Source: an uncultured SAR86 cluster bacterium (GTDB lineage Bacteria > Pseudomonadota > Gammaproteobacteria > Magnimaribacterales > Magnimaribacteraceae). Taken from it: a stretch of DNA of 64,000 nt. Each line of letters begins with the position of its first letter. Position 1 is the first letter of the stretch. Shown here in pieces: positions 1 through 64,000 of this stretch. The translations under genes and the position numbers were made by a program. Under the pieces are notes generated by a model. The model had not been told where the DNA came from. It saw only the letters and a program-made list of their open reading frames with translations, and did not search any database. The stretch lies in contig CABXQE010000001.1 of the NCBI GenBank assembly GCA_902514295.1, forward strand, positions 1 through 64,000, written 5' to 3'.

Positions 1-233
1 CTGTATTGTGACAAGCCTTGAGTCTCAGATTCACTTCTAGCAATCAATAAGGACTCTGATTTGTAATAATCTGTAAGAGAAAGAGAGTATGCTACCGAAC
101 CAATAGCAAAAATAGAAGTTACGAGAATGATGAGCTTTTTTGCTGTCCATAGGACATTAAAAAGCTCTATCAAATCAATCTTATCTTCACCGAATTGAGG
201 ATCATTAAAGTTCTTTTTATCTGACTTAATCAT
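1..233 (-). CDS. Wzz-like chain length determinant / polysaccharide export protein, N-terminal part (runs off left edge)
   Basis: Not in the ORF track. Reverse complement from ATG at 233 reads MIKSDKKNFNDPQFGEDKIDLIELFNVLWTAKKLIILVTSIFAIGSVAYSLSLTDYYKSESLLIARSESETQGLSQY: typical Wzz N-terminus with TM helix. Its start overlaps the stop of the upstream regulator. Confidence 0.8.
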   Translation of the reverse strand, partial: MIKSDKKNFNDPQFGEDKIDLIELFNVLWTAKKLIILVTSIFAIGSVAYSLSLTDYYKSESLLIARSESETQGLSQY

Positions 234-553
234 AAATTGTTTATGTGTTCCATTTCTTTTTTAAGTTTATCAAATTCTTCGGATTTTCTTTTAAGAAATT
301 GTATTGTCAACTTTTTTTTTGTTTCTACACCTTCTGGGGTTAGTAAGTATAAATATCCGAGCTTACTATCTGATCTTTTAAAATTACCAATCATCAGAAA
401 ACCTTTATTTATAAGGGCTTGAATTAAGTAATTAATTTTACCTAAACTTAAGCCCAGATGTTCTGCTATCTGACGTTGAGTAAGATTAGGATTTTCTTCT
501 ATTTTCCTAAGAATTTCTAATTCTTCTTCGGAGTAATTTTTTCTTTTTTTCAA
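230..553 (-). CDS. MarR-type winged-helix, EPS-associated transcriptional regulator
   Basis: Winged helix (LTQRQIAEHLGLSLGKINYLIQALINKGFL) plus C-terminal coiled coil, directly upstream of a Wzz-like gene. Start codon is TTG. Confidence 0.8.
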   Translation of the reverse strand: MKKRKNYSEEELEILRKIEENPNLTQRQIAEHLGLSLGKINYLIQALINKGFLMIGNFKRSDSKLGYLYLLTPEGVETKKKLTIQFLKRKSEEFDKLKKEMEHINNL

Positions 554-564
554 TAGCTACCGCA
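554..564 (-). promoter_or_regulatory. ops-like (JUMPstart core) RfaH recruitment element
   Basis: Minus strand reads TGCGGTAGCTA, matching the ops core GGCGGTAGCNT at 9 of 11 positions with GCGGTAGC exact. Lies downstream of an rfaH-like gene and upstream of polysaccharide genes. Confidence 0.7.
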
Positions 565-612
565 ATGAATTTTTGTTTAATAATTCATTTATTCTTATTT
601 TGTTTCTTTCGT

Positions 613-627
613 GTTCATTTAATGAAC
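613..627. promoter_or_regulatory. Palindromic candidate operator GTTCAT-TTA-ATGAAC
   Basis: Perfect 6-bp arms, 3-bp spacer, in the intergenic region upstream of the MarR-type regulator. A second site of the same design is at 646-660. Confidence 0.6.
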
Positions 628-645
628 ATACTTAGTTTACTATAA

Positions 646-660
646 GTTCAATATTTGAAC
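646..660. promoter_or_regulatory. Palindromic candidate operator GTTCAA-TAT-TTGAAC
   Basis: Perfect 6-bp arms, 3-bp spacer; same GTTCA-N5-TGAAC design as 613-627, centres 33 bp apart. Confidence 0.6.
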
Positions 661-685
661 AATAAAACCTTGTGTATGGTACTTA

Positions 686-1234
686 TTAAAATTTAAAATT
701 CTTAACAACCTCTTTACGACCTATATTAGATTTAGTTATTTCTGTGACAACGCTTGTATTTAATAATTTCAATAACAATCTAACTCTATCATTCGATTTC
801 TTAGATAAGAATATTGCGTCTACTCCTGCAAACCGTCCCTCTTTGATGCAAACAGAATCGCCCTTTTGATAATCTACTAACGAAACTTCCTCTTTATATA
901 TACCTGATTCATCGAGTTTATTTTGAATTAATTTAATAATATTATTAGGAATAGGAGTAAATTTTTGTGAAAACATAACAATTTTACTTACCCCATAACT
1001 AGAGTTAATAGAAGTCCAATTATCTAACTGAAGATCAATTTGAGCAAAAAAATATCGAGGGAAGATTGGTACAGGGCAGTTAAATCCACTATCTTTATTA
1101 GTAGGCGCTATCAGAGGTAAAAAAGTTTTAAATCCTTGTTTTTGAAGATTTTCATTAGCTTTTATTTCCTGTCCAGCTTTTGTATAAATAAGCACCCAAA
1201 TAATTTCTGATTTACCTTTTTTTGCTGCCTTCAT
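686..1234 (-). CDS. rfaH: NusG-family transcription antiterminator RfaH
   Basis: NusG-like N-terminal domain (WVLIYTKAGQEIKANENLQKQGFKTFLP...FPRYFFAQID) and KOW-like C-terminus; adjacent to an ops-like element and polysaccharide genes. Confidence 0.8.
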   Translation of the reverse strand: MKAAKKGKSEIIWVLIYTKAGQEIKANENLQKQGFKTFLPLIAPTNKDSGFNCPVPIFPRYFFAQIDLQLDNWTSINSSYGVSKIVMFSQKFTPIPNNIIKLIQNKLDESGIYKEEVSLVDYQKGDSVCIKEGRFAGVDAIFLSKKSNDRVRLLLKLLNTSVVTEITKSNIGRKEVVKNFKF

Positions 1235-1259
1235 TTTAAGCTATGTTTAGAAAGAATAC

Positions 1260-1346
1260 TGGTGCCCGGGGCCGGACTCGAACCGGCACGAAGTTTCCTT
1301 CGAGGGATTTTAAGTCCCTTGTGTCTACCAATTCCACCACCCGGGC
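1260..1346 (-). tRNA. tRNA-Leu (anticodon TAA), CCA encoded
   Basis: Reverse complement GCCCGGGTGGTGGAATTGGTAGACACAAGGGACTTAAAATCCCTCGAAGG...GGTTCGAGTCCGGCCCCGGGCACCA folds as a class II tRNA with 7-bp acceptor stem. Confidence 0.95.
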
Positions 1347-1394
1347 TATCTTTCTGGACATTCTACTTTTGTTTCAACAAATATGATAGAAAAT

Positions 1395-1468
1395 TGGAGG
1401 CTGAGGTCGGAATCGAACCGGCGTAGACGGATTTGCAATCCGCTGCATAACCACTTTGCTACTCAGCC
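1395..1468 (-). tRNA. tRNA-Cys (anticodon GCA), CCA encoded
   Basis: Reverse complement GGCTGAGTAGCAAAGTGGTTATGCAGCGGATTGCAAATCCGTCTACGCCGGTTCGATTCCGACCTCAGCCTCCA. Confidence 0.95.
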
Positions 1469-1505
1469 CTATGGCTATTCTATGTATCTCAAAAGAATAG
1501 ACCAG

Positions 1506-2048
1506 TTATTTAATAAGATTCTTATAAGACACCATATAGGTATATAAGCTGTGTATTGAAAGATACGCAGCTAACCAGAATAAAGAAATAGTTATTGTGT
1601 AAAAATATTGAGCAAAATTAGGTGAAATAATTAAGAAAGATACTGCAGTAATCTGGATTGTCGTCTTACTTTTCGCAATAAAACTTACCTTCACAGGATT
1701 CTTTCCTAGATTTTCAGTCAAAAACTGTCTAAAAGAAGAAATAATGAACTCTCTAGATATAATTATTAAAGAAGGGATTAATAAAATTTGATTATCGGAG
1801 AATGAAAGAAGGTATATCAAAGGAATGGAAATTAACAATTTATCGGCAGTTAAATCTAACAAACCACCTAGTGGGCTAGTAGTTTCCGTTCTTCTCGCCA
1901 CATAACCATCTAAATGATCAGTAATACCTGCAAGAATAAATAATACTAATGCTATCCAGTTAGAGATATTCTCTTGGTCTGATACTAAATAGAGAACCGG
2001 AAATATCAGGAATATCCTAGATGCTGTAATGTAATTTGCTATAAACAT
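1506..2048 (-). CDS. pgsA: CDP-diacylglycerol--glycerol-3-phosphate 3-phosphatidyltransferase
   Basis: CDP-alcohol phosphatidyltransferase motif (ITDHLDGYVARRTETTSPLGGLLDLTADK), next to uvrC. Confidence 0.92.
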   Translation of the reverse strand: MFIANYITASRIFLIFPVLYLVSDQENISNWIALVLFILAGITDHLDGYVARRTETTSPLGGLLDLTADKLLISIPLIYLLSFSDNQILLIPSLIIISREFIISSFRQFLTENLGKNPVKVSFIAKSKTTIQITAVSFLIISPNFAQYFYTITISLFWLAAYLSIHSLYTYMVSYKNLIK

Positions 2049-3889
2049 TAATTATGAATTTGTTTAAAAATTAATTGAGCTGTATTTTTTCCTATACTTG
2101 AAACTTCGCATAAATCATCAACACTTGCTCTTTTAATTTGCTCTAATGAACCGAAATATCTTAGTAGAAGTTTTTTTCTTCTTTGGCCTATTCCTGACAA
2201 GCCATCAATAGAAGAGCTTATGGATGATTTAGATCTCTTCTTTTTTAGTGATGTTATAGCATATCTGTGGGTTTCGTCTCTGATTTCTTGGATAAAGTGA
2301 TTAAAAGCCGACCCCTCATTTATTGGAATTGTTTGTCCATTTACTAAATGTATAGAATCAAATAAGGCCTTTCTACGTACTCCTTTGGAGATAGAAATAA
2401 CATTCACTTTATTTATCCCTAATTTCCTAAATTCTTTTACAGCAGAGCTTAAATGCGTTTTGCCACCATCAATGATGACCAAACTAGGGATTTCCTTTTG
2501 TTTGTCAATAGAAAATCTCCTTCTTATCAATTCGGCCATAGAACCGATATCATTCCCTGAGTTTTCTTCACTTATATTGTATTTACGGTAAAGCTTTCTA
2601 AGTTTGCCTTCATTTGAAAATACAACACATCCAGCAACAGCATTATCGCCAGAATGATGGCTGATATCATAAGATTCAATGATTCCAATTTTACCTTCTA
2701 TTTTTAACTTCTTTTCTAATGTTTCAACCTTAAATTTAAAGTCATTGTCAGTTTTATCTCTCTTTAAAACATACTCTGTATTTAACCTACATAGATCGAT
2801 AAGACCTTTATCTTTCTTCCCTGGTTTGGTGATGATAGATATTTTCTTTGAGTGGAGTTCGCTCAGGGTCTTTTCTATTAATGTTTTATTATCTAACTTC
2901 TGTTCGATTACTAGTACAGAAGGACAGTGATCTATAGAAAAATAATATTGACTTATAAACTTCTCTAAAACATTAACTTCCACGAATTCTTTATTAAGGA
3001 TGAAGTTTTGATGGCCAGTAACCCAACCTTGATTAACACGACTAACCCCTATCTTTGTGGATCCATTTGATGATGACAAGTAAATAGCATCCCTATTTTT
3101 CTGAAAACCAGCAATGCTTTGAGATCTCTGTATGTCCCTCAGGGCTGATATTCTATCTCTATAAGTAGCAGCCTTTTCAAAATATTTATCGTTTGAATGC
3201 TTATCCATTAGTTTGTAAAAGTTTGAGATAAGTATCTCAGATTTTCCAGATAGAAGTAATTCAGCTGAATAGACTTCATTAAGGTATTCTTCCTTGCTTA
3301 TGTAACCAACACAAGGGGCAGAGCAACGACCAATTTCATACTGGATACATGGCCTAGTTCTATTTCTAAAAAAGGAATCAGAACAGTTTCTAATCTTAAA
3401 TGTTTTTTGCAGTAACTTTAAAGACTCTTGAACTGCATATGAGCTAGGAAAAGGGCCAAAAAATTTATCAATTTTATCTTTTTTACCTAAAAAGGAATTT
3501 GCAGAAGGGAACTCTCTAGAGGTTGCTACTCTTATCCAGGGATACCCTTTATCATCTTTAAACTGAACGTTGAATTTAGGTTTTTCTTCTTTAATCAGAT
3601 ATTGCTCCATAAGCAAAGCTTCAAGTTCTGTGTTAGTTAGAGTTATTTCAATAATTTTAAGATTGTCTCTTAACTTTTTAATTTTCTTAGAATTACTAAC
3701 AGAGTCTCCAAAATATGAAGAGACTCTATTTTTTAAATTCTTCGCTTTTCCTATATAAATAGGATTCTTGGATTTATCTAAAAATTTATAAACACCAGGT
3801 CTTTTTGGAAGAGAATTAAGAAGCTTCCGCAATTCTTCTTTAGATGCTGGAACTTCTAGAAAAGACTGAGAGGTAATCTGTTCTTGCAA
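2048..3889 (-). CDS. uvrC: Excinuclease ABC subunit C
   Basis: GIY-YIG (PGVYKFLDKSKNPIYIGKAKNLKNRVSSYF), UvrC core, C-terminal HhH. Confidence 0.97.
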   Translation of the reverse strand: MQEQITSQSFLEVPASKEELRKLLNSLPKRPGVYKFLDKSKNPIYIGKAKNLKNRVSSYFGDSVSNSKKIKKLRDNLKIIEITLTNTELEALLMEQYLIKEEKPKFNVQFKDDKGYPWIRVATSREFPSANSFLGKKDKIDKFFGPFPSSYAVQESLKLLQKTFKIRNCSDSFFRNRTRPCIQYEIGRCSAPCVGYISKEEYLNEVYSAELLLSGKSEILISNFYKLMDKHSNDKYFEKAATYRDRISALRDIQRSQSIAGFQKNRDAIYLSSSNGSTKIGVSRVNQGWVTGHQNFILNKEFVEVNVLEKFISQYYFSIDHCPSVLVIEQKLDNKTLIEKTLSELHSKKISIITKPGKKDKGLIDLCRLNTEYVLKRDKTDNDFKFKVETLEKKLKIEGKIGIIESYDISHHSGDNAVAGCVVFSNEGKLRKLYRKYNISEENSGNDIGSMAELIRRRFSIDKQKEIPSLVIIDGGKTHLSSAVKEFRKLGINKVNVISISKGVRRKALFDSIHLVNGQTIPINEGSAFNHFIQEIRDETHRYAITSLKKKRSKSSISSSIDGLSGIGQRRKKLLLRYFGSLEQIKRASVDDLCEVSSIGKNTAQLIFKQIHN

Positions 3890-3894
3890 TTAAC

Positions 3895-4224
3895 TTAATG
3901 CGACCTAGAACCGTCAAATACGCATACAAAATAAAGATTTTCTCTTGAATCATTAATTACTTGATGGAATTTTCCATCTTCTATCAAGATTACATCCCCT
4001 TTTTTTACTGGAAAGATGTCTTCATCAATCTTCATTTTGCCTTCCCCTCTGACAAAATTGTATACCTCTTCCTGTCCTGGATGCTTATGGCCAGAAGTGG
4101 ATTTTCCTGGTTTTAAGTCTGTGCTGCTCACAACTAAGTTATTTAAAGCAACATTATCTTTCACAACATACCTATCGTCGTCTTTTACTACTTCTCCGCC
4201 AATATCTAATATATCTAATTTCAT
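3895..4224 (-). CDS. Small cupin-domain protein
   Basis: Cupin motif GHKHPGQEEVYNFVRGEGKMKIDEDIFPVKKGDVILIEDGKFHQV. Confidence 0.8.
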   Translation of the reverse strand: MKLDILDIGGEVVKDDDRYVVKDNVALNNLVVSSTDLKPGKSTSGHKHPGQEEVYNFVRGEGKMKIDEDIFPVKKGDVILIEDGKFHQVINDSRENLYFVCVFDGSRSH

Positions 4225-4904
4225 AACTCAATATCATCTAGTATTTGATTAAGAGATTTTAAAGGATTTGAACTCTCAATAATAGGTCTTCCAATAACCA
4301 AGAAATCTGATCCGTTATTTATAGCTTCTTTAGGCGAAGATACCCTACTTTGATCGTCATTCATTTTTTTAGTTCTAATTCCTGGAGTAACAGCAATGAA
4401 CTCTTTGCCGCATAATTCCTTAATAACTTTTACTTCTCTTGGTGAACAAACAATTCCATCAAGTCCATTGCTTTTGGCAAGTAGAGCTAATTGCATTACC
4501 TTTTCGGAAATATCAGGTATACCAATCTCTTTTACATCTTCGTTACTTAAGCTTGTCAGCATGGTGACACCTATAAGTAAAGGGGGATTCCTACAAGAGT
4601 TTAAGGCCTTTCTTGCAGACTCTAGCATTGATGATCCTCCTGATACATGCACATTCACCATCCAAACTCCTAAATCAGCAGCTACCTTTACTGCTTGAGA
4701 AACGGTGTTTGGAATATCATGAAATTTTAAGTCTAAAAAAATATCAAACCCCAATGATTGTAGGTCTTTGATAACTCTAGGCCCAGAAGAAGTAAATAAT
4801 TGACTCCCTACTTTTAAGCGACATGATTTTGGATCAAATAATTCTGCAAGCTTTATAGCCTCGTCATATTCCAAGTCTAAAGGAATTATTATCGGACTAT
4901 TCAT
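4221..4904 (-). CDS. pyrF: Orotidine 5'-phosphate decarboxylase
   Basis: LDLEYDEAIKLAELFDPKSCRLKVGSQLF, FLDLKFHDIPNTV. Internal Met (MNSPIIIPLDLEYD) is the likelier start than the ORF-track start at 4940. Confidence 0.93.
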   Translation of the reverse strand: MNSPIIIPLDLEYDEAIKLAELFDPKSCRLKVGSQLFTSSGPRVIKDLQSLGFDIFLDLKFHDIPNTVSQAVKVAADLGVWMVNVHVSGGSSMLESARKALNSCRNPPLLIGVTMLTSLSNEDVKEIGIPDISEKVMQLALLAKSNGLDGIVCSPREVKVIKELCGKEFIAVTPGIRTKKMNDDQSRVSSPKEAINNGSDFLVIGRPIIESSNPLKSLNQILDDIEL

Positions 4905-5127
4905 TTCTCTTGCCTCTCTTCTTAACTGAAAAATAAGCAATTTCTAGAATAATTGTTATAAAACTTCCTATCAAAAAAAAGACTATCAAGCCTTTGCCTA
5001 AGTTAATTTCTATTTCATTGAACAATAAATCAACTATAACGATACTATTATTTAAATTTAACAATAAATATAAAGATAAAAGTACAATTGAAAAAAGAAA
5101 AATTAAGAATAACGAAGACCAGTTCAT
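4897..5127 (-). CDS. LapA-domain (DUF1049) membrane protein
   Basis: Two TM segments with the LapA-like arrangement, next to pyrF as is common in gammaproteobacteria. Confidence 0.6.
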   Translation of the reverse strand: MNWSSLFLIFLFSIVLLSLYLLLNLNNSIVIVDLLFNEIEINLGKGLIVFFLIGSFITIILEIAYFSVKKRGKRNE

Positions 5128-5130
5128 AAA

Positions 5131-5754
5131 TTATGTTTGATTAAGCCAACCCTGCTCTAAAAGTCTATCTTCAACGTATTGGAGAATTGCATGGCCAGCA
5201 GTTATATGACTTTCTTGAATCCTGCCTGTAACTTTAGTAGGGACAATAAAAGCAGAATCACAATATTTTAATGCCTTTCCACCATCGCCTCCTAAAAAAC
5301 CTAAGGCATAAATCCCTTTGGTATTTGCTAGTTTAAGGGTCTCGACGACATTAGTTGAATTCCCTGAAGTAGATATAGCCAATAAAATATCTCCTTCATT
5401 AGCTAAAGAAGAAAACACTCTCTTAAATATTTCATCTGAGCCATAGTCATTTAAACAAGCTGTTAGAGTTGATGTATCTTGAGCTAAAGAAATAGCTGGA
5501 ATTCCTTCTCTATCAACTTCAGAAGTTAAACGGACCAAGAATTCCGCTACTAAGTGCTGCGCATCAGCTGCAGACCCGCCGTTTCCACAAATCATTAATT
5601 TTCCACCACTAGATATAGACTTAGCTATAACTTCACCAGCCTCTATTAACACCTCATAGATTCTTTGATCAATAATATCTGTTTTAACAGATATAGAATC
5701 TTCAAAAGTTTCTTTTATTTTGTCTTTAATATCTTTTGGCATGAATCTTCTCAT
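5131..5754 (-). CDS. gmhA: SIS-domain phosphoheptose isomerase
   Basis: MICGNGGSAADAQHLVAEFLVR, ISTSGNSTNVVETLKLA. Confidence 0.85.
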   Translation of the reverse strand: MRRFMPKDIKDKIKETFEDSISVKTDIIDQRIYEVLIEAGEVIAKSISSGGKLMICGNGGSAADAQHLVAEFLVRLTSEVDREGIPAISLAQDTSTLTACLNDYGSDEIFKRVFSSLANEGDILLAISTSGNSTNVVETLKLANTKGIYALGFLGGDGGKALKYCDSAFIVPTKVTGRIQESHITAGHAILQYVEDRLLEQGWLNQT

Positions 5755-5782
5755 CTAGAAGAATACCATATGAATAAAAAAA

Positions 5783-6061
5783 TTAACTGTTTATGATCTT
5801 CTTCAAGCTTTTAGAAGCTCTAAAATAAGGATGAAACTTCTTTTGGATAGAGATGGATTTTCCAGTCTTAGGGTTTCTTGAGATTCTTTCATTCCTTTCC
5901 CTAGTAGAAAAAGTACCAAACCCTCTTAATTCAATTCTATCTCCATCAGATAAAGCCTTGGTAAGGCTGTCTATAATCAAAATTATAGATTCTTCTATGT
6001 CTTTTTTTGAATTAAATTTATTATTCTTATACAAATTTTCGATGATTTCAGACTTATTCAT
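5783..6061 (-). CDS. ihfB: Integration host factor beta / HU-family DNA-binding protein
   Basis: HU/IHF fold (IELRGFGTFSTRERNERISRNPKTGKSISIQKKFHPYFRASKSLK), directly downstream of rpsA. Confidence 0.88.
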   Translation of the reverse strand: MNKSEIIENLYKNNKFNSKKDIEESIILIIDSLTKALSDGDRIELRGFGTFSTRERNERISRNPKTGKSISIQKKFHPYFRASKSLKKIINS

Positions 6062-7739
6062 CTTCCGTTTTTGTACCTTCCAATTCAGCCTTAATTAAGT
6101 CTCCTATATTGGATTTACTCGCTTCTTCAATCTCCTTATTTTTAGCAGCGTTATCTTTAAGAGCACTCTTCTCATCTTGTTTTTCTAATGCCCTAAGAGA
6201 AAGGATTATCTCTCTATCTTTTCTATTAATATTAGCAATAACAACTTCCATCTCTAGCCCTTCTTCTAGGGACTCAACACTAGTAGAATTTATAAAATCT
6301 TTCTGTTGTAACAAACCTGTAACGCCATCAGCTAAAGATAGATTAATCTTTTGATCATCAAAATCAATTACTTTTCCTATTGCCCTAGAGCCTTTCTTAT
6401 TTGCTTCTATAAAATCACCAAAAGAATCTGATATTAGTTGCTTTATTCCCAAAGAAATCCTTTCTCTTTCTGGCTCTATAGAAAGTATTAATGCTTCTAC
6501 CATATCTCCTTTGGTAAGTTCTCTGACAGAGTCGCTCGATTCATCCCACGAAAGATCAGAAAGATGAACCAATCCATCTATTCCTCCATCTAGTTCTATA
6601 AAGATACCAAAATCAGTGACTGATTTAATAGCACCTGAGATTTTGTCTCCTTCCTTGTGGGTATGATCAAAAAGCTGCCAAGGATTTTCAGTAAGTTGTT
6701 TTAATCCTAGCGAAATTCTTCTTTTTTCTTCATCAACTTCTAGGATCATAACCTCAACTTTGTCTTTTAATTGGACTACTTTAGAAGGGTGGATATTCTT
6801 ATTTGTCCAATCTATTTCAGAAACATGAACCAAACCCTCAACTCCTTCTTCTATCTCAGCAAAAAAACCATAGTCAGTTAAATTAGTAACTGTGCCCATT
6901 ACTGAAGTATTAAGAGGAAACTTAGATTCAATTCCAACCCAAGGGTCTTCAACAAGCTGCTTAATACCTAAAGATACCTTTTGCTCTTCTTTATCATACT
7001 TAATGACTCTTACGTCTAATTCTTCACCTATCTTTATCGCTTCTGAAGGATGATTAATCCTACTCCATGAAATATCAGTAATATGCAATAGGCCATCTAT
7101 TCCTCCCAAATCAACAAAAGCTCCGTAGTCGGTAAGATTCTTTACCACTCCTTTAATTGTCTGTCCTTCAGAGAGGGTTGAAAGTAATTGCTTTCTTTCT
7201 TCAGAATTTACATCCTGAAGAACTGCTTTACGAGAAAGAACCACATTATTTTTGTCTTTATCTAATTTTATTACTTTAAATTCTTCATAATTCCCAACTA
7301 AGTGCTCTAAGTCTTTTGTTGGAACAACTTCTGCTAAAGATCCTGGTAAAAAAGATTTAATGCCCTGTACATCTACTGTCATTCCTCCTTTTACAGAGCC
7401 AGTTATTAATCCCTTTAAAGGAGTATCTTGATCTAAGCAATCTTCTATTCTTTTCCAGACTTCTTGCTTGATAGCTTTCTCTCTAGAAACTCGCGTATTC
7501 CCATGACCATCTTCAATAGCCTCTAGAGTTAGTTGGACTTCATCACCCACCTCAATATCTATTTCACCTGATTCGTTGTTAAACTCACTGATGGGGACTG
7601 CTGCTTCTGATTTAAGTCCTACATGAATAACAACATGGTTGTCTAATATATCCAAAACTATCCCGGTAACCAAGCTACCAGGCTTCATTACTAACGTACT
7701 TAAATTCTCATCTAATAATTGTTCAAAACTTGCTGACAT
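6054..7739 (-). CDS. rpsA: 30S ribosomal protein S1
   Basis: Six S1/OB repeats; between cmk and ihfB. Confidence 0.97.
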   Translation of the reverse strand: MSASFEQLLDENLSTLVMKPGSLVTGIVLDILDNHVVIHVGLKSEAAVPISEFNNESGEIDIEVGDEVQLTLEAIEDGHGNTRVSREKAIKQEVWKRIEDCLDQDTPLKGLITGSVKGGMTVDVQGIKSFLPGSLAEVVPTKDLEHLVGNYEEFKVIKLDKDKNNVVLSRKAVLQDVNSEERKQLLSTLSEGQTIKGVVKNLTDYGAFVDLGGIDGLLHITDISWSRINHPSEAIKIGEELDVRVIKYDKEEQKVSLGIKQLVEDPWVGIESKFPLNTSVMGTVTNLTDYGFFAEIEEGVEGLVHVSEIDWTNKNIHPSKVVQLKDKVEVMILEVDEEKRRISLGLKQLTENPWQLFDHTHKEGDKISGAIKSVTDFGIFIELDGGIDGLVHLSDLSWDESSDSVRELTKGDMVEALILSIEPERERISLGIKQLISDSFGDFIEANKKGSRAIGKVIDFDDQKINLSLADGVTGLLQQKDFINSTSVESLEEGLEMEVVIANINRKDREIILSLRALEKQDEKSALKDNAAKNKEIEEASKSNIGDLIKAELEGTKTEDE

Positions 7740-7757
7740 TTTTTTTAAATTTAAGAA

Positions 7758-8432
7758 TTAAAGATTCTTCTTTATTTCTTCTATCACTCCTTCTGGTCTT
7801 AAATTGCTAGTATCAATAATTACTGAGTTAGTTGCAGGTTTTAAAGGAGAGTGTTTTCTCTCTATATCCTTCTTATCTCTATCTTCTAACTCTTGTAAAA
7901 GGAGGCGCATGTTAACCTCGCTTCCTTGTCTTTTCAACTGTACTTGCCTTCTTTTTGCACGTTCCTGTAATGAGGCTGTTAAAAAAATCTTATGTCTAGC
8001 ATCTTTAAATATGACGGTTCCCATATCTCTTCCATCAGCAATTAAGCCTGGTGGCTTCATGAAATCTCTCTGGCAAGGCTTAATAAAATCTCTAATCACG
8101 GGGTCTGCAGCCAAATCAGAGGTTTTTTTAGCAATTTCTTCAGTTCTAACTTCTTTAGTAATGTCCATGTCATTAAATATTACTTTTACAGGCTCTCCAG
8201 CAATCCCAGCATCGAATTTAACTCTAAAGTTTTCCTTAATAAGTTCTTTATTCTTTTCAAAATCATGTAACCCTATATTTTGTTCTAACATAAAGTAGGC
8301 CAAAGTTCTGTAAAGGGCTCCGCTATCCAAGATATTCCAATTCAGATCTAAAGCAAGCATCTGGGCTATCGTTCCCTTGCCTGCTCCACTAGGACCATCT
8401 ATTGTTATGACAGGAACTATCTTATCGTTCAT
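7758..8432 (-). CDS. cmk: Cytidylate kinase
   Basis: ITIDGPSGAGKGTIAQMLA, IADGRDMGTVIFKDA. Confidence 0.97.
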   Translation of the reverse strand: MNDKIVPVITIDGPSGAGKGTIAQMLALDLNWNILDSGALYRTLAYFMLEQNIGLHDFEKNKELIKENFRVKFDAGIAGEPVKVIFNDMDITKEVRTEEIAKKTSDLAADPVIRDFIKPCQRDFMKPPGLIADGRDMGTVIFKDARHKIFLTASLQERAKRRQVQLKRQGSEVNMRLLLQELEDRDKKDIERKHSPLKPATNSVIIDTSNLRPEGVIEEIKKNL

Positions 8433-9748
8433 ACCTTTTCTATATTTATACCTACTTCTTTACATACATCAATAAAGTTGGGAAAAGAAGTATTAACATT
8501 AAAACAATCTAAAACAGAGGTTTCTCCCTCAGATCTAAGAGAACCGATGGAACTAGCCATAGCTATTCTGTGGTCCCCATGAGAATTAATTTCTGCAGCT
8601 TTAAAGGAGCCGGTTTTCCCAAGCCCATTTATTATTATTCCATCATCTTCTAGCCGGAATTTAACTCCGAAAGAATCTAAAGCTTCCGACATGACTTGGA
8701 GTCTATCACTTTCCTTAGTTCTAAGTTCCTTAGCGTCTTTAACTTTTGTAGTGCCTTCGGCTAGCGAAGCTGCAATAAAGAAAGCTGGCATTTCATCAAT
8801 CATGTTTGCGACTAAATTCGTATTTATAGTTATACCTTTAAGATTAGAAGTTCTAACTAATATATCTGCCGTTGGTTCGAACGAATCTATTTCATTTTGT
8901 AACTCAATATTCGCTCCCATGTGCCTCAGGGCATGCAAAAAACCAATCCTAGTTGGATTTACTCCTATATTTTTAAGTAATAATTTTGAATTAGGAGTAA
9001 TTAGTGCAGCTAATATGAAGAAGGATGCAGAAGAAAAATCTCCGCAAATATCAATATCTGTAGGATTTATAGCTTCTACTTTATTTAATTTAATTAACTT
9101 TGCTCCTTTAGATTGGGATACGTCAATGGGGATACCAAATTGTTCAAACATTCTCTCTGTGTGATCTCTGGTAGCGATCTTTTCTTCAATCTCAGTAATT
9201 CCTTGAGAATATAGACCTGCAAACAATAAACATGACTTAACCTGTGCGCTAGGAACTGGTAATGAATATTTAATTGATTTAAGGGAGTCTACTGGTTCTA
9301 TCCTTATCGGGAGAGTTCCCTCCTCTGTGCTTGACGTATTGGCACCCATAAGTCCTAAAGGTTCAGTTATTCTTGTCATGGGTCTTGAAGATAAAGAACT
9401 ATCACCTATTAGAGTTGAAGAAAATTCTTGAGCTGCTAAAACTCCAGAGCATAGTCTTACGGAAGTGCCTGAATTCCCAAAATTTAAAGGGCCAGAAGGG
9501 TCTTTAAGCCCTTTAAGACCTTTGCCTTCTACTACAAATACCCCTTCCCGTCTGGAAATATTTACTCCCATTTTTTGAAAAACTTCAATCGTTGCTAGGC
9601 AGTCCTCTCCTTCTAAAAAACCAGAAATCTCTGAATTTCCATCTGCTAAAGAAGCAAGCAGTATTGCTCTGTGAGATATAGACTTATCACCAGGAACAGT
9701 GATTTCACCTTTAAGACCATTTCCTTTCTGTATTTTAAATTGCATCAA
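8429..9748 (-). CDS. aroA: 3-phosphoshikimate 1-carboxyvinyltransferase
   Basis: GDKSISHRAILLASLADG, NSGTSVRL, ELRTKESDRL. Confidence 0.97.
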   Translation of the reverse strand: MMQFKIQKGNGLKGEITVPGDKSISHRAILLASLADGNSEISGFLEGEDCLATIEVFQKMGVNISRREGVFVVEGKGLKGLKDPSGPLNFGNSGTSVRLCSGVLAAQEFSSTLIGDSSLSSRPMTRITEPLGLMGANTSSTEEGTLPIRIEPVDSLKSIKYSLPVPSAQVKSCLLFAGLYSQGITEIEEKIATRDHTERMFEQFGIPIDVSQSKGAKLIKLNKVEAINPTDIDICGDFSSASFFILAALITPNSKLLLKNIGVNPTRIGFLHALRHMGANIELQNEIDSFEPTADILVRTSNLKGITINTNLVANMIDEMPAFFIAASLAEGTTKVKDAKELRTKESDRLQVMSEALDSFGVKFRLEDDGIIINGLGKTGSFKAAEINSHGDHRIAMASSIGSLRSEGETSVLDCFNVNTSFPNFIDVCKEVGINIEKV

Positions 9749-10626
9749 TCTTCTTTTCCTGAGATGGATTTATCTCTGGCATTTTTTACAGTAGAAAAGA
9801 ATTCGATTAGGCCAGTTGTATTATTCGTTCCTATTAATTCAGATAATTCATCTAAGCTTCTCTTAAAAGACTCTATAGAACTTAAAATAGATTTATCGTT
9901 TGAAACCATTATATCTTTCCACATAATTGGATCGCTCGAAGCTATTCTTGTGTAATCTTCAAGACTGCCTCCAGAATAAAGAAAAGTCTTTTCGCCAAGA
10001 TCTTGGTATAAAGAATCCATCAAGGCATAAGCAATAACATGAGGCATGTGACTAGTCTTCCCAAATAATTCGTCATGGTCATTGGCGGATAATTTTTTTG
10101 TATAAGACCCTAATGCTTTCCAAAAGTCTTCAATTTTAGAGACGTCTTGTTCTGAATTATCCTCATGAGGACATATGATGCTTAACTTTTCTTTAAATAG
10201 TGCTGCAGAAGAAGCGCTAAAACCACTTTGTTCAGATCCTGCTATAGGATGAGATAAAACAAATCTTTTTAGAAAAGTTTTATCTAAAGCTTTCAAAGTA
10301 TTAAGGATTGAAGATTTAACACTTAATGTATCTGTATAAATGACATTTTTGGTATTTATCATTATATTTATTTGAGACATAGCTTCTTGAATAGAAAGAA
10401 CAGGAACAGAAAAGATAACCAAAAGATCATCTAAATCTTTAGGGATATTTATATCTTTATTTTGTATGAATCCAAGATCATAAGCAGAAGTTACTGCCCT
10501 TTTATCGCTATCTATTCCATAAACCCCGCCAGAAAAAGAACTCTCTTTTAGGGCTCGTATTATTGAGCCACCAATAAGACCTACTCCTACTACTAAGATA
10601 TTTTTAAAATTTATAGAAGAGCTCAT
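9745..10626 (-). CDS. tyrA: Prephenate dehydrogenase
   Basis: VVGVGLIGGSIIRALKE, SHPIAGSEQSGFSASSAALF; between hisC and aroA. Confidence 0.93.
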   Translation of the reverse strand: MSSSINFKNILVVGVGLIGGSIIRALKESSFSGGVYGIDSDKRAVTSAYDLGFIQNKDINIPKDLDDLLVIFSVPVLSIQEAMSQINIMINTKNVIYTDTLSVKSSILNTLKALDKTFLKRFVLSHPIAGSEQSGFSASSAALFKEKLSIICPHEDNSEQDVSKIEDFWKALGSYTKKLSANDHDELFGKTSHMPHVIAYALMDSLYQDLGEKTFLYSGGSLEDYTRIASSDPIMWKDIMVSNDKSILSSIESFKRSLDELSELIGTNNTTGLIEFFSTVKNARDKSISGKED

Positions 10627-10630
10627 AGGT

Positions 10631-11722
10631 CTAAGACAATGCAGATAACTTCTCTAAAAAAAATGAATTCTCTTCGGGAAGACCAATTGTTGTTCTTAAG
10701 TAATTTGGCATTTTGTACACCCCTAAGGTTCTTACTATTACGCCTTCTTTTAATAAACCTTCAAATAACTTCTGTCCGTCCCCATTGCTATTAAAGCTAA
10801 TGAAATTGCCTTCACTCGGTATGTATTCGTAGCCTAAGTCTTTCAAGCCTTTCACGAGAATGCTTTTCTGATCTAAATTAATTTCTAAAGATTTTTTTAG
10901 ATGACTATCATCCGATAAAGCAACCTCAGCCGCAACTAAGGCCAAGGAATTGGCGTTAAATGGCTGCCTAACTCTATTTAAGAAATCTGCAACATCCGGA
11001 GAAGAGACCGAATAACCTATCCGAAAACCTGCTAAACCATAAGCTTTAGAAAAGCTTCTGCTTATAATTACATTAGGATAATTCTTAATTAAATCAAAGC
11101 CGATATCTTCATTGCTGTATGAAGAGTAATCAAAATAGGCCTGGTCCAGTAAAACTAAAGTATTCTTATCTAAAGCATCCAGGAAAGATTCTATTTCTTT
11201 CGGTGATAAGAAAGTTCCAGTAGGGTTATTGGGATTAGCTATAAATACTAATTTCGTATTCTCTTTCACAGCCTTCAGAATTTCTTCAAGGTCGTGACCG
11301 TATTCTTTTGCTGGGACTTCTATGCCTTCCGCCCCCACTGCTTGAACTACTAAAGGGTAGACAGCAAAAGCATGCTCTGAATAAACTGCACTGTCTTTAT
11401 CTGACAGAAAACTTCGAGCAATAAATTCAATAATGTCATTAGATCCATTCCCTATGGTTAAGCAGTTAATATCAACGTTAAATTTTTTACTAAGGCATTC
11501 TTTAAGCCTTAAAGCATTGCCATCTGGGTATCTATTAGTGCCATTTAACACTTTGGTGACAGCGTCTATTGCTAAGGGACTAGGGCCCAAAGGATTTTCA
11601 TTACTAGCTAATTTAATAGCATTCTTTATACCCAATTCTCTTTCTAAGTCTTCAATGGGCTTGCCAGGCTTGTAAGGACTCAAATCTAGAATGCCTTTAT
11701 TGACTAAACCTTCAAGCTTCAT
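10631..11722 (-). CDS. hisC: Histidinol-phosphate aminotransferase
   Basis: LASNENPLGPSP, FIANPNNPTG, SRSFSKAYGLAGFRIGY. Confidence 0.93.
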   Translation of the reverse strand: MKLEGLVNKGILDLSPYKPGKPIEDLERELGIKNAIKLASNENPLGPSPLAIDAVTKVLNGTNRYPDGNALRLKECLSKKFNVDINCLTIGNGSNDIIEFIARSFLSDKDSAVYSEHAFAVYPLVVQAVGAEGIEVPAKEYGHDLEEILKAVKENTKLVFIANPNNPTGTFLSPKEIESFLDALDKNTLVLLDQAYFDYSSYSNEDIGFDLIKNYPNVIISRSFSKAYGLAGFRIGYSVSSPDVADFLNRVRQPFNANSLALVAAEVALSDDSHLKKSLEINLDQKSILVKGLKDLGYEYIPSEGNFISFNSNGDGQKLFEGLLKEGVIVRTLGVYKMPNYLRTTIGLPEENSFFLEKLSALS

Positions 11723-11726
11723 AACT

Positions 11727-12803
11727 TTAAGTAATAGCTTTAGGGAAGGACCCCAAAATCTTTACTTCTGCATTAAGGTTATTTAACTGCTTAAACAGTT
11801 TCTGAACATTATCTTTATCTTCATGACCTTCAAATTCTAGAAAGAAAGAATAATGCCACTTATCTTTCTTAGAAGGCCTATATGTTATGTGGGTTAGGTT
11901 TAAAGAAAGTTCGTTGAAAGGAAGTAAAACAGAGTATAAAGCGCCTTCCTCATTTTTAGTTGTAACAACTATTGAAGTTTTGTCATTGCCTGTTTGGCTA
12001 GATTGACTGTTACCTATAACTATAAATCTAGTCGTATTAGAAGAGCTGTCTTCTATATTGCTATCTAAAATATCTAAATTGTATTTTTGAGCTGCCTCTT
12101 TGCCACCAATAGCCAAAACACCTTCATTTGCAGAAGCATTCATAACAGCCTGTGAATTACTGCTTACCGGTACCAGCTTTGCTTGAGGACAATATGAAGA
12201 CAACCAATCTTTGCATTGGGCTAAAGCCTGCTCATGAGCATGTATTTCTACGCCTTCTTTTGGCATTGGCTTGTTATAACCAATTAAATTATGCTCGATT
12301 CTCATCTCTATTTCACCGCATATAGTTAAATCAAAATCCATTAGACAATCTAATGTAAGGTTCACTGACCCTTCTGATGAATTCTCTATTGGTACAATTC
12401 CAAAATCACACAGTCCTTTCTTAACTTCTTCAAATACTGACCTAATAGAAGGTTCTGGTTTTGTCTCGACTGACGAGCCAAATTTATTTTGAAGTGCCGA
12501 CTCAGAGTAAGTCCCCTCGGGTCCTAAATAAGCTACTTTTAGATCAGATTCTGTAGATCTACACGCTGAAATAATTTCATTGTATATAGAGATTATTTGA
12601 TCATTGCTCAAAGGTCCTTTATTTATATCTTTAAGCTTATTAAAGATAGTTGCCTCTCTAGCTGGCTTATATTTTATTAATTCTTCTTTTGCTTCACCTG
12701 CTTCAATTGCAAGATCGGCTCTTTCATTCAATAACGATATTATTCTTTCATCTAAAGAATCTATTTTGTCTCTAACAGAATTAAGCTCTTTTTCTTTGTT
12801 CAT
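11727..12803 (-). CDS. pheA: Chorismate mutase / prephenate dehydratase
   Basis: N-terminal AroQ helix (SVRDKIDSLDERIISLLNERA), PDT (VAYLGPEGTYSESA) and ACT domains. Confidence 0.96.
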   Translation of the reverse strand: MNKEKELNSVRDKIDSLDERIISLLNERADLAIEAGEAKEELIKYKPAREATIFNKLKDINKGPLSNDQIISIYNEIISACRSTESDLKVAYLGPEGTYSESALQNKFGSSVETKPEPSIRSVFEEVKKGLCDFGIVPIENSSEGSVNLTLDCLMDFDLTICGEIEMRIEHNLIGYNKPMPKEGVEIHAHEQALAQCKDWLSSYCPQAKLVPVSSNSQAVMNASANEGVLAIGGKEAAQKYNLDILDSNIEDSSSNTTRFIVIGNSQSSQTGNDKTSIVVTTKNEEGALYSVLLPFNELSLNLTHITYRPSKKDKWHYSFFLEFEGHEDKDNVQKLFKQLNNLNAEVKILGSFPKAIT

Positions 12804-12809
12804 ATCGGA

Positions 12810-13889
12810 TCAGGATCGTTCTTTCTCAAATGTTTCCATGAAGTCTACTAAGGCATCTACGCCTTCTTCAGGCATTGCATTATAGATACTAGCTCTCATA
12901 CCTCCAACAGACCTATGACCTTTAAGCGCCAATAATCCAGAATTTCTAGATTCTTCTAAGAATTTAGAGTTTAAATCTTCGTTGTTTAGTTGAAATGGAA
13001 TATTCATTATTGATCTATCTTCTTTATTGATCTTATTCTCATAAAAGTCTGATTGGTCTATGAAAGAATATAACTTCTTGGCTTTTTTATTATTTATTTT
13101 TTCCATCTCAGAAACCCCGCCCATGGATTTCAACCATTTAAATATTTTACCGGCTACATACCAACCGAAGGTTGGTGGTGTGTTATACATGGATTCACCT
13201 TCATGCATTTCAGAATAATTTAGCATCGTTGGTGTAATCGATTGAGCCTTTCCTAAAAGCTCTCTCTTTATAATTGCAAAGCCTAGACCGGCTGGCCCTA
13301 TATTCTTTTGTGCTCCCCCATAAATTAGTGAGAATTTACTGACATCAATAACTTCAGATAATATTCCTGATGAATAATCTGCTACGACAGGAACTTCTGA
13401 ATCTTCTATATCCTTAAATCTTAAACCACCAATTGTTTCATTAGGAGTTATATGAACGTACGCAGTATTTTTACTTAAACTCCATGAAGACTGTTTAGGA
13501 AAATAAGTAAAATTTTTATCTTCCGAAGAAGCGGCTATCTTTACATCAGTGTATTTTTTAGCTTCACTAATTGACCTTTTTGCCCAATGACCAGTATTGA
13601 CATAATCAGCTGTTCCTCCCTCAGGGGATAAGTTGAGCGGTATCATGGCATTTTGTAATGTAGCGCCTCCATGAAGAAATAACACAGCATAGTTATCAGT
13701 TATATCTAGTAAATCTCTAAAATCTGATTCTGCTTGTTTAGCAATCTCTATAAATTCTGGGCTTCTGTGACTGATCTCCATTACCGACAAGCCCATGCCG
13801 TTCCAATCAAGTAATTCCTGTTGAACTTCCTCTAATACGACCTCTGGCATGGCAGCCGGACCGGCACCAAAATTAAATCTTCTTGTCAC
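12810..13889 (-). CDS. serC: Phosphoserine aminotransferase
   Basis: RRFNFGAGPAAMPEVVLEEVQQELLDW, YGGAQKNIGPAGL. Confidence 0.97.
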   Translation of the reverse strand: MTRRFNFGAGPAAMPEVVLEEVQQELLDWNGMGLSVMEISHRSPEFIEIAKQAESDFRDLLDITDNYAVLFLHGGATLQNAMIPLNLSPEGGTADYVNTGHWAKRSISEAKKYTDVKIAASSEDKNFTYFPKQSSWSLSKNTAYVHITPNETIGGLRFKDIEDSEVPVVADYSSGILSEVIDVSKFSLIYGGAQKNIGPAGLGFAIIKRELLGKAQSITPTMLNYSEMHEGESMYNTPPTFGWYVAGKIFKWLKSMGGVSEMEKINNKKAKKLYSFIDQSDFYENKINKEDRSIMNIPFQLNNEDLNSKFLEESRNSGLLALKGHRSVGGMRASIYNAMPEEGVDALVDFMETFEKERS

Positions 13890-16435
13890 TAGTCATCGTC
13901 CCCTATGAACTCTTCGCTAATAGGTGCAATGCTTATTAATTTTTCTGAGTCTTTAAGTCTAATAACTGTTACGCCTTGAGTGTTTCTGCCTATGACATTA
14001 ACTTCAGAAACTCTCGTCCTAACAAGCATTCCTTTATCAGATATAAGCATCAATTCATCGTCACCTGTTACTTGTGCTGCGCCAATGAGTGGTCCATTTC
14101 TATCAGAAATCTGCATAGCTATAACGCCTTTAGCTCCTCTTCTAGTCTTTCTAAAATCTATAGACTTAGATCTTTTGCCAAAGCCGTTTTCACTGACCGT
14201 AAAAATAGATGCTTCTTGTTCTGGAATAATCAAAGAGATAACGAATTGATCCTTATCAAGTTTTATGCCTCTTACTCCTTTAGCGGTTCTGCCCATAGAC
14301 CTAACTTCTGTCTCAGAGAAATGCGCAGCTTTGCCTGCATTTGAAACCAACATTACAAATTTACTTCCATCAGTAACTGTTGTGCCTACTAATTCATCAC
14401 CTTCCACTAGAGTTATTGCCCTTTTCCCACCTTTTCTTTGATTCGAAAATTCTGTCAGTACCGTTTTCTTAACTGTTCCTGTTTTGGTGGCCATTAAAAC
14501 AAAATGTTTATCGTCATATTCTTCTACAGGGACCATACTAGTGATTCTTTCTCCTTCGCTAAGTTGAATAAGATTAACTAAAGGCCTTCCTTTTGCAGCA
14601 CGGCCAGCGGAAGGGATCTCATAAACCTTCAACCAATACACTTGCCCAAGGTTTGAGAAGCAGAGTAAAGTTGTGTGGGTGTTTGCTACAAGAAGTTGTT
14701 CTACAAAATCTTCATCTTTTACCGAAGCTGCTGTTTTACCAGTGCCGCCTCTTCTTTGGGCTCTATATTCTTCTAAAGGTTGCGTTTTTGCATAGCCTTC
14801 ATGTGAAATTGTTACCACCCTATCTTCTGGAGTGATTAAATCTTCAGCACTAAGGTCAGCAGAAGACTCTTGTATTTCAGTTCTTCTATCATCTTTGTAT
14901 TTTTCTTGAATCTCTTTTAATTCATCCGTTACCACTTCAACTAATTTTTCAGAATCATTTAGTATTCCAAGCAAATAAGCAATTTGGTCAATTATTTCTT
15001 CGTATTCACCTATGAGCCTATCTTGCTCTAGTCCTGTTAACCTCTGGAGCCTCATGTCCAAAATTGCTTGAGCTTGAACCTCAGACAATTGATAAGTCTT
15101 GCCCGCAAGCCCTAATGATTCATCGGCACCCTCTAGCTTACATGCATCTGGACCAGCTTTCTTTAACATAGAAATAACTTTCCCTGGTTTCCATTTTTTA
15201 GAAAGTAGCTTTTGTTTTGCTTCGGAGCCTTCTTTTGATTTTTTAATTAAATCTATCATGGCATCGATGTTAGCTAAAGCTATGGTAAGTCCTTCTAGCA
15301 CATGACCTCTTTCTTTAGCCCTTCTTAAATCGTAGAAAGTCCTTCTAGAAACTACCTCTTTCCTGTGGTTAAAAAATACAGAAAGCATGGACTTTAGATT
15401 TAAGAGCTTAGGCTCTCCATCAACTAAAGCTACGTTGTTAATTCCAAAGACTGTTTGCATTTGTGTTTGAGAAAATAAATTGTTTAGTAAGACATCTGGG
15501 ATATGTCCTGATTTAAGATCAATTACGACCCTAACTCCATCTTTATCAGACTCATCCCTGATATCTCTGACTCCTTCGATTTTCTTATCTCTAGACAACT
15601 CTGCTATCTTTTCAATCAACTTAGATTTGTTAACTTGATAAGGCATTTCCGTAATTACTATCTTTGCTTTATCCTTTTCTTCATCTTCAAAATGGGTCTT
15701 AGCTCTAATTTTTACTCTTCCCTTTCCACTTTCATAAGCACTTACAATCCCAGCTCTTCCGTTTATTATTCCTCCAGTAGGAAAATCTGGTCCAGGGATG
15801 AATTCCATTAATTCTGATGTAGATATTTCTGGGTTCTCTATAAAGGCTAGGCAGGCTAAAAGAGTTTCATTTAAATTATGTGGAGCCATATTGGTTGCCA
15901 TTCCAACCGCTATTCCAGCTGATCCATTAACGAGCATATTAGGCACTCTCGTAGGTAGAACTTCAGGCATTGTTTCGGTTCCATCATAATTTTCTACAAA
16001 ATTTACAGTCTCTCTATCAAGATCAGCTAAAAGTTCTTGAGAGATCTTTGCCATTCGGACTTCTGTATATCTCTGAGCAGCTGGCCCATCTCCATCCATC
16101 GAACCAAAATTTCCTTGTCCGTCTACTAATGGATATCTTAAAGACCACCACTGCGCCATCCTTACAATGGTTTCATATGCAGCACTATCTCCATGAGGGT
16201 GATATTTACCGATAATGTCACCAACAATTCTGGCTGACTTTTTGTGTGGTCTCCCAAAATCATTGTTTAAAACATGCATAGCGTATAAAGCACGTCTATG
16301 CACCGGCTTAAGACCGTCTCTTGCATCTGGTAAAGCCCTGCCGACTATTACGCTCATTGCGTAGTCTAAATAGGATTGTTTCAGTTCCTTTTCTATATCT
16401 ATTGGAACAATCTCTTTTGCGGTTATTTCGCCCAT
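13889..16435 (-). CDS. gyrA: DNA gyrase subunit A
   Basis: [47 protein letters not shown]-terminal beta-pinwheel repeats. Confidence 0.98.
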
Positions 16436-16530
16436 ATTTTATTTCCGTATATTGATTTTAAAGGCAGAAGACACTGCCCATTCTCTTAAGAAATTAGAGT
16501 AATTTTTTTGTAATTTTCTAAGTATCAAGT

Positions 16531-16546
16531 TGGTAAAATTTTACCA
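16531..16546. promoter_or_regulatory. 16-bp perfect palindrome TGGTAAAATTTTACCA upstream of gyrA
   Basis: Read directly; intergenic between gyrA start and pntB stop, about 95 bp upstream of the gyrA start codon. Confidence 0.4.
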
Positions 16547-16594
16547 TATTCTGGCTTAAAAAACTGCGTAAAAAATCAATAAAAATAAGGTTAT

Positions 16595-17980
16595 TTAGCC
16601 TTTAAATTCAGATACTAGAGTTGATACAGATTCCTTAGCATCCCCAAACAACATTCTTGTATTGGATTTGAAAAAAAGTGGGTTTTGAATGCCTGCAAAC
16701 CCCGAAGCCATGGAACGTTTTAAAACAAAAACTGTTTTAGAATTGTCGACTTCTATAATAGGCATACCGTAAATAGGACTATCTTCATTCTCTTTTGCGT
16801 CTGGATTAACAACGTCATTCGCTCCTATTACCATACAAACATCAACTGTTTCCATAATCGGATTAACATCTTCTGGCTCAACAAGAACATCATAAGAAAC
16901 GTTCGCTTCGGCCAGTAAAACATTCATGTGACCAGGCATCCTTCCAGCCACTGGGTGAATGGCGTACTTAACTTCAGCTCCATTGGCTTCTAGCAACTCT
17001 CCTAACTCTCTTACGGCATGTTGAGCTTGAGCTACTGCCATTCCATATCCTGGAACAATTAAAACTGATGAAGCTGCTTCTAAAATCAGATAAGCATCTA
17101 GTGCACTGATAGGACTCACTTCACCTTGTTCCTCACTTCCTTCCGAATTTGAATCGGATACAGCTCCAAATCCACTGAACAAAACATTGGCTAAAGACCT
17201 GTTCATGGCCTTACACATAATGTTGGTAAGAATAAGTCCACTTGCTCCTACAAGAGCTCCTGCAACAATCAATACGTTGTTAGTAATAACAAACCCTGCT
17301 GCACAAGCTGCCAATCCTGAAAAGCTATTTAATAAGGCTATAACGACAGGCATGTCAGCTCCTCCAATAGGAATAACAAAAAGGATTCCTAAAACGAAGG
17401 CTAAGCTTATTAATAAAATAAGTGTCTCATTAGGGCTTATCATTCCTTGCACAAAGATCATGTTGACCCCAACAAGCAAGATAGCTAAAAGAAGTAAACC
17501 ATTAACAAATTGCTGACCTTTATAAAGGAAAGGCTTACCAGAGATAACTTCGGAAAGTTTACCGTAAGCAATTAGGCTGCCTGTAAATGTAAGACCTCCA
17601 ATCAATACCGTAAGATAGATGGCCCCCATAAGAGCTGGATTATCTAAAGAACTCACAACGTACTCAGCTGAACCTACTAATAAACTTGCTATCCCACCAA
17701 ATCCGTTAAAGATAGCCACCATTTCTGGCATCGAAGTCATTTGAACTTTCGTTGCAGCAAAATAACCCACTATACTTCCGGCTAGTAAGGCACCAGCTAT
17801 AAATTTATAATCAATAATATTTTGATCCAGTAAAGTAATCACTACGGCTAACAACATACCTGAAGCAGATAACAAATTACCTTGTCTGGCTGTATCAGGG
17901 GAACCAAGCATTTTTAAACCTACTATGAACAAAATAGAGGCAGCTATATAAGTTAGATTTACTAGTATCGAAATATCCAT
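16595..17980 (-). CDS. pntB: NAD(P) transhydrogenase beta subunit
   Basis: Multi-TM followed by C-terminal NADP domain (VPGYGMAVAQAQHAVRELGELLE). Confidence 0.96.
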   Translation of the reverse strand: MDISILVNLTYIAASILFIVGLKMLGSPDTARQGNLLSASGMLLAVVITLLDQNIIDYKFIAGALLAGSIVGYFAATKVQMTSMPEMVAIFNGFGGIASLLVGSAEYVVSSLDNPALMGAIYLTVLIGGLTFTGSLIAYGKLSEVISGKPFLYKGQQFVNGLLLLAILLVGVNMIFVQGMISPNETLILLISLAFVLGILFVIPIGGADMPVVIALLNSFSGLAACAAGFVITNNVLIVAGALVGASGLILTNIMCKAMNRSLANVLFSGFGAVSDSNSEGSEEQGEVSPISALDAYLILEAASSVLIVPGYGMAVAQAQHAVRELGELLEANGAEVKYAIHPVAGRMPGHMNVLLAEANVSYDVLVEPEDVNPIMETVDVCMVIGANDVVNPDAKENEDSPIYGMPIIEVDNSKTVFVLKRSMASGFAGIQNPLFFKSNTRMLFGDAKESVSTLVSEFKG

Positions 17981-18258
17981 TATTTCTTTTTAAACATGCC
18001 AAGCATTCTGTTTGTAACTAGATAACCACCTACAACATTAATAGAAGCAAAAAAAACAGCAGATGTTCCTAAAATAATTGTGATTATTTCTGAAGAACCT
18101 GAAGAAAGGACAGCCCCTACAAGAGTTATACCTGATATTGCATTAGCTCCTGACATAAGTGGAGTATGTAAAGTAGAAGGTACCTTGGTTATTAGCTCAA
18201 CTCCTAAGAAAATTGATAAAACTAAAATAAAGATCAGTAAGATTATTTGGCTTTCCAC
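17980..18258 (-). CDS. pntAB: NAD(P) transhydrogenase alpha-2 subunit (membrane)
   Basis: Short TM protein between pntAA and pntB. Confidence 0.9.
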   Translation of the reverse strand: MESQIILLIFILVLSIFLGVELITKVPSTLHTPLMSGANAISGITLVGAVLSSGSSEIITIILGTSAVFFASINVVGGYLVTNRMLGMFKKK

Positions 18259-18260
18259 GA

Positions 18261-19388
18261 TTACATCCTATCCTTAACTAAATCATTAACAATTTTTCCT
18301 TCATGTGTTATCACGCAACCCTTTAAAACATCATCCGTTAGGTCAAAATTAAGAATCTTATTTTCCACGTCCCAATATTCATCAATCATGTTAAATAAAT
18401 TGGCTCCGTAGACTTGAGAAGCGTCTTTTGCAACTTCTCCAGGTAAATTTGACATTCCAATGATAGTAACGCCATTTTCAAAAACATATTCATCAACCTT
18501 TGATCCTTCTACATTTCCTCCTGTGGATACTGCCATATCAACAATCACACTACCCGGCTGCATGGCTTGAACCATTTCGTTAGTAACAATTCTTGGGGCT
18601 GGTCTGCCAAAGACTTGTGCTGTAGTTATTACAACATCTGATTGTGAACAAATCTTTTTCATTCCCTCTTGCTGCATCTTAATTTGCTCTTCAGTAAGCT
18701 CTTTAGCATATCCTTGTTCAGTTTCTTCAGTCTCACCTATATCAATCTTTACGAATTTAGCTCCTAACGACTTAACCTGCTCTTCAACAACGGGTCTTGT
18801 ATCAAAAGCCTCTACTCTTGCGCCAAGTCTTTTGGCAGTTGCAATGGCCTGTAATCCAGCAACGCCTACCCCTATTACAAAAACTCTTGAAGGAGAAATT
18901 GTTCCTGCAGCGGTCATCATCATGGGAAAGGATTTATTGATAGTTCGAGAAGCTTCTACGACTGCGGCATATCCAGCTAAATTTGCTTGAGAGCTCAGAG
19001 CATCCATCTTTTGAGCTCTAGTTATTCTTGGAACTAATTCCATGCTGATAGCACTTACTTCTTGGTTTGCAAATTCCTTTACCAAATCTGCCTCATTAAA
19101 AGGATCTAAGAAACTTATATGAATACTATCCTTTTTTAACTTAGCGATATCTTCTTTTTCAGGCTTATTTATTCTGCAAACTATGTCAGCAGAATTGAAG
19201 GCAGTGTCTCTAGAATCTGATGTTTTTGCCCCTACTTCAGAATAAAGGTCATCATCAATAAAAATAGAAGATCCCAACCCTTCTTCGATAATAACCTCTA
19301 AACCTAAATCGACAAACTTCTTTGCCACTTCAGGTAAAATGGTAGCGCGGATTTCTTGATCCTCTTCTTTAGGAAAGAATATTTGCAT
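18261..19388 (-). CDS. pntAA: NAD(P) transhydrogenase alpha-1 subunit
   Basis: AlaDH/PNT domains (VFVIGVGVAGLQAIATAKRLGARVEAFDTRP). Confidence 0.95.
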   Translation of the reverse strand: MQIFFPKEEDQEIRATILPEVAKKFVDLGLEVIIEEGLGSSIFIDDDLYSEVGAKTSDSRDTAFNSADIVCRINKPEKEDIAKLKKDSIHISFLDPFNEADLVKEFANQEVSAISMELVPRITRAQKMDALSSQANLAGYAAVVEASRTINKSFPMMMTAAGTISPSRVFVIGVGVAGLQAIATAKRLGARVEAFDTRPVVEEQVKSLGAKFVKIDIGETEETEQGYAKELTEEQIKMQQEGMKKICSQSDVVITTAQVFGRPAPRIVTNEMVQAMQPGSVIVDMAVSTGGNVEGSKVDEYVFENGVTIIGMSNLPGEVAKDASQVYGANLFNMIDEYWDVENKILNFDLTDDVLKGCVITHEGKIVNDLVKDRM

Positions 19389-19446
19389 TATTAAGTTTTA
19401 TTTGGGACTCTGAGCTACCAAACAATTGTAATGAAAAACGCTAACA

Positions 19447-20151
19447 ATGGACATAAAAAATTTAGACCCTGAAGAGGTTAAAAAATTTAACGATATTGCT
19501 GAAAAGTGGTGGGACCTTGAGGGTGAATTCAAACCGCTCCATCAGATTAACCCATTAAGATTGAATTTCATTAAAGAGAGAACAAGTCTTAAAGGAAAAA
19601 AGGTTTTAGATATTGGTTGTGGAGGTGGACTATTAACGGAAGCACTGAGTGAAGCAGGAGCAGAAGTTATAGGAATAGATGCCTCACCTCAAACCATAGG
19701 TGTTGCAAAATCTCATGCCAATTCAGTAAATAGCAAAGCAACTTATTTAGAATCTACAGTGGAAGATTTTATATCGAAGAATCAGAATAATTCTTTTGAT
19801 GTAATTACTTGTTTAGAAATGCTCGAACACGTCCCCGCTCCCGATAAAATAATTGAAAGTTGTTGTGTTTTATTAAAAGATAAAGGCGATATCTTTTTAT
19901 CAACAATAAATAGAAACCCAAGATCTTATTTATTCGCGGTAATAGGTGCAGAATACATATTAAACTTATTGCCAAAAGGCACTCACGAATATTCAAAATT
20001 TATCAAACCTTCAGAGCTAGCTGGTTGGATCAGAAATTCTGGACTAAACCTTAAAGAAACCATTGGTTTAAGCTACAACCCAATAACTGACCATTACTGG
20101 CTTGGAAAAGATATACAAGTTAATTACATGGTTCACGTAACCAAAGAGTAA
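19447..20151 (+). CDS. ubiG: Ubiquinone biosynthesis O-methyltransferase
   Basis: WWDLEGEFKPLHQINPLRLNFI, VLDIGCGGGLLTEALSEAGAEVIGIDAS. Confidence 0.95.
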   Translation: MDIKNLDPEEVKKFNDIAEKWWDLEGEFKPLHQINPLRLNFIKERTSLKGKKVLDIGCGGGLLTEALSEAGAEVIGIDASPQTIGVAKSHANSVNSKATYLESTVEDFISKNQNNSFDVITCLEMLEHVPAPDKIIESCCVLLKDKGDIFLSTINRNPRSYLFAVIGAEYILNLLPKGTHEYSKFIKPSELAGWIRNSGLNLKETIGLSYNPITDHYWLGKDIQVNYMVHVTKE

Positions 20152-20153
20152 GA

Positions 20154-20816
20154 GTGGAAGAAATTCAACTATACGCTTTCGATTTAGATGGAACTCTGTT
20201 AGACACCGCGCCAGATTTCTTTTATGCAGTTAATAAGCTAAGGGAAGGGAATGGATTGGAATCTGGAGATTTCTCGGAAGTAAGATCAAGAGTTTCAGAA
20301 GGTGCGGCTAGCCTTGCTCGTTATTCCTTAAACTGGGACGAAAATCAAAAGGAAGAAATAGAGAAGTCTAGACTTGAATTACTAGAAATCTATGAAAAGT
20401 GTTGCTTGGGTGCAAAACTATTTGATGGAATGAATGAAGTGTTAATTAACCTTAAAGAAAAAAATAAAAATTGGGGAATCGTAACTAACAAACCCAGAAA
20501 GTTTGCTGAGCAAATCGTGAATGAAAAATTTTCTCGTATTAATCCTGATTTCTTAATTTGTCCAGATGATGTTGGGGAAAGGAAACCTAGCCCTAAAGGT
20601 TTAGAATTGGCATGTGAATTAACCAATGTATCATCAAAAAACTCCATTTACGTAGGTGATCATCTAATTGATATAATTTCAGGTAAATCTGCGAAAATGA
20701 AAACAGTAGCAGCTGCCTATGGATATATACCGGAAGGCGACACTGTTTCAAGCTGGGGTGCAGATTTCGTTATTAATCATCCTCTAGAAATGAAAAAGAT
20801 TATAGAGAGTCATTAA
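20154..20816 (+). CDS. HAD phosphatase, phosphoglycolate phosphatase / MupP type
   Basis: FDLDGTLLDTAPDF, GERKPSPKGL, GDHLIDIISG; GTG start; follows ubiG. Confidence 0.85.
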   Translation: MEEIQLYAFDLDGTLLDTAPDFFYAVNKLREGNGLESGDFSEVRSRVSEGAASLARYSLNWDENQKEEIEKSRLELLEIYEKCCLGAKLFDGMNEVLINLKEKNKNWGIVTNKPRKFAEQIVNEKFSRINPDFLICPDDVGERKPSPKGLELACELTNVSSKNSIYVGDHLIDIISGKSAKMKTVAAAYGYIPEGDTVSSWGADFVINHPLEMKKIIESH

Positions 20817-20818
20817 TC

Positions 20819-21559
20819 ATGGTTGATTTCAAACCTTCTAAAGATTGCCTGAAAGATAAAACAATTCTCATTACTGGAACGGGTTCAGGAATAGGAAGAG
20901 CTGCAGCAAAAACATTATCCCAATTTGGCGCGCAGCTGATACTCCTAAGTAAAGATACAGGGAGACTTGAAAGTCTTTACGAAGAGATTGTCGAACAAGG
21001 CTTCAAAGAGCCTTTGATTCATCCTATGGATTTTGAAAGTGCTGAAGAAGAGGAATATCTAAAAGTGAAGGAGGCCATTCAAGATAAGTTTGATAAATTA
21101 GATGGCCTCATAAACAACGCAGGAGTTTTAGGTGAAAAAAAACTTCTTGGTCAATACCAATATTCTATTTGGAAAAAAGTACTGAACGTGAATCTAGATT
21201 CCGCTTTTCTTCTTACGAAAACCTTATTGCCTTTGTTAAATCATTCTAAGCTAAGTTCAGTGTTATTTACTTCTTCGGGCGTAGGAAAAAAAGGAAGAGC
21301 TTATTGGGGCGCATATGCAATAAGTAAATTTGCTACTGAAGGAATGATGGAGGTTTTTGCAGATGAATTAGAAAACACCACAAAAATAAGGGTTAATTGT
21401 ATTAATCCTGGGGCAGTAAGAACCAAAATGAGAGAGGAAGCCTACCCAGCTGAAGACCCTGAAACAAACCCTCTACCAAAAGAAATAATGAACTTGTATG
21501 TTTATCTTATGTGCGATGTCAGTGAAGAAATAAATGGGCAATCTATAAATGCTCAATAA
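20819..21559 (+). CDS. SDR-family oxidoreductase (YciK-like)
   Basis: TGTGSGIGRAAAKTLSQFGAQL, NNAGVLG, YAISKFA. Confidence 0.85.
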   Translation: MVDFKPSKDCLKDKTILITGTGSGIGRAAAKTLSQFGAQLILLSKDTGRLESLYEEIVEQGFKEPLIHPMDFESAEEEEYLKVKEAIQDKFDKLDGLINNAGVLGEKKLLGQYQYSIWKKVLNVNLDSAFLLTKTLLPLLNHSKLSSVLFTSSGVGKKGRAYWGAYAISKFATEGMMEVFADELENTTKIRVNCINPGAVRTKMREEAYPAEDPETNPLPKEIMNLYVYLMCDVSEEINGQSINAQ

Positions 21560-22268
21560 CTTTCACTTCACTTTTTGATAATTCTTTATAAGAACCCTGC
21601 TTTAAATTTGCTGGAAGAAATAAATCCCCGTACCTGACTCTCTTTAGTCTTGATACTTGTAAATCCTGACTTTCCCACAACCTTCTAACTTCTCTCGTCC
21701 TTCCTTCCATAATGACCATTGCAAACCATTGATTGGTTTTTCCTTTTTTGCCTTCTTGCACATCAGTAAATCGCGCTAGTCCATCTTCAAGTTTCACTCC
21801 ATCCACTAGTTTTTGCACAACCCTCTTAGTAACTAAACCATGTATTCTCGCTACGTATTCTCGCTCAATCAATGAAGAAGGATGCATGAGTTTATTGGCC
21901 AATTCTCCCTTGTTAGTGAACAATATTAGTCCTGAGGTATTTATATCTAACCTTCCTACAGAAACCCACCTTCCAGAATTCAGTCTAGGTAAATTATCGA
22001 AGACAGTGGGTCTGTTTTCAGGGTCATTTCTGGTCGAAATCTCTCCAACCTTTTTGTTATACATTAAAATTCTAGTGTCTTTATGACCCTTGCGACTGAG
22101 AACAATATTTTTCCCTTCAATTTTAAAGGAATCTTTTTCAGATACGAGCTGACCTATCGTTGCAATCTTTCCATTAACTTCGACTTTATTCTGTCTGATT
22201 AACTGCTCTATTCCTCTTCTAGAACCGTGGCCATGGTCAGCAAGGACCTTGTGAATCCTCTGTTTCAC
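21543..22268 (-). CDS. rluB: 23S rRNA pseudouridine synthase B
   Basis: S4 domain; VGRLDINTSGLILFTNKGELANKLMHPS; downstream of scpAB. Confidence 0.93.
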   Translation of the reverse strand: MKQRIHKVLADHGHGSRRGIEQLIRQNKVEVNGKIATIGQLVSEKDSFKIEGKNIVLSRKGHKDTRILMYNKKVGEISTRNDPENRPTVFDNLPRLNSGRWVSVGRLDINTSGLILFTNKGELANKLMHPSSLIEREYVARIHGLVTKRVVQKLVDGVKLEDGLARFTDVQEGKKGKTNQWFAMVIMEGRTREVRRLWESQDLQVSRLKRVRYGDLFLPANLKQGSYKELSKSEVKVIEHL

Positions 22269-22275
22269 TGTTCCT

Positions 22276-22872
22276 TTAACTTAATGATTGAGGGACTTGA
22301 TCTTCTTCGCGTTGATCAGCTTCTTCAATAGGAAGTTCTAGATCTAAAGATTTCAAGTCAGGCAATTCAGGTAGTTCTGGAAGTTCTCTTAGGTGCTGTA
22401 GTCCAAAATAATCCAGAAATTCTTTTGTGGTTGCGTATAAAGACGGCCTACCAGGTACGTCTCTTTGACCCACAATCTTAACCCAGCCTCTTTCCATAAG
22501 ACCTCTCATTAATTGGGTTCCAACCGTAACTCCTCTGACCTCTTCAATTTCACCTCTAGTAATTGGTTGCTTATACGCAATTAAAGATAAAGTTTCCAAA
22601 GTTGCCTTTGAGAATCTCTGAGGCCTTTCTTCCCACAACTTTGCAACATAGCTAGAAAGGTCCTGTTTCACTTGCAATCTAAACCCGCTTGAAACTTTTT
22701 TTAATTCTATACCGCGATTTAGGCAATTTTCTTCTATTTTATTTAATGAATTTCTAATCTCTTCTCTAGAAGGTGGATTTTCAACGAATACTTTTTCTAT
22801 CTCTTCAATGCTTACAGGTCTTGAAGCTGATAACAGCAAAGCTTCTATGATTTCATTTAATTGATGTTCCAT
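22276..22872 (-). CDS. scpB: Segregation and condensation protein B
   Basis: ALLLSASRPVSIEEI..., LSLIAYKQPITRGEIEEVRGV. Confidence 0.95.
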   Translation of the reverse strand: MEHQLNEIIEALLLSASRPVSIEEIEKVFVENPPSREEIRNSLNKIEENCLNRGIELKKVSSGFRLQVKQDLSSYVAKLWEERPQRFSKATLETLSLIAYKQPITRGEIEEVRGVTVGTQLMRGLMERGWVKIVGQRDVPGRPSLYATTKEFLDYFGLQHLRELPELPELPDLKSLDLELPIEEADQREEDQVPQSLS

Positions 22873-23712
22873 TTAATGTACCTCTTCAATTCCTTTAATG
22901 TGGATAGGACCAAATTCTTCTGATTGAACAATTTCTATCAGAGAATCTTTTAGTAATTCCAAAATTGCTAGGAAAGTAACAACAACTCCTATCTTACCTT
23001 CTTTTGAATTAAATAATGAAGTGAATTCTATAAAAGACTCAGTTCTCATCCTTTCTAGAATTTGACTCATCCTTTCCCTTGTAGAAAGCTCTTCAAAATT
23101 AATCAAATGAGCCTGGGATTGCTCTACTCTCCTCATGACTTCAGACAAAGCGAAAGCTAAATCCTCTAATGGAACATCAGTTAAAGGTGTTTCAACTGCA
23201 AATTCTGGTAATTTTGCTTGCGCAGCGAAAATATCTCTATCTATTCTTGGGATTTGATCAATTCTTTCTGCAGCCTCTTTAAAACGTTCGTATTCTTGAA
23301 GTCTTTTAATGAGCTCTGCCCTAGGATCTTCTTCTTCAGGCTGCTCTTCAGGTCTAGGTAATAGCATTCTTGACTTCAATTCTGCTAAATACGCCGCCAT
23401 CACCAGGTAATCTCCAGCAAGCTCTACCTGCAACGCATCCATTAAATCAATATAAGCAGTGTACTGTTCAGTTATTTTGGCAACGTTTATGTCTAATATA
23501 TCTAGGTTTTGCTTTCTAATTAAATATAGAAGGAAATCTAAAGGGCCAGCAAAACTATCTAGAAGAACTTCTAAGGCATTGGGTGGAACGTATAAATCTT
23601 CCGGTAGAGTGGTTTCTCTGCCTTGTACCGTCGCTAAGACCATTTCCTCTTGTCGAGGATGATTGTTTTCTTCCTCCTTGATAGAAGGATTTACGGCTTT
23701 TAAATCAACCAT
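22873..23712 (-). CDS. scpA: Segregation and condensation protein A
   Basis: FAGPLDFLLYLIRKQNLDILDINVAKITEQY, AAYLAELKSRMLLP. Confidence 0.95.
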   Translation of the reverse strand: MVDLKAVNPSIKEEENNHPRQEEMVLATVQGRETTLPEDLYVPPNALEVLLDSFAGPLDFLLYLIRKQNLDILDINVAKITEQYTAYIDLMDALQVELAGDYLVMAAYLAELKSRMLLPRPEEQPEEEDPRAELIKRLQEYERFKEAAERIDQIPRIDRDIFAAQAKLPEFAVETPLTDVPLEDLAFALSEVMRRVEQSQAHLINFEELSTRERMSQILERMRTESFIEFTSLFNSKEGKIGVVVTFLAILELLKDSLIEIVQSEEFGPIHIKGIEEVH

Positions 23713-23717
23713 TTATC

Positions 23718-23733
23718 CAATACATGTGTATTG
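23718..23733. promoter_or_regulatory. Inverted repeat CAATACA-TG-TGTATTG between a TATAAT box and the scpA start codon
   Basis: 7-bp perfect arms, 5 nt upstream of the scpA ATG. A minus-strand TATAAT is at 23741-23746. Confidence 0.45.
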
Positions 23734-23776
23734 ATTTTGCATTATAGCCACTTAACTTTGTTTGAGGAAATAGAGT

Positions 23777-25408
23777 TTATTTAAAAAACTTGTTAGTTAT
23801 AGGGTATCTTCTGTCTTTTCCAAAGCCTCTAGGTGTTATTTTTACCCCTAATGGTGCTTGACGTCTCTTATATTCACTGAAATCTATTAACTTAATTACC
23901 CTTTCAACGGTCTGTTCATTAAATCCTTGCTCAATTATTGTCTCTTTACTCTCATCTTGCTCAACGTACATTTCTATGATCCTATCCAAAACGTCATAAT
24001 CCGGTAGACTATCGCTATCTTTTTGGTCTTCAGACAACTCTGCCGTTGGAGGTCTATCTATAATTCTTTGAGGAATGGCCTTTGAAAGGGTATTACGGTA
24101 GTCAGCTAGCCTGTATACCAAGGTCTTAGGTACATCTTTCAAAACAGCAAAACCTCCAGCTGTATCGCCATATAAAGTGGAATAACCCACTGCAGTTTCA
24201 CTTTTATTACCTGTTGTTAAAACTAAATCACCAGACTTGTTTGATAAACCCATTAACAAAACTCCTCTGCACCTTGACTGAAGGTTTTCTTCAGTAATAT
24301 CGGGCTCTTTATTAGTGAACTCTTCTTCTAGAGTGCTATAAAAAGAATTATAAATATCTTTAATAGGTAAAACATGATGTTCAATCTTAAGATTTTTAGC
24401 TAACTCTTCTGCATCATGAACGCTTATATCTGAAGTAAACTTAAATGGCATCATATAAGTCTTTACCTTATTTGGACCTATGGCATCCGCAGCTATTGTA
24501 GCAGTCAAAGCTGAATCAATTCCTCCAGAAGACCCAATTAAAACACCAGGAAAACCATTCTTCTCAATATAATCTTTGGCTCCTAGAACTAAAGCGTTAT
24601 AAACATCTTCCAACTCGTTTTCTTCCTGGAGCTTATCTGAATCTAGAATATCCAAACCACTTTCACCTGATTTCTTAAACTTCACAATTCTGCTTTCACT
24701 TTCAAATTTTTTAAGCTGTACTGCTTGTTGGCCATTTTTATCCATTATCATTGAAGTCCCATCAAAAACTAATTCGTCCTGCCCTCCCACTTGATTTATA
24801 TAAACAATCGGAAGCTTATATTTCTGGCTATGGCTAGAAATCATTTCTTTCCTTTCATTTAATTTATTTAAATGGAAAGGAGAAGCATTCAAATTAAGGA
24901 TTAAATCAGCACCTCTTCTAGACGCTTGCCTAACCGCTTTGGTATGCCAAATATCTTCACAAACCGTTAACGCAAGCTTATGATCTCCTATCTCAAATAT
25001 TCCTGGGCCCTTGCCAGGACTGAAATATCTTTTTTCGTCAAAAACTTCGTAATTAGGTAATTCTTGCTTGTGATATTCGAGCACAACTTCATTGTTGTAT
25101 AGAACTCCAGCAGAGTTGTAGATATTTTGCCCAATCTTCTTGGGGTAACCCATAACTATATGAGTCTCCGGTGAAATCTTTGATAATTCTACTAAAGCTG
25201 TTTCAACAGCGGCCAGAAGGTCATCTCTAAGTATTAAATCTTCTGGAGGGTATCCAGTAATAAACATTTCTGTGAAAAGAATTACGTCTACTTTGTCTTC
25301 AGACAAGATCTTCTCGATGGCTTTCTTAGCAAGATTTAGATTGCCTTTTATATCACCAACAATTGGATTTTCTTGCACTATTCCTAAAGATAAATGCGAT
25401 GAATTCAT
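23777..25408 (-). CDS. nadE: Glutamine-dependent NAD+ synthetase
   Basis: N-terminal nitrilase domain plus NAD synthase domain (IGSSGGIDSALTATIAADAIG). Confidence 0.96.
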   Translation of the reverse strand: MNSSHLSLGIVQENPIVGDIKGNLNLAKKAIEKILSEDKVDVILFTEMFITGYPPEDLILRDDLLAAVETALVELSKISPETHIVMGYPKKIGQNIYNSAGVLYNNEVVLEYHKQELPNYEVFDEKRYFSPGKGPGIFEIGDHKLALTVCEDIWHTKAVRQASRRGADLILNLNASPFHLNKLNERKEMISSHSQKYKLPIVYINQVGGQDELVFDGTSMIMDKNGQQAVQLKKFESESRIVKFKKSGESGLDILDSDKLQEENELEDVYNALVLGAKDYIEKNGFPGVLIGSSGGIDSALTATIAADAIGPNKVKTYMMPFKFTSDISVHDAEELAKNLKIEHHVLPIKDIYNSFYSTLEEEFTNKEPDITEENLQSRCRGVLLMGLSNKSGDLVLTTGNKSETAVGYSTLYGDTAGGFAVLKDVPKTLVYRLADYRNTLSKAIPQRIIDRPPTAELSEDQKDSDSLPDYDVLDRIIEMYVEQDESKETIIEQGFNEQTVERVIKLIDFSEYKRRQAPLGVKITPRGFGKDRRYPITNKFFK

Positions 25409-25469
25409 TGAATTTTATTAAATTTTAAAGATTTTTAAATTTGTATATAACTAATATAGCTTATTGGCA

Positions 25470-25485
25470 TTAATATTTATATTAA
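25470..25485. promoter_or_regulatory. Inverted repeat TTAATAT-TT-ATATTAA in the nadE/DAHP synthase divergent region
   Basis: Perfect 7-bp arms, but very AT-rich. Confidence 0.25.
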
Positions 25486-25545
25486 GGCTCAAATTTTAAT
25501 CTATTCATAATATATGTAGAATGCACGTCCAATTTTAATTTAGTT

Positions 25546-26601
25546 ATGCATAAAACAAGTGATTTAAGGATATCGGATAGGCAGGAAGTGATTTCTGCAA
25601 GTTCTCTATTGTCTGATCAACCTATATCTAAAGAATCATCTGAGACTGTGTACCAAGCCAGAGAAAACTTTTCAAAAATTTTGAATAAGGAAGATCATAG
25701 ATTGTCAGTTGTTGTAGGTCCTTGTTCTATTCACGACACATCGGCAGCGATTGATTATGCCGGGAGACTGAAAGAAGAGAGTCTCAATTATGAAGATCAA
25801 TTGCAGATCATAATGAGGGTGTATTTTGAAAAGCCTAGAACAACAGTGGGTTGGAAAGGTCTTATTAATGACCCAGATTTAAATGACTCATTCCAAATAG
25901 ATAAGGGTCTCTCTATTGCAAGACAACTTTTAAGAGACATAAATGATCTAGGGCTGCCTGCTGGAACAGAGTTTTTAGACGTAATCACACCGCAATATAT
26001 CGCTGATTTAATTTCTTGGGGGGCTATCGGAGCTAGAACCACGGAAAGTCAAGTTCACAGAGAGTTGGCATCAGGATCGTCTTGCCCTATTGGTTTTAAG
26101 AACAGTACTTATGGAGGTGTCCAAGTTGCAGCTGACGCTATTGGTTCAGCGCTAAACCCTCATAAATTCTTATCCGTAACTAAAGAAGGTAGAGCGGCTG
26201 TATTTTATTCTTCAGGAAATAAAGACTGTCACGTGATCCTTAGAGGCGGAAGCAAACCTAATTACAGTAAAGAAGATATTGATGCAACTGCAGAAATACT
26301 TAAAAGTAATAATCTTGCTGAATCAATCATGGTGGATATGAGTCATGGAAATAGCAGCAAACAACATAAAAACCAATTAATAGTCTGTGAAGATATTACC
26401 AATCAAATTTCTTCAGGTGAAAGTCGCATTACAGGAGTTATGATTGAAAGCAACATTGAAGAAGGAAATCAAAGTGCTAAAGACTTAGATAATCTCGTTT
26501 ACGGAAAAAGCATTACAGATGCATGCATTAATTGGGAAGATACAAAGATCTGCCTCAATCAATTGGCTGAAGCCGTGTCAGCTAGACAAAACATAGCATA
26601 A
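25546..26601 (+). CDS. 3-deoxy-7-phosphoheptulonate synthase (AroF/G/H family)
   Basis: VVVGPCSIHDTSAAIDYAGRL, MRVYFEKPRTTVGWKGLINDP, GARTTESQVHRELASG. Confidence 0.95.
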   Translation: MHKTSDLRISDRQEVISASSLLSDQPISKESSETVYQARENFSKILNKEDHRLSVVVGPCSIHDTSAAIDYAGRLKEESLNYEDQLQIIMRVYFEKPRTTVGWKGLINDPDLNDSFQIDKGLSIARQLLRDINDLGLPAGTEFLDVITPQYIADLISWGAIGARTTESQVHRELASGSSCPIGFKNSTYGGVQVAADAIGSALNPHKFLSVTKEGRAAVFYSSGNKDCHVILRGGSKPNYSKEDIDATAEILKSNNLAESIMVDMSHGNSSKQHKNQLIVCEDITNQISSGESRITGVMIESNIEEGNQSAKDLDNLVYGKSITDACINWEDTKICLNQLAEAVSARQNIA

Positions 26602-26662
26602 AATTAAAGTTGTTCTTGTTTACTGGGAGAGGATAATTTAATCTCTTTCTTCCGAGATTTAT

Positions 26663-27712
26663 ATGTCAGATTCAACAATAAGTTTTTCAAAAGATGTAGC
26701 TAGTACCATAGGGCTTTCTGAGGCTGTTTTATTGGAAGTATTGAAAAAATCTGGTCTCGAGGGTACTAATCTAAAGGAATTACAGGATTTTCTTTCTTTC
26801 TGGACTGAAGAAGAGGTGCTGGCACACTTAACAAGTTTATTAAACAAAGGCCTAATTATAGAAAATAAAAACGGAACCTTGTCTAGTTTTTCAGTCAAAG
26901 AAATACAAGGTAATGGCAGAAAGGAGAGTTCTATGGAGAACTCTTGGCAACCTGAAAAAGAACTTCTTGATCAAATACATGAGTACGGAATACCAGAGGA
27001 ATTCACTTATTCACAAGTAGATGATTTCAAGCACCTAAACCAAGAAAAGGAAGAAAAAAATAAATCATGGGGTATAAAGTTTCTGCGCTTCGTTATAAAA
27101 CAATGGAGGCAAAAAGAAGCAACAGAGAATCAAAATAAGAAAAGAAAACCGATTGAGACTAATTGGAAACCAGAAGATGAAGCTAGAGATATATTGGTAA
27201 GGTCTGGAGTAGATAATAGCTTTATAGATAAAGAAGTACCTGAATTCGTATTGTATTGGAGTGAAAGGAAAGAAGAGTCCGATATATGGAACTCGAAATT
27301 TATTTCTCATATTAGAAGGCAATGGGGAAGGCTTCAAGGCGTTAATGAAAAAGACGATGTACCTTCTAAAATTGACTCTAAATGGTTACCGAACGAAGAT
27401 TTTTATGATGTGTTAACTCTCACTGACATTCCAAAAGACTTTGCTGACTCAGCGATTGCTGAATTTATTTTATATTGGAAAGAAACAGGTCAATCGCACA
27501 ATTCTTGGAATAGTAAATTTCTACAACATGTAAAATTTCAATGGCAGAAATACAATCAGAATCAAAATGCCCAGGGCCAAAATCTAATGGAAAAAAGAAT
27601 AGAGTCTAGTTGGAATATTTCAGAGCCTGTTAGAAATGAGAAAAAAAATCAGAAAGTTAGTGAGCAAACAAAACTAAACCTCAAAAAACTTAAAGAAAAA
27701 CACCAAATTTAA
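26663..27712 (+). CDS. DnaT-type ssDNA-binding-domain protein with three tandem domains
   Basis: N-terminal winged-helix-like region followed by three aligned repeats (W-x-P-x(2)...W-x-x-KF-x(4)-x-x-QW). Confidence 0.75.
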   Translation: MSDSTISFSKDVASTIGLSEAVLLEVLKKSGLEGTNLKELQDFLSFWTEEEVLAHLTSLLNKGLIIENKNGTLSSFSVKEIQGNGRKESSMENSWQPEKELLDQIHEYGIPEEFTYSQVDDFKHLNQEKEEKNKSWGIKFLRFVIKQWRQKEATENQNKKRKPIETNWKPEDEARDILVRSGVDNSFIDKEVPEFVLYWSERKEESDIWNSKFISHIRRQWGRLQGVNEKDDVPSKIDSKWLPNEDFYDVLTLTDIPKDFADSAIAEFILYWKETGQSHNSWNSKFLQHVKFQWQKYNQNQNAQGQNLMEKRIESSWNISEPVRNEKKNQKVSEQTKLNLKKLKEKHQI

Positions 27713-27731
27713 TTTTATAAATACTATTTTA

Positions 27732-27753
27732 GTGTTATAGTCATGTATAACAC
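27732..27753. promoter_or_regulatory. Inverted repeat GTGTTATA-gtcatg-TATAACAC upstream of RND operon
   Basis: Perfect 8-bp arms with 6-bp spacer; ends 12 nt before the RND adaptor start codon and includes a TATAGT -10-like hexamer. Confidence 0.55.
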
Positions 27754-27765
27754 CTAAAAAAATAT

Positions 27766-28671
27766 ATGAAAGTTAAACAAACTTACAAAACAGCAGCAAT
27801 CACAGCTATCTTTTTACTTATATGGATGGTTTCAGGCAGTCTTGTTGAAGAAGAGGCAAGCCCTCAGAGTGAAAGCTCTTTAGCTACACTTTCTTCAGTG
27901 ACCGTTTTGAATAGCAATGCAATCCTTAAATCTAAAACCATCAAAGCAAGTGGTTTTACGGAAGCAGATAAGTTTATACAAGTTAGGGCTGAAATAGGTG
28001 GAAGGGTTATTTCAACGCCCTTTAAACAAGGTGACTATGTAAAAGAAGGCGATCTGTTGTGTCAGCTATACATAGCAGGAAGAGAGGCCTACCCTAAAAT
28101 AGTAGCTCCTTTCTCAGGTTACTTAGAATCTTTAAGAGTGGATAAAGGTGATTATATCAATACCGGTGGGGTCTGTGCCTCTCTAATAGATTCAAACCCC
28201 ATGCTTTTAATCGCTGATATCGCTGAAAAAGAAATAGCGGATATAGATGTGGGTGCCAATTCAATGGCGCGTTTAATTTCAGGGGATGAGATTCAAGGCA
28301 AGGTGTCATTTATTGCCACTTCAGCAGATAAAAATACAAGGACTTTTAGAGTTGAGATTCAAGTAGACAACAAGGATAGAGCTATAAGAGATGGTGTTTC
28401 AGCTGAAATATATATAGAAAGTAAAAAAGTTTTATCCCATAGGATTTCACCCGCTATCCTGTCTTTAAATGATCAGGGAAAACTGGGTATAAGAACTGTT
28501 GATGAGAATAATGCCGTTGAATTTAAAGAAATAGCTATACTTGAAGACACGACAGAGGGTCTTTGGATTTCTGGTTTAAATGAAAATGAAAGAATCATTA
28601 CTCTTGGTCAAGAGTACGTATTCCAAGGTCAGACGGTTAACGTTAAAGAAATATCATCTCCAGAGGCATGA
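27766..28671 (+). CDS. RND efflux periplasmic adaptor (MFP/HlyD family), apparently without coiled-coil hairpin
   Basis: Lipoyl/beta-barrel segments (VRAEIGGRVISTPFKQGDYVKEGDLLCQL...VAPFSGYLESLRVDKGDYI) with only a short linker where the hairpin normally sits. Confidence 0.85.
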   Translation: MKVKQTYKTAAITAIFLLIWMVSGSLVEEEASPQSESSLATLSSVTVLNSNAILKSKTIKASGFTEADKFIQVRAEIGGRVISTPFKQGDYVKEGDLLCQLYIAGREAYPKIVAPFSGYLESLRVDKGDYINTGGVCASLIDSNPMLLIADIAEKEIADIDVGANSMARLISGDEIQGKVSFIATSADKNTRTFRVEIQVDNKDRAIRDGVSAEIYIESKKVLSHRISPAILSLNDQGKLGIRTVDENNAVEFKEIAILEDTTEGLWISGLNENERIITLGQEYVFQGQTVNVKEISSPEA

Positions 28672-31600
28672 ATACCCTTATTCTTCAAGCCATAAAGAAA
28701 AGTAGGACCTCTTTAAGCGTTTTAGTTCTTATAGCTTTAGCTGGGTTTTATGCTCTTAATTATCTACCTAAAGCCACTGAACCTGATGTCAATTTCCCAG
28801 GCGCCTTTGTAGGTGTTTTCTTTGAAGGAGTTTCTCCTGAAGACTCAGAAAGGTTATTAGCTAAGCCTCTTGAAGATGCATTAAGAACCGTAGAAGGAGT
28901 TGAAAAAATTAGATCAACTTCCCAAACGGGTTATGCAGCAATTATGATTCAATTTGATCAAGACATCGATTTGGACAAAGCCCTTTATGACACACGTATA
29001 AAAGTAGATGAAGCTAAAAGACTGCTCCCGGATGATGTTAGAGAACCTTCCATAAGAGAGTTTTCCACTAGCGACGACCCTGTGCTAACTGTAAGTATTT
29101 CTAGTGACGTTCTTCCACAAAGAGTACTGGTAAATTTAACTCAAGATCTATTGGATGTTATTGAAACACATCCTAACGTTTTAACTGCTGAACTGAATGG
29201 AGTTCCTGAAGATCTAATAGAAGCAATCGTTGAGAAAAGTAAACTTGAATCTTATGGCATCTCAATGAATCAACTCTACCAAGCTGTCGCTAATAACAAC
29301 AGAGTAATTCCTGCGGGATCACAAGACACTGGAAAGGGAAGATTCTCTGTAAATGTACCAAGTGTTTTTTCAAACTTAGAGGATATTGAAAGGCTTCCTA
29401 TTAAAGTTTCTGGTAATTCCGTTGTAACTCTAAAAGATGTTGCAAGTGTCAGCCTTACCTACAAAGATCGAGGAGGCTATTCGAGAATCAATGGCAAACA
29501 ATCTTTATCTATAGATGTAACTAAAAGAATAGGAACAAATGTTATAGATACTGTTTCTGAAGTCAGAGAAATAGTTATGGAATTTTCCAAAGATTTTCCT
29601 GATGGGGTTGAAATGGCTTTTGTAAGAGACGATTCAGTATTCGCTCTAGATATGATTTCTGAGTTACAAGGGAATGTACTAACGTCAGTTGCTTTAGTCA
29701 TGATAGTGGTTTTGGCAGCTTTAGGCTTTAGAACATCTATGTTGGTTGGAATGGCCATTCCTTTCTCGTATCTATTTGCTTTATTGGTGTTATTAATCTT
29801 AGGCAAAGAGTTCAATTTCATGGTTATGTTTGGCATGTTAATTTCCATGGGGATGACTATTGATGGTTCTATTGTCATTACGGAATACGCGGACAGAAAA
29901 TTAGCTGAAGGCATGGGCAGGGTCGAGGCATACTCGGCTGCTGCAACTAGGATGTTTTGGCCTGTATTATCATCCACGGTAACAACCTTGATAGCTTTTA
30001 CACCATTAATGTTGATGCCAGGAATGGGTAAGTTTATAAGGGACATGCCCATAACTGTTTTTTGTGTTCTTGTTGGATCTCTTCTCTATTCATTAGTCTT
30101 TGCTCCAATTTTAGGTGCAATGTTCGGTGGATTAGCTAAACAATCAGAAGAAGAAATTAATAACGTTAGGAGGTTAGAATCTTCCGATCCCCTTTCTCTT
30201 CCTGGTGTAACTGGAACTTACGCTAAAAAAGTAAATCAGTATTTAAACACCCCTGGGCAAACTATATTCATAATTCTATCAGCAATAATTTTGTGCATTG
30301 CCTTATGGTTCCAACACGGAAAAGGAATTATCTACTTCCCAGAAGTTGCTCCTAATGAAGCCGATGTCAATATATACGCTAGAGGAAATCTCTCGGTTGA
30401 TGAAATAAGGGACTTAGCAATTGATGCTGAACAAAAGATAATCGACATGGAGGATATTGAGTTGTTAGGTACCTGGAGTAATTCAGGTGGTTCAACAAGT
30501 AGTATGCGAGGAAATAGTTCCGATAAGGTTGGAGGAATGTTTGTTGATTTTTATTCTGAAGATAATGCAGTCTCTGATAGGAATGGATATGAGATATTAG
30601 ATCTAATGCGAGAAAGATTAAGTGATGTATCAGGTTATATTGTAACTGTAGAAGCAGATAAAGGAGGCCCTCCAATAGGGCAAGCCATTCAGCTCAATGT
30701 AAAAGGTAAAGATGAAGTGGCCTTAAAAAGAGCCACTAAGAAAATAAGGAATTATTTAGAAAATAAAGTAACTGGGCTCACTGACATAAGAGATAGCTCT
30801 GAAACTAGAGGAATTGAATGGGAACTTAATATAGACAGAACCAAAGCAGCGCAATATGGCGCTGGACTATCTGATGTCGGAGCAGCTGTCCAAATGGTAA
30901 CCAACGGAATCAAAGTTGGAGAGTACCGACCCTTAAATCTTGATAGAGAAGTAGATATAAGAGTTAGGTTTCCTAAATCAGAAAGGAACATAGATCAACT
31001 TGAGAAACTGAATATTCAAACCGCGAAAGGTCTAGTTCCTGTAAGTAGTTTTGTTAACACAACTATTAAACCTGCAACCAAAACAATAACCAGACAAGAT
31101 GGTAAACGAGTGGAGTCGCTATCGGCAGAAACAATGCCAGGTGTTATTGCTTCAAATAAAATTAGACAAATTAAGAACTGGTTAAAAGTAACTGACTTGG
31201 GTAGAGGTGTGACCGTAGAATTTGATGGATTCGACAGATACAATCAAGAAGCTGCCGATTTCCTCATACTAGGCTTTATAACCATGCTATTTGTGATGCT
31301 GATTGTTTTAGTAACTCAATTCAACAGTTTTTACCAAGCCAATATAGTGCTTTCAGCAATCCTCTTGTCCTTTGGCGGGGTATTTGTATCTCTTTTAATT
31401 TTAGACAGATCTTTTAGTACTCTACAAACAGGAATTTGTTGTGTGGCTCTTGCAGGCATAGTGGTTAACAACAACATTGTGCTCATCGATACCTTTAATC
31501 TTCTGAAGAAAAATAACCCTGGCTCAGACACGAAATCATTGGCCTTAAGAAGCGCCGTATTAAGACTAAGGCCAGTGTTCTTAACTTCTTTCACCACTAT

Positions 31601-31862
31601 AGCTGGATTAATGCCCATTGCTCTAGGCTTTAGCATCGATTTGATAGAAAGAACTGTAAAAAGTGGCTCGTATATAACAAGCTTCTGGGAACAGATGGCA
31701 GGTTCTCTGGTTGTTGGTTTGGCCGTAGCAACTATCTTAACTCTGGTGGTTACGCCTTGCGCTCTTGCGTTGAGTGATTCAGTTAATAGCTTGCCCAAAA
31801 GAATTCTTAATCTCTTATCTAAGCCTTTTATTAATTTTAGAAAAAAGGTTAATCAGAACTAA
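28668..31862 (+). CDS. RND-family efflux permease
   Basis: About 1064 aa, AcrB/MexB-like topology, FPGAFVGVFFEGVSPEDSERLLAKPLEDALRTVEGVEKIRSTSQTGYAAI; overlaps the adaptor gene by 4 nt. Confidence 0.93.
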   Translation: MNTLILQAIKKSRTSLSVLVLIALAGFYALNYLPKATEPDVNFPGAFVGVFFEGVSPEDSERLLAKPLEDALRTVEGVEKIRSTSQTGYAAIMIQFDQDIDLDKALYDTRIKVDEAKRLLPDDVREPSIREFSTSDDPVLTVSISSDVLPQRVLVNLTQDLLDVIETHPNVLTAELNGVPEDLIEAIVEKSKLESYGISMNQLYQAVANNNRVIPAGSQDTGKGRFSVNVPSVFSNLEDIERLPIKVSGNSVVTLKDVASVSLTYKDRGGYSRINGKQSLSIDVTKRIGTNVIDTVSEVREIVMEFSKDFPDGVEMAFVRDDSVFALDMISELQGNVLTSVALVMIVVLAALGFRTSMLVGMAIPFSYLFALLVLLILGKEFNFMVMFGMLISMGMTIDGSIVITEYADRKLAEGMGRVEAYSAAATRMFWPVLSSTVTTLIAFTPLMLMPGMGKFIRDMPITVFCVLVGSLLYSLVFAPILGAMFGGLAKQSEEEINNVRRLESSDPLSLPGVTGTYAKKVNQYLNTPGQTIFIILSAIILCIALWFQHGKGIIYFPEVAPNEADVNIYARGNLSVDEIRDLAIDAEQKIIDMEDIELLGTWSNSGGSTSSMRGNSSDKVGGMFVDFYSEDNAVSDRNGYEILDLMRERLSDVSGYIVTVEADKGGPPIGQAIQLNVKGKDEVALKRATKKIRNYLENKVTGLTDIRDSSETRGIEWELNIDRTKAAQYGAGLSDVGAAVQMVTNGIKVGEYRPLNLDREVDIRVRFPKSERNIDQLEKLNIQTAKGLVPVSSFVNTTIKPATKTITRQDGKRVESLSAETMPGVIASNKIRQIKNWLKVTDLGRGVTVEFDGFDRYNQEAADFLILGFITMLFVMLIVLVTQFNSFYQANIVLSAILLSFGGVFVSLLILDRSFSTLQTGICCVALAGIVVNNNIVLIDTFNLLKKNNPGSDTKSLALRSAVLRLRPVFLTSFTTIAGLMPIALGFSIDLIERTVKSGSYITSFWEQMAGSLVVGLAVATILTLVVTPCALALSDSVNSLPKRILNLLSKPFINFRKKVNQN

Positions 31863-31939
31863 GTTAGTTAGTAATTCCTCATTATTCTCCTTACAATACT
31901 GCGAAGTCGCTTAATGTATTGAATAATAGGAAGTTATAG

Positions 31940-33991
31940 ATGCAATTAAAATTTAAATTACTAACCATAGGCCTTCTGTTGCACGGACCACTACTACTTA
32001 GTGAAATAGAGGAAGAAATAGTAGTTTTAGAAAAAAAGATATTAAACCTAAGTGGATGGTCAGAGAATGTATCCATATCATCTATCAATTCTTCAGAATT
32101 AAATAAACTAGAAGCCCAACATCCAAAGCAGATCTTTAGAAGAATGCCTGGGGTTTGGATAAGTAGAGGCTCTGGTCAAGAACATCTAACAGCCATGCGT
32201 TCACCAGTTCTTACTGGGCCTGGGGCTTGTGGTTCTTTTTTAATCCTAGAAGATGGAATTCCAATCCGCCCTTCTGGGTTTTGCAATGTGAACGGGCTTT
32301 TTGAAACTGCATTTGAGATTTCTGGAGGCATTGAAACCATAACCGGTCCGGCCAGTGCCAGATATGGGGCAAATGCAATGCATGGAGTTATAAATGTTAT
32401 TTCTAAACCAATAACTAATAACAACAACATCTCGACAAATATAGGACCAAATGGATATAAAAACTTTAAAACGTCACTAGGCAATCAATCAGATTGGAGT
32501 CTTAGTACTTTTGCCGCTTCAAATAATGGTTTTAGAGAGCAATCAGGATATGATCAGCAAAAATTGAAGATGAGATTTGATTTCCAATTGCAGTCTTGGA
32601 AGGCATCTTTAAATATGACTCTAACTAACTTAAATCAAGAAACTGCTGGGTACATCACTGGTTTAAACTCATATAAGGATTCAAACCTAAATAGAAAAAA
32701 TCTCAATCCCGAAGCTTTCAGAGATGCTAATTCCCAAAGATTGTCTTTAAGTCTTAAACGAGACGAAGAAAATGGAATATCTATACTCTCTCCATATATT
32801 AGAAAGAATGACATGCAGTTTCTTCAACATTTCTTACCAGGCACGCCGGTTGAAGAGAACAGTCATAGCAGCTTTGGTCTATTGTTTAAAAGATTAATTA
32901 AATTTGAAAATTACGCTCTGACCACTGGTTTGCAAATTGAAATGGCTGAGGCTGAGTTAACAGAAACGCAAGCCAACACGTTAACCACCAGCTCAGCGTT
33001 TAACAATGCAACTAGACCTCAAGGAAAACATTATGACTATGAGGTTGATTCAGAGGTTTATGCATTGTTTATTGGTCTTGAGGACTTATATATTAGCGAC
33101 GATCTATTGCTTTATAGTGATTTAAGAGCTGAATCTATCAAGTACGACTACAACAACAAAATGAACAGCGGCAACACTAGAGAAGATGGAACTACGTGTG
33201 GTTTTGGGGGATGTTATTACAACCGACCTGATGACAGATCAGACACTTATAATGAGTTAAGTGCTAGAGCTGGTATAGCAACTGACTATGATGTTGTAAA
33301 TTATTTCTTTCAAACCAGTCTAGGCTTTAGGCCCCCTCAGATTAATGAAGCCTATAGACTCCAAAAGAAACAAAATGTAAGTGACTTAGATTCTGAAAAA
33401 CTAACCATGATTGAAATAGGAACTACTTTCAACTTAGAAAATTTAAATGGGTCTTTAAGTGTTTATAAAAGTAAAAAGAGAAACTCGATATTTAGAGATT
33501 CAGAGAATTTCGTTATTGATAATGGGAAAACAAACCATAAAGGGGTTGAGTTAACTCTAGATATCAATATAAGTGAAAGAAGCAATCTAATAAGTAACTT
33601 TACCTATGGGGATCATAAATATGACTTTAATTCAGATACATCGATGCAAGAGAAGATCAGAATTGGAAATGAGATTGATACTGCGCCAAAACTGATGGCA
33701 AACCTTATCTTGAATACCTCCGTTACCGATAATCTTTCTTTCGCTTTCGAATTAGAACGAATGGACTCTTATTTTACTGACGCGGCTAATCTTCATGAAT
33801 ATGAAGGTCACACTTTATTTCATTTTAGATCTGATCTAAGTTACTCAGAAAGATTAAAATTGTATCTAAGAGTAGATAACTTAACTGACAAGGATTATGC
33901 AGAAAGAGCTGACTTTAATGCTTATGGTGGAGATAGATATTTTCCTGGTCTTCCAAGAGAAACTTATGTAGGTTTCGAGTATTCATTGTAA
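31940..33991 (+). CDS. TonB-dependent outer-membrane receptor
   Basis: Signal peptide, plug domain (RRMPGVWISRGSGQEHLTAMRSPVLTGPGACGSFLILEDGIPIRPSGFCNVNGLFE...GPASARYGANAMHGVINVISK), C-terminal barrel ending in GFEYSL. Confidence 0.92.
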   Translation: MQLKFKLLTIGLLLHGPLLLSEIEEEIVVLEKKILNLSGWSENVSISSINSSELNKLEAQHPKQIFRRMPGVWISRGSGQEHLTAMRSPVLTGPGACGSFLILEDGIPIRPSGFCNVNGLFETAFEISGGIETITGPASARYGANAMHGVINVISKPITNNNNISTNIGPNGYKNFKTSLGNQSDWSLSTFAASNNGFREQSGYDQQKLKMRFDFQLQSWKASLNMTLTNLNQETAGYITGLNSYKDSNLNRKNLNPEAFRDANSQRLSLSLKRDEENGISILSPYIRKNDMQFLQHFLPGTPVEENSHSSFGLLFKRLIKFENYALTTGLQIEMAEAELTETQANTLTTSSAFNNATRPQGKHYDYEVDSEVYALFIGLEDLYISDDLLLYSDLRAESIKYDYNNKMNSGNTREDGTTCGFGGCYYNRPDDRSDTYNELSARAGIATDYDVVNYFFQTSLGFRPPQINEAYRLQKKQNVSDLDSEKLTMIEIGTTFNLENLNGSLSVYKSKKRNSIFRDSENFVIDNGKTNHKGVELTLDINISERSNLISNFTYGDHKYDFNSDTSMQEKIRIGNEIDTAPKLMANLILNTSVTDNLSFAFELERMDSYFTDAANLHEYEGHTLFHFRSDLSYSERLKLYLRVDNLTDKDYAERADFNAYGGDRYFPGLPRETYVGFEYSL

Positions 33992-34002
33992 ACTTATGAT
34001 TT

Positions 34003-34236
34003 ATGGCCACTAAAAAAACAGACATAAATTTCGAAAAAGCCTTGGAGGAACTTGAAGGTATAGTAGAAGATCTAGAATCAGGAGATCTAAGCCTAGAAAA
34101 TTCTCTAAAGTCTTTTGAAAAGGGCATTAAATTAGCAAGGCAATGCCAAGAGCAATTGTCGAAAGCAGAATTACAAGTTCAAAAACTCATTGAAGAAAAT
34201 GGAGAACTTAAGACCGCTCCATTGAAAGATGACTGA
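34003..34236 (+). CDS. xseB: Exodeoxyribonuclease VII small subunit
   Basis: FEKALEELEGIVEDLESGDLSLENSLKSFEKGIKLARQCQEQL. Confidence 0.95.
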   Translation: MATKKTDINFEKALEELEGIVEDLESGDLSLENSLKSFEKGIKLARQCQEQLSKAELQVQKLIEENGELKTAPLKDD

Positions 34237-35098
34237 TTTTGAAAATCTCTTAAAGGATTACAGAGACCAAGTTAATAAAGCCCTTCAAGAAGTCTTACCT
34301 TCTGAAGGTTCTCTAATAACTGAGGCTATGCGATATTCAGTGCTTAATGGAGGAAAAAGACTTAGACCTATACTTGTTTACTTATCTTCTAATTTGAGTC
34401 AATGCGAACAACAAGCTAAAGACTTATCGGCTTGTGCGGTTGAGTTAATCCATTGCTATTCTTTAATTCATGACGATCTTCCTTCTATGGATAATGATGA
34501 TTTAAGAAGAGGCAATCCCACATGCCACTTAAAGTTTGATGAAGCTACGGCGATTCTTGCGGGAGATGCGCTGCAACCTTTAGCTTTTGAATTAATATGC
34601 AGAATTGATATCAAAGAAAAGACTAAAACTTTAATACTATCAAAATTAGCCAGTGCTTCAGGGTTCTCTGGAATGGTGGGAGGTCAAGTAAAAGACATAC
34701 AAATGAATGATGAAGTTACTGTTGAAGAACTTGATCTAATGCATTTTCAAAAAACAGGTCGATTGATACAAACTTCATTAGAAATAGGTGGACTTTTGTC
34801 TAATTTAGAAGAAGAAAACATAAATTTACTTAATCTTTATGGAGAAAAGATAGGCTTAGCCTTCCAAATACAAGATGACATAATTGATATTGAATCTCCA
34901 ACTTCTGTAAGTGGTAAAAATCAAGGTTCAGATTTGAATCAAAACAAAATAACTTATCCTACTTTAGTTGGTATAGAGGAGTCCAAATCTAAAGCGAATA
35001 AATTAGCTGAAGAAGCTAAAGAAATTCTAGTTCCTCTTTCTGAAAAAGCTGATAATCTTAGGCTCTTAGCTGACTATGTGGTCAATAGAAATTATTAG
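34229..35098 (+). CDS. ispA: Farnesyl diphosphate / geranyl diphosphate synthase
   Basis: NGGKRLRPILVYL, LIHDDLPSMDNDDLRRG, QIQDDIID. Confidence 0.95.
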   Translation: MTDFENLLKDYRDQVNKALQEVLPSEGSLITEAMRYSVLNGGKRLRPILVYLSSNLSQCEQQAKDLSACAVELIHCYSLIHDDLPSMDNDDLRRGNPTCHLKFDEATAILAGDALQPLAFELICRIDIKEKTKTLILSKLASASGFSGMVGGQVKDIQMNDEVTVEELDLMHFQKTGRLIQTSLEIGGLLSNLEEENINLLNLYGEKIGLAFQIQDDIIDIESPTSVSGKNQGSDLNQNKITYPTLVGIEESKSKANKLAEEAKEILVPLSEKADNLRLLADYVVNRNY

Positions 35099-35101
35099 AA
35101 C

Positions 35102-36997
35102 ATGAAAATCTTTGAATCAATACCATCTAAAGAGCCCGTTTCTAAGTTACTGAATGGCATAAATTCCCCTGAGGACTTAAGAAAACTAGATAAGGCTGAA
35201 ATACCAATAATAGCAGATGAATTGAGAGAATTTCTGCTCTACACAGTGGGAAAGACTGGTGGGCATTTTGGTGCTGGTCTTGGCGTTGTAGAATTAACAT
35301 TGGCACTCCATTATTCGTTTGAAACGCCTCATGACCGACTGGTCTGGGACGTGGGGCATCAAACTTACCCACATAAGATCTTAACTGGAAGAAAAGGCGA
35401 CATGGAAAGTATGAGGCAAACAAATGGTCTTGCTCCTTTTCCGGTAAGAGCTGAAAGCCAATACGATACTTTTGGTGTTGGTCATTCTAGCACTTCAATA
35501 AGCGCTGCATTGGGAATGATAACTGGTGCAGATTCCAAAAAAATTAATAGGCACGTAACTGCTGTTATTGGAGACGGAGCCATGACAGCTGGGATGGCTT
35601 ATGAAGCGCTAGCTCACGCTGGGTCTCTAGATAAGAACCTCCTAGTTATCTTAAATGATAATCAAATGTCTATTTCCGAAAATATTGGAGGGCTAAGAAA
35701 TTATCTTTCAAGAGTATGGGCGAGTAAAACCTACAACAAAATAAGAGAAAGCGGAAAATCTGTATTAACTTACTTACCGGGGGCAAAAGAATTTGCTAGA
35801 AAAGCAGAAATACACGCCAAAGGCATGATTGCTCCAGGTTCCTTATTTGAAGAATTAGGGTTCGAATATTTCGGTCCTGTGGATGGCCATGATTCACAAA
35901 ACCTAATAAATATCTTAGAAGACTTAAAGCATATTCATGGGCCAAGATTTCTTCATGTAATAACTACCAAAGGAAAAGGTTACGCTCCAGCAGAAGGAGA
36001 CCCAGTAGGATTTCATGCTATTGATAAAATTAAAAAATCAGATTCATCCTCTTCTACCATTACAGAACCCAAAAGTCCGTCTTATTCTAAAATCTTTGGT
36101 GATTGGCTTATACATAAAGCAAATAAAGATAAAGATTTAGTAGCCATCACCCCCGCAATGGGAGAAGGATCAGGAATGAATGAATTCGCTAAAGCTTTTC
36201 CCGAAAGATATTATGATGTAGCTATAGCAGAACAACACAGCGTAAGTTTTGCTGCAGGTCTTTCATGTGAAGGATTAAAGCCAGTAGTGGCTATTTACAG
36301 CACTTTTCTTCAAAGAGCTTATGATCAATTAATACATGATGTTGCTCTTCAAAATTTAGATGTTTTATTTGCTTTAGACAGGGCGGGTCTTGTTGGCCTT
36401 GATGGTGCTACTCACCAAGGGGCCTTTGATCTATCTTACTTAAGATGCATACCTAATTTAGTAATCATGGCCCCTTCAGATGAAGATTTAGCGTGGAAAA
36501 TGCTAAATACAGGGTATGAAATTAATGGTCCTGCTGCAGTTCGATACCCTAGAGGCGTTGGTTTAGGTAAAGAATATGAAAAAACAGAAGAAGTTCTAAA
36601 CATAGGGCAAAGCAAAACCATAATTGAGTCAGAAAACTATGATGTGGTTATTCTTTCATTTGGTAGTTTGTTGAAATCTGCCTTACAAGCCAGCAAAGAA
36701 TTAGGTGCCAAGGTTGTGGATATGAGGTTTGTAAAACCTCTAGACGAGAAGATTATTGAAGAGGTATCTTCAAAATTTAAACTGATTGTTACTCTTGAAG
36801 ATAATGTAATAGCTGGAGGGGCTGGATCAGCGGTAAATGAAAAGTTAAATGAACTTAATTCCAAATCTTCTGTATTAAATCTAGGATTACCAGACGAATT
36901 TGTGGAGCATGGAGATCAAGAGCAACAAAAAATTCTAACTGGACTTGATGCAGAAGGTGTTATTAATTCTATTAAAGAAAAATTTAAAAATATTTAA
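35102..36997 (+). CDS. dxs: 1-deoxy-D-xylulose-5-phosphate synthase
   Basis: VWDVGHQTYPHKILTGR, VIGDGAMTAGMAYEALAHAG, follows ispA. Confidence 0.97.
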   Translation: MKIFESIPSKEPVSKLLNGINSPEDLRKLDKAEIPIIADELREFLLYTVGKTGGHFGAGLGVVELTLALHYSFETPHDRLVWDVGHQTYPHKILTGRKGDMESMRQTNGLAPFPVRAESQYDTFGVGHSSTSISAALGMITGADSKKINRHVTAVIGDGAMTAGMAYEALAHAGSLDKNLLVILNDNQMSISENIGGLRNYLSRVWASKTYNKIRESGKSVLTYLPGAKEFARKAEIHAKGMIAPGSLFEELGFEYFGPVDGHDSQNLINILEDLKHIHGPRFLHVITTKGKGYAPAEGDPVGFHAIDKIKKSDSSSSTITEPKSPSYSKIFGDWLIHKANKDKDLVAITPAMGEGSGMNEFAKAFPERYYDVAIAEQHSVSFAAGLSCEGLKPVVAIYSTFLQRAYDQLIHDVALQNLDVLFALDRAGLVGLDGATHQGAFDLSYLRCIPNLVIMAPSDEDLAWKMLNTGYEINGPAAVRYPRGVGLGKEYEKTEEVLNIGQSKTIIESENYDVVILSFGSLLKSALQASKELGAKVVDMRFVKPLDEKIIEEVSSKFKLIVTLEDNVIAGGAGSAVNEKLNELNSKSSVLNLGLPDEFVEHGDQEQQKILTGLDAEGVINSIKEKFKNI

Positions 36998-36998
36998 T

Positions 36999-37583
36999 CT
37001 ATTTTTTAAAAAGATGCCCCATCTTATCGGCCTTCACGTCTAAGTATTCCTTATTATGCTCAGTAGGGCTGGATTCAATTGAAACTCTTTGACTAACCTT
37101 TATTCCTGCTTCCTCTATTCCATTTACTTTAGAAGGGTTATTTGTCATCAATTTAACTGAAGAAACACCCATTTGAGACAAGATTTCTCCGCAAATAGAA
37201 TAATTCCTTTCATCAGCTTCAAATCCTAGTTTCTCGTTTGCTTCGACAGTATTCAATCCGCTGTCTTGAAGTTCATAAGCTTTTATCTTATTCCCTAACC
37301 CAATTCCTCTGCCTTCTTGGGCCATGTAAACAATAAGACCATTACCTTCAGAGGCTATTTCTTTAAGTGCCATTTCTAATTGAGACCCGCAATCACATCT
37401 AAGACTAAATAAAGCATCACCAGTTAAACACTGCGAATGAATTCGCATTAGAGGCTCTCCTGATAGATCTCCTAAAGAAATAGCAAGATGCTCTTCTCCA
37501 TTACTATCATCCTGGAAGGCTGTAACTGAAAATTCAGCCCATGGTGTTGGTAATTTAGCTTTAGCTAAAGATTTAATAGTCAA
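36999..37583 (-). CDS. ribA: GTP cyclohydrolase II
   Basis: Zinc-binding RIHSQCLTGDALFSLRCDCGSQL; YMAQEGRGIGLGNKIKAYELQD. Confidence 0.96.
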   Translation of the reverse strand: MTIKSLAKAKLPTPWAEFSVTAFQDDSNGEEHLAISLGDLSGEPLMRIHSQCLTGDALFSLRCDCGSQLEMALKEIASEGNGLIVYMAQEGRGIGLGNKIKAYELQDSGLNTVEANEKLGFEADERNYSICGEILSQMGVSSVKLMTNNPSKVNGIEEAGIKVSQRVSIESSPTEHNKEYLDVKADKMGHLFKK

Positions 37584-37630
37584 AGATTCTCCTTAATTTT
37601 CTGCATTTTACTTCATTAAAAGAAAATATT

Positions 37631-38104
37631 TCAGGATATCAACAAGAAAGATAATGAAATAAAAATCGCAGCAAAAAATCCAGCTAAAACATCATCAACC
37701 ATTACATAAAAAGCACCTGATTTATTATCGTATGTTTTAATAATCCAAGGTTTCCAAATATCAAAAACTCTAAAAAGAATAAATGCTGCAATTAGCCAAG
37801 CTAGTTCCATATTAAACAATGATAAGGGTATACAGGCTACCCACATTCCTACAAACTCATCCCATACAAAACTCTTCGGATCTTCTTCATCTGCTGTTTG
37901 AGAGTAAACAAAGATCCCAATAAAAAAAGAAACGGCTATAAAAAGGAAGAATAAAGCCACTCCAAAAAAATTGGTAATGCTATCCGATATAAAAAAATAA
38001 AAAATCGCAGCAGCCAAGGCACTGCCTACTGTACCTGGCGCAAAGGGAGATAGTCCTGAACCAAAGCCTAAAGCTATGATTGATAGTAATCTCTTTAAAT
38101 ACAT
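37631..38104 (-). CDS. pgpA: Phosphatidylglycerophosphatase A
   Basis: GFGSGLSPFAPGTVGSALAA, FVWDEFVGMW; next to thiL. Confidence 0.93.
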   Translation of the reverse strand: MYLKRLLSIIALGFGSGLSPFAPGTVGSALAAAIFYFFISDSITNFFGVALFFLFIAVSFFIGIFVYSQTADEEDPKSFVWDEFVGMWVACIPLSLFNMELAWLIAAFILFRVFDIWKPWIIKTYDNKSGAFYVMVDDVLAGFFAAIFISLSFLLIS

Positions 38105-38107
38105 AAA

Positions 38108-39040
38108 CTAGAAATGTTTATAGCCAGATTCAACTGGAACTTCTTTACCTTCGCTATCAAAGACCTCTACAATCTTCGAATTATTAGTTTTACCTATAAC
38201 AGTAATCTTAATCCCTAATTCTTCTGAAATTTCTTCTATAACAGACTCATTCTTAGGGCTAGAGGTAAAACAAATCTCATAATCATCACCTGAATTAATT
38301 TCTGCAAGAGAAGGAATGTCATTAAAAGATATTGGAACATTTTCTAATTCAACTTTAGCCCCTACTCCGCTAGCTTCACATATATGTTTCAGGTCTTGTA
38401 AAAGACCGTCAGAAATATCTATCGCAGCGCTAGCAATGCCTTTAAGCCTAAGTCCTAAATCTATTCTGGCTTTTGGTTTTAAATAACTTTCAACCTGTCC
38501 GTCTGTAGCTTCTGAATTACCCGTAAGAGACTTAAGTCCTTTATGGGCCTCTCCAATTAGACCGCTGACATAAATATTTTCATTAGGTTTAGCATTAGAT
38601 CTAAGTATTGATTGGCCTGTATCACAGTACCCATTTACTTGAACCGTTATAGACAACTTTCCTTTGGTAGTGTCGCCGCCTATTAATGGAATCCTATAAT
38701 CATCTGACAATCTTCTTAACCCATCTGAAAATTTCTTTAACCAAATTTCATCAAATTCTGGAAAGGTCAAAGCTACCGAATACCATGCAGGAGAGGCTCC
38801 GCAAGCCGCTAGATCACTCAAAGCAACTACTACAGATCTATAAGCAATGTCTTCCGGACTCATTGAATCCAAAAAATGAATGTTTTCTATGGAAGTGTCC
38901 ACAGAAACTACAGATTCTTTACCAGAAGGAAGGGATATGATTGAAGAATCATCTCCAACAGAAATCCTAACGTCTTGCTCAGCTAAATAAGCTGAGCCGA
39001 CGTCAGAAAAATAGGTTTGTATTAAAGCATGTTCGTCCAA
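38108..39040 (-). CDS. thiL: Thiamine-monophosphate kinase
   Basis: SVGDDSSIISLPSGKESVVSVDTSIENIHF; IGGDTTKG; ISDGLLQDLKHI. TTG at 39040 is preceded by GGGAG and is the likely start; the ORF track begins at 39118, overlapping the thiolase. Confidence 0.92.
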   Translation of the reverse strand: MDEHALIQTYFSDVGSAYLAEQDVRISVGDDSSIISLPSGKESVVSVDTSIENIHFLDSMSPEDIAYRSVVVALSDLAACGASPAWYSVALTFPEFDEIWLKKFSDGLRRLSDDYRIPLIGGDTTKGKLSITVQVNGYCDTGQSILRSNAKPNENIYVSGLIGEAHKGLKSLTGNSEATDGQVESYLKPKARIDLGLRLKGIASAAIDISDGLLQDLKHICEASGVGAKVELENVPISFNDIPSLAEINSGDDYEICFTSSPKNESVIEEISEELGIKITVIGKTNNSKIVEVFDSEGKEVPVESGYKHF

Positions 39041-39068
39041 GGTGTTAACTCCCTTAGACAAATTTACA

Positions 39069-40295
39069 TTATTCAGGGATAGACTCAAATAAGCCTGTAG
39101 CTCCCATGCCGCCGCCAACGCACATAGTTACTATGCCGTATTTGCCGCCAGTACGTCTAAGTTCTCTTGTGAGATGTCCAACCTGTCTTGAACCAGTCAT
39201 GCCAAATGGGTGTCCGATAGCTATAGAACCACCATTTACATTTAGTTTCTCGGTAGGTAAGTTCAACTTATCTCTGATATAAACTACCTGAGAAGCAAAA
39301 GCTTCGTTAAGTTCCCAAAGGTCTATGTCTTCAACTTTTAAACCTGCTGATTCGAGTAGCTTAGGTATAGAGAAAACTGGACCAATACCCATTTCATCAG
39401 GTTGACAACCAACTGTTGTAAACCCTCTGAAATAAGCAATAGGTTTAAGACCAAGCTCATTAGCTTTCTCTTCGCTCATAATTAAAGTTACGGAAGCGCC
39501 ATCAGATAATTGAGAAGAATTTCCTGCAGTTACGGAACCGCCCTCTGGATTGAATACTGGATTCAAGCTAGAGAGTCCTTCTAAAGTAGTTTCAGGTCTG
39601 TTGCAATCATCTTTATCAACTGTCACATCAACTTCTTTCTCTGCTCCAGTCTCTTTATTCTTTAGGATCATTTTGGTGTCCATAGGAATAATCTCATCAT
39701 CATAAAGTCCAGCATCTTGCGCAGCAGCGCATCTTTGCTGACTAGAAAGAGCATACTCATCTTGAGCTTCTCTTGAAACCTCATAACGATCTGCAACAGC
39801 TTCAGCAGTTGTTCCCATTGCGTGGTAAATACCTGGGGCTTCTTCAGCCAACTTATCATTAACATACATATGCATGTTAGTGTGGCCTTGAGAGGTACTA
39901 ATAGACTCAACACCTCCAGCAATGATGCAATCGTAGAATCCGCTTTGGATCTGAGTGGCAGCCATGGCTATTGAATTCAAACCTGAAGAGCAGTAACGAT
40001 TTATGGTTACGCCGCCAGTTTCTATAGGAAGATTAGACAAAACGGCAACATTTCTAGCTATGTTATGTCCTTGAGCTCCCTCTGGATTTCCACAACCTAA
40101 GATAATGTCTTCAACCATAGAAGCATCAACTCCAGGGTTTCTTTCTAAAAGTGCATTAACAATATGAGCTGTCATATTATCTGCACGAGTGTTATTAAAG
40201 CCTCCGCGAAAGGATTTCGCTAGACCGGTTCTAACACTATCAACTATTACTGCATTACGCATATATTCTCCTTTTTTATAAAATTCGGGCGTCAA
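39069..40295 (-). CDS. Acetyl-CoA C-acyltransferase (thiolase)
   Basis: NRYCSSGLNSIAMAATQI, NVNGGSIAIGHPFGMTGSRQ, CVGGGMGATGLFE. Likely start is MRNAVIVDSVRTGL. Confidence 0.95.
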   Translation of the reverse strand: MTPEFYKKGEYMRNAVIVDSVRTGLAKSFRGGFNNTRADNMTAHIVNALLERNPGVDASMVEDIILGCGNPEGAQGHNIARNVAVLSNLPIETGGVTINRYCSSGLNSIAMAATQIQSGFYDCIIAGGVESISTSQGHTNMHMYVNDKLAEEAPGIYHAMGTTAEAVADRYEVSREAQDEYALSSQQRCAAAQDAGLYDDEIIPMDTKMILKNKETGAEKEVDVTVDKDDCNRPETTLEGLSSLNPVFNPEGGSVTAGNSSQLSDGASVTLIMSEEKANELGLKPIAYFRGFTTVGCQPDEMGIGPVFSIPKLLESAGLKVEDIDLWELNEAFASQVVYIRDKLNLPTEKLNVNGGSIAIGHPFGMTGSRQVGHLTRELRRTGGKYGIVTMCVGGGMGATGLFESIPE

Positions 40296-40366
40296 ATGTT
40301 AGGTTACTGTAACTTATTAAGCAAGCTAAATTAGGCTTAAAAACCTATGTATTTGCATCAATATTC

Positions 40367-42331
40367 TTATTCTTGAATATACCAAATAGGTGAAGACCAT
40401 GCCCTTTCTTGGATTGTTATGGGTATATCTGATCTTGGTGTCTCGTCTCCCCTTACGGCATCCCAAGTAGACCATCTACAAGTAGGGTTTTCTAGGACCC
40501 TTGAATAATAAAAAGCATCTTGATTTTGTTTAAATTCAGGATCTTGCCAAAAGGTTTTTATCTCGGAGTCACCTTTGTCAGGACTTATTGAACAATTATC
40601 TACATTAACCGAAGCGCCGTTGTCAGAACATCTATGGGTAATAGAATCAACACTCTGTCCATCAGAACAAGCTACATCAAAAACTTTTTCTCTGTGTTCT
40701 CCTTCTTCGAGCCATCCTTTGATTATTTGAACTCTTTGTAATGGTGCTCCAAGAGGATCAGAAATAGCCCAAACAAGAAATCTTGGACTTTTATCTTCTT
40801 CTTGATTAATTGTTCCTCCCATAGGAGTGTTTTTAGTATAAGCATCTTGTATAAGAGTAAGGTCGCCTAACTTTGAACCCTCTAAATTGTAACCAGCAAA
40901 AAAACGTACTTTTATTCTTGGTCCGCTGGTGCCAAACGTTTCCTTTCGTCGGAACGCATCGTAAATTGACTCTCGAGTGTTTTCCTCAGCCCATACTCCT
41001 GCAAGCCCAGAAGAACCAAACCTTATAAGACGCGTACTCACACCAAGATAATTATTTCCATCAATCTCAATAATGGCTTCTGGTCGCAGTAGCTTTGTAA
41101 AGAATCCATAAAACCCTTCATAAGGAACTGAACCTCTCAGATACGGCTCGCCATCTAACAGCCCTATCTTAGAGAAATGGGTCTCTTCAGTATAAGAACC
41201 GCCCGACACATGAGTATCACTAGATCCTATAACGCCAAATTTAAAAGGATTGGAGATACCTTGTTCAGAGAGAGTTAATCCTCTTAAGTAAGCATCTCTT
41301 ACGTAACTTCCTTTCAAATTATTAATGTTATTTTCTTGTGGCATATTAGTTTTTGATTCAAAAGCTGCCCATTCATCGTTTTTGGATAGGAAAGGATGAG
41401 TTTCGGAGGTTCCTTTGGCTTGTGTTATTTCAACCAAAGGCTCGTTGCGAAGTCTTCGGTTTACATAGGCCTCATCGATTGGCCCACCGTTATAGTCACT
41501 CATCGAGAATGCTGCTCCCCCTGAGATATTGGAGTTATGGGGAATAGCTAAACTTTCTACTCCATCATCTCTAAGCCCATCCATCCAATGCCATAATTTT
41601 TCTGGATCTCGGCTATCTATCGTTGAAAAAAGCCTTACCGGTAAGTTTTTTGTATCTTTGAAAATGACGTTTCTATGAAGGTACTTATCATAGAGTTCTA
41701 TCCTTGATGTGAATTCGTAACCAGCAAAAGTTGTAAATATTCCTGGCTTGTAAGCATCATCTGCAGCTTTTATAGTTTTTTGCCACACAGTGTTGCCAAC
41801 TGTCTCTACCAGTTCTCTATCTACAGTTCCGTCCTCTAGACCTTCTTGCATAGCACCACCAAAACCTCTAAAAAGTCCTGATCTTTTTAAGATCGAAAAA
41901 ATGCTATTGCTTACATTCTCATTTAAGTTGTGTACGGGTTTAGTGAAATCATATTTTGAGAACTCCGAGCTTGTATCTGCAGCCTCTTTAATGATTCCTA
42001 AGAATACGGCATGGTCAGTGACTGCATAAAAATCTAATGGCTTTTTGAGTTGTATTTCATAACCAGTTGGATGAGGGATAGCCTCGCCTTTAGCAAATCT
42101 ATATGCATCAGAAGGTGAGGTTATTGTTCCAAAAGTATAAGCATCAAATGAATTAGAAGTGTGTACGTGTAAATCTCCAAAATAAGCATTTTTATCCGGA
42201 TTGGGTTCGGGTCTAGGTTGGATATAATTATCTTGCTCTTCGAGCTCAACAAGTTTTGAATTCTCATTAGTTTCGGAACAAGCATTGATTAATATTATGA
42301 GAGAGATAACTATAAAATTTTGTTTCTTCAT
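40367..42331 (-). CDS. DUF3604-family lipoprotein
   Basis: Lipobox (LINAC); AYFGDLHVHTSNSFDAYTFG, FYAVTDHAVFLG, GVIGSSDTHVSGG; C-terminal ERAWSSPIWY. Confidence 0.85.
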   Translation of the reverse strand: MKKQNFIVISLIILINACSETNENSKLVELEEQDNYIQPRPEPNPDKNAYFGDLHVHTSNSFDAYTFGTITSPSDAYRFAKGEAIPHPTGYEIQLKKPLDFYAVTDHAVFLGIIKEAADTSSEFSKYDFTKPVHNLNENVSNSIFSILKRSGLFRGFGGAMQEGLEDGTVDRELVETVGNTVWQKTIKAADDAYKPGIFTTFAGYEFTSRIELYDKYLHRNVIFKDTKNLPVRLFSTIDSRDPEKLWHWMDGLRDDGVESLAIPHNSNISGGAAFSMSDYNGGPIDEAYVNRRLRNEPLVEITQAKGTSETHPFLSKNDEWAAFESKTNMPQENNINNLKGSYVRDAYLRGLTLSEQGISNPFKFGVIGSSDTHVSGGSYTEETHFSKIGLLDGEPYLRGSVPYEGFYGFFTKLLRPEAIIEIDGNNYLGVSTRLIRFGSSGLAGVWAEENTRESIYDAFRRKETFGTSGPRIKVRFFAGYNLEGSKLGDLTLIQDAYTKNTPMGGTINQEEDKSPRFLVWAISDPLGAPLQRVQIIKGWLEEGEHREKVFDVACSDGQSVDSITHRCSDNGASVNVDNCSISPDKGDSEIKTFWQDPEFKQNQDAFYYSRVLENPTCRWSTWDAVRGDETPRSDIPITIQERAWSSPIWYIQE

Positions 42332-42335
42332 TTTA

Positions 42336-43679
42336 CTAACCTAAGCGTTTATTAATTTCTTCTTTAAGAAGCCACATTCTGTCTTGACCCCAAACATAAA
42401 AGGGATTGCTTCCATCTGAATCTGTGATTTTAAAACTAGGCACTCCCCAACAATTTCCATCATACATGTCTTTCAAATTGTCATCTAAAACCTTTTTCCA
42501 ATGCTTAGTATTAAGATCTTTACTAATGGTAGGCCAATCTAAACCAAGCTGACTGACTAAAGATTCAAGATAATCATCTTCACCAATATTGATACCGTCA
42601 TAGAAAGAAGCTTTTAATAATTCATCTATATATTCAAAGCCTTTTCCGGCCTCATCAATTATTGGGAATAAGGAATAAGCTTTCCTGGCTGGTTTACCTA
42701 TCGGTGAATAAATTGAACCCATAGGATAACCATGCTTTCTTGCTTCTCTTGCTGCATCAGAAATAATGTATTTACCTTTAAAATCAGGAATAGTCATATT
42801 TCGCATCAGCATTGGTAGAACTGGCTTTGTAATTAAATTTATTGGATAGTCATCTCTTATTTCTCTAACTCTTTTAGCGCAAGCATAGGTATAAGGGCTA
42901 TTGAGAGACGGGTAATAACATAGGTTTACTTTTTTTTCAGAATTTAATTTTGAAGGGGCCTTTAGATTGGGCGAGCAAATAGAATCATTTGTGTTATCAG
43001 TTTTTACTCCTAAATCAATAAGTCTATCTTCTAGATGATGCAAACGGTCAACGCCCCAATACAGTTCTTTTTCATAATAAAAGGCCGACCCAAAATAGTA
43101 TCCTTTTTCATTTCTAATTTCGTTACCTGCTTCTAATTTCTCGATTACTTCAGATACAGTAGATGTGTAATGGGTACTTAACGCATCAAGAGATTCTTGA
43201 TCTCCAGCCCATAAGGCTGAACTAACTTTTTTAGCTACTTCACTAAAATTATCATCCTCTACAGCCACTAATATTGAATTAGACTGGTCTATTAATTCTT
43301 TGCTTGGGTAAGATTTTGCAGATAGCTCTACATCATAAAAAGGAGCAATACGTTTTGCATCTTCTAGGCAATAAATATTATATAAAGAGGGCTCATGAAC
43401 TGCTTCTGCGTTTTCTTCTCCAACTAGAACTGGTTTGAGAACTACATTGAAAGTAGATTTTATCTTATCAATATAATGAACCGTAAGATGAGAATAAGGG
43501 TCATCTACTTTATGAAAATACAAAACTTCATGAGGTCTATTTTCTTTTTCCCTTTTTGCTTCTGCACTAGTCCTGATATTTTTGTGGATTTCATAGCTTG
43601 AAAAAGTGTTCATGCCACGATTCCTTAATTTAGCGCTTATAGTGCGCTTAATCATGAAATTTCTAAACGCTTTAAGCAT
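42336..43679 (-). CDS. DsbA / HCCA-isomerase-like protein with two thioredoxin-like halves
   Basis: Half 1: VLYFHKVDDPYSHLTVHYIDKIKSTFNVVLKPVLVGE. Half 2: VNLCYYPSLNSPYTYACAKRVREIRDDYPINLITKPVLPML...NCWGVPSFKI. Confidence 0.75.
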   Translation of the reverse strand: MLKAFRNFMIKRTISAKLRNRGMNTFSSYEIHKNIRTSAEAKREKENRPHEVLYFHKVDDPYSHLTVHYIDKIKSTFNVVLKPVLVGEENAEAVHEPSLYNIYCLEDAKRIAPFYDVELSAKSYPSKELIDQSNSILVAVEDDNFSEVAKKVSSALWAGDQESLDALSTHYTSTVSEVIEKLEAGNEIRNEKGYYFGSAFYYEKELYWGVDRLHHLEDRLIDLGVKTDNTNDSICSPNLKAPSKLNSEKKVNLCYYPSLNSPYTYACAKRVREIRDDYPINLITKPVLPMLMRNMTIPDFKGKYIISDAAREARKHGYPMGSIYSPIGKPARKAYSLFPIIDEAGKGFEYIDELLKASFYDGINIGEDDYLESLVSQLGLDWPTISKDLNTKHWKKVLDDNLKDMYDGNCWGVPSFKITDSDGSNPFYVWGQDRMWLLKEEINKRLG

Positions 43680-43684
43680 AAATA

Positions 43685-44527
43685 CTATTTAATATCACTC
43701 GCATCATGTCGCTCAGGAACTTGTGTTTCTTTAGGTCCCCAAGCTTGGTTCACTCTTGAACCTCTTTTATAAGCTGGTCTTTCTACTATCTCATTAGCCC
43801 AACGATTTACATTTTTATAAGAAGCAACATCTAAGAATTCTGCTGCCTCATAAACATTTCGAAGTACTAAACTGCCATACCAGGAATGAACTGCTATATC
43901 CGAAATATTGTAAGTATCTCCGCACAAATATTTTCTTGATGAAAGGTTTTGATCCAGAACGTCAAGTTGACGTTTAACTTCCATAGTAAATCTATTAATA
44001 GCGTATTCAAATTTTTCTGGTGCATAGGCATAAAAATGACCAAAGCCACCGCCTAAATACGGTGCACTACCCATTTGCCAAAAAAGCCATGACATACATT
44101 CTGCTCTAGCTGAAGGCTCTTCAGGTAAAAGTTCTCCAAACTTTTCTGCTAGATAAACCATGATTGCACCCGACTCGAATACACGGGTATGAGGATCAGT
44201 GCTTACATCGAGTAAAGCAGGAATCTTGGAATTTGGATTTACTTCAACGAAACCGCTACTGAACTGATCGCCTTCACCAATATTAATTAAAAAGGCATCG
44301 TATTCTGCTCCTTCGTGACCTAAGGCTAACAACTCCTCTAACAATACAGTTACCTTAACTCCATTAGGGGTGCCCAGTGAATAAAGTTGAAGCGGGTGCT
44401 TGCCAACTGGCAACTCTTTTTCATGAGTTGCGCCAGCAATTGGTCTATTTATATTTGTGAATTTTCCTCCACTTTGGTTTTCCCATGTCCAAACTTTTGG
44501 CGGGACATAATCTTTAGAATCGCTCAT
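43685..44527 (-). CDS. Glutathione S-transferase family, YghU-like
   Basis: LGTPNGVKVTVLLEELLALG, NPNSKIPALLD, ESGAIMVYLAEKFG. Confidence 0.9.
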   Translation of the reverse strand: MSDSKDYVPPKVWTWENQSGGKFTNINRPIAGATHEKELPVGKHPLQLYSLGTPNGVKVTVLLEELLALGHEGAEYDAFLINIGEGDQFSSGFVEVNPNSKIPALLDVSTDPHTRVFESGAIMVYLAEKFGELLPEEPSARAECMSWLFWQMGSAPYLGGGFGHFYAYAPEKFEYAINRFTMEVKRQLDVLDQNLSSRKYLCGDTYNISDIAVHSWYGSLVLRNVYEAAEFLDVASYKNVNRWANEIVERPAYKRGSRVNQAWGPKETQVPERHDASDIK

Positions 44528-44556
44528 TAAAATCTCCTGTAATTAATAATCTAATT

Positions 44557-45753
44557 TTAAAGCCCTAAAACAGCCTTGGCCATAATATTTCTTTGAATCT
44601 CATTACTTCCACCATAAATAGTGGTGGCTCTTAGATTCTGATACCTTCCTGCAATAGATCGAAAAGACTCATCTCCAATAGCAGTCTCATTAGAGCCTAA
44701 GCTAGTATCTTGAAAAGGAATTCCATAATAACCTATAACTTCTAGCGTAATTTCAGATATTTCTTGTTCTAGATCAGTGACCAATGTTTTCATCATGGAT
44801 GATTCAGGACCAGGGCTATCACCACCCTTTAAAGAGCTTAAGATTCTTAAAGCAGTGTACTGAATAGACAGAGCTTTAATTTCAAGCTCTGTAACTTTAG
44901 TTGAATACAGATCAATAAAACTAGCGTCATTATGTGTAGTAGAAATTTTATTCATTAATTTTCTAATAAATTGAATGTCCGATAAGCTCTTAGAGCCTCC
45001 CACACCCCCACTTCTTTCAAACTCTAATAAATACTTTGCTACTGACCAGCCTTCATTTTCTTTTCCAATTCTGTCCTTTACTTCGGCAATGGCATCTGTA
45101 AAAACTACCTGATTAAAATCGTGATCCTCTGCCATAGTTAATATTGGCTCTACTTTAACTCCAGGTTGGTTCATATCCAGCATTAAAAAAGTGATTCCTT
45201 CTTGTTTCTTACCGGAATTATCAGTTCTGACTAGGCAAAATATCTTATTGGCAAGGTGAGCATGAGTGGTCCATATTTTAGTCCCATTAATTATATATTT
45301 ATCCCCTTCTCTAATTGCCCTGCACTGTAAACTGGCCAAATCTGACCCTGCTCCAGGTTCGCTATAACCCTGGCACCAATAATCTTCTCCACTTATGATT
45401 CTGGGAATATAGTAATCTTTCTGTTCTTGGGTGCCTTTGCCTAACAATAAGGGCCCTATCATTGCTAAACCCATTGGTATTAAGTTAGGAGCTCCTGCCT
45501 TAGCGCACTCTGAAGAGAAAATATATTTTTGTGTATGAGTCCAGTTAGTGCCCCCATATTCTTTTGGCCAAGAAGGAACTAGCCATCCCTTTTTTGCTAA
45601 CTTAGATTGCCACTTCATGGCAATATCTTTCTCAGTAAAAACTGCAGAAGTGGATTTTGCAGCTGAAACTAGATCATCGGTTAGCTCTTTGTCTAAAAAT
45701 GCTTGTACTTCTTTCCGAAATAAAATTTCTTCCTCCGAAAAATTTAGATTCAT
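44557..45753 (-). CDS. Acyl-CoA dehydrogenase
   Basis: CQGYSEPGAGSDLASLQCRA, IINGTKIWTTHAHLA, TIYGGSNEIQRNIMAKAVLGL. Confidence 0.95.
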   Translation of the reverse strand: MNLNFSEEEILFRKEVQAFLDKELTDDLVSAAKSTSAVFTEKDIAMKWQSKLAKKGWLVPSWPKEYGGTNWTHTQKYIFSSECAKAGAPNLIPMGLAMIGPLLLGKGTQEQKDYYIPRIISGEDYWCQGYSEPGAGSDLASLQCRAIREGDKYIINGTKIWTTHAHLANKIFCLVRTDNSGKKQEGITFLMLDMNQPGVKVEPILTMAEDHDFNQVVFTDAIAEVKDRIGKENEGWSVAKYLLEFERSGGVGGSKSLSDIQFIRKLMNKISTTHNDASFIDLYSTKVTELEIKALSIQYTALRILSSLKGGDSPGPESSMMKTLVTDLEQEISEITLEVIGYYGIPFQDTSLGSNETAIGDESFRSIAGRYQNLRATTIYGGSNEIQRNIMAKAVLGL

Positions 45754-45754
45754 G

Positions 45755-46753
45755 CTAACTTACATTGACTACCCTAGTTCCTATATTTCCGCCCGCCAAA
45801 AGATCAACAAACCCTTTTGGAGCTTGCTCTAAACCATCCAACTCATCAGTAAGAATCTTTAATTGGCTGTCATTTATCCATTCTATTAACTCGTTGGTAG
45901 CTTGGTCATATCTATCAGCAAAATCGAAAACCAGAAAACCTTGCATGCGTATACTTTTATTAACGAGTAATCCTGGAATTCCTTTTGGTCCTGGCTCAGG
46001 GGTGCTTGTATCGTATTGAGAAACAACACCACAACAAGCGATACGCCCTCCAGAATTTAATCTGAACAAGGCGGAACCCAGTATCATTCCGCCAGTGTTA
46101 TCAAAATAAACATCAACTCCATTAGGCGTCGCATCTTTAAGACTTTGCCTATAATTTGGGTCCTTGTAATTTACAGCAGCATCGAATCCTAATTCGTTGA
46201 TTAAGGTATTACACTTTTCATCGCTCCCACATACTCCAACCACTTTGCAACCTTTGATTTTAGCTATTTGCCCTACCATGTGACCCACAGAACCTGCGGC
46301 AGCCGAAATCATGACAGTTTCTCCTGCTTTGGGCTGTCCGATTTCAAGTAAACCAAAATACGCAGTTAATCCATTTATACCCAAAGGCCCTAGATATAAG
46401 GAAGGGTCTACATCTTCCCTAATTAATGTTAAAGCTTCAGGTTTCTGAACAGAATAAGCTTGCCAACCAGTCATAGTTAGGACCTTAGCTCCCACAGGAA
46501 AGGCTTCGTTGTTACTTTCTATAATCTCCCCCACCCCAGTGCTGTTCATTACAATTCCTGTTTTTGGTGCGCCTGCGTAGCTTGCACTGCCTTGCAGTCC
46601 TGCTCTAGTTCCAGCTGTTATAGCAAATGAAATTGTTTTAACTAAAACTTCATCAGAGCTAGCTTTAGGTAAATCTGACTCTACTATTTTGTAGTTACTC
46701 TCTTCCAGCTTACCTACAGGAAGGCTATTTATTATGACTTGTTTATTTTGCAT
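45755..46753 (-). CDS. MDR-family NADP-dependent oxidoreductase (CurA-like)
   Basis: LGPLGINGLTAYFGLLEIGQPKAGETVMISAAAGSVGHMVGQIAKIKGCKVVGVCGS. Confidence 0.9.
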   Translation of the reverse strand: MQNKQVIINSLPVGKLEESNYKIVESDLPKASSDEVLVKTISFAITAGTRAGLQGSASYAGAPKTGIVMNSTGVGEIIESNNEAFPVGAKVLTMTGWQAYSVQKPEALTLIREDVDPSLYLGPLGINGLTAYFGLLEIGQPKAGETVMISAAAGSVGHMVGQIAKIKGCKVVGVCGSDEKCNTLINELGFDAAVNYKDPNYRQSLKDATPNGVDVYFDNTGGMILGSALFRLNSGGRIACCGVVSQYDTSTPEPGPKGIPGLLVNKSIRMQGFLVFDFADRYDQATNELIEWINDSQLKILTDELDGLEQAPKGFVDLLAGGNIGTRVVNVS

Positions 46754-46795
46754 ACATTAAAACTATATTATTTTCTTTACTATTGAAACTCTTAT

Positions 46796-47386
46796 TTAGA
46801 GGAGCACCCTTTCAAAGGTTTGTATTTTTAATTCAATAGCTTCTTCAACTGAAAGCATTTGATTTTCTCTCAGCTCTATCCAATATCCTGTTGAGTGAAT
46901 TGAGGTCAAGAAAATTTGAATCAAATCCTCTAGCTCGCTAAGTTCAGGAAGCCACCTATACAGTAGAAGCTTTATATTTCTTTGACTTCCTTCATAATTA
47001 TTCTGAAGAGTTTTATATTTCCACTTATTTGCCAAGGTTGCTCTTATAAACTGTAAATGACCTTCATAAGCCTTTGCCTCAAGCTCTATAAGATCTCTTA
47101 TTCTGGATTTAAGATTACCTTTAGGAGTGGTGGTCATCAATCCTTGATCGTTAAAATCTTTAACTTTCTTATCCATTAACAAAAAGAGTGTCTCCTTGTC
47201 TTGGATCTGTCTAAATACAGTTCGAATGCCCATTCCTGCTTCATCTGCTACTTGTTGGGCTGTTGGGTCAAGTATCCCCTTATTAATGAGTTTCATCATG
47301 GCATCGACAATTAAGGCCTTACTTTCAAGGCTTCTAAGTCGTCTTCCATCTTCCTTTAGGTTACGTTGTATCTTAGTATTTTGCAT
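46796..47386 (-). CDS. TetR/AcrR-family transcriptional regulator
   Basis: HTH: IVDAMMKLINKGILDPTAQQVADEAGMGIRTVFRQIQDKETLFLLM. Internal Met (MQNTKIQRN) is the likely start. Confidence 0.88.
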   Translation of the reverse strand: MQNTKIQRNLKEDGRRLRSLESKALIVDAMMKLINKGILDPTAQQVADEAGMGIRTVFRQIQDKETLFLLMDKKVKDFNDQGLMTTTPKGNLKSRIRDLIELEAKAYEGHLQFIRATLANKWKYKTLQNNYEGSQRNIKLLLYRWLPELSELEDLIQIFLTSIHSTGYWIELRENQMLSVEEAIELKIQTFERVLL

Positions 47387-47439
47387 TAGACAAAGATAAA
47401 CTATCGTCATAATATATGTCAATTAAATTGGAGAGTCTT

Positions 47440-47865
47440 ATGGAAGTAAAAAATGCGGTCATGCCGAACGAAGATCAAATAAAAGAGTTCAGTGAGCAAG
47501 GAGAAGATAAGCCTATTTACATGGTAAATCTTCTGAAGTTTAAAGAAAAAGCAAACTACCCTGACAAAAGAGAAACGGATCTAACTGGCGAAGAAGCCTA
47601 TGCTATTTATGCGGAAGAAGTTGCGGGAGTTGCGGGACATCTTGAAAAGGTTGGTGGAAAACCTTTATTTGGAGGAGAAGTTGAAAGACTAATGCTAGGT
47701 GAAGTTGAAGATCTTTGGGACAAAGTAGCCATAGCTATGTACCCTTCAAGAAAAGCAATGTTTCAGATGCTTAATGACCCCGATTACATAGTAAGTGCTC
47801 AACACAGAGTTGCGGGACTTGAGGGTCAGCTCAATATCGAAACTTCTTTAACGTCTTCTGATTGA
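47440..47865 (+). CDS. DUF1330-like protein
   Basis: PIYMVNLLKFKEKANYPD...ALYPSRKAMFQMLNDPDY-type motif. Internal Met (MEVKNAV) preceded by GGAGAG is the likely start. Confidence 0.75.
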   Translation: MEVKNAVMPNEDQIKEFSEQGEDKPIYMVNLLKFKEKANYPDKRETDLTGEEAYAIYAEEVAGVAGHLEKVGGKPLFGGEVERLMLGEVEDLWDKVAIAMYPSRKAMFQMLNDPDYIVSAQHRVAGLEGQLNIETSLTSSD

Positions 47866-47866
47866 A

Positions 47867-48931
47867 ATGCTAACAAAAGACCGAGTAACACTCATAGGGG
47901 CACCTCCATCGCCCTATACAAGAAAAATGATAGCTCTTTTGCGCTACCGACATATTCCCTATGAAATAATTTGGGGTAATCCTGGTGATTTATTGGATGG
48001 TGAGGGTGCTTTTGCAGATCTAGGGATAGAGCCTCCTAAACCCGTTCTCCTTCCTACATTCATCATGAGAGATGATAGAGGTGAGTTTCAAACAGTTACT
48101 GACTCAACGCCTATTATCAGGAGGCTTGAAAATGAGTTTGAAGAAAGAAGCGTTATCCCTGATGATCCTGCATTATGTTTTCTGAACTATCTTCTTGAAG
48201 ATTTTGGGGATGAGTGGGTCACTAAGTATATGTTCCATTACAGATGGCACTTTGACGAAGATGCTGATAATGCGTCCTCAATCCTGCCATTGAACAATAA
48301 AGTTGACTTGGCAGATGATATTTGGAAACTATTTAAAGACGGTATAGGTTCGAGACAAATTGAGAGACTTTGGGTTGTAGGCTCAAACGACACTACTGCT
48401 CCTATTATTGAAGAGAGTTACAAACGCTTCCTTAAAATCATGGAAAGTCATCTTAGTAATTTACCGTTCCTCTTTGGGCACAGGCCAAGTTCCGCTGACT
48501 TTGCAATTTATGGTCAACTCACTCAGTTAATTGGTTTAGATCCGACTTCTAGAACAATCGCCCATGAAGTATCCCTCAGAACAGTGGCATGGATAAATAG
48601 CATGGAAGACCTTTCAGGCGTAAATCCTGATAAGAGTCCATGGGAGACTTTGGAGTCTTTACCCGAAAGTGTTAAGTCTCTCTTAAAAGAGATAGGCCAT
48701 GTATATGTGCCTGCCCTGTTAGCCAATAGTAAAGCCTTAGAAAATGGTGAAGAAACTTGGGAAGCTGAAATTGATGGATCCACATGGACTCAAAAGACTT
48801 TCAATTATCAAGGTAAATGCCTTCAATGGATCAACCAAGAGTTTTACAGCCTAACGGATCTTGATCAAAAAAGAATACTGGATCTCTTTAAAGGCACGGG
48901 TTGTGAGAAATTACTGATGAAAGAGAAATAA
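47867..48931 (+). CDS. Glutathione S-transferase family protein
   Basis: N-terminal thioredoxin fold (LIGAPPSPYTRKMIALLRYRHIPYEI...PVLLPTFI), C-terminal helical domain (LFGHRPSSADFAIYGQL). Confidence 0.85.
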   Translation: MLTKDRVTLIGAPPSPYTRKMIALLRYRHIPYEIIWGNPGDLLDGEGAFADLGIEPPKPVLLPTFIMRDDRGEFQTVTDSTPIIRRLENEFEERSVIPDDPALCFLNYLLEDFGDEWVTKYMFHYRWHFDEDADNASSILPLNNKVDLADDIWKLFKDGIGSRQIERLWVVGSNDTTAPIIEESYKRFLKIMESHLSNLPFLFGHRPSSADFAIYGQLTQLIGLDPTSRTIAHEVSLRTVAWINSMEDLSGVNPDKSPWETLESLPESVKSLLKEIGHVYVPALLANSKALENGEETWEAEIDGSTWTQKTFNYQGKCLQWINQEFYSLTDLDQKRILDLFKGTGCEKLLMKEK

Positions 48932-48933
48932 CT

Positions 48934-49998
48934 ATGAAAATATTAAGAACACCAGATGAAAGGTTTGAGGGAATAACTGATTTCCCCTATGAGCCTTGTT
49001 ATACAAATATCAAAACTAAAGATGGAAGTGAATTACGAATACACCATATAGATGAGGGACCAAGAGATGGGCCTATATTATTGGCAATGCACGGCCAGCC
49101 AGTGTGGTGCTACCTCTACTCGAAAATGATACCTTTTCTAACTTCAGCAGGAATAAGAGTTATTGCTCCAGATTTACCTGGTTATGGAAAATCAGATAAG
49201 CCAGCTTCCAGAGATGATTACAGTTACCAAAATCAAGTCGATTGGATGGTGGATTGGCTAAATGCTAATGACTTTCGTGATATAACTTTCTTTGGTCAAG
49301 ATTGGGGTGGGTTAATTGGATTAAGAGTAGTTGCAAAGGAACCCGACAGGTTTTCTAAAGTTTCAATGGGTAATACTGGGCTACCTTATAGTCCTGAAGT
49401 ACCTGAAGAGGTCATTGAAGAAATAAAGGCTTTTAGAGAAAGTAATATAAAACTGCACCCTTTATCTATGGCTAAACAAGTAGGAGAAATGGATAGTGGT
49501 AAAACACACCCTGGATTGAAATTTATGTACTGGCAGAAATTTTGTTGGGACACAGAGGATCTTCCTATAGGTTTCATTCAATCTATGCAAATGGATAAAA
49601 GGTCACTAGTCTCATTAGTTTTAAATTACATTTTTATCTTATTAGGAAAATATAGTGCTTCTCCCTTTAAATCGTATATAGCAAAAGCCTATGAAGCACC
49701 TTTTCCAGATCCAAGTTACAAAATGGGTCCTAGAGCAATGCCAAGTCATGTACCTATAGTTCCCGATCAATCTCTTGAAGAACAAAGGAAAGCAAGAAAG
49801 TTCTTCGGAAAATGGGACAAACCTTTTCTAAGTGTCTTTGCAGGGGACGATCCTGTAACCAATGGTATTGAGGAAGATGTTTTGGAAATGTGCCCTAATG
49901 CTAGAAGTGCACCTCAAATTGGAGGCGGTCATTTTTATCAATGGACAAGACCGAAAGAATTGTCAGAGTTATTAACCAATTTTATTAAGGAAAATTAA
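48934..49998 (+). CDS. Haloalkane dehalogenase-like alpha/beta hydrolase
   Basis: GQPVWCYLYSKMIPFL, VIAPDLPGYGKSDKP, nucleophile elbow FFGQDWGGLIGL, catalytic His GGGHFYQW. Confidence 0.88.
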   Translation: MKILRTPDERFEGITDFPYEPCYTNIKTKDGSELRIHHIDEGPRDGPILLAMHGQPVWCYLYSKMIPFLTSAGIRVIAPDLPGYGKSDKPASRDDYSYQNQVDWMVDWLNANDFRDITFFGQDWGGLIGLRVVAKEPDRFSKVSMGNTGLPYSPEVPEEVIEEIKAFRESNIKLHPLSMAKQVGEMDSGKTHPGLKFMYWQKFCWDTEDLPIGFIQSMQMDKRSLVSLVLNYIFILLGKYSASPFKSYIAKAYEAPFPDPSYKMGPRAMPSHVPIVPDQSLEEQRKARKFFGKWDKPFLSVFAGDDPVTNGIEEDVLEMCPNARSAPQIGGGHFYQWTRPKELSELLTNFIKEN

Positions 49999-50921
49999 TG
50001 AATAGAGTAACGGAGCATACGGGTTCTAAATATCCAATAATTCAAGCTCCTATGGGGTGGATTGCTAGAAGTCAATTAGCGTCTGCTGTTTGTAATGCAG
50101 GTGGCTTTGGAGTAATTGAAACCTCTTCTGGTGAAGTAGATAACTGCAAAGCTGAAATAGAAAAGATGTCTGAATTAACTGATCAGCCTTTTGGAGTTAA
50201 TTTACCCTTACTCTTCTTAAGAGATGAAAGTATGGTGGAATTTTGCGTTCAACATGGGGTTAAGTTCGTAACCACTTCCGCAGGCGACCCTTCGAAATAT
50301 ATTGATATCCTGAAATATGCAGGAATAACTGTTTATCACGCAGTGCCTAGCGTGGAAGGTGCGATCAAAGCAGCCAATTGCGGAGTAGATGGGCTCGTTG
50401 TGGAAGGCACGGAAGGTGGTGGTTTTAAAAGCCCAGAAGAAGTAGGTCTCTTTGTGTTAATCCAAGCCATTAGAAAACAAATTGATTTACCGATTATTGC
50501 AGCTGGTGGAATTGCTGATGGCGCTGGAATGGCAGCTGCTTTTGCCGTGGGCGCTGAAGGAATACAAATGGGGACTAGATTTGTTTCCAGCAAAGAGAGT
50601 CCAGTACACGACAACTTTAAGAATTATATTTTTGATTCTTCTCTTAATGGCACCTGGATTCTAAATAAAACTTCCAAACCCGTAATAAGAGCTCTTAGAA
50701 CAGATTTCACTAAAAAGATCTTAGAAGCTGGGGAAATGGATATGTCCGCCATGGGTAAAATACAAGATCTTTACTTCGGTGGTGACATGAATGCTGCGCC
50801 TGCACTTTCAGGACAATCAGTCGGTTTAATAGATGGCGTAAAATCTGCTGAAGAAATAATACAAGACACAATAAAAGAGTTTAACGATGCATGTTCTAAG
50901 CTTGGCGAACTCAGACTGTAA
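49998..50921 (+). CDS. NAD(P)H-dependent flavin oxidoreductase / nitronate monooxygenase family
   Basis: YPIIQAPMGWIARSQLASAVCNAGGFGVIE, IIAAGGIADGAGMAAAFAVGAEGIQMGTRF. Confidence 0.92.
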   Translation: MNRVTEHTGSKYPIIQAPMGWIARSQLASAVCNAGGFGVIETSSGEVDNCKAEIEKMSELTDQPFGVNLPLLFLRDESMVEFCVQHGVKFVTTSAGDPSKYIDILKYAGITVYHAVPSVEGAIKAANCGVDGLVVEGTEGGGFKSPEEVGLFVLIQAIRKQIDLPIIAAGGIADGAGMAAAFAVGAEGIQMGTRFVSSKESPVHDNFKNYIFDSSLNGTWILNKTSKPVIRALRTDFTKKILEAGEMDMSAMGKIQDLYFGGDMNAAPALSGQSVGLIDGVKSAEEIIQDTIKEFNDACSKLGELRL

Positions 50922-50923
50922 GC

Positions 50924-51394
50924 ATGTTCAATTTTAACTTACTGCCTTCCCCTGCCGATAATATATATAGAGGTAATAAAGTTGCCTTATGGTTCTTTAT
51001 TGCTTTCGTTTGCTTGATGACTTGGAGATCAATTATCCATATGTTCTTTGAAGAATATGGAGCGCATGATCTTGCCACTATAATAAAATTAACGGGTGAT
51101 CCAGATCCCATGCCACTCATGTACATGTTCTTTTCTTTGTGGGGATTTGCTCAGCTTATTTTCTGTGGACTCTGTTGGATCGTAATCTTTAGATACAAAT
51201 CACTGGTATCCTTAATGTATGTATTTTGGTTAATTGAATGGAGTGGGAGGCTGTTTTTATACCCATTAATAGAAAGGAATCCTTTAGCTACAGGAATCTA
51301 TACAACTGGGAATACCCCTGGGGTGGAAGGTGCTCCCTATGCTACTCTTTTATTAGTCATCTTTCTTTTACTCTCCTTAAGAGAAAAGTCTTAG
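50924..51394 (+). CDS. Small multi-pass membrane protein, unknown function
   Basis: Four hydrophobic segments; tightly packed between flanking genes. Confidence 0.6.
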   Translation: MFNFNLLPSPADNIYRGNKVALWFFIAFVCLMTWRSIIHMFFEEYGAHDLATIIKLTGDPDPMPLMYMFFSLWGFAQLIFCGLCWIVIFRYKSLVSLMYVFWLIEWSGRLFLYPLIERNPLATGIYTTGNTPGVEGAPYATLLLVIFLLLSLREKS

Positions 51395-51403
51395 GAATAA
51401 ATC

Positions 51404-52510
51404 ATGAAACAATTACAAACTTTAAAAAACGATCTCAATCAATCAAGGGTTGTCTCAGAGCAACTTGGAGAAGATATTCAAGATGGTGAAGTTCTTCTTC
51501 AAATTGAGAAATTTTCTTTTACCTCTAATAATATAACTTACGGAGCAGCTGGAGACACTATAGGTTACTGGCAGTTCTTCCCTGCTACAGAAAATTCTGA
51601 TAATTCATGGGGATGTATTCCAGTATGGGGCTTTGCAGAAGTGGCCGTGTCAAAGAATGATGAAATAGAAAATGGAGAAAGGGTTTTTGGTTATTTCCCT
51701 CCGGCTAACTCTTTAATTGTTAAGCCTATAAAAGTTTCTTCTCAATCTTTTAGTGACGGCAAAGAACACCGACAAGAACTGCCTCCTGTCTACAACAACT
51801 ACATAAGACTTAATGCTGAAAAAAATTACGACGTATCCATGGATGATATAAGGGCCTTACTTTTCCCTCTTCATATAACTGCCTTTTGTTTATGTGATGC
51901 ATTAGAAGAACAATCTTACGAAGGGGCATCTCAAATCATAATTGTAAGTGCTTCAAGCAAGACGGCAATTGGTCTAGCTCAAGGGCTAACAGAAGCGGAT
52001 GGCACACCAAAAATAGTTGGCTTAACATCAACGGATAATGCTCAGTTTGTCGAGAGTTTAGGCTGTTATGACGTAGTTATATCCTATGATGATTTAGGTA
52101 ACATAAGTAATGATTCATCTGTAATGGTAGACATGTCAGGCAACCAATCAGTTCTGTCTTCAGTTCAAGATTCTCTAGGAGAAAATATGCTGAAATGCCT
52201 AACAGTTGGAATGACTCATTGGGACAAAGCAGGAACTGCAGAAGAGGCTCTCGCAAAAGCGGAATTGGATCAAAGGACTGAATTCTTTTTTGCTCCTGCG
52301 CATATACAAAAAAGAAATAATGATTGGGGCCAAGAAATCTATAACCAAAAAACTACCGCTTTCATGGATGCAAGGGCGAAAGAAAGCCTTGAGTGGATGA
52401 CAATAAAAGAAATCTCAGGTTTAGATCAGTTTGAACCGATCTATAAAGAAGTTGTTAGTGGAAACATAAATCCTAATGAAGGCATTATCGTCAATCTAAA
52501 AAATGGTTAA
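51404..52510 (+). CDS. DUF2855-family protein
   Basis: YGAAGDTIGYWQFFPA...WGCIPVWGFAEVAVSKNDEIENGERVFGYFPPANSLIVKP; GroES/MDR-like arrangement. Confidence 0.8.
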   Translation: MKQLQTLKNDLNQSRVVSEQLGEDIQDGEVLLQIEKFSFTSNNITYGAAGDTIGYWQFFPATENSDNSWGCIPVWGFAEVAVSKNDEIENGERVFGYFPPANSLIVKPIKVSSQSFSDGKEHRQELPPVYNNYIRLNAEKNYDVSMDDIRALLFPLHITAFCLCDALEEQSYEGASQIIIVSASSKTAIGLAQGLTEADGTPKIVGLTSTDNAQFVESLGCYDVVISYDDLGNISNDSSVMVDMSGNQSVLSSVQDSLGENMLKCLTVGMTHWDKAGTAEEALAKAELDQRTEFFFAPAHIQKRNNDWGQEIYNQKTTAFMDARAKESLEWMTIKEISGLDQFEPIYKEVVSGNINPNEGIIVNLKNG

Positions 52511-54155
52511 AAAGTTATCTTACTTTTCACTAATACTTGTATTTTCTGGATTCTTAATTTGGGAATATAAGGTAAATGTGCTCGTATGGACATTGCCTAA
52601 AATTATGAACTTCGTAAATCCAATTCAGGAGAATATACCCACGAATTGGACTGAAGGACCCTTAGATAGTTCTGATAAAAACGATTCTAGACCAAATATT
52701 ATTTTAATTTTGGCTGATGATATGGGTTACAACGATATATCTTTGCATAATGGCGGTGCCGCAGATGGTTCTCTCCAGACTCCTCATATTGATTCATTGG
52801 CAAAGAATGGTATTTGGTTTTCAAGAGGCTATGCCGCTAATGCTACTTGTGCCCCATCTAGAGCTTCAATAATGACTGGAAGATACCCAACGAGATTTGG
52901 CTTTGAATTTACTCCTGTTCCTGATGCTGGAAGGATGATTCTAACTTGGCTTGCGGAAGAGGATGACTCAGAGTTAAAAACAAGAATTGATAAAGAATTA
53001 GCAATGAACCTACCTCCATTTATTGAACAGGGCATGCCTTCTGAGCAGATAACAATTGCTGAAGTTTTAAAGGGTGCAGGATATTACACAGCACATATCG
53101 GAAAATGGCATCTTGGCCATGCAGGTGGAATGGATCCTTTAAGCCAAGGATTCGTGGACTCTTTATCCTTGGGAGGTGCGTATTATTTACCGGAAGACCA
53201 TCCAGAAGTAGTGAATGCAAAGTTTAAAACCGGCATCGATAGGATGGTTTGGAGTTCAGGTCAGTACTCTGCTAGGTTCAATGAAGGAGACCTTTTCGCA
53301 CCAGATAAATATGTAACTGATTACTATACGGACGAAGCTCTAAAAGTAATTGAAAACAATAAAAATAGACCATTTTTCTTATATCTAAGTCATTGGGCAA
53401 TTCATAACCCCCTGCAAGCTTTAAGGAGCGATGTAGAACAAATGAGTCATATGTCAGGTCACAATCTTCAAGTATATGCAGGAATGATAGCTTCTCTTGA
53501 TAGAAGTGTCGGAAAAATTATTGAGAAATTAAAGGATTTAAATATCTATGGTAAAACTATGATTATTTTTACTAGCGACAATGGTGGAGCCAATTACATT
53601 GAGTTGGAAGATATCAATAAACCATTTAGAGGATGGAAAATCAGTTTCTTTGAAGGTGGAATAAGGGTTCCATTTATTGTTAGTTGGCCTGATGAGATAA
53701 GTCCAGGGTTAATCTCTGACAGTGCGGTGCATCATTTTGATATTTTTCCGACAATTGTCTCAGCTGCCAAAACGATGACCTCTAATAAAAAAGAAATAGA
53801 TGGAGTTAATTTATTACCTTATATAAAAAAAGAGGATTCTGCCGAACCCCATGAAACACTTTTTTGGCGATCTGGTAATCATCAATCTGTCCTCCATAAA
53901 AAATGGAAATACATAGTTAGTAAAAAAGAAAATAAACGATGGTTATATGATACTTCTATAGACCCTTTAGAAAAAAATAACTTAATAGAAAGTAATTCCG
54001 AAGAAGCTAAAAAAATAGAGGGGCTCTTAGAACAATTTAACTCTGAACAAGAAGAACCTTTATTCCCAGCTGCTTTTGAGGCCCCAACTATGATTGATAA
54101 ATACGATGGTCAAGAGTATGAAGAAGGTGATGAATATATTTACTGGTCCAATTAA
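52503..54155 (+). CDS. Sulfatase (arylsulfatase family)
   Basis: PNIILILADDMGYNDISLHNGG; formylglycine motif C-A-P-S-R in NATCAPSRASIMTGRYPTR; GKWHLGH; N-terminal membrane/signal segment. Confidence 0.94.
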   Translation: MVKKLSYFSLILVFSGFLIWEYKVNVLVWTLPKIMNFVNPIQENIPTNWTEGPLDSSDKNDSRPNIILILADDMGYNDISLHNGGAADGSLQTPHIDSLAKNGIWFSRGYAANATCAPSRASIMTGRYPTRFGFEFTPVPDAGRMILTWLAEEDDSELKTRIDKELAMNLPPFIEQGMPSEQITIAEVLKGAGYYTAHIGKWHLGHAGGMDPLSQGFVDSLSLGGAYYLPEDHPEVVNAKFKTGIDRMVWSSGQYSARFNEGDLFAPDKYVTDYYTDEALKVIENNKNRPFFLYLSHWAIHNPLQALRSDVEQMSHMSGHNLQVYAGMIASLDRSVGKIIEKLKDLNIYGKTMIIFTSDNGGANYIELEDINKPFRGWKISFFEGGIRVPFIVSWPDEISPGLISDSAVHHFDIFPTIVSAAKTMTSNKKEIDGVNLLPYIKKEDSAEPHETLFWRSGNHQSVLHKKWKYIVSKKENKRWLYDTSIDPLEKNNLIESNSEEAKKIEGLLEQFNSEQEEPLFPAAFEAPTMIDKYDGQEYEEGDEYIYWSN

Positions 54156-54198
54156 ATAAACATTCTATATACTAAGTTTCTAAATTTATGGAGAAGAA

Positions 54199-55170
54199 AT
54201 GAAAACTCAAATAACTGAACTTTTTGGAATCGAACATCCTATCATTCAAGGTGGAATGCATTTTGTTGGATTCGCAGAACTGGCAGCAGCAGTATCAAAT
54301 GCTGGCGGTCTTGGAATTATTACCGGACTTACGCAAGGAACACCAGAGAAACTAGAAGCAGAAATAAAAAAATGCCAAGATTTAACTGATAAACCGTTTG
54401 GAGTTAACTTAACTTTTCTCCCTTCAATGACACCACCAGATTACCCTGGTTTGATTGAGGTAATTATAAAAACTGGAGTCAAAGTAGTTGAGACAGCAGG
54501 AAGGAACCCAGCTGTCTATATGCCTGCCATGAAAGACGCTGACATAAAAGTTATCCATAAATGCACTTCGGTTAGGCATTCAATAAAAGCTCAAGACATT
54601 GGATGTGATGCCGTATCAGTAGATGGGTTTGAGTGCGGAGGTCATCCAGGTGAAGACGACATACCGAATTTTATATTATTACCGAGGGCCGCTGATGAGC
54701 TTGAAATACCGTTTGTTGCTTCAGGTGGAATGGCTGACGCTAGAAGTCTAGTTGCTGCTATGGCTTTAGGGGCTGAAGGAATGAATATGGGCACTCGTTT
54801 TATTGCTACCAAAGATGCTCCTGTGCATCAAAATGTAAAAGAAGCAATTGTAAATGCTAGCGAACTAGATACTAGACTGATCATGCGTTCATTAACTAAT
54901 ACCGAAAGAGTGCTTAATAATCCAGCTGTTGAAAGCTTGATGGCTAAAGAAAAGGCGTTAGGAGATGACTTAACGTTTGAAGACATTGTTGATGAAGTAG
55001 CTGGGGTTTATCCTAAAGTGATGATGGAAGGTGAGCCTGAGGCTGGAGCTTGGTCATGTGGAATGGTAGCTGGACTAGTTAACGATATACCTTCAGTAGA
55101 AGAGTTAATTAATACGATAATGACTGAGGCAGAAGAAATTATTGCTTCAAAACTTCAAAAGGCAATATAG
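54199..55170 (+). CDS. Nitronate monooxygenase / enoyl reductase-like flavoprotein
   Basis: FGIEHPIIQGGMHFVGFAELAAAVSNAGGLGIITG, VASGGMADARSLVAAMALGAEGMNMGTRF. Confidence 0.93.
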   Translation: MKTQITELFGIEHPIIQGGMHFVGFAELAAAVSNAGGLGIITGLTQGTPEKLEAEIKKCQDLTDKPFGVNLTFLPSMTPPDYPGLIEVIIKTGVKVVETAGRNPAVYMPAMKDADIKVIHKCTSVRHSIKAQDIGCDAVSVDGFECGGHPGEDDIPNFILLPRAADELEIPFVASGGMADARSLVAAMALGAEGMNMGTRFIATKDAPVHQNVKEAIVNASELDTRLIMRSLTNTERVLNNPAVESLMAKEKALGDDLTFEDIVDEVAGVYPKVMMEGEPEAGAWSCGMVAGLVNDIPSVEELINTIMTEAEEIIASKLQKAI

Positions 55171-55177
55171 AAAAAAA

Positions 55178-55471
55178 TTACTTCAACGAGTCCTTAAACC
55201 ACTCAGGAAGAAGGTCGATATTATTCTTCTTTGCAAATTTTGCGATCATTGGAATTGTTATAGGTGCTAAAGGTATAACTGCCATCAAGCCTAGGCTTAG
55301 GTCTTTAAGAATTTCATTAAGCTGTTGATTGGCTTTTTCGAGCTCTTCATCAGATGCTTCACCTTTTAAATAATCTGAATAGGTTTTTAGCATTGTCCTA
55401 GATGACTCAGTCTCGTCAGTAAGTTTTTCTTTTAAAAAAGCTATAATTTTTTTGACTCTTCCATCAAGCAT
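55178..55471 (-). CDS. Small protein with LETM1-like segment
   Basis: LSLGLMAVIPLAPITIPMIAKFAKKNNIDLLPEWF resembles the LETM1-like TM/LLP region. Confidence 0.5.
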   Translation of the reverse strand: MLDGRVKKIIAFLKEKLTDETESSRTMLKTYSDYLKGEASDEELEKANQQLNEILKDLSLGLMAVIPLAPITIPMIAKFAKKNNIDLLPEWFKDSLK

Positions 55472-55510
55472 TAAGGCAGTATACTAAGTTAATTAAGTAA
55501 GAAATAAGTT

Positions 55511-56164
55511 TTGAATAAAGAAGAAAGATTTATTTATATCAATAAAGAGCTAGAAAAGCTCTATCCAGAAACGCCTATTCCTCTGGATCATCACTCCACC
55601 TATACGCTTCTAGTTGCAGTTTTGTTATCTGCACAATGCACTGACGTTAGAGTGAACCAAGTTACACCAGAGTTATTTTCATTAGCTGACAATCCCTTTG
55701 ATATGGCCTTAATAAAGCCTTCAAAGATTAGAAAAATTATTAGACCTTGTGGATTGTCTCCTAAAAAATCGAAAGCAATAGCAGAACTAAGCAAAATCTT
55801 ATGTAATAAATATGAAGGGGAAGTGCCAGAAAGTTTCGACTCTTTAGAAGCGCTTCCAGGGGTAGGCCATAAAACAGCTTCTGTGGTAATGAGTCAGGGG
55901 TTTAACCACCCTGCTTTTCCAGTTGATACACATATACACAGATTAGCTCAGAGATGGAGGCTATCAAGAGGTAAAAATGTTAAGCAAACTGAAAAGGACT
56001 TGAAGAAAGGCTTTCCAATGGATGACTGGAATAGACTTCATTTACGAATTATTTATTACGGAAGAGAACATTGCACTGCCCGAGGTTGTGATGGAAGAGT
56101 TTGTTTTATTTGTTCCGAAATTAATAAAGGAAGGAAGTCTTCAATTATTACGAATAAGGCCTAA
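55511..56164 (+). CDS. nth: Endonuclease III
   Basis: LLSAQCTDVRVNQVTPELF, LPGVGHKTASVVMSQGF, 4Fe-4S loop CTARGCDGRVCFIC. Confidence 0.95.
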   Translation: MNKEERFIYINKELEKLYPETPIPLDHHSTYTLLVAVLLSAQCTDVRVNQVTPELFSLADNPFDMALIKPSKIRKIIRPCGLSPKKSKAIAELSKILCNKYEGEVPESFDSLEALPGVGHKTASVVMSQGFNHPAFPVDTHIHRLAQRWRLSRGKNVKQTEKDLKKGFPMDDWNRLHLRIIYYGREHCTARGCDGRVCFICSEINKGRKSSIITNKA

Positions 56165-56236
56165 ATTAATCCTAAGAAGTGAATTTCATTCTGTATAATT
56201 ATCCGAAATATCCTTCCAAAATTTATTTAACCATTT

Positions 56237-57490
56237 ATGTTTGATAACAATAAAACACTTAAAGATTTTGACCCAGACCTTTGGTCTTCAATAGATAAAG
56301 AAAAAACCAGACAAGAAGATCACATAGAACTAATTGCATCAGAAAATTACACCTCGAAAAGGGTTCTTGAGGCACAAGGTTCAGTGCTAACAAATAAATA
56401 CGCCGAAGGTTACCCAGGAGCTAGGTATTATGGGGGTTGCGAAAACGTGGATATTGCAGAATCACTTGCTATTGAAAGAGCTAAAGAGATTTATGGGGCA
56501 GCGTATGCAAACGTTCAGCCTCATTCTGGTGCTAGTGCAAATGCAGCCGTCTATTTAGCTCTTTGTGAAGCTGGAGATTCCATACTAGGTATGAGCCTCG
56601 ACCACGGCGGTCATTTAACCCATGGAGCTAAGGTTAACTTTTCTGGAAAAACTTACGAATCATTTCAATACGGACTAGATCCTTCAACTGGAGAGATAGA
56701 TTACGATGAGGTAGAAAAATTAGCTAAGGCACACAATCCAAAAATGATTGTGGCAGGATTCTCAGCCTACTCAGGGATAGTGGATTGGGAAAAATTTAGA
56801 GAAGTTGCAGACGCTGTAGGAGCTTACTTATTAGTTGATATGGCTCATGTTTCTGGACTCATTGCAGCTGATGAATACCCTTCACCTATACCATTTGCAG
56901 ATGTAGTAACAACCACAACCCATAAAACCTTAAGAGGTCCTAGAGGTGGATTAATTCTTGCTAAAGAAAATGAAGAAATTCATAAAAAACTTAATTCCGG
57001 TATATTTCCTGGGACTCAAGGTGGTCCGTTGATGCATGTTATAGCTGCTAAGGCTGTTTGTTTTAAGGAGGCTTTAGAACCAAGTTTTAAAGATTATCAA
57101 AAACAGGTTAAGCTAAACGCAAAAAAAATGGCAGCTACTTTTATGGAACGTGGAATTAATATTGTTTCAAATGGAACTGAAAATCACATGTTCCTTGTTG
57201 ACCTTATAGAAAAAGGCCTTACGGGGAAAGATGCAGATGCTGCATTGGGTAAAGCAAATATAACAGTAAATAAAAATGCCGTACCAAATGACCCGCAATC
57301 ACCCTTTGTTACCAGCGGTCTAAGGATAGGTACACCAGCATCAACAACAAGAGGATTCAAGGAAGCGGAAGTATTTGAAGTAACTTCTTGGATATGCGAT
57401 ATTCTAGATGATATAAACAACGAGCAAATAATTAGCGAAGTGAAGAACAAAGTCGAAGACATTTGTTCTAGATTTCCTGTCTATTCTTAG
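56237..57490 (+). CDS. glyA: Serine hydroxymethyltransferase
   Basis: [60 protein letters not shown]. Confidence 0.98.
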
Positions 57491-57492
57491 TC

Positions 57493-57948
57493 ATGCACTG
57501 TCCTTACTGTACTTTCTCTGATACCAAAGTAATTGATTCAAGACTAATCGCTGAAGGTCAACAAATCAGAAGAAGACGAGAATGTCCTGAGTGCAGTGAA
57601 AGATTTACTACTTTTGAAACAGCTGAACTGTTAATGCCAAGAGTTATAAAACAAAAAAATAACACCAGGGAACCCTTTAATGAACAAAAACTAAGAGAAG
57701 GTCTTTATCGAGCTTTGGAAAAAAGACCTGTTGGAGAAGAAGAAATAGAAACGCTTATAGAAGATATTAAAAAAGACATAAGATCTTCTGGAGAAAGAGA
57801 AATTCCTTCGAGACTTGTAGGTGAAGCGGTTATGCAAAACCTTAGAAAAATCGACGAAGTGGCTTTTATTAGATTTGCTTCAGTTTATAGAAGGTTTGAA
57901 GATATAACTGAATTCTCTGAAGAAGTAGAAAAATTAACTAGCGACTAG
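57493..57948 (+). CDS. nrdR: Transcriptional repressor NrdR
   Basis: [37 protein letters not shown]-cone. Confidence 0.97.
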
Positions 57949-57950
57949 TC

Positions 57951-59045
57951 ATGAATTCCAAAAAAGAGCATATGCTAGAAGCTCTAGAATTGGCAAAGAG
58001 AGGTTCATTGACTACAAGCCCTAATCCTATGGTTGGTTGTGTCATAACACACAACAATGAGGTAATAGGAAGAGGTTGGCATGAACGCTCTGGGGAAAAT
58101 CATGCTGAAATAAATGCCATTGAAGATGTGTTGAGCAATCTTGGTAATAAATCTAAAGAAGCCCTCAAAGAATCAGAATTATTTGTAAATCTAGAACCTT
58201 GCACAACGTTCGGTAAGACTCCTCCCTGTGCGGATTCCATTAGCGAGTACGGTATTAGAAAAGTTTACTTTGGTAATGAAGACAAAGCGCAGCAAGGATT
58301 CTCAAAATTACTTCCTGGAATCGAAGTAGAAAGTGGTCTCCTAGAAGAAGAAGGAAGAAAATTAAATAAAGGTTTTTTCTCTAGAATTGAAAAAGGAAGA
58401 CCTTATATAAGTTGCAAAGTTGCTAGTGCTTTAGATGGAGGTATAGCACTTCCTTCAGGAGAAAGTAAATGGATAACTTCATCTGATTCGAGGAAGGATG
58501 TTCATAAAATAAGAGCTTATTCAGATGCTATTCTTACTGGTACAGGAACTATCCAAAAGGATAACCCGCAATTAACTTCAAGGGATTCTGGATTAGATGA
58601 AGGTTCATATAAACAACCTCTAAGAGTTGTTGTAGATAGAAATAATGTTTTAACGGGGAAAGAAAATATTTTTTCTTCAGGAACTCAAACAATTCTCTTC
58701 ATCAACCAAGAAAGCCAGCTGAAAGATAAAGAAAATGTAGAGATTGCAAAGCTTAACGCAACTCCTAATTTACCCCTTGAAGAAGTGGTCAGATATTTAG
58801 CAGAAGAAAAACTCATTAATAATCTAATGGTAGAGGCAGGATCGGGACTTATTAATTCATTGTTGTTAGAGAGATTGGTCGATGAGCTCATTCTGTATAG
58901 AGGCCCTAAGTTATTAGGGGAGAACAGGCAATCCTTTGTTAATTTAGATGTAGCGGCAGAAAAACTAGGTACAATTGATCTTGAAATAGAAGATATTGAA
59001 GAAATAGGAGAGGATATTAAATACTCCTTACTGCCTAAATATTAA
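57951..59045 (+). CDS. ribD: Bifunctional riboflavin deaminase/reductase
   Basis: TSPNPMVGCVITHNNEVIGRGWHERSGENHAE, CTTFGKTPPCAD. Confidence 0.96.
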   Translation: MNSKKEHMLEALELAKRGSLTTSPNPMVGCVITHNNEVIGRGWHERSGENHAEINAIEDVLSNLGNKSKEALKESELFVNLEPCTTFGKTPPCADSISEYGIRKVYFGNEDKAQQGFSKLLPGIEVESGLLEEEGRKLNKGFFSRIEKGRPYISCKVASALDGGIALPSGESKWITSSDSRKDVHKIRAYSDAILTGTGTIQKDNPQLTSRDSGLDEGSYKQPLRVVVDRNNVLTGKENIFSSGTQTILFINQESQLKDKENVEIAKLNATPNLPLEEVVRYLAEEKLINNLMVEAGSGLINSLLLERLVDELILYRGPKLLGENRQSFVNLDVAAEKLGTIDLEIEDIEEIGEDIKYSLLPKY

Positions 59046-59047
59046 AA

Positions 59048-60139
59048 ATGGAATTAAACAGCATACAAGAAATTATCTCTGACATTTCCGAAGGAAAAAT
59101 GGTTGTCTTAATGGATGATGAAGACAGAGAGAATGAAGGAGACCTAATCTTAGCTGCTGAAAAGGTTAGCCCTGAAGCTATTAATTTTATGGCAACTCAT
59201 GCGAGAGGTTTGATTTGTCTTGCTCTAGATGATGAAAGATGTAAAAGACTTGGTCTAGAACAAATGGTTAAGAATAATGGTACCGAACTAGGAACAGCTT
59301 TCACTGGATCAATAGAAGCAGCTAGCGGAGTAACCACAGGGATATCGGCTGCAGATAGATCAACAACTATACAAGCTGCAGTTAAAAAAGATGCTATTGC
59401 AAAAGACATTGTGCAGCCAGGCCACGTATTTCCTATCAAAGCTCAGAATGGAGGAGTTTTGACCAGAGCAGGTCACACTGAGGCTGGTACAGACCTAGCT
59501 TCATTAGCCGGATTTGGTCCTTCAGCTGTGATAGTAGAAATTATGAATGATGATGGCACTATGGCTAGAAGGGGTGATTTAGAAAGATTTGCTCAAAAAC
59601 ATGATCTTAAGATAGGAACAATTGCAGATTTAATTCACTACAGAAATACTAGCGAAAGAAGCATTAACTTAGTTGATAAAACTAAAATTGAGTCTGAAGA
59701 AGGTGAGTTTGAACTATTTGCCTATGAAGACACTATAAATGGCAATATTCACATAGCTCTCGTGAAAGGAAAAATAGATAGTGAACAAGAGATCATGGTA
59801 AGGGTGCAACAGAATAATACCTTGCAAGATGTGGTTGGGATAAATCAATTCGGAAGTAGGCTGTCTTTCTCTCAGGCAATGAAGAAAGTAAATACAGAGG
59901 GTGGTGGGGTTCTTCTTCTCTTATCTCATCAAGAAACTGCTCAAGAATTATTATCTAATGTGTCGTTTCTAAAAGGAGAGAAGAAAACTAATGAGAGTGA
60001 CGGGCCCGATTCAAGGATTGTTGGAGTTGGTGCTCAGATATTAAAAGATTTAGGTGTTAAAAAAATTAGACTATTGGGTGCTTCCGCTAAATACCCGCTT
60101 ACTGGTTTTGATTTAGAGATTACTGAATTTATAAATTAA
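59048..60139 (+). CDS. ribB: 3,4-dihydroxy-2-butanone 4-phosphate synthase fused to a GCHII-like domain lacking the zinc cysteines
   Basis: MVVLMDDEDRENEGDLILAAEKV, RAGHTEAGTDLASLAG; C-terminal half aligns with RibA but lacks the Cys triad. Confidence 0.94.
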   Translation: MELNSIQEIISDISEGKMVVLMDDEDRENEGDLILAAEKVSPEAINFMATHARGLICLALDDERCKRLGLEQMVKNNGTELGTAFTGSIEAASGVTTGISAADRSTTIQAAVKKDAIAKDIVQPGHVFPIKAQNGGVLTRAGHTEAGTDLASLAGFGPSAVIVEIMNDDGTMARRGDLERFAQKHDLKIGTIADLIHYRNTSERSINLVDKTKIESEEGEFELFAYEDTINGNIHIALVKGKIDSEQEIMVRVQQNNTLQDVVGINQFGSRLSFSQAMKKVNTEGGGVLLLLSHQETAQELLSNVSFLKGEKKTNESDGPDSRIVGVGAQILKDLGVKKIRLLGASAKYPLTGFDLEITEFIN

Positions 60140-60143
60140 AAGA

Positions 60144-60605
60144 ATGAAAGGCTTAGACTCTAATCAAATATCTGATAAATCTAAAAAAGCGGTTTATGCA
60201 ATAGCCTATACAAGCTGGAATAGTGAAATCGTTGGCACTCTTCTTGAAGAAGTAACTAAAGAACTTCTTAGAAATGGCGTCGATGAAGAGAATATCCTGA
60301 CCAGAGAAGTACCAGGAGCATTTGAATTACCTTTGGCATCAAAAAAATGTGCATTAAAAGAGAATATAGACATTGTTATAGCTCTTGGAGCCATTATAAG
60401 AGGTGACACACCTCATTTTGACTATATCTCGAAAGCCTGTATCGATGGCCTAATGACAGTATCTCTTGAAACTAAGAAACCAGTAATTTGTGGTGTTTTA
60501 ACAACTGACGATGAATCACAAGCAAACAAGAGGGCTGACCCAGATCAAATGAATAAAGGTTCTGAATTTGCTTTAACAGCCATGGGTATGGTTGATCCTG
60601 ATTAA
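60144..60605 (+). CDS. ribH: 6,7-dimethyl-8-ribityllumazine synthase
   Basis: VPGAFELPLASKKCA, ALGAIIRGDTPHFDYIS. Confidence 0.97.
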   Translation: MKGLDSNQISDKSKKAVYAIAYTSWNSEIVGTLLEEVTKELLRNGVDEENILTREVPGAFELPLASKKCALKENIDIVIALGAIIRGDTPHFDYISKACIDGLMTVSLETKKPVICGVLTTDDESQANKRADPDQMNKGSEFALTAMGMVDPD

Positions 60606-60607
60606 TT

Positions 60608-61018
60608 ATGAAGTCTAAAGAAAACACATCCCCTGTCAGATCAAGAGATAAGGTGCTTCAAAGTCTTTATGAAATAGACTTGGGAGGATCAAATGCAAAA
60701 GAAATACTTGAAGATAAAGAGATGCAAAAAAGATATCCTCATTTTAAGGATCTACTGATTGGTGTAACTGAATCCATGTCTAATTTAGACAGCTTACTGC
60801 AACAACTCATGGATAGAGACTTATTGGGGCTAGACCCTATTGAAAGAAATGCGTTAAGGCTAGCAATCTATGAAATGCTAAATTCAGATCTAGACAAACC
60901 TATCATTATCAATGAAAGCATAAGGCTTACTAAGAAATATGGTGCTGTAGATGGGCATAAATACGTTAATGCTGTTCTTGATAAGGCCCTTAAGACTGAC
61001 CTGCAGCAGATTTTATAA
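60608..61018 (+). CDS. nusB: Transcription antitermination protein NusB
   Basis: VLQSLYEIDLG, LDPIERNALRLAIYEM, YVNAVLDKAL. Confidence 0.93.
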   Translation: MKSKENTSPVRSRDKVLQSLYEIDLGGSNAKEILEDKEMQKRYPHFKDLLIGVTESMSNLDSLLQQLMDRDLLGLDPIERNALRLAIYEMLNSDLDKPIIINESIRLTKKYGAVDGHKYVNAVLDKALKTDLQQIL

Positions 61019-63203
61019 ACACAGGAGAAGACCAAGCTCTTTCTTCTGTTTCAAACAAACAATCTCCTTCTCCTTGACCTTCTACATCGCCACATAGATT
61101 AACTTTTATACATTTACCTGAATCATCTCTATCGCAATTAAGATTTGAAGCGTTAATAGCTAATGAAGGTTCTTGGATAGCCCTAACGTAATAAATAATC
61201 TCTCTATTTGCATTAGTGAAATTATTGTCTGTGAATTCTACTTCACAGCCTTCCGAAGAGGGATCGCACATAAATACTTTCCAAGGATCTTCTATTAGAT
61301 TTTCTATAGGTTCTTCTGAATAAGCTTGTGGTCTGATTCTTACAACTTCTATCCTAGAAATTAGTTTTCGTTCGTCGCTTGGGTTAAAACACTCACCTTT
61401 ACATAGTCTTTTTATAACTTCTTGATTAAATCCTTCTCCAACATTGCAACCAGGTAGTTGTTTTTGAGAACCAGCAGCTCTCACCCTAAATCTTGGATTA
61501 ATGTTCAATTCAAATTCGCTTCCCATGGGTTTAATTTGCTTAGAGGGGTGATTAATTACATCAAACCATAAAAGTATCCTGTCTCCACTTGTTGCATACA
61601 CCTCTCTATTGTTTAACGAATCCCAGATTGAGTTTCTGTCTTTAGCAGTAGAATGTGTAGCAACCAGTCCTCCTGTGTAGAGGAAAGAAGAAATCCTTTC
61701 TAGTTGAGGGGGGCCGGTCCTTGTTTTCATTAACTCTTCCAAATCAACTGATTGAGTTTTGGGAATCCCTGAGAAGCTATCTTTCCCATCAGAATTAGTT
61801 GTTAAAGGACCTGTTGATTTATATTTCGAATCACTATTAACAACTCGATCAATCTCTTTGTAACCTGATCCTGGTCTTGCTGCATGATTATCACTAGATC
61901 CTATAAAACCAAATCTATAACCCTCTGCTTCGTTGTCATCAAAGTTCCTTAAAGCAAGAGCGTACTGTATTGAAGACCCTGGTCTATAGTCAAAAGCAGG
62001 TAAAAAGCAATCAAGACACTGTCCGCTTTCTAACCATTCTTTCGAATCATATTGAGGTACTGTCAATATGCCAAAAGGATTAGACTTTACGTAATCTTCT
62101 CTAGCAGACCTAGCTCTAAAATCGCATTCACTTGTACTACCTGCAGACACCCTGCACCTCTCTCTAATTACTTCGCCAGCCTGAAAACAGTAAGGAATAA
62201 AATCAGCTGTAGGTTGAGGGCAAGAATAAGCGTTGTTATCAAGATTAAATGACCTCCAAGATCTGTATTCCTCAGTATTGCCATGGCCAGAATAAAGCTC
62301 AATTAATTTTTGATATTTCTGATCATGATTTAAGGAATCAAATTGGTTTTCCCAAGAAGCCATAGGAGGAGAAGTGTTCCCCCATGCCGTTCCATGCGGG
62401 ATCACAATAGAATCTATACCCCATTCATCTAATTTACTAAATAATTCTGCTGGTTTTTCTACTCTCTCTAAACAATCTTTTGGTAGATCCCTCACATGCA
62501 CATCTTTCTCGCAAGTATCTATATCTTGAATAACAATATTTCTATGTCTCCAATCAAAATAATTAGACATGTTCTTGTAATCATAAATAAGAGCCCCGTA
62601 AATATAGACAAAAGGAGTGTCTATGAAATTTAAGTAAGAACTCTCCAGTGCTCCGATAGGCCTTGCAGGGAGCTCTCCTTCAAGTGGCTTAAGTATTATG
62701 TTCTTATGTCCATAATGCTTAGAGGGATCTAAGCTAGTTTGAGTCCATTCCCATCCTAAAAAAGGCACAATTTCTTCATCATCTTTATTTTTCGAAATTA
62801 CAGAACAACTTTGCAAAGACTCTATTGTGTCTTCCCATTCTCTCCTTGTTAAGAATTCGGCATGGTCGGTTACAGAGAAGAAGTCTAAATTGGCACAAAA
62901 TCTGCTGAAATTACATGCATCTGCTACGGGGTGAACGCCTTCTCCTTCCAAAATTGGTAAGCTACCTAAAAACGCATCTAAGGAATAAGTTGTATGTACA
63001 TGGAGATCTCCAAAGAGAATTCGTTTTTCTTGATCAAGCGATTTCGTTATCTGCGAAGAAAAGGATGGAGCACTTTGATTATCAATATTGCCTAATTCAG
63101 GTTGCTTACCGAACCAGTTAAAGAATAGGCTTATGTATAAAAATAAAAAAGGACTGATCAGTACCAAAAGACCTATAAAAGTTCTTTTCAGATAAAGGTT
63201 CAT
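60990..63203 (-). CDS. DUF3604-family protein, membrane anchored
   Basis: ILFGDLHVHTTYSLDAFLG, FFSVTDHAEFL, FGFIGSSDNHAARPGSG, C-terminal ERAWSSPVFI; N-terminal TM helix. Confidence 0.88.
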   Translation of the reverse strand: MNLYLKRTFIGLLVLISPFLFLYISLFFNWFGKQPELGNIDNQSAPSFSSQITKSLDQEKRILFGDLHVHTTYSLDAFLGSLPILEGEGVHPVADACNFSRFCANLDFFSVTDHAEFLTRREWEDTIESLQSCSVISKNKDDEEIVPFLGWEWTQTSLDPSKHYGHKNIILKPLEGELPARPIGALESSYLNFIDTPFVYIYGALIYDYKNMSNYFDWRHRNIVIQDIDTCEKDVHVRDLPKDCLERVEKPAELFSKLDEWGIDSIVIPHGTAWGNTSPPMASWENQFDSLNHDQKYQKLIELYSGHGNTEEYRSWRSFNLDNNAYSCPQPTADFIPYCFQAGEVIRERCRVSAGSTSECDFRARSAREDYVKSNPFGILTVPQYDSKEWLESGQCLDCFLPAFDYRPGSSIQYALALRNFDDNEAEGYRFGFIGSSDNHAARPGSGYKEIDRVVNSDSKYKSTGPLTTNSDGKDSFSGIPKTQSVDLEELMKTRTGPPQLERISSFLYTGGLVATHSTAKDRNSIWDSLNNREVYATSGDRILLWFDVINHPSKQIKPMGSEFELNINPRFRVRAAGSQKQLPGCNVGEGFNQEVIKRLCKGECFNPSDERKLISRIEVVRIRPQAYSEEPIENLIEDPWKVFMCDPSSEGCEVEFTDNNFTNANREIIYYVRAIQEPSLAINASNLNCDRDDSGKCIKVNLCGDVEGQGEGDCLFETEERAWSSPVFIKSAAGQS

Positions 63204-63210
63204 TAAAAGC

Positions 63211-63591
63211 TTAAGTGCCTGTTTCTAATTGAGATAAAGAATTATCTTTTAAATCCTTCGAAAGGACGAAATATTTTTCGTTATTAGTTCTTTTGCTTGA
63301 AAGAATAACCTTAAAGATGTCGCCGTCTTTTATACTTTCGGTTAATACAAAGGCATCTCCCCTTCTGACCTTATAGATATCCCTGGAATCTACAGCAGCA
63401 TATTTCATAAATTCATCGGCATTAAATGAAAATTGAAGAGCGTTATTTACCCTACGGGCATCAGCTTTATATGCATAAAGTACTACAGAATGAGATCTGT
63501 TAGATTCAAAAGAATCACCTTCTTTATAAATTATCTCTTCAGCAAAAAAGGTGAGAGGTAGAATTAAAATTAAAATGTTAAAGAGTTTCAT
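63211..63591 (-). CDS. Secreted/periplasmic hypothetical protein
   Basis: Signal-peptide-like N-terminus MKLFNILILILPLTFFAEE; no family recognised. Confidence 0.55.
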   Translation of the reverse strand: MKLFNILILILPLTFFAEEIIYKEGDSFESNRSHSVVLYAYKADARRVNNALQFSFNADEFMKYAAVDSRDIYKVRRGDAFVLTESIKDGDIFKVILSSKRTNNEKYFVLSKDLKDNSLSQLETGT

Positions 63592-63592
63592 G

Positions 63593-64000
63593 TCACAGGG
63601 GGTATTCTCTAATAATGGTGTCTTCTCTTTTAGGTCCTGTAGAAATCATAATCACAGGAACTTTGCAAAGATCTTCAATATTTAGAATAAACTCTTTTGC
63701 CATATTATTCAATTCTTCAAAAGATTGTTTTCCTGCGGTTGGTTCTTCCCATCCCTTAAATTCTGTATAAATAGGTTCAACTCCTTCCAAAGTCAAAGTT
63801 TCTAAGATCTCTGCCTTGCTCAGATCACTGGAATAGTCAGTACAAACCTTTATGGTCTCCAAACCATCCAATACATCTATCTTGGTTATACATAAACCAT
63901 CAATGCCATTTAATTGTACTGTGTGAGAAAGTAAAAACGCATCCAACCAACCACACCTTCTAGGTCTTCCTGTTGTAGCACCTACTTCCCCTCCTTTCTC
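63593..64000 (-). CDS. purA: Adenylosuccinate synthetase, C-terminal part (runs off right edge)
   Basis: Reading through the edge gives EKGGEVGATTGRPRRCGWLDAFLLSHTVQLNGIDGLCITKIDVLDGLETIKVC. Confidence 0.93.
   Translation of the reverse strand, partial: EKGGEVGATTGRPRRCGWLDAFLLSHTVQLNGIDGLCITKIDVLDGLETIKVCTDYSSDLSKAEILETLTLEGVEPIYTEFKGWEEPTAGKQSFEELNNMAKEFILNIEDLCKVPVIMISTGPKREDTIIREYPL

Follow-up and report, generated by a model that had tools for sequence, protein, structure and literature searches.

Background

RfaH and its ops site form a classic system, and class I pause hairpins act about 10–12 nt from the RNA 3′ end. In the published view, ops lets a distantly encoded RfaH find several targets in trans, and its cis-encoded relatives are either ancestral or ops-independent. 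The core of ops has been defined as a DNA hairpin, and the pause of Escherichia coli RNA polymerase at ops has been set apart from pauses that a hairpin stabilises (PMC11001881); possible folding of JUMPstart into stem-loops has also been proposed (PMC3673904). The genes of the cis-encoded NusG paralogues UpxY, TaA and LoaP lie beside or inside polysaccharide loci, and the recruitment modes of such factors have been called unknown (PMC7593976). A 2026 preprint associates RfaH genes that adjoin their target operon with monomorphic proteins acting independently of ops (PMC13015549).

The locus described here lies at the start of a 64,000-nucleotide stretch of an uncultured SAR86 cluster genome (the window), which comes from a small, AT-rich assembly of 1.23 Mb in 58 contigs, 79% complete. 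A sequence-only reading had proposed that an ops-like element for RfaH recruitment lies beside rfaH, where a polysaccharide locus begins, with an inverted repeat ahead of it that would form an RNA hairpin at the predicted pause site. The motif, the inverted repeat and the genes were recovered on the minus strand exactly where they had been placed, and the follow-up added a candidate promoter and two palindromic putative operators that had been missed.

Layout of the locus

Read along the minus strand, the features are as follows.

686–1234, minus: RfaH-like NusG paralogue, 182 aa (TIGR01955 and Pfam NusG domain)
646–660, minus: putative operator palindrome 1, GTTCAAATATTGAAC (GTTCA-N5-TGAAC match)
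639–644, minus: -10-like hexamer TATAGT between both palindromes, the best promoter-like match in the spacer
613–627, minus: putative operator palindrome 2, GTTCATTAAATGAAC, 33 bp from palindrome 1
564–589, minus: predicted RNA hairpin, AATGAATT (582–589)-N10-AATTCATT (564–571), 3′ arm ending at ops position 1
553–564, minus: ops-like element TGCGGTAGCTAT, with the core GCGGTAGC at 556–563 equal to ops hairpin G2–C9
230–553, minus: MarR_EPS regulator, 107 aa, TTG start at 551–553 (TIGR04176)
1–233, minus: Wzz-like chain-length determinant, first 77 codons, running off the contig end

The minus strand at 554–564 reads TGCGGTAGCTA, and its core is identical to the 8-nt ops hairpin of the E. coli structures, including G5 and T6 in the loop. 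Unlike E. coli ops, the element has T1, A11 and T12 in place of G1, U11 and G12; since G1 and the pause end U11–G12 are not kept, we call it ops-like, with the RfaH-reading core intact. As in E. coli, an RNA hairpin (7 bp in JUMPstart) directly precedes ops and the element occupies a leader position ahead of polysaccharide genes. The 39-bp JUMPstart consensus itself is not matched in the window, the ops core being the only common part, and the window differs further in that its hairpin is AT-rich, its candidate promoter is flanked by MarR_EPS-type palindromes, and its factor is encoded next door, whereas RfaH of E. coli is encoded elsewhere. The locus resembles those of UpxY, TaA and LoaP in having the factor gene beside a polysaccharide locus, and RfaH cluster CL4 in having an HTH regulator as neighbour (PMC7593976), but unlike the cis-encoded paralogues it shows a candidate recruitment signal, the ops-like element adjoining the factor gene.

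No terminator was found between rfaH and marR, and the wzz-like gene overlaps marR as ATGA. Position 1 of the window is the contig end, so the polysaccharide operon cannot be read leftward in this assembly, where no second Wzz fragment that would locate the missing operon end was found. The placement at the head of a polysaccharide locus is nevertheless borne out by five relatives, in which 15–18 kb of almost entirely same-strand genes follow ops. In one of these (L058) the domains comprise Wzz, an ABC transporter, GDP-mannose dehydratase/epimerase-type enzymes, a nucleotidyltransferase, NeuB, a cytidylyltransferase and a DegT aminotransferase, and the counterpart of the window's wzz-like gene has a Pfam Wzz match; the window fragment is 45% identical to a relative's Wzz-like protein. 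In relatives the element heads a long polysaccharide operon; the window's own operon is cut off.

On the other side, tRNA-Leu and tRNA-Cys (1260–1346 and 1395–1468) lie upstream of rfaH, between it and a gene which we take from its translation to be pgsA; a presumed uvrC, identified in the same way, also lies upstream. Sequence derived from tRNA also stands immediately 5′ of rfaH in L013, L019 and L020, and in L017 a tRNA-Leu stands 5′ of the palindrome and marR, which suggests a tRNA-flanked site for the exchange of polysaccharide islands.

Conservation of ops beside rfaH

Among 204 genomes of the order, 21 carry a MarR_EPS gene above the family cut-off, and their loci were chosen by protein family, not by motif. 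Wherever rfaH lies directly upstream of the MarR_EPS gene (18 loci, from three families within which genomes are not independent), TGCGGTAGC[T/C] separates rfaH from marR, with T1 in every case, and TGCGGTAGC is absent from all three MarR_EPS loci that lack an adjacent rfaH (one of them a truncated contig). The flanking DNA has widely diverged, and the core is therefore under selection. An RfaH-like gene occurs in 9 of 61 relatives, all 9 among the 10 genomes with MarR_EPS.

Two genomes separate the parts. Locus L017 has MarR_EPS and one palindrome but neither rfaH nor ops, and the sole NusG-type match of its genome scores at NusG level. In a genome of the window's own genus (G004), rfaH is joined straight to wzz with AAGGAG before wzz and no ops at the junction, and a palindrome, a hairpin and TGCGGTAGCC appear behind wzz, ahead of the next sugar gene. 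These dissociations indicate that the palindrome tracks MarR_EPS control and that ops tracks rfaH. The rfaH–wzz junction of G004, joined through this Shine-Dalgarno-like site, lies in locus L026 (contig C4, 1468–3305), and its MarR_EPS gene is at a separate site (L011), behind hisF/hisH-like genes.

Outside the order, further MarR_EPS loci came from a search across the class, in which 30 loci were read, and from 79 loci of a GTDB contig scan. They belong to Marinobacter, Marinomonas, Methylophaga, Alcanivorax, many betaproteobacteria and a few Leptospiraceae, and their gene orders include rfaH-ops-marR and marR-rfaH-ops. Sense GCGGTAGC lies within 250 nt past the rfaH stop codon in 40 of 50 rfaH loci, and antisense copies in none. 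It is the commonest 8-mer downstream of rfaH, where permutations of the same composition average 0.16, and outside the order most of these sites read GGGCGGTAGCGTG or close to it, as in E. coli. A factor gene closely followed by ops is thus the usual arrangement at such loci, and the earlier description of the window's module as unusually compact does not hold.

A palindrome and ops at tight spacing were found outside the order in 4 of 369 genomes against 2 for a reversed control pattern, and this composite was rejected as a class-wide marker, being rare and near its control. A second leader type, with GCGCTTGCTGAnCGnnnnACAG right before GCGGTAGC, occurs in distant proteobacteria (L143, L164, L167, L138 and L180) and resembles a JUMPstart variant as judged by sequence. 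In contigs of Leptospiraceae/Spirochaetota, MarR_EPS and palindromes are present in L154, L165 and L178, and the RfaH-like genes of L134, L165 and L178 lack key RfaH residues, with no ops just after rfaH; these loci are a possible ops-less comparison group.

The MarR_EPS regulator and its candidate operator

The regulator scores 130.5 bits against TIGR04176, well above the cut-off of 88, and belongs to MarR_EPS. GTTCA-N5-TGAAC has two copies in the whole genome, both at this locus, and an exact copy lies at most 400 nt upstream of 60 of the 79 MarR_EPS genes in the GTDB contig scan, against an expectation of about 4 in 10,000 for each locus at equal base frequencies. Because the palindromes are exclusive to the locus and recur upstream of these genes, they are likely the MarR_EPS operator. 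Relatives carry better promoter-like matches, such as TTGACT-17-TACAAT right before the putative operator; the window promoter is weak by consensus, and TATAGT (639–644) was not listed by a standard promoter scan of the window.

The RfaH-like protein

The window protein scores 130.1 bits against TIGR01955, under the cut-off of 144.5, and has a Pfam NusG domain; given this score it is named RfaH-like. Its best PDB sequence matches are E. coli RfaH structures (E 2e-16), and the separate NusG homologues of relatives score lower. In E. coli numbering (after PMC2871177 and PMC7593976), K10 is kept among the ops-contact residues, R16→K and T72→S are conservative changes, and H20→N and R73→Y are also found; E48 is replaced by V and R138 is kept.

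These changes bear on the strongest rival explanation, that the protein is always in the open state and works in cis without recognising any sequence, with GCGGTAGC retained chiefly for pausing or as a leader signal. The loss of R73, H20 and E48 in the window's lineage (E48 is kept in most other loci) fits such a protein, as does the AF2 model, in which the C-terminal domain is predicted as a beta-barrel whose best fold match is fully recruited RfaH (8phk). RfaHs beside long operons are moreover reported to be mostly monomorphic and to lack some ops-binding residues (PMC13015549), and the window protein resembles these homologues in adjoining its target operon, in having lost some ops-contact residues and in its predicted barrel. 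However, an E48-bearing relative, modelled from the same alignment with no alpha-state control possible, also gives a beta-barrel, and AF2 was rejected as a test of autoinhibition since it does not discriminate between the two. K10 is kept, here and in nearly all RfaH-like proteins examined, and G5 and T6, which RfaH reads and which pausing alone should not need (PMC11001881), are present in 18 of 18 rfaH-adjacent loci. Unlike the reported monomorphic, ops-independent proteins, the window-type loci have a strictly conserved ops, and loci without an adjacent rfaH have no ops. We regard recognition-free action as a doubtful alternative, though the one that survives best.

The hairpin and the leader

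The hairpin at the predicted pause site, which the sequence-only reading had proposed, is conserved as a structure. Hairpins ending 1–4 nt before GCGGTAGC have z-scores of -9.0, -6.0 and -7.3 in three locus sets, and the mean folding energy with the base before ops forced to pair peaks sharply, at offset -1 for the family of the window and at -3/-4 for the other loci. With the best offset between -1 and -4 taken at each site, the three sets average -6.3, -4.2 and -8.7 kcal/mol, against -0.7, -0.9 and -3.4 kcal/mol for their shuffled counterparts; outside the order the sites were picked by the presence of GCGGTAGC, and the statistics there describe ops sites, not random leaders. The position is kept with altered sequence (AATGAATT/AATTCATT in the window, AATGGATT/AATCCATT in L013, ACTAC/GTAGT in L012, AGGAAT/ATTCCT in G004). 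At seven alignable sites from other proteobacteria, compensatory two-sided changes affect 4 of the 10 pairs, and pairing holds in 93% of cells, compared with 33–60% when the alignment is slid. In the JUMPstart 39-mer of E. coli, which 600 records of the species match at 99% or more, a hairpin of 7 bp likewise ends at ops position 1; if the polymerase pauses at U11, as in E. coli, the hairpin would lie about 10–12 nt from the RNA 3′ end. Joint action of hairpin and ops at the pause is our hypothesis.

The conserved hairpin could also be read as part of an RNA leader or attenuator, formed with GCGGTAGC, on which another factor acts, for instance to control translation of marR, and not as part of an RfaH loading site. 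Four genomes of the family to which the window belongs have the start codon 1–2 nt past the core (2 nt in the window, with an ATG at the position of its TTG in relative L013). Elsewhere, however, the start is 23–58 nt away or marR and rfaH both precede ops, the presence of the element tracks rfaH, not marR, and its core equals the solved ops hairpin, all of which make this explanation improbable. The related suggestion that the element doubles as a leader/RBS element was not upheld, as no Shine-Dalgarno-like sequence is present, the distance from ops to start ranges over 1–58 nt among relatives, and such motifs are rare in the genome. Since just 8 of the window's 42 long ORFs have the motif, its absence was likewise rejected as a sign of RfaH-driven translation.

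Motif counts as a sole criterion are too weak to decide: exact GCGGTAGC occurs once in 64 kb, and sites with at most 2 mismatches to GGCGGTAGCNT number 25 against 16 expected. The genome-wide scan that the sequence-only reading had called for was more informative, with 9 of 10 copies inside ORFs and the window copy the sole intergenic one. Because of this, and of the position kept in 18 of 18 loci, the match is more than chance and the motif is very probably a functional ops element. That it is a chance octamer beside rfaH can be set aside, for although 0.24 copies are expected in the window, 23 of 100 shuffled windows contain one and nine genomic copies are plain coding sequence, recurrence in 18/18 loci of the order and 40/50 overall amid diverged flanks already refutes it.

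Discussion

Taken with their order, conservation and co-occurrence, these elements very likely form a two-gate switch, acting at initiation and at elongation, for a long LPS/EPS gene cluster. At the first gate MarR_EPS, the product of the cluster's first gene, would bind the palindromes overlapping its own promoter and repress it, as the position and exclusivity of the palindromes suggest. At the second gate, modelled on E. coli biology, polymerase would transcribe a short leader, about 70 nt in the window, whose RNA would fold so that the 3′ base of the hairpin abuts the ops core, and would pause at ops, a pause that the RNA hairpin may reinforce. The non-template GCGGTAGC would then form the ops hairpin and recruit the RfaH-like protein encoded immediately upstream, which would displace NusG, shield the complex from Rho and keep it coupled to the ribosome across the polysaccharide genes.

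A more speculative extension of the two-gate switch, to which we give little more than tentative credence, is that the ops DNA hairpin combines with an RNA hairpin of the his type into a composite pause that loads a neighbour-made, already open (monomorphic) RfaH-like factor under a MarR_EPS-controlled promoter. Such a locus might represent an evolutionary intermediate with ops recognition before or without autoinhibition.

For the MarR_EPS family, the palindrome provides a predicted operator; no experimental study of the family was found in the literature searched, and that search, incomplete and hence weak evidence, returned nothing relevant on MarR_EPS with RfaH or on TIGR04176. As the conservation of the hairpin suggests, E. 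coli assays built on the 12-mer alone may leave out part of the signal that operates in nature. The loci described here combine adjacency with a strictly conserved ops, and the proposed course of RfaH evolution, in which action in cis came first and ops and autoinhibition later, becomes directly testable.
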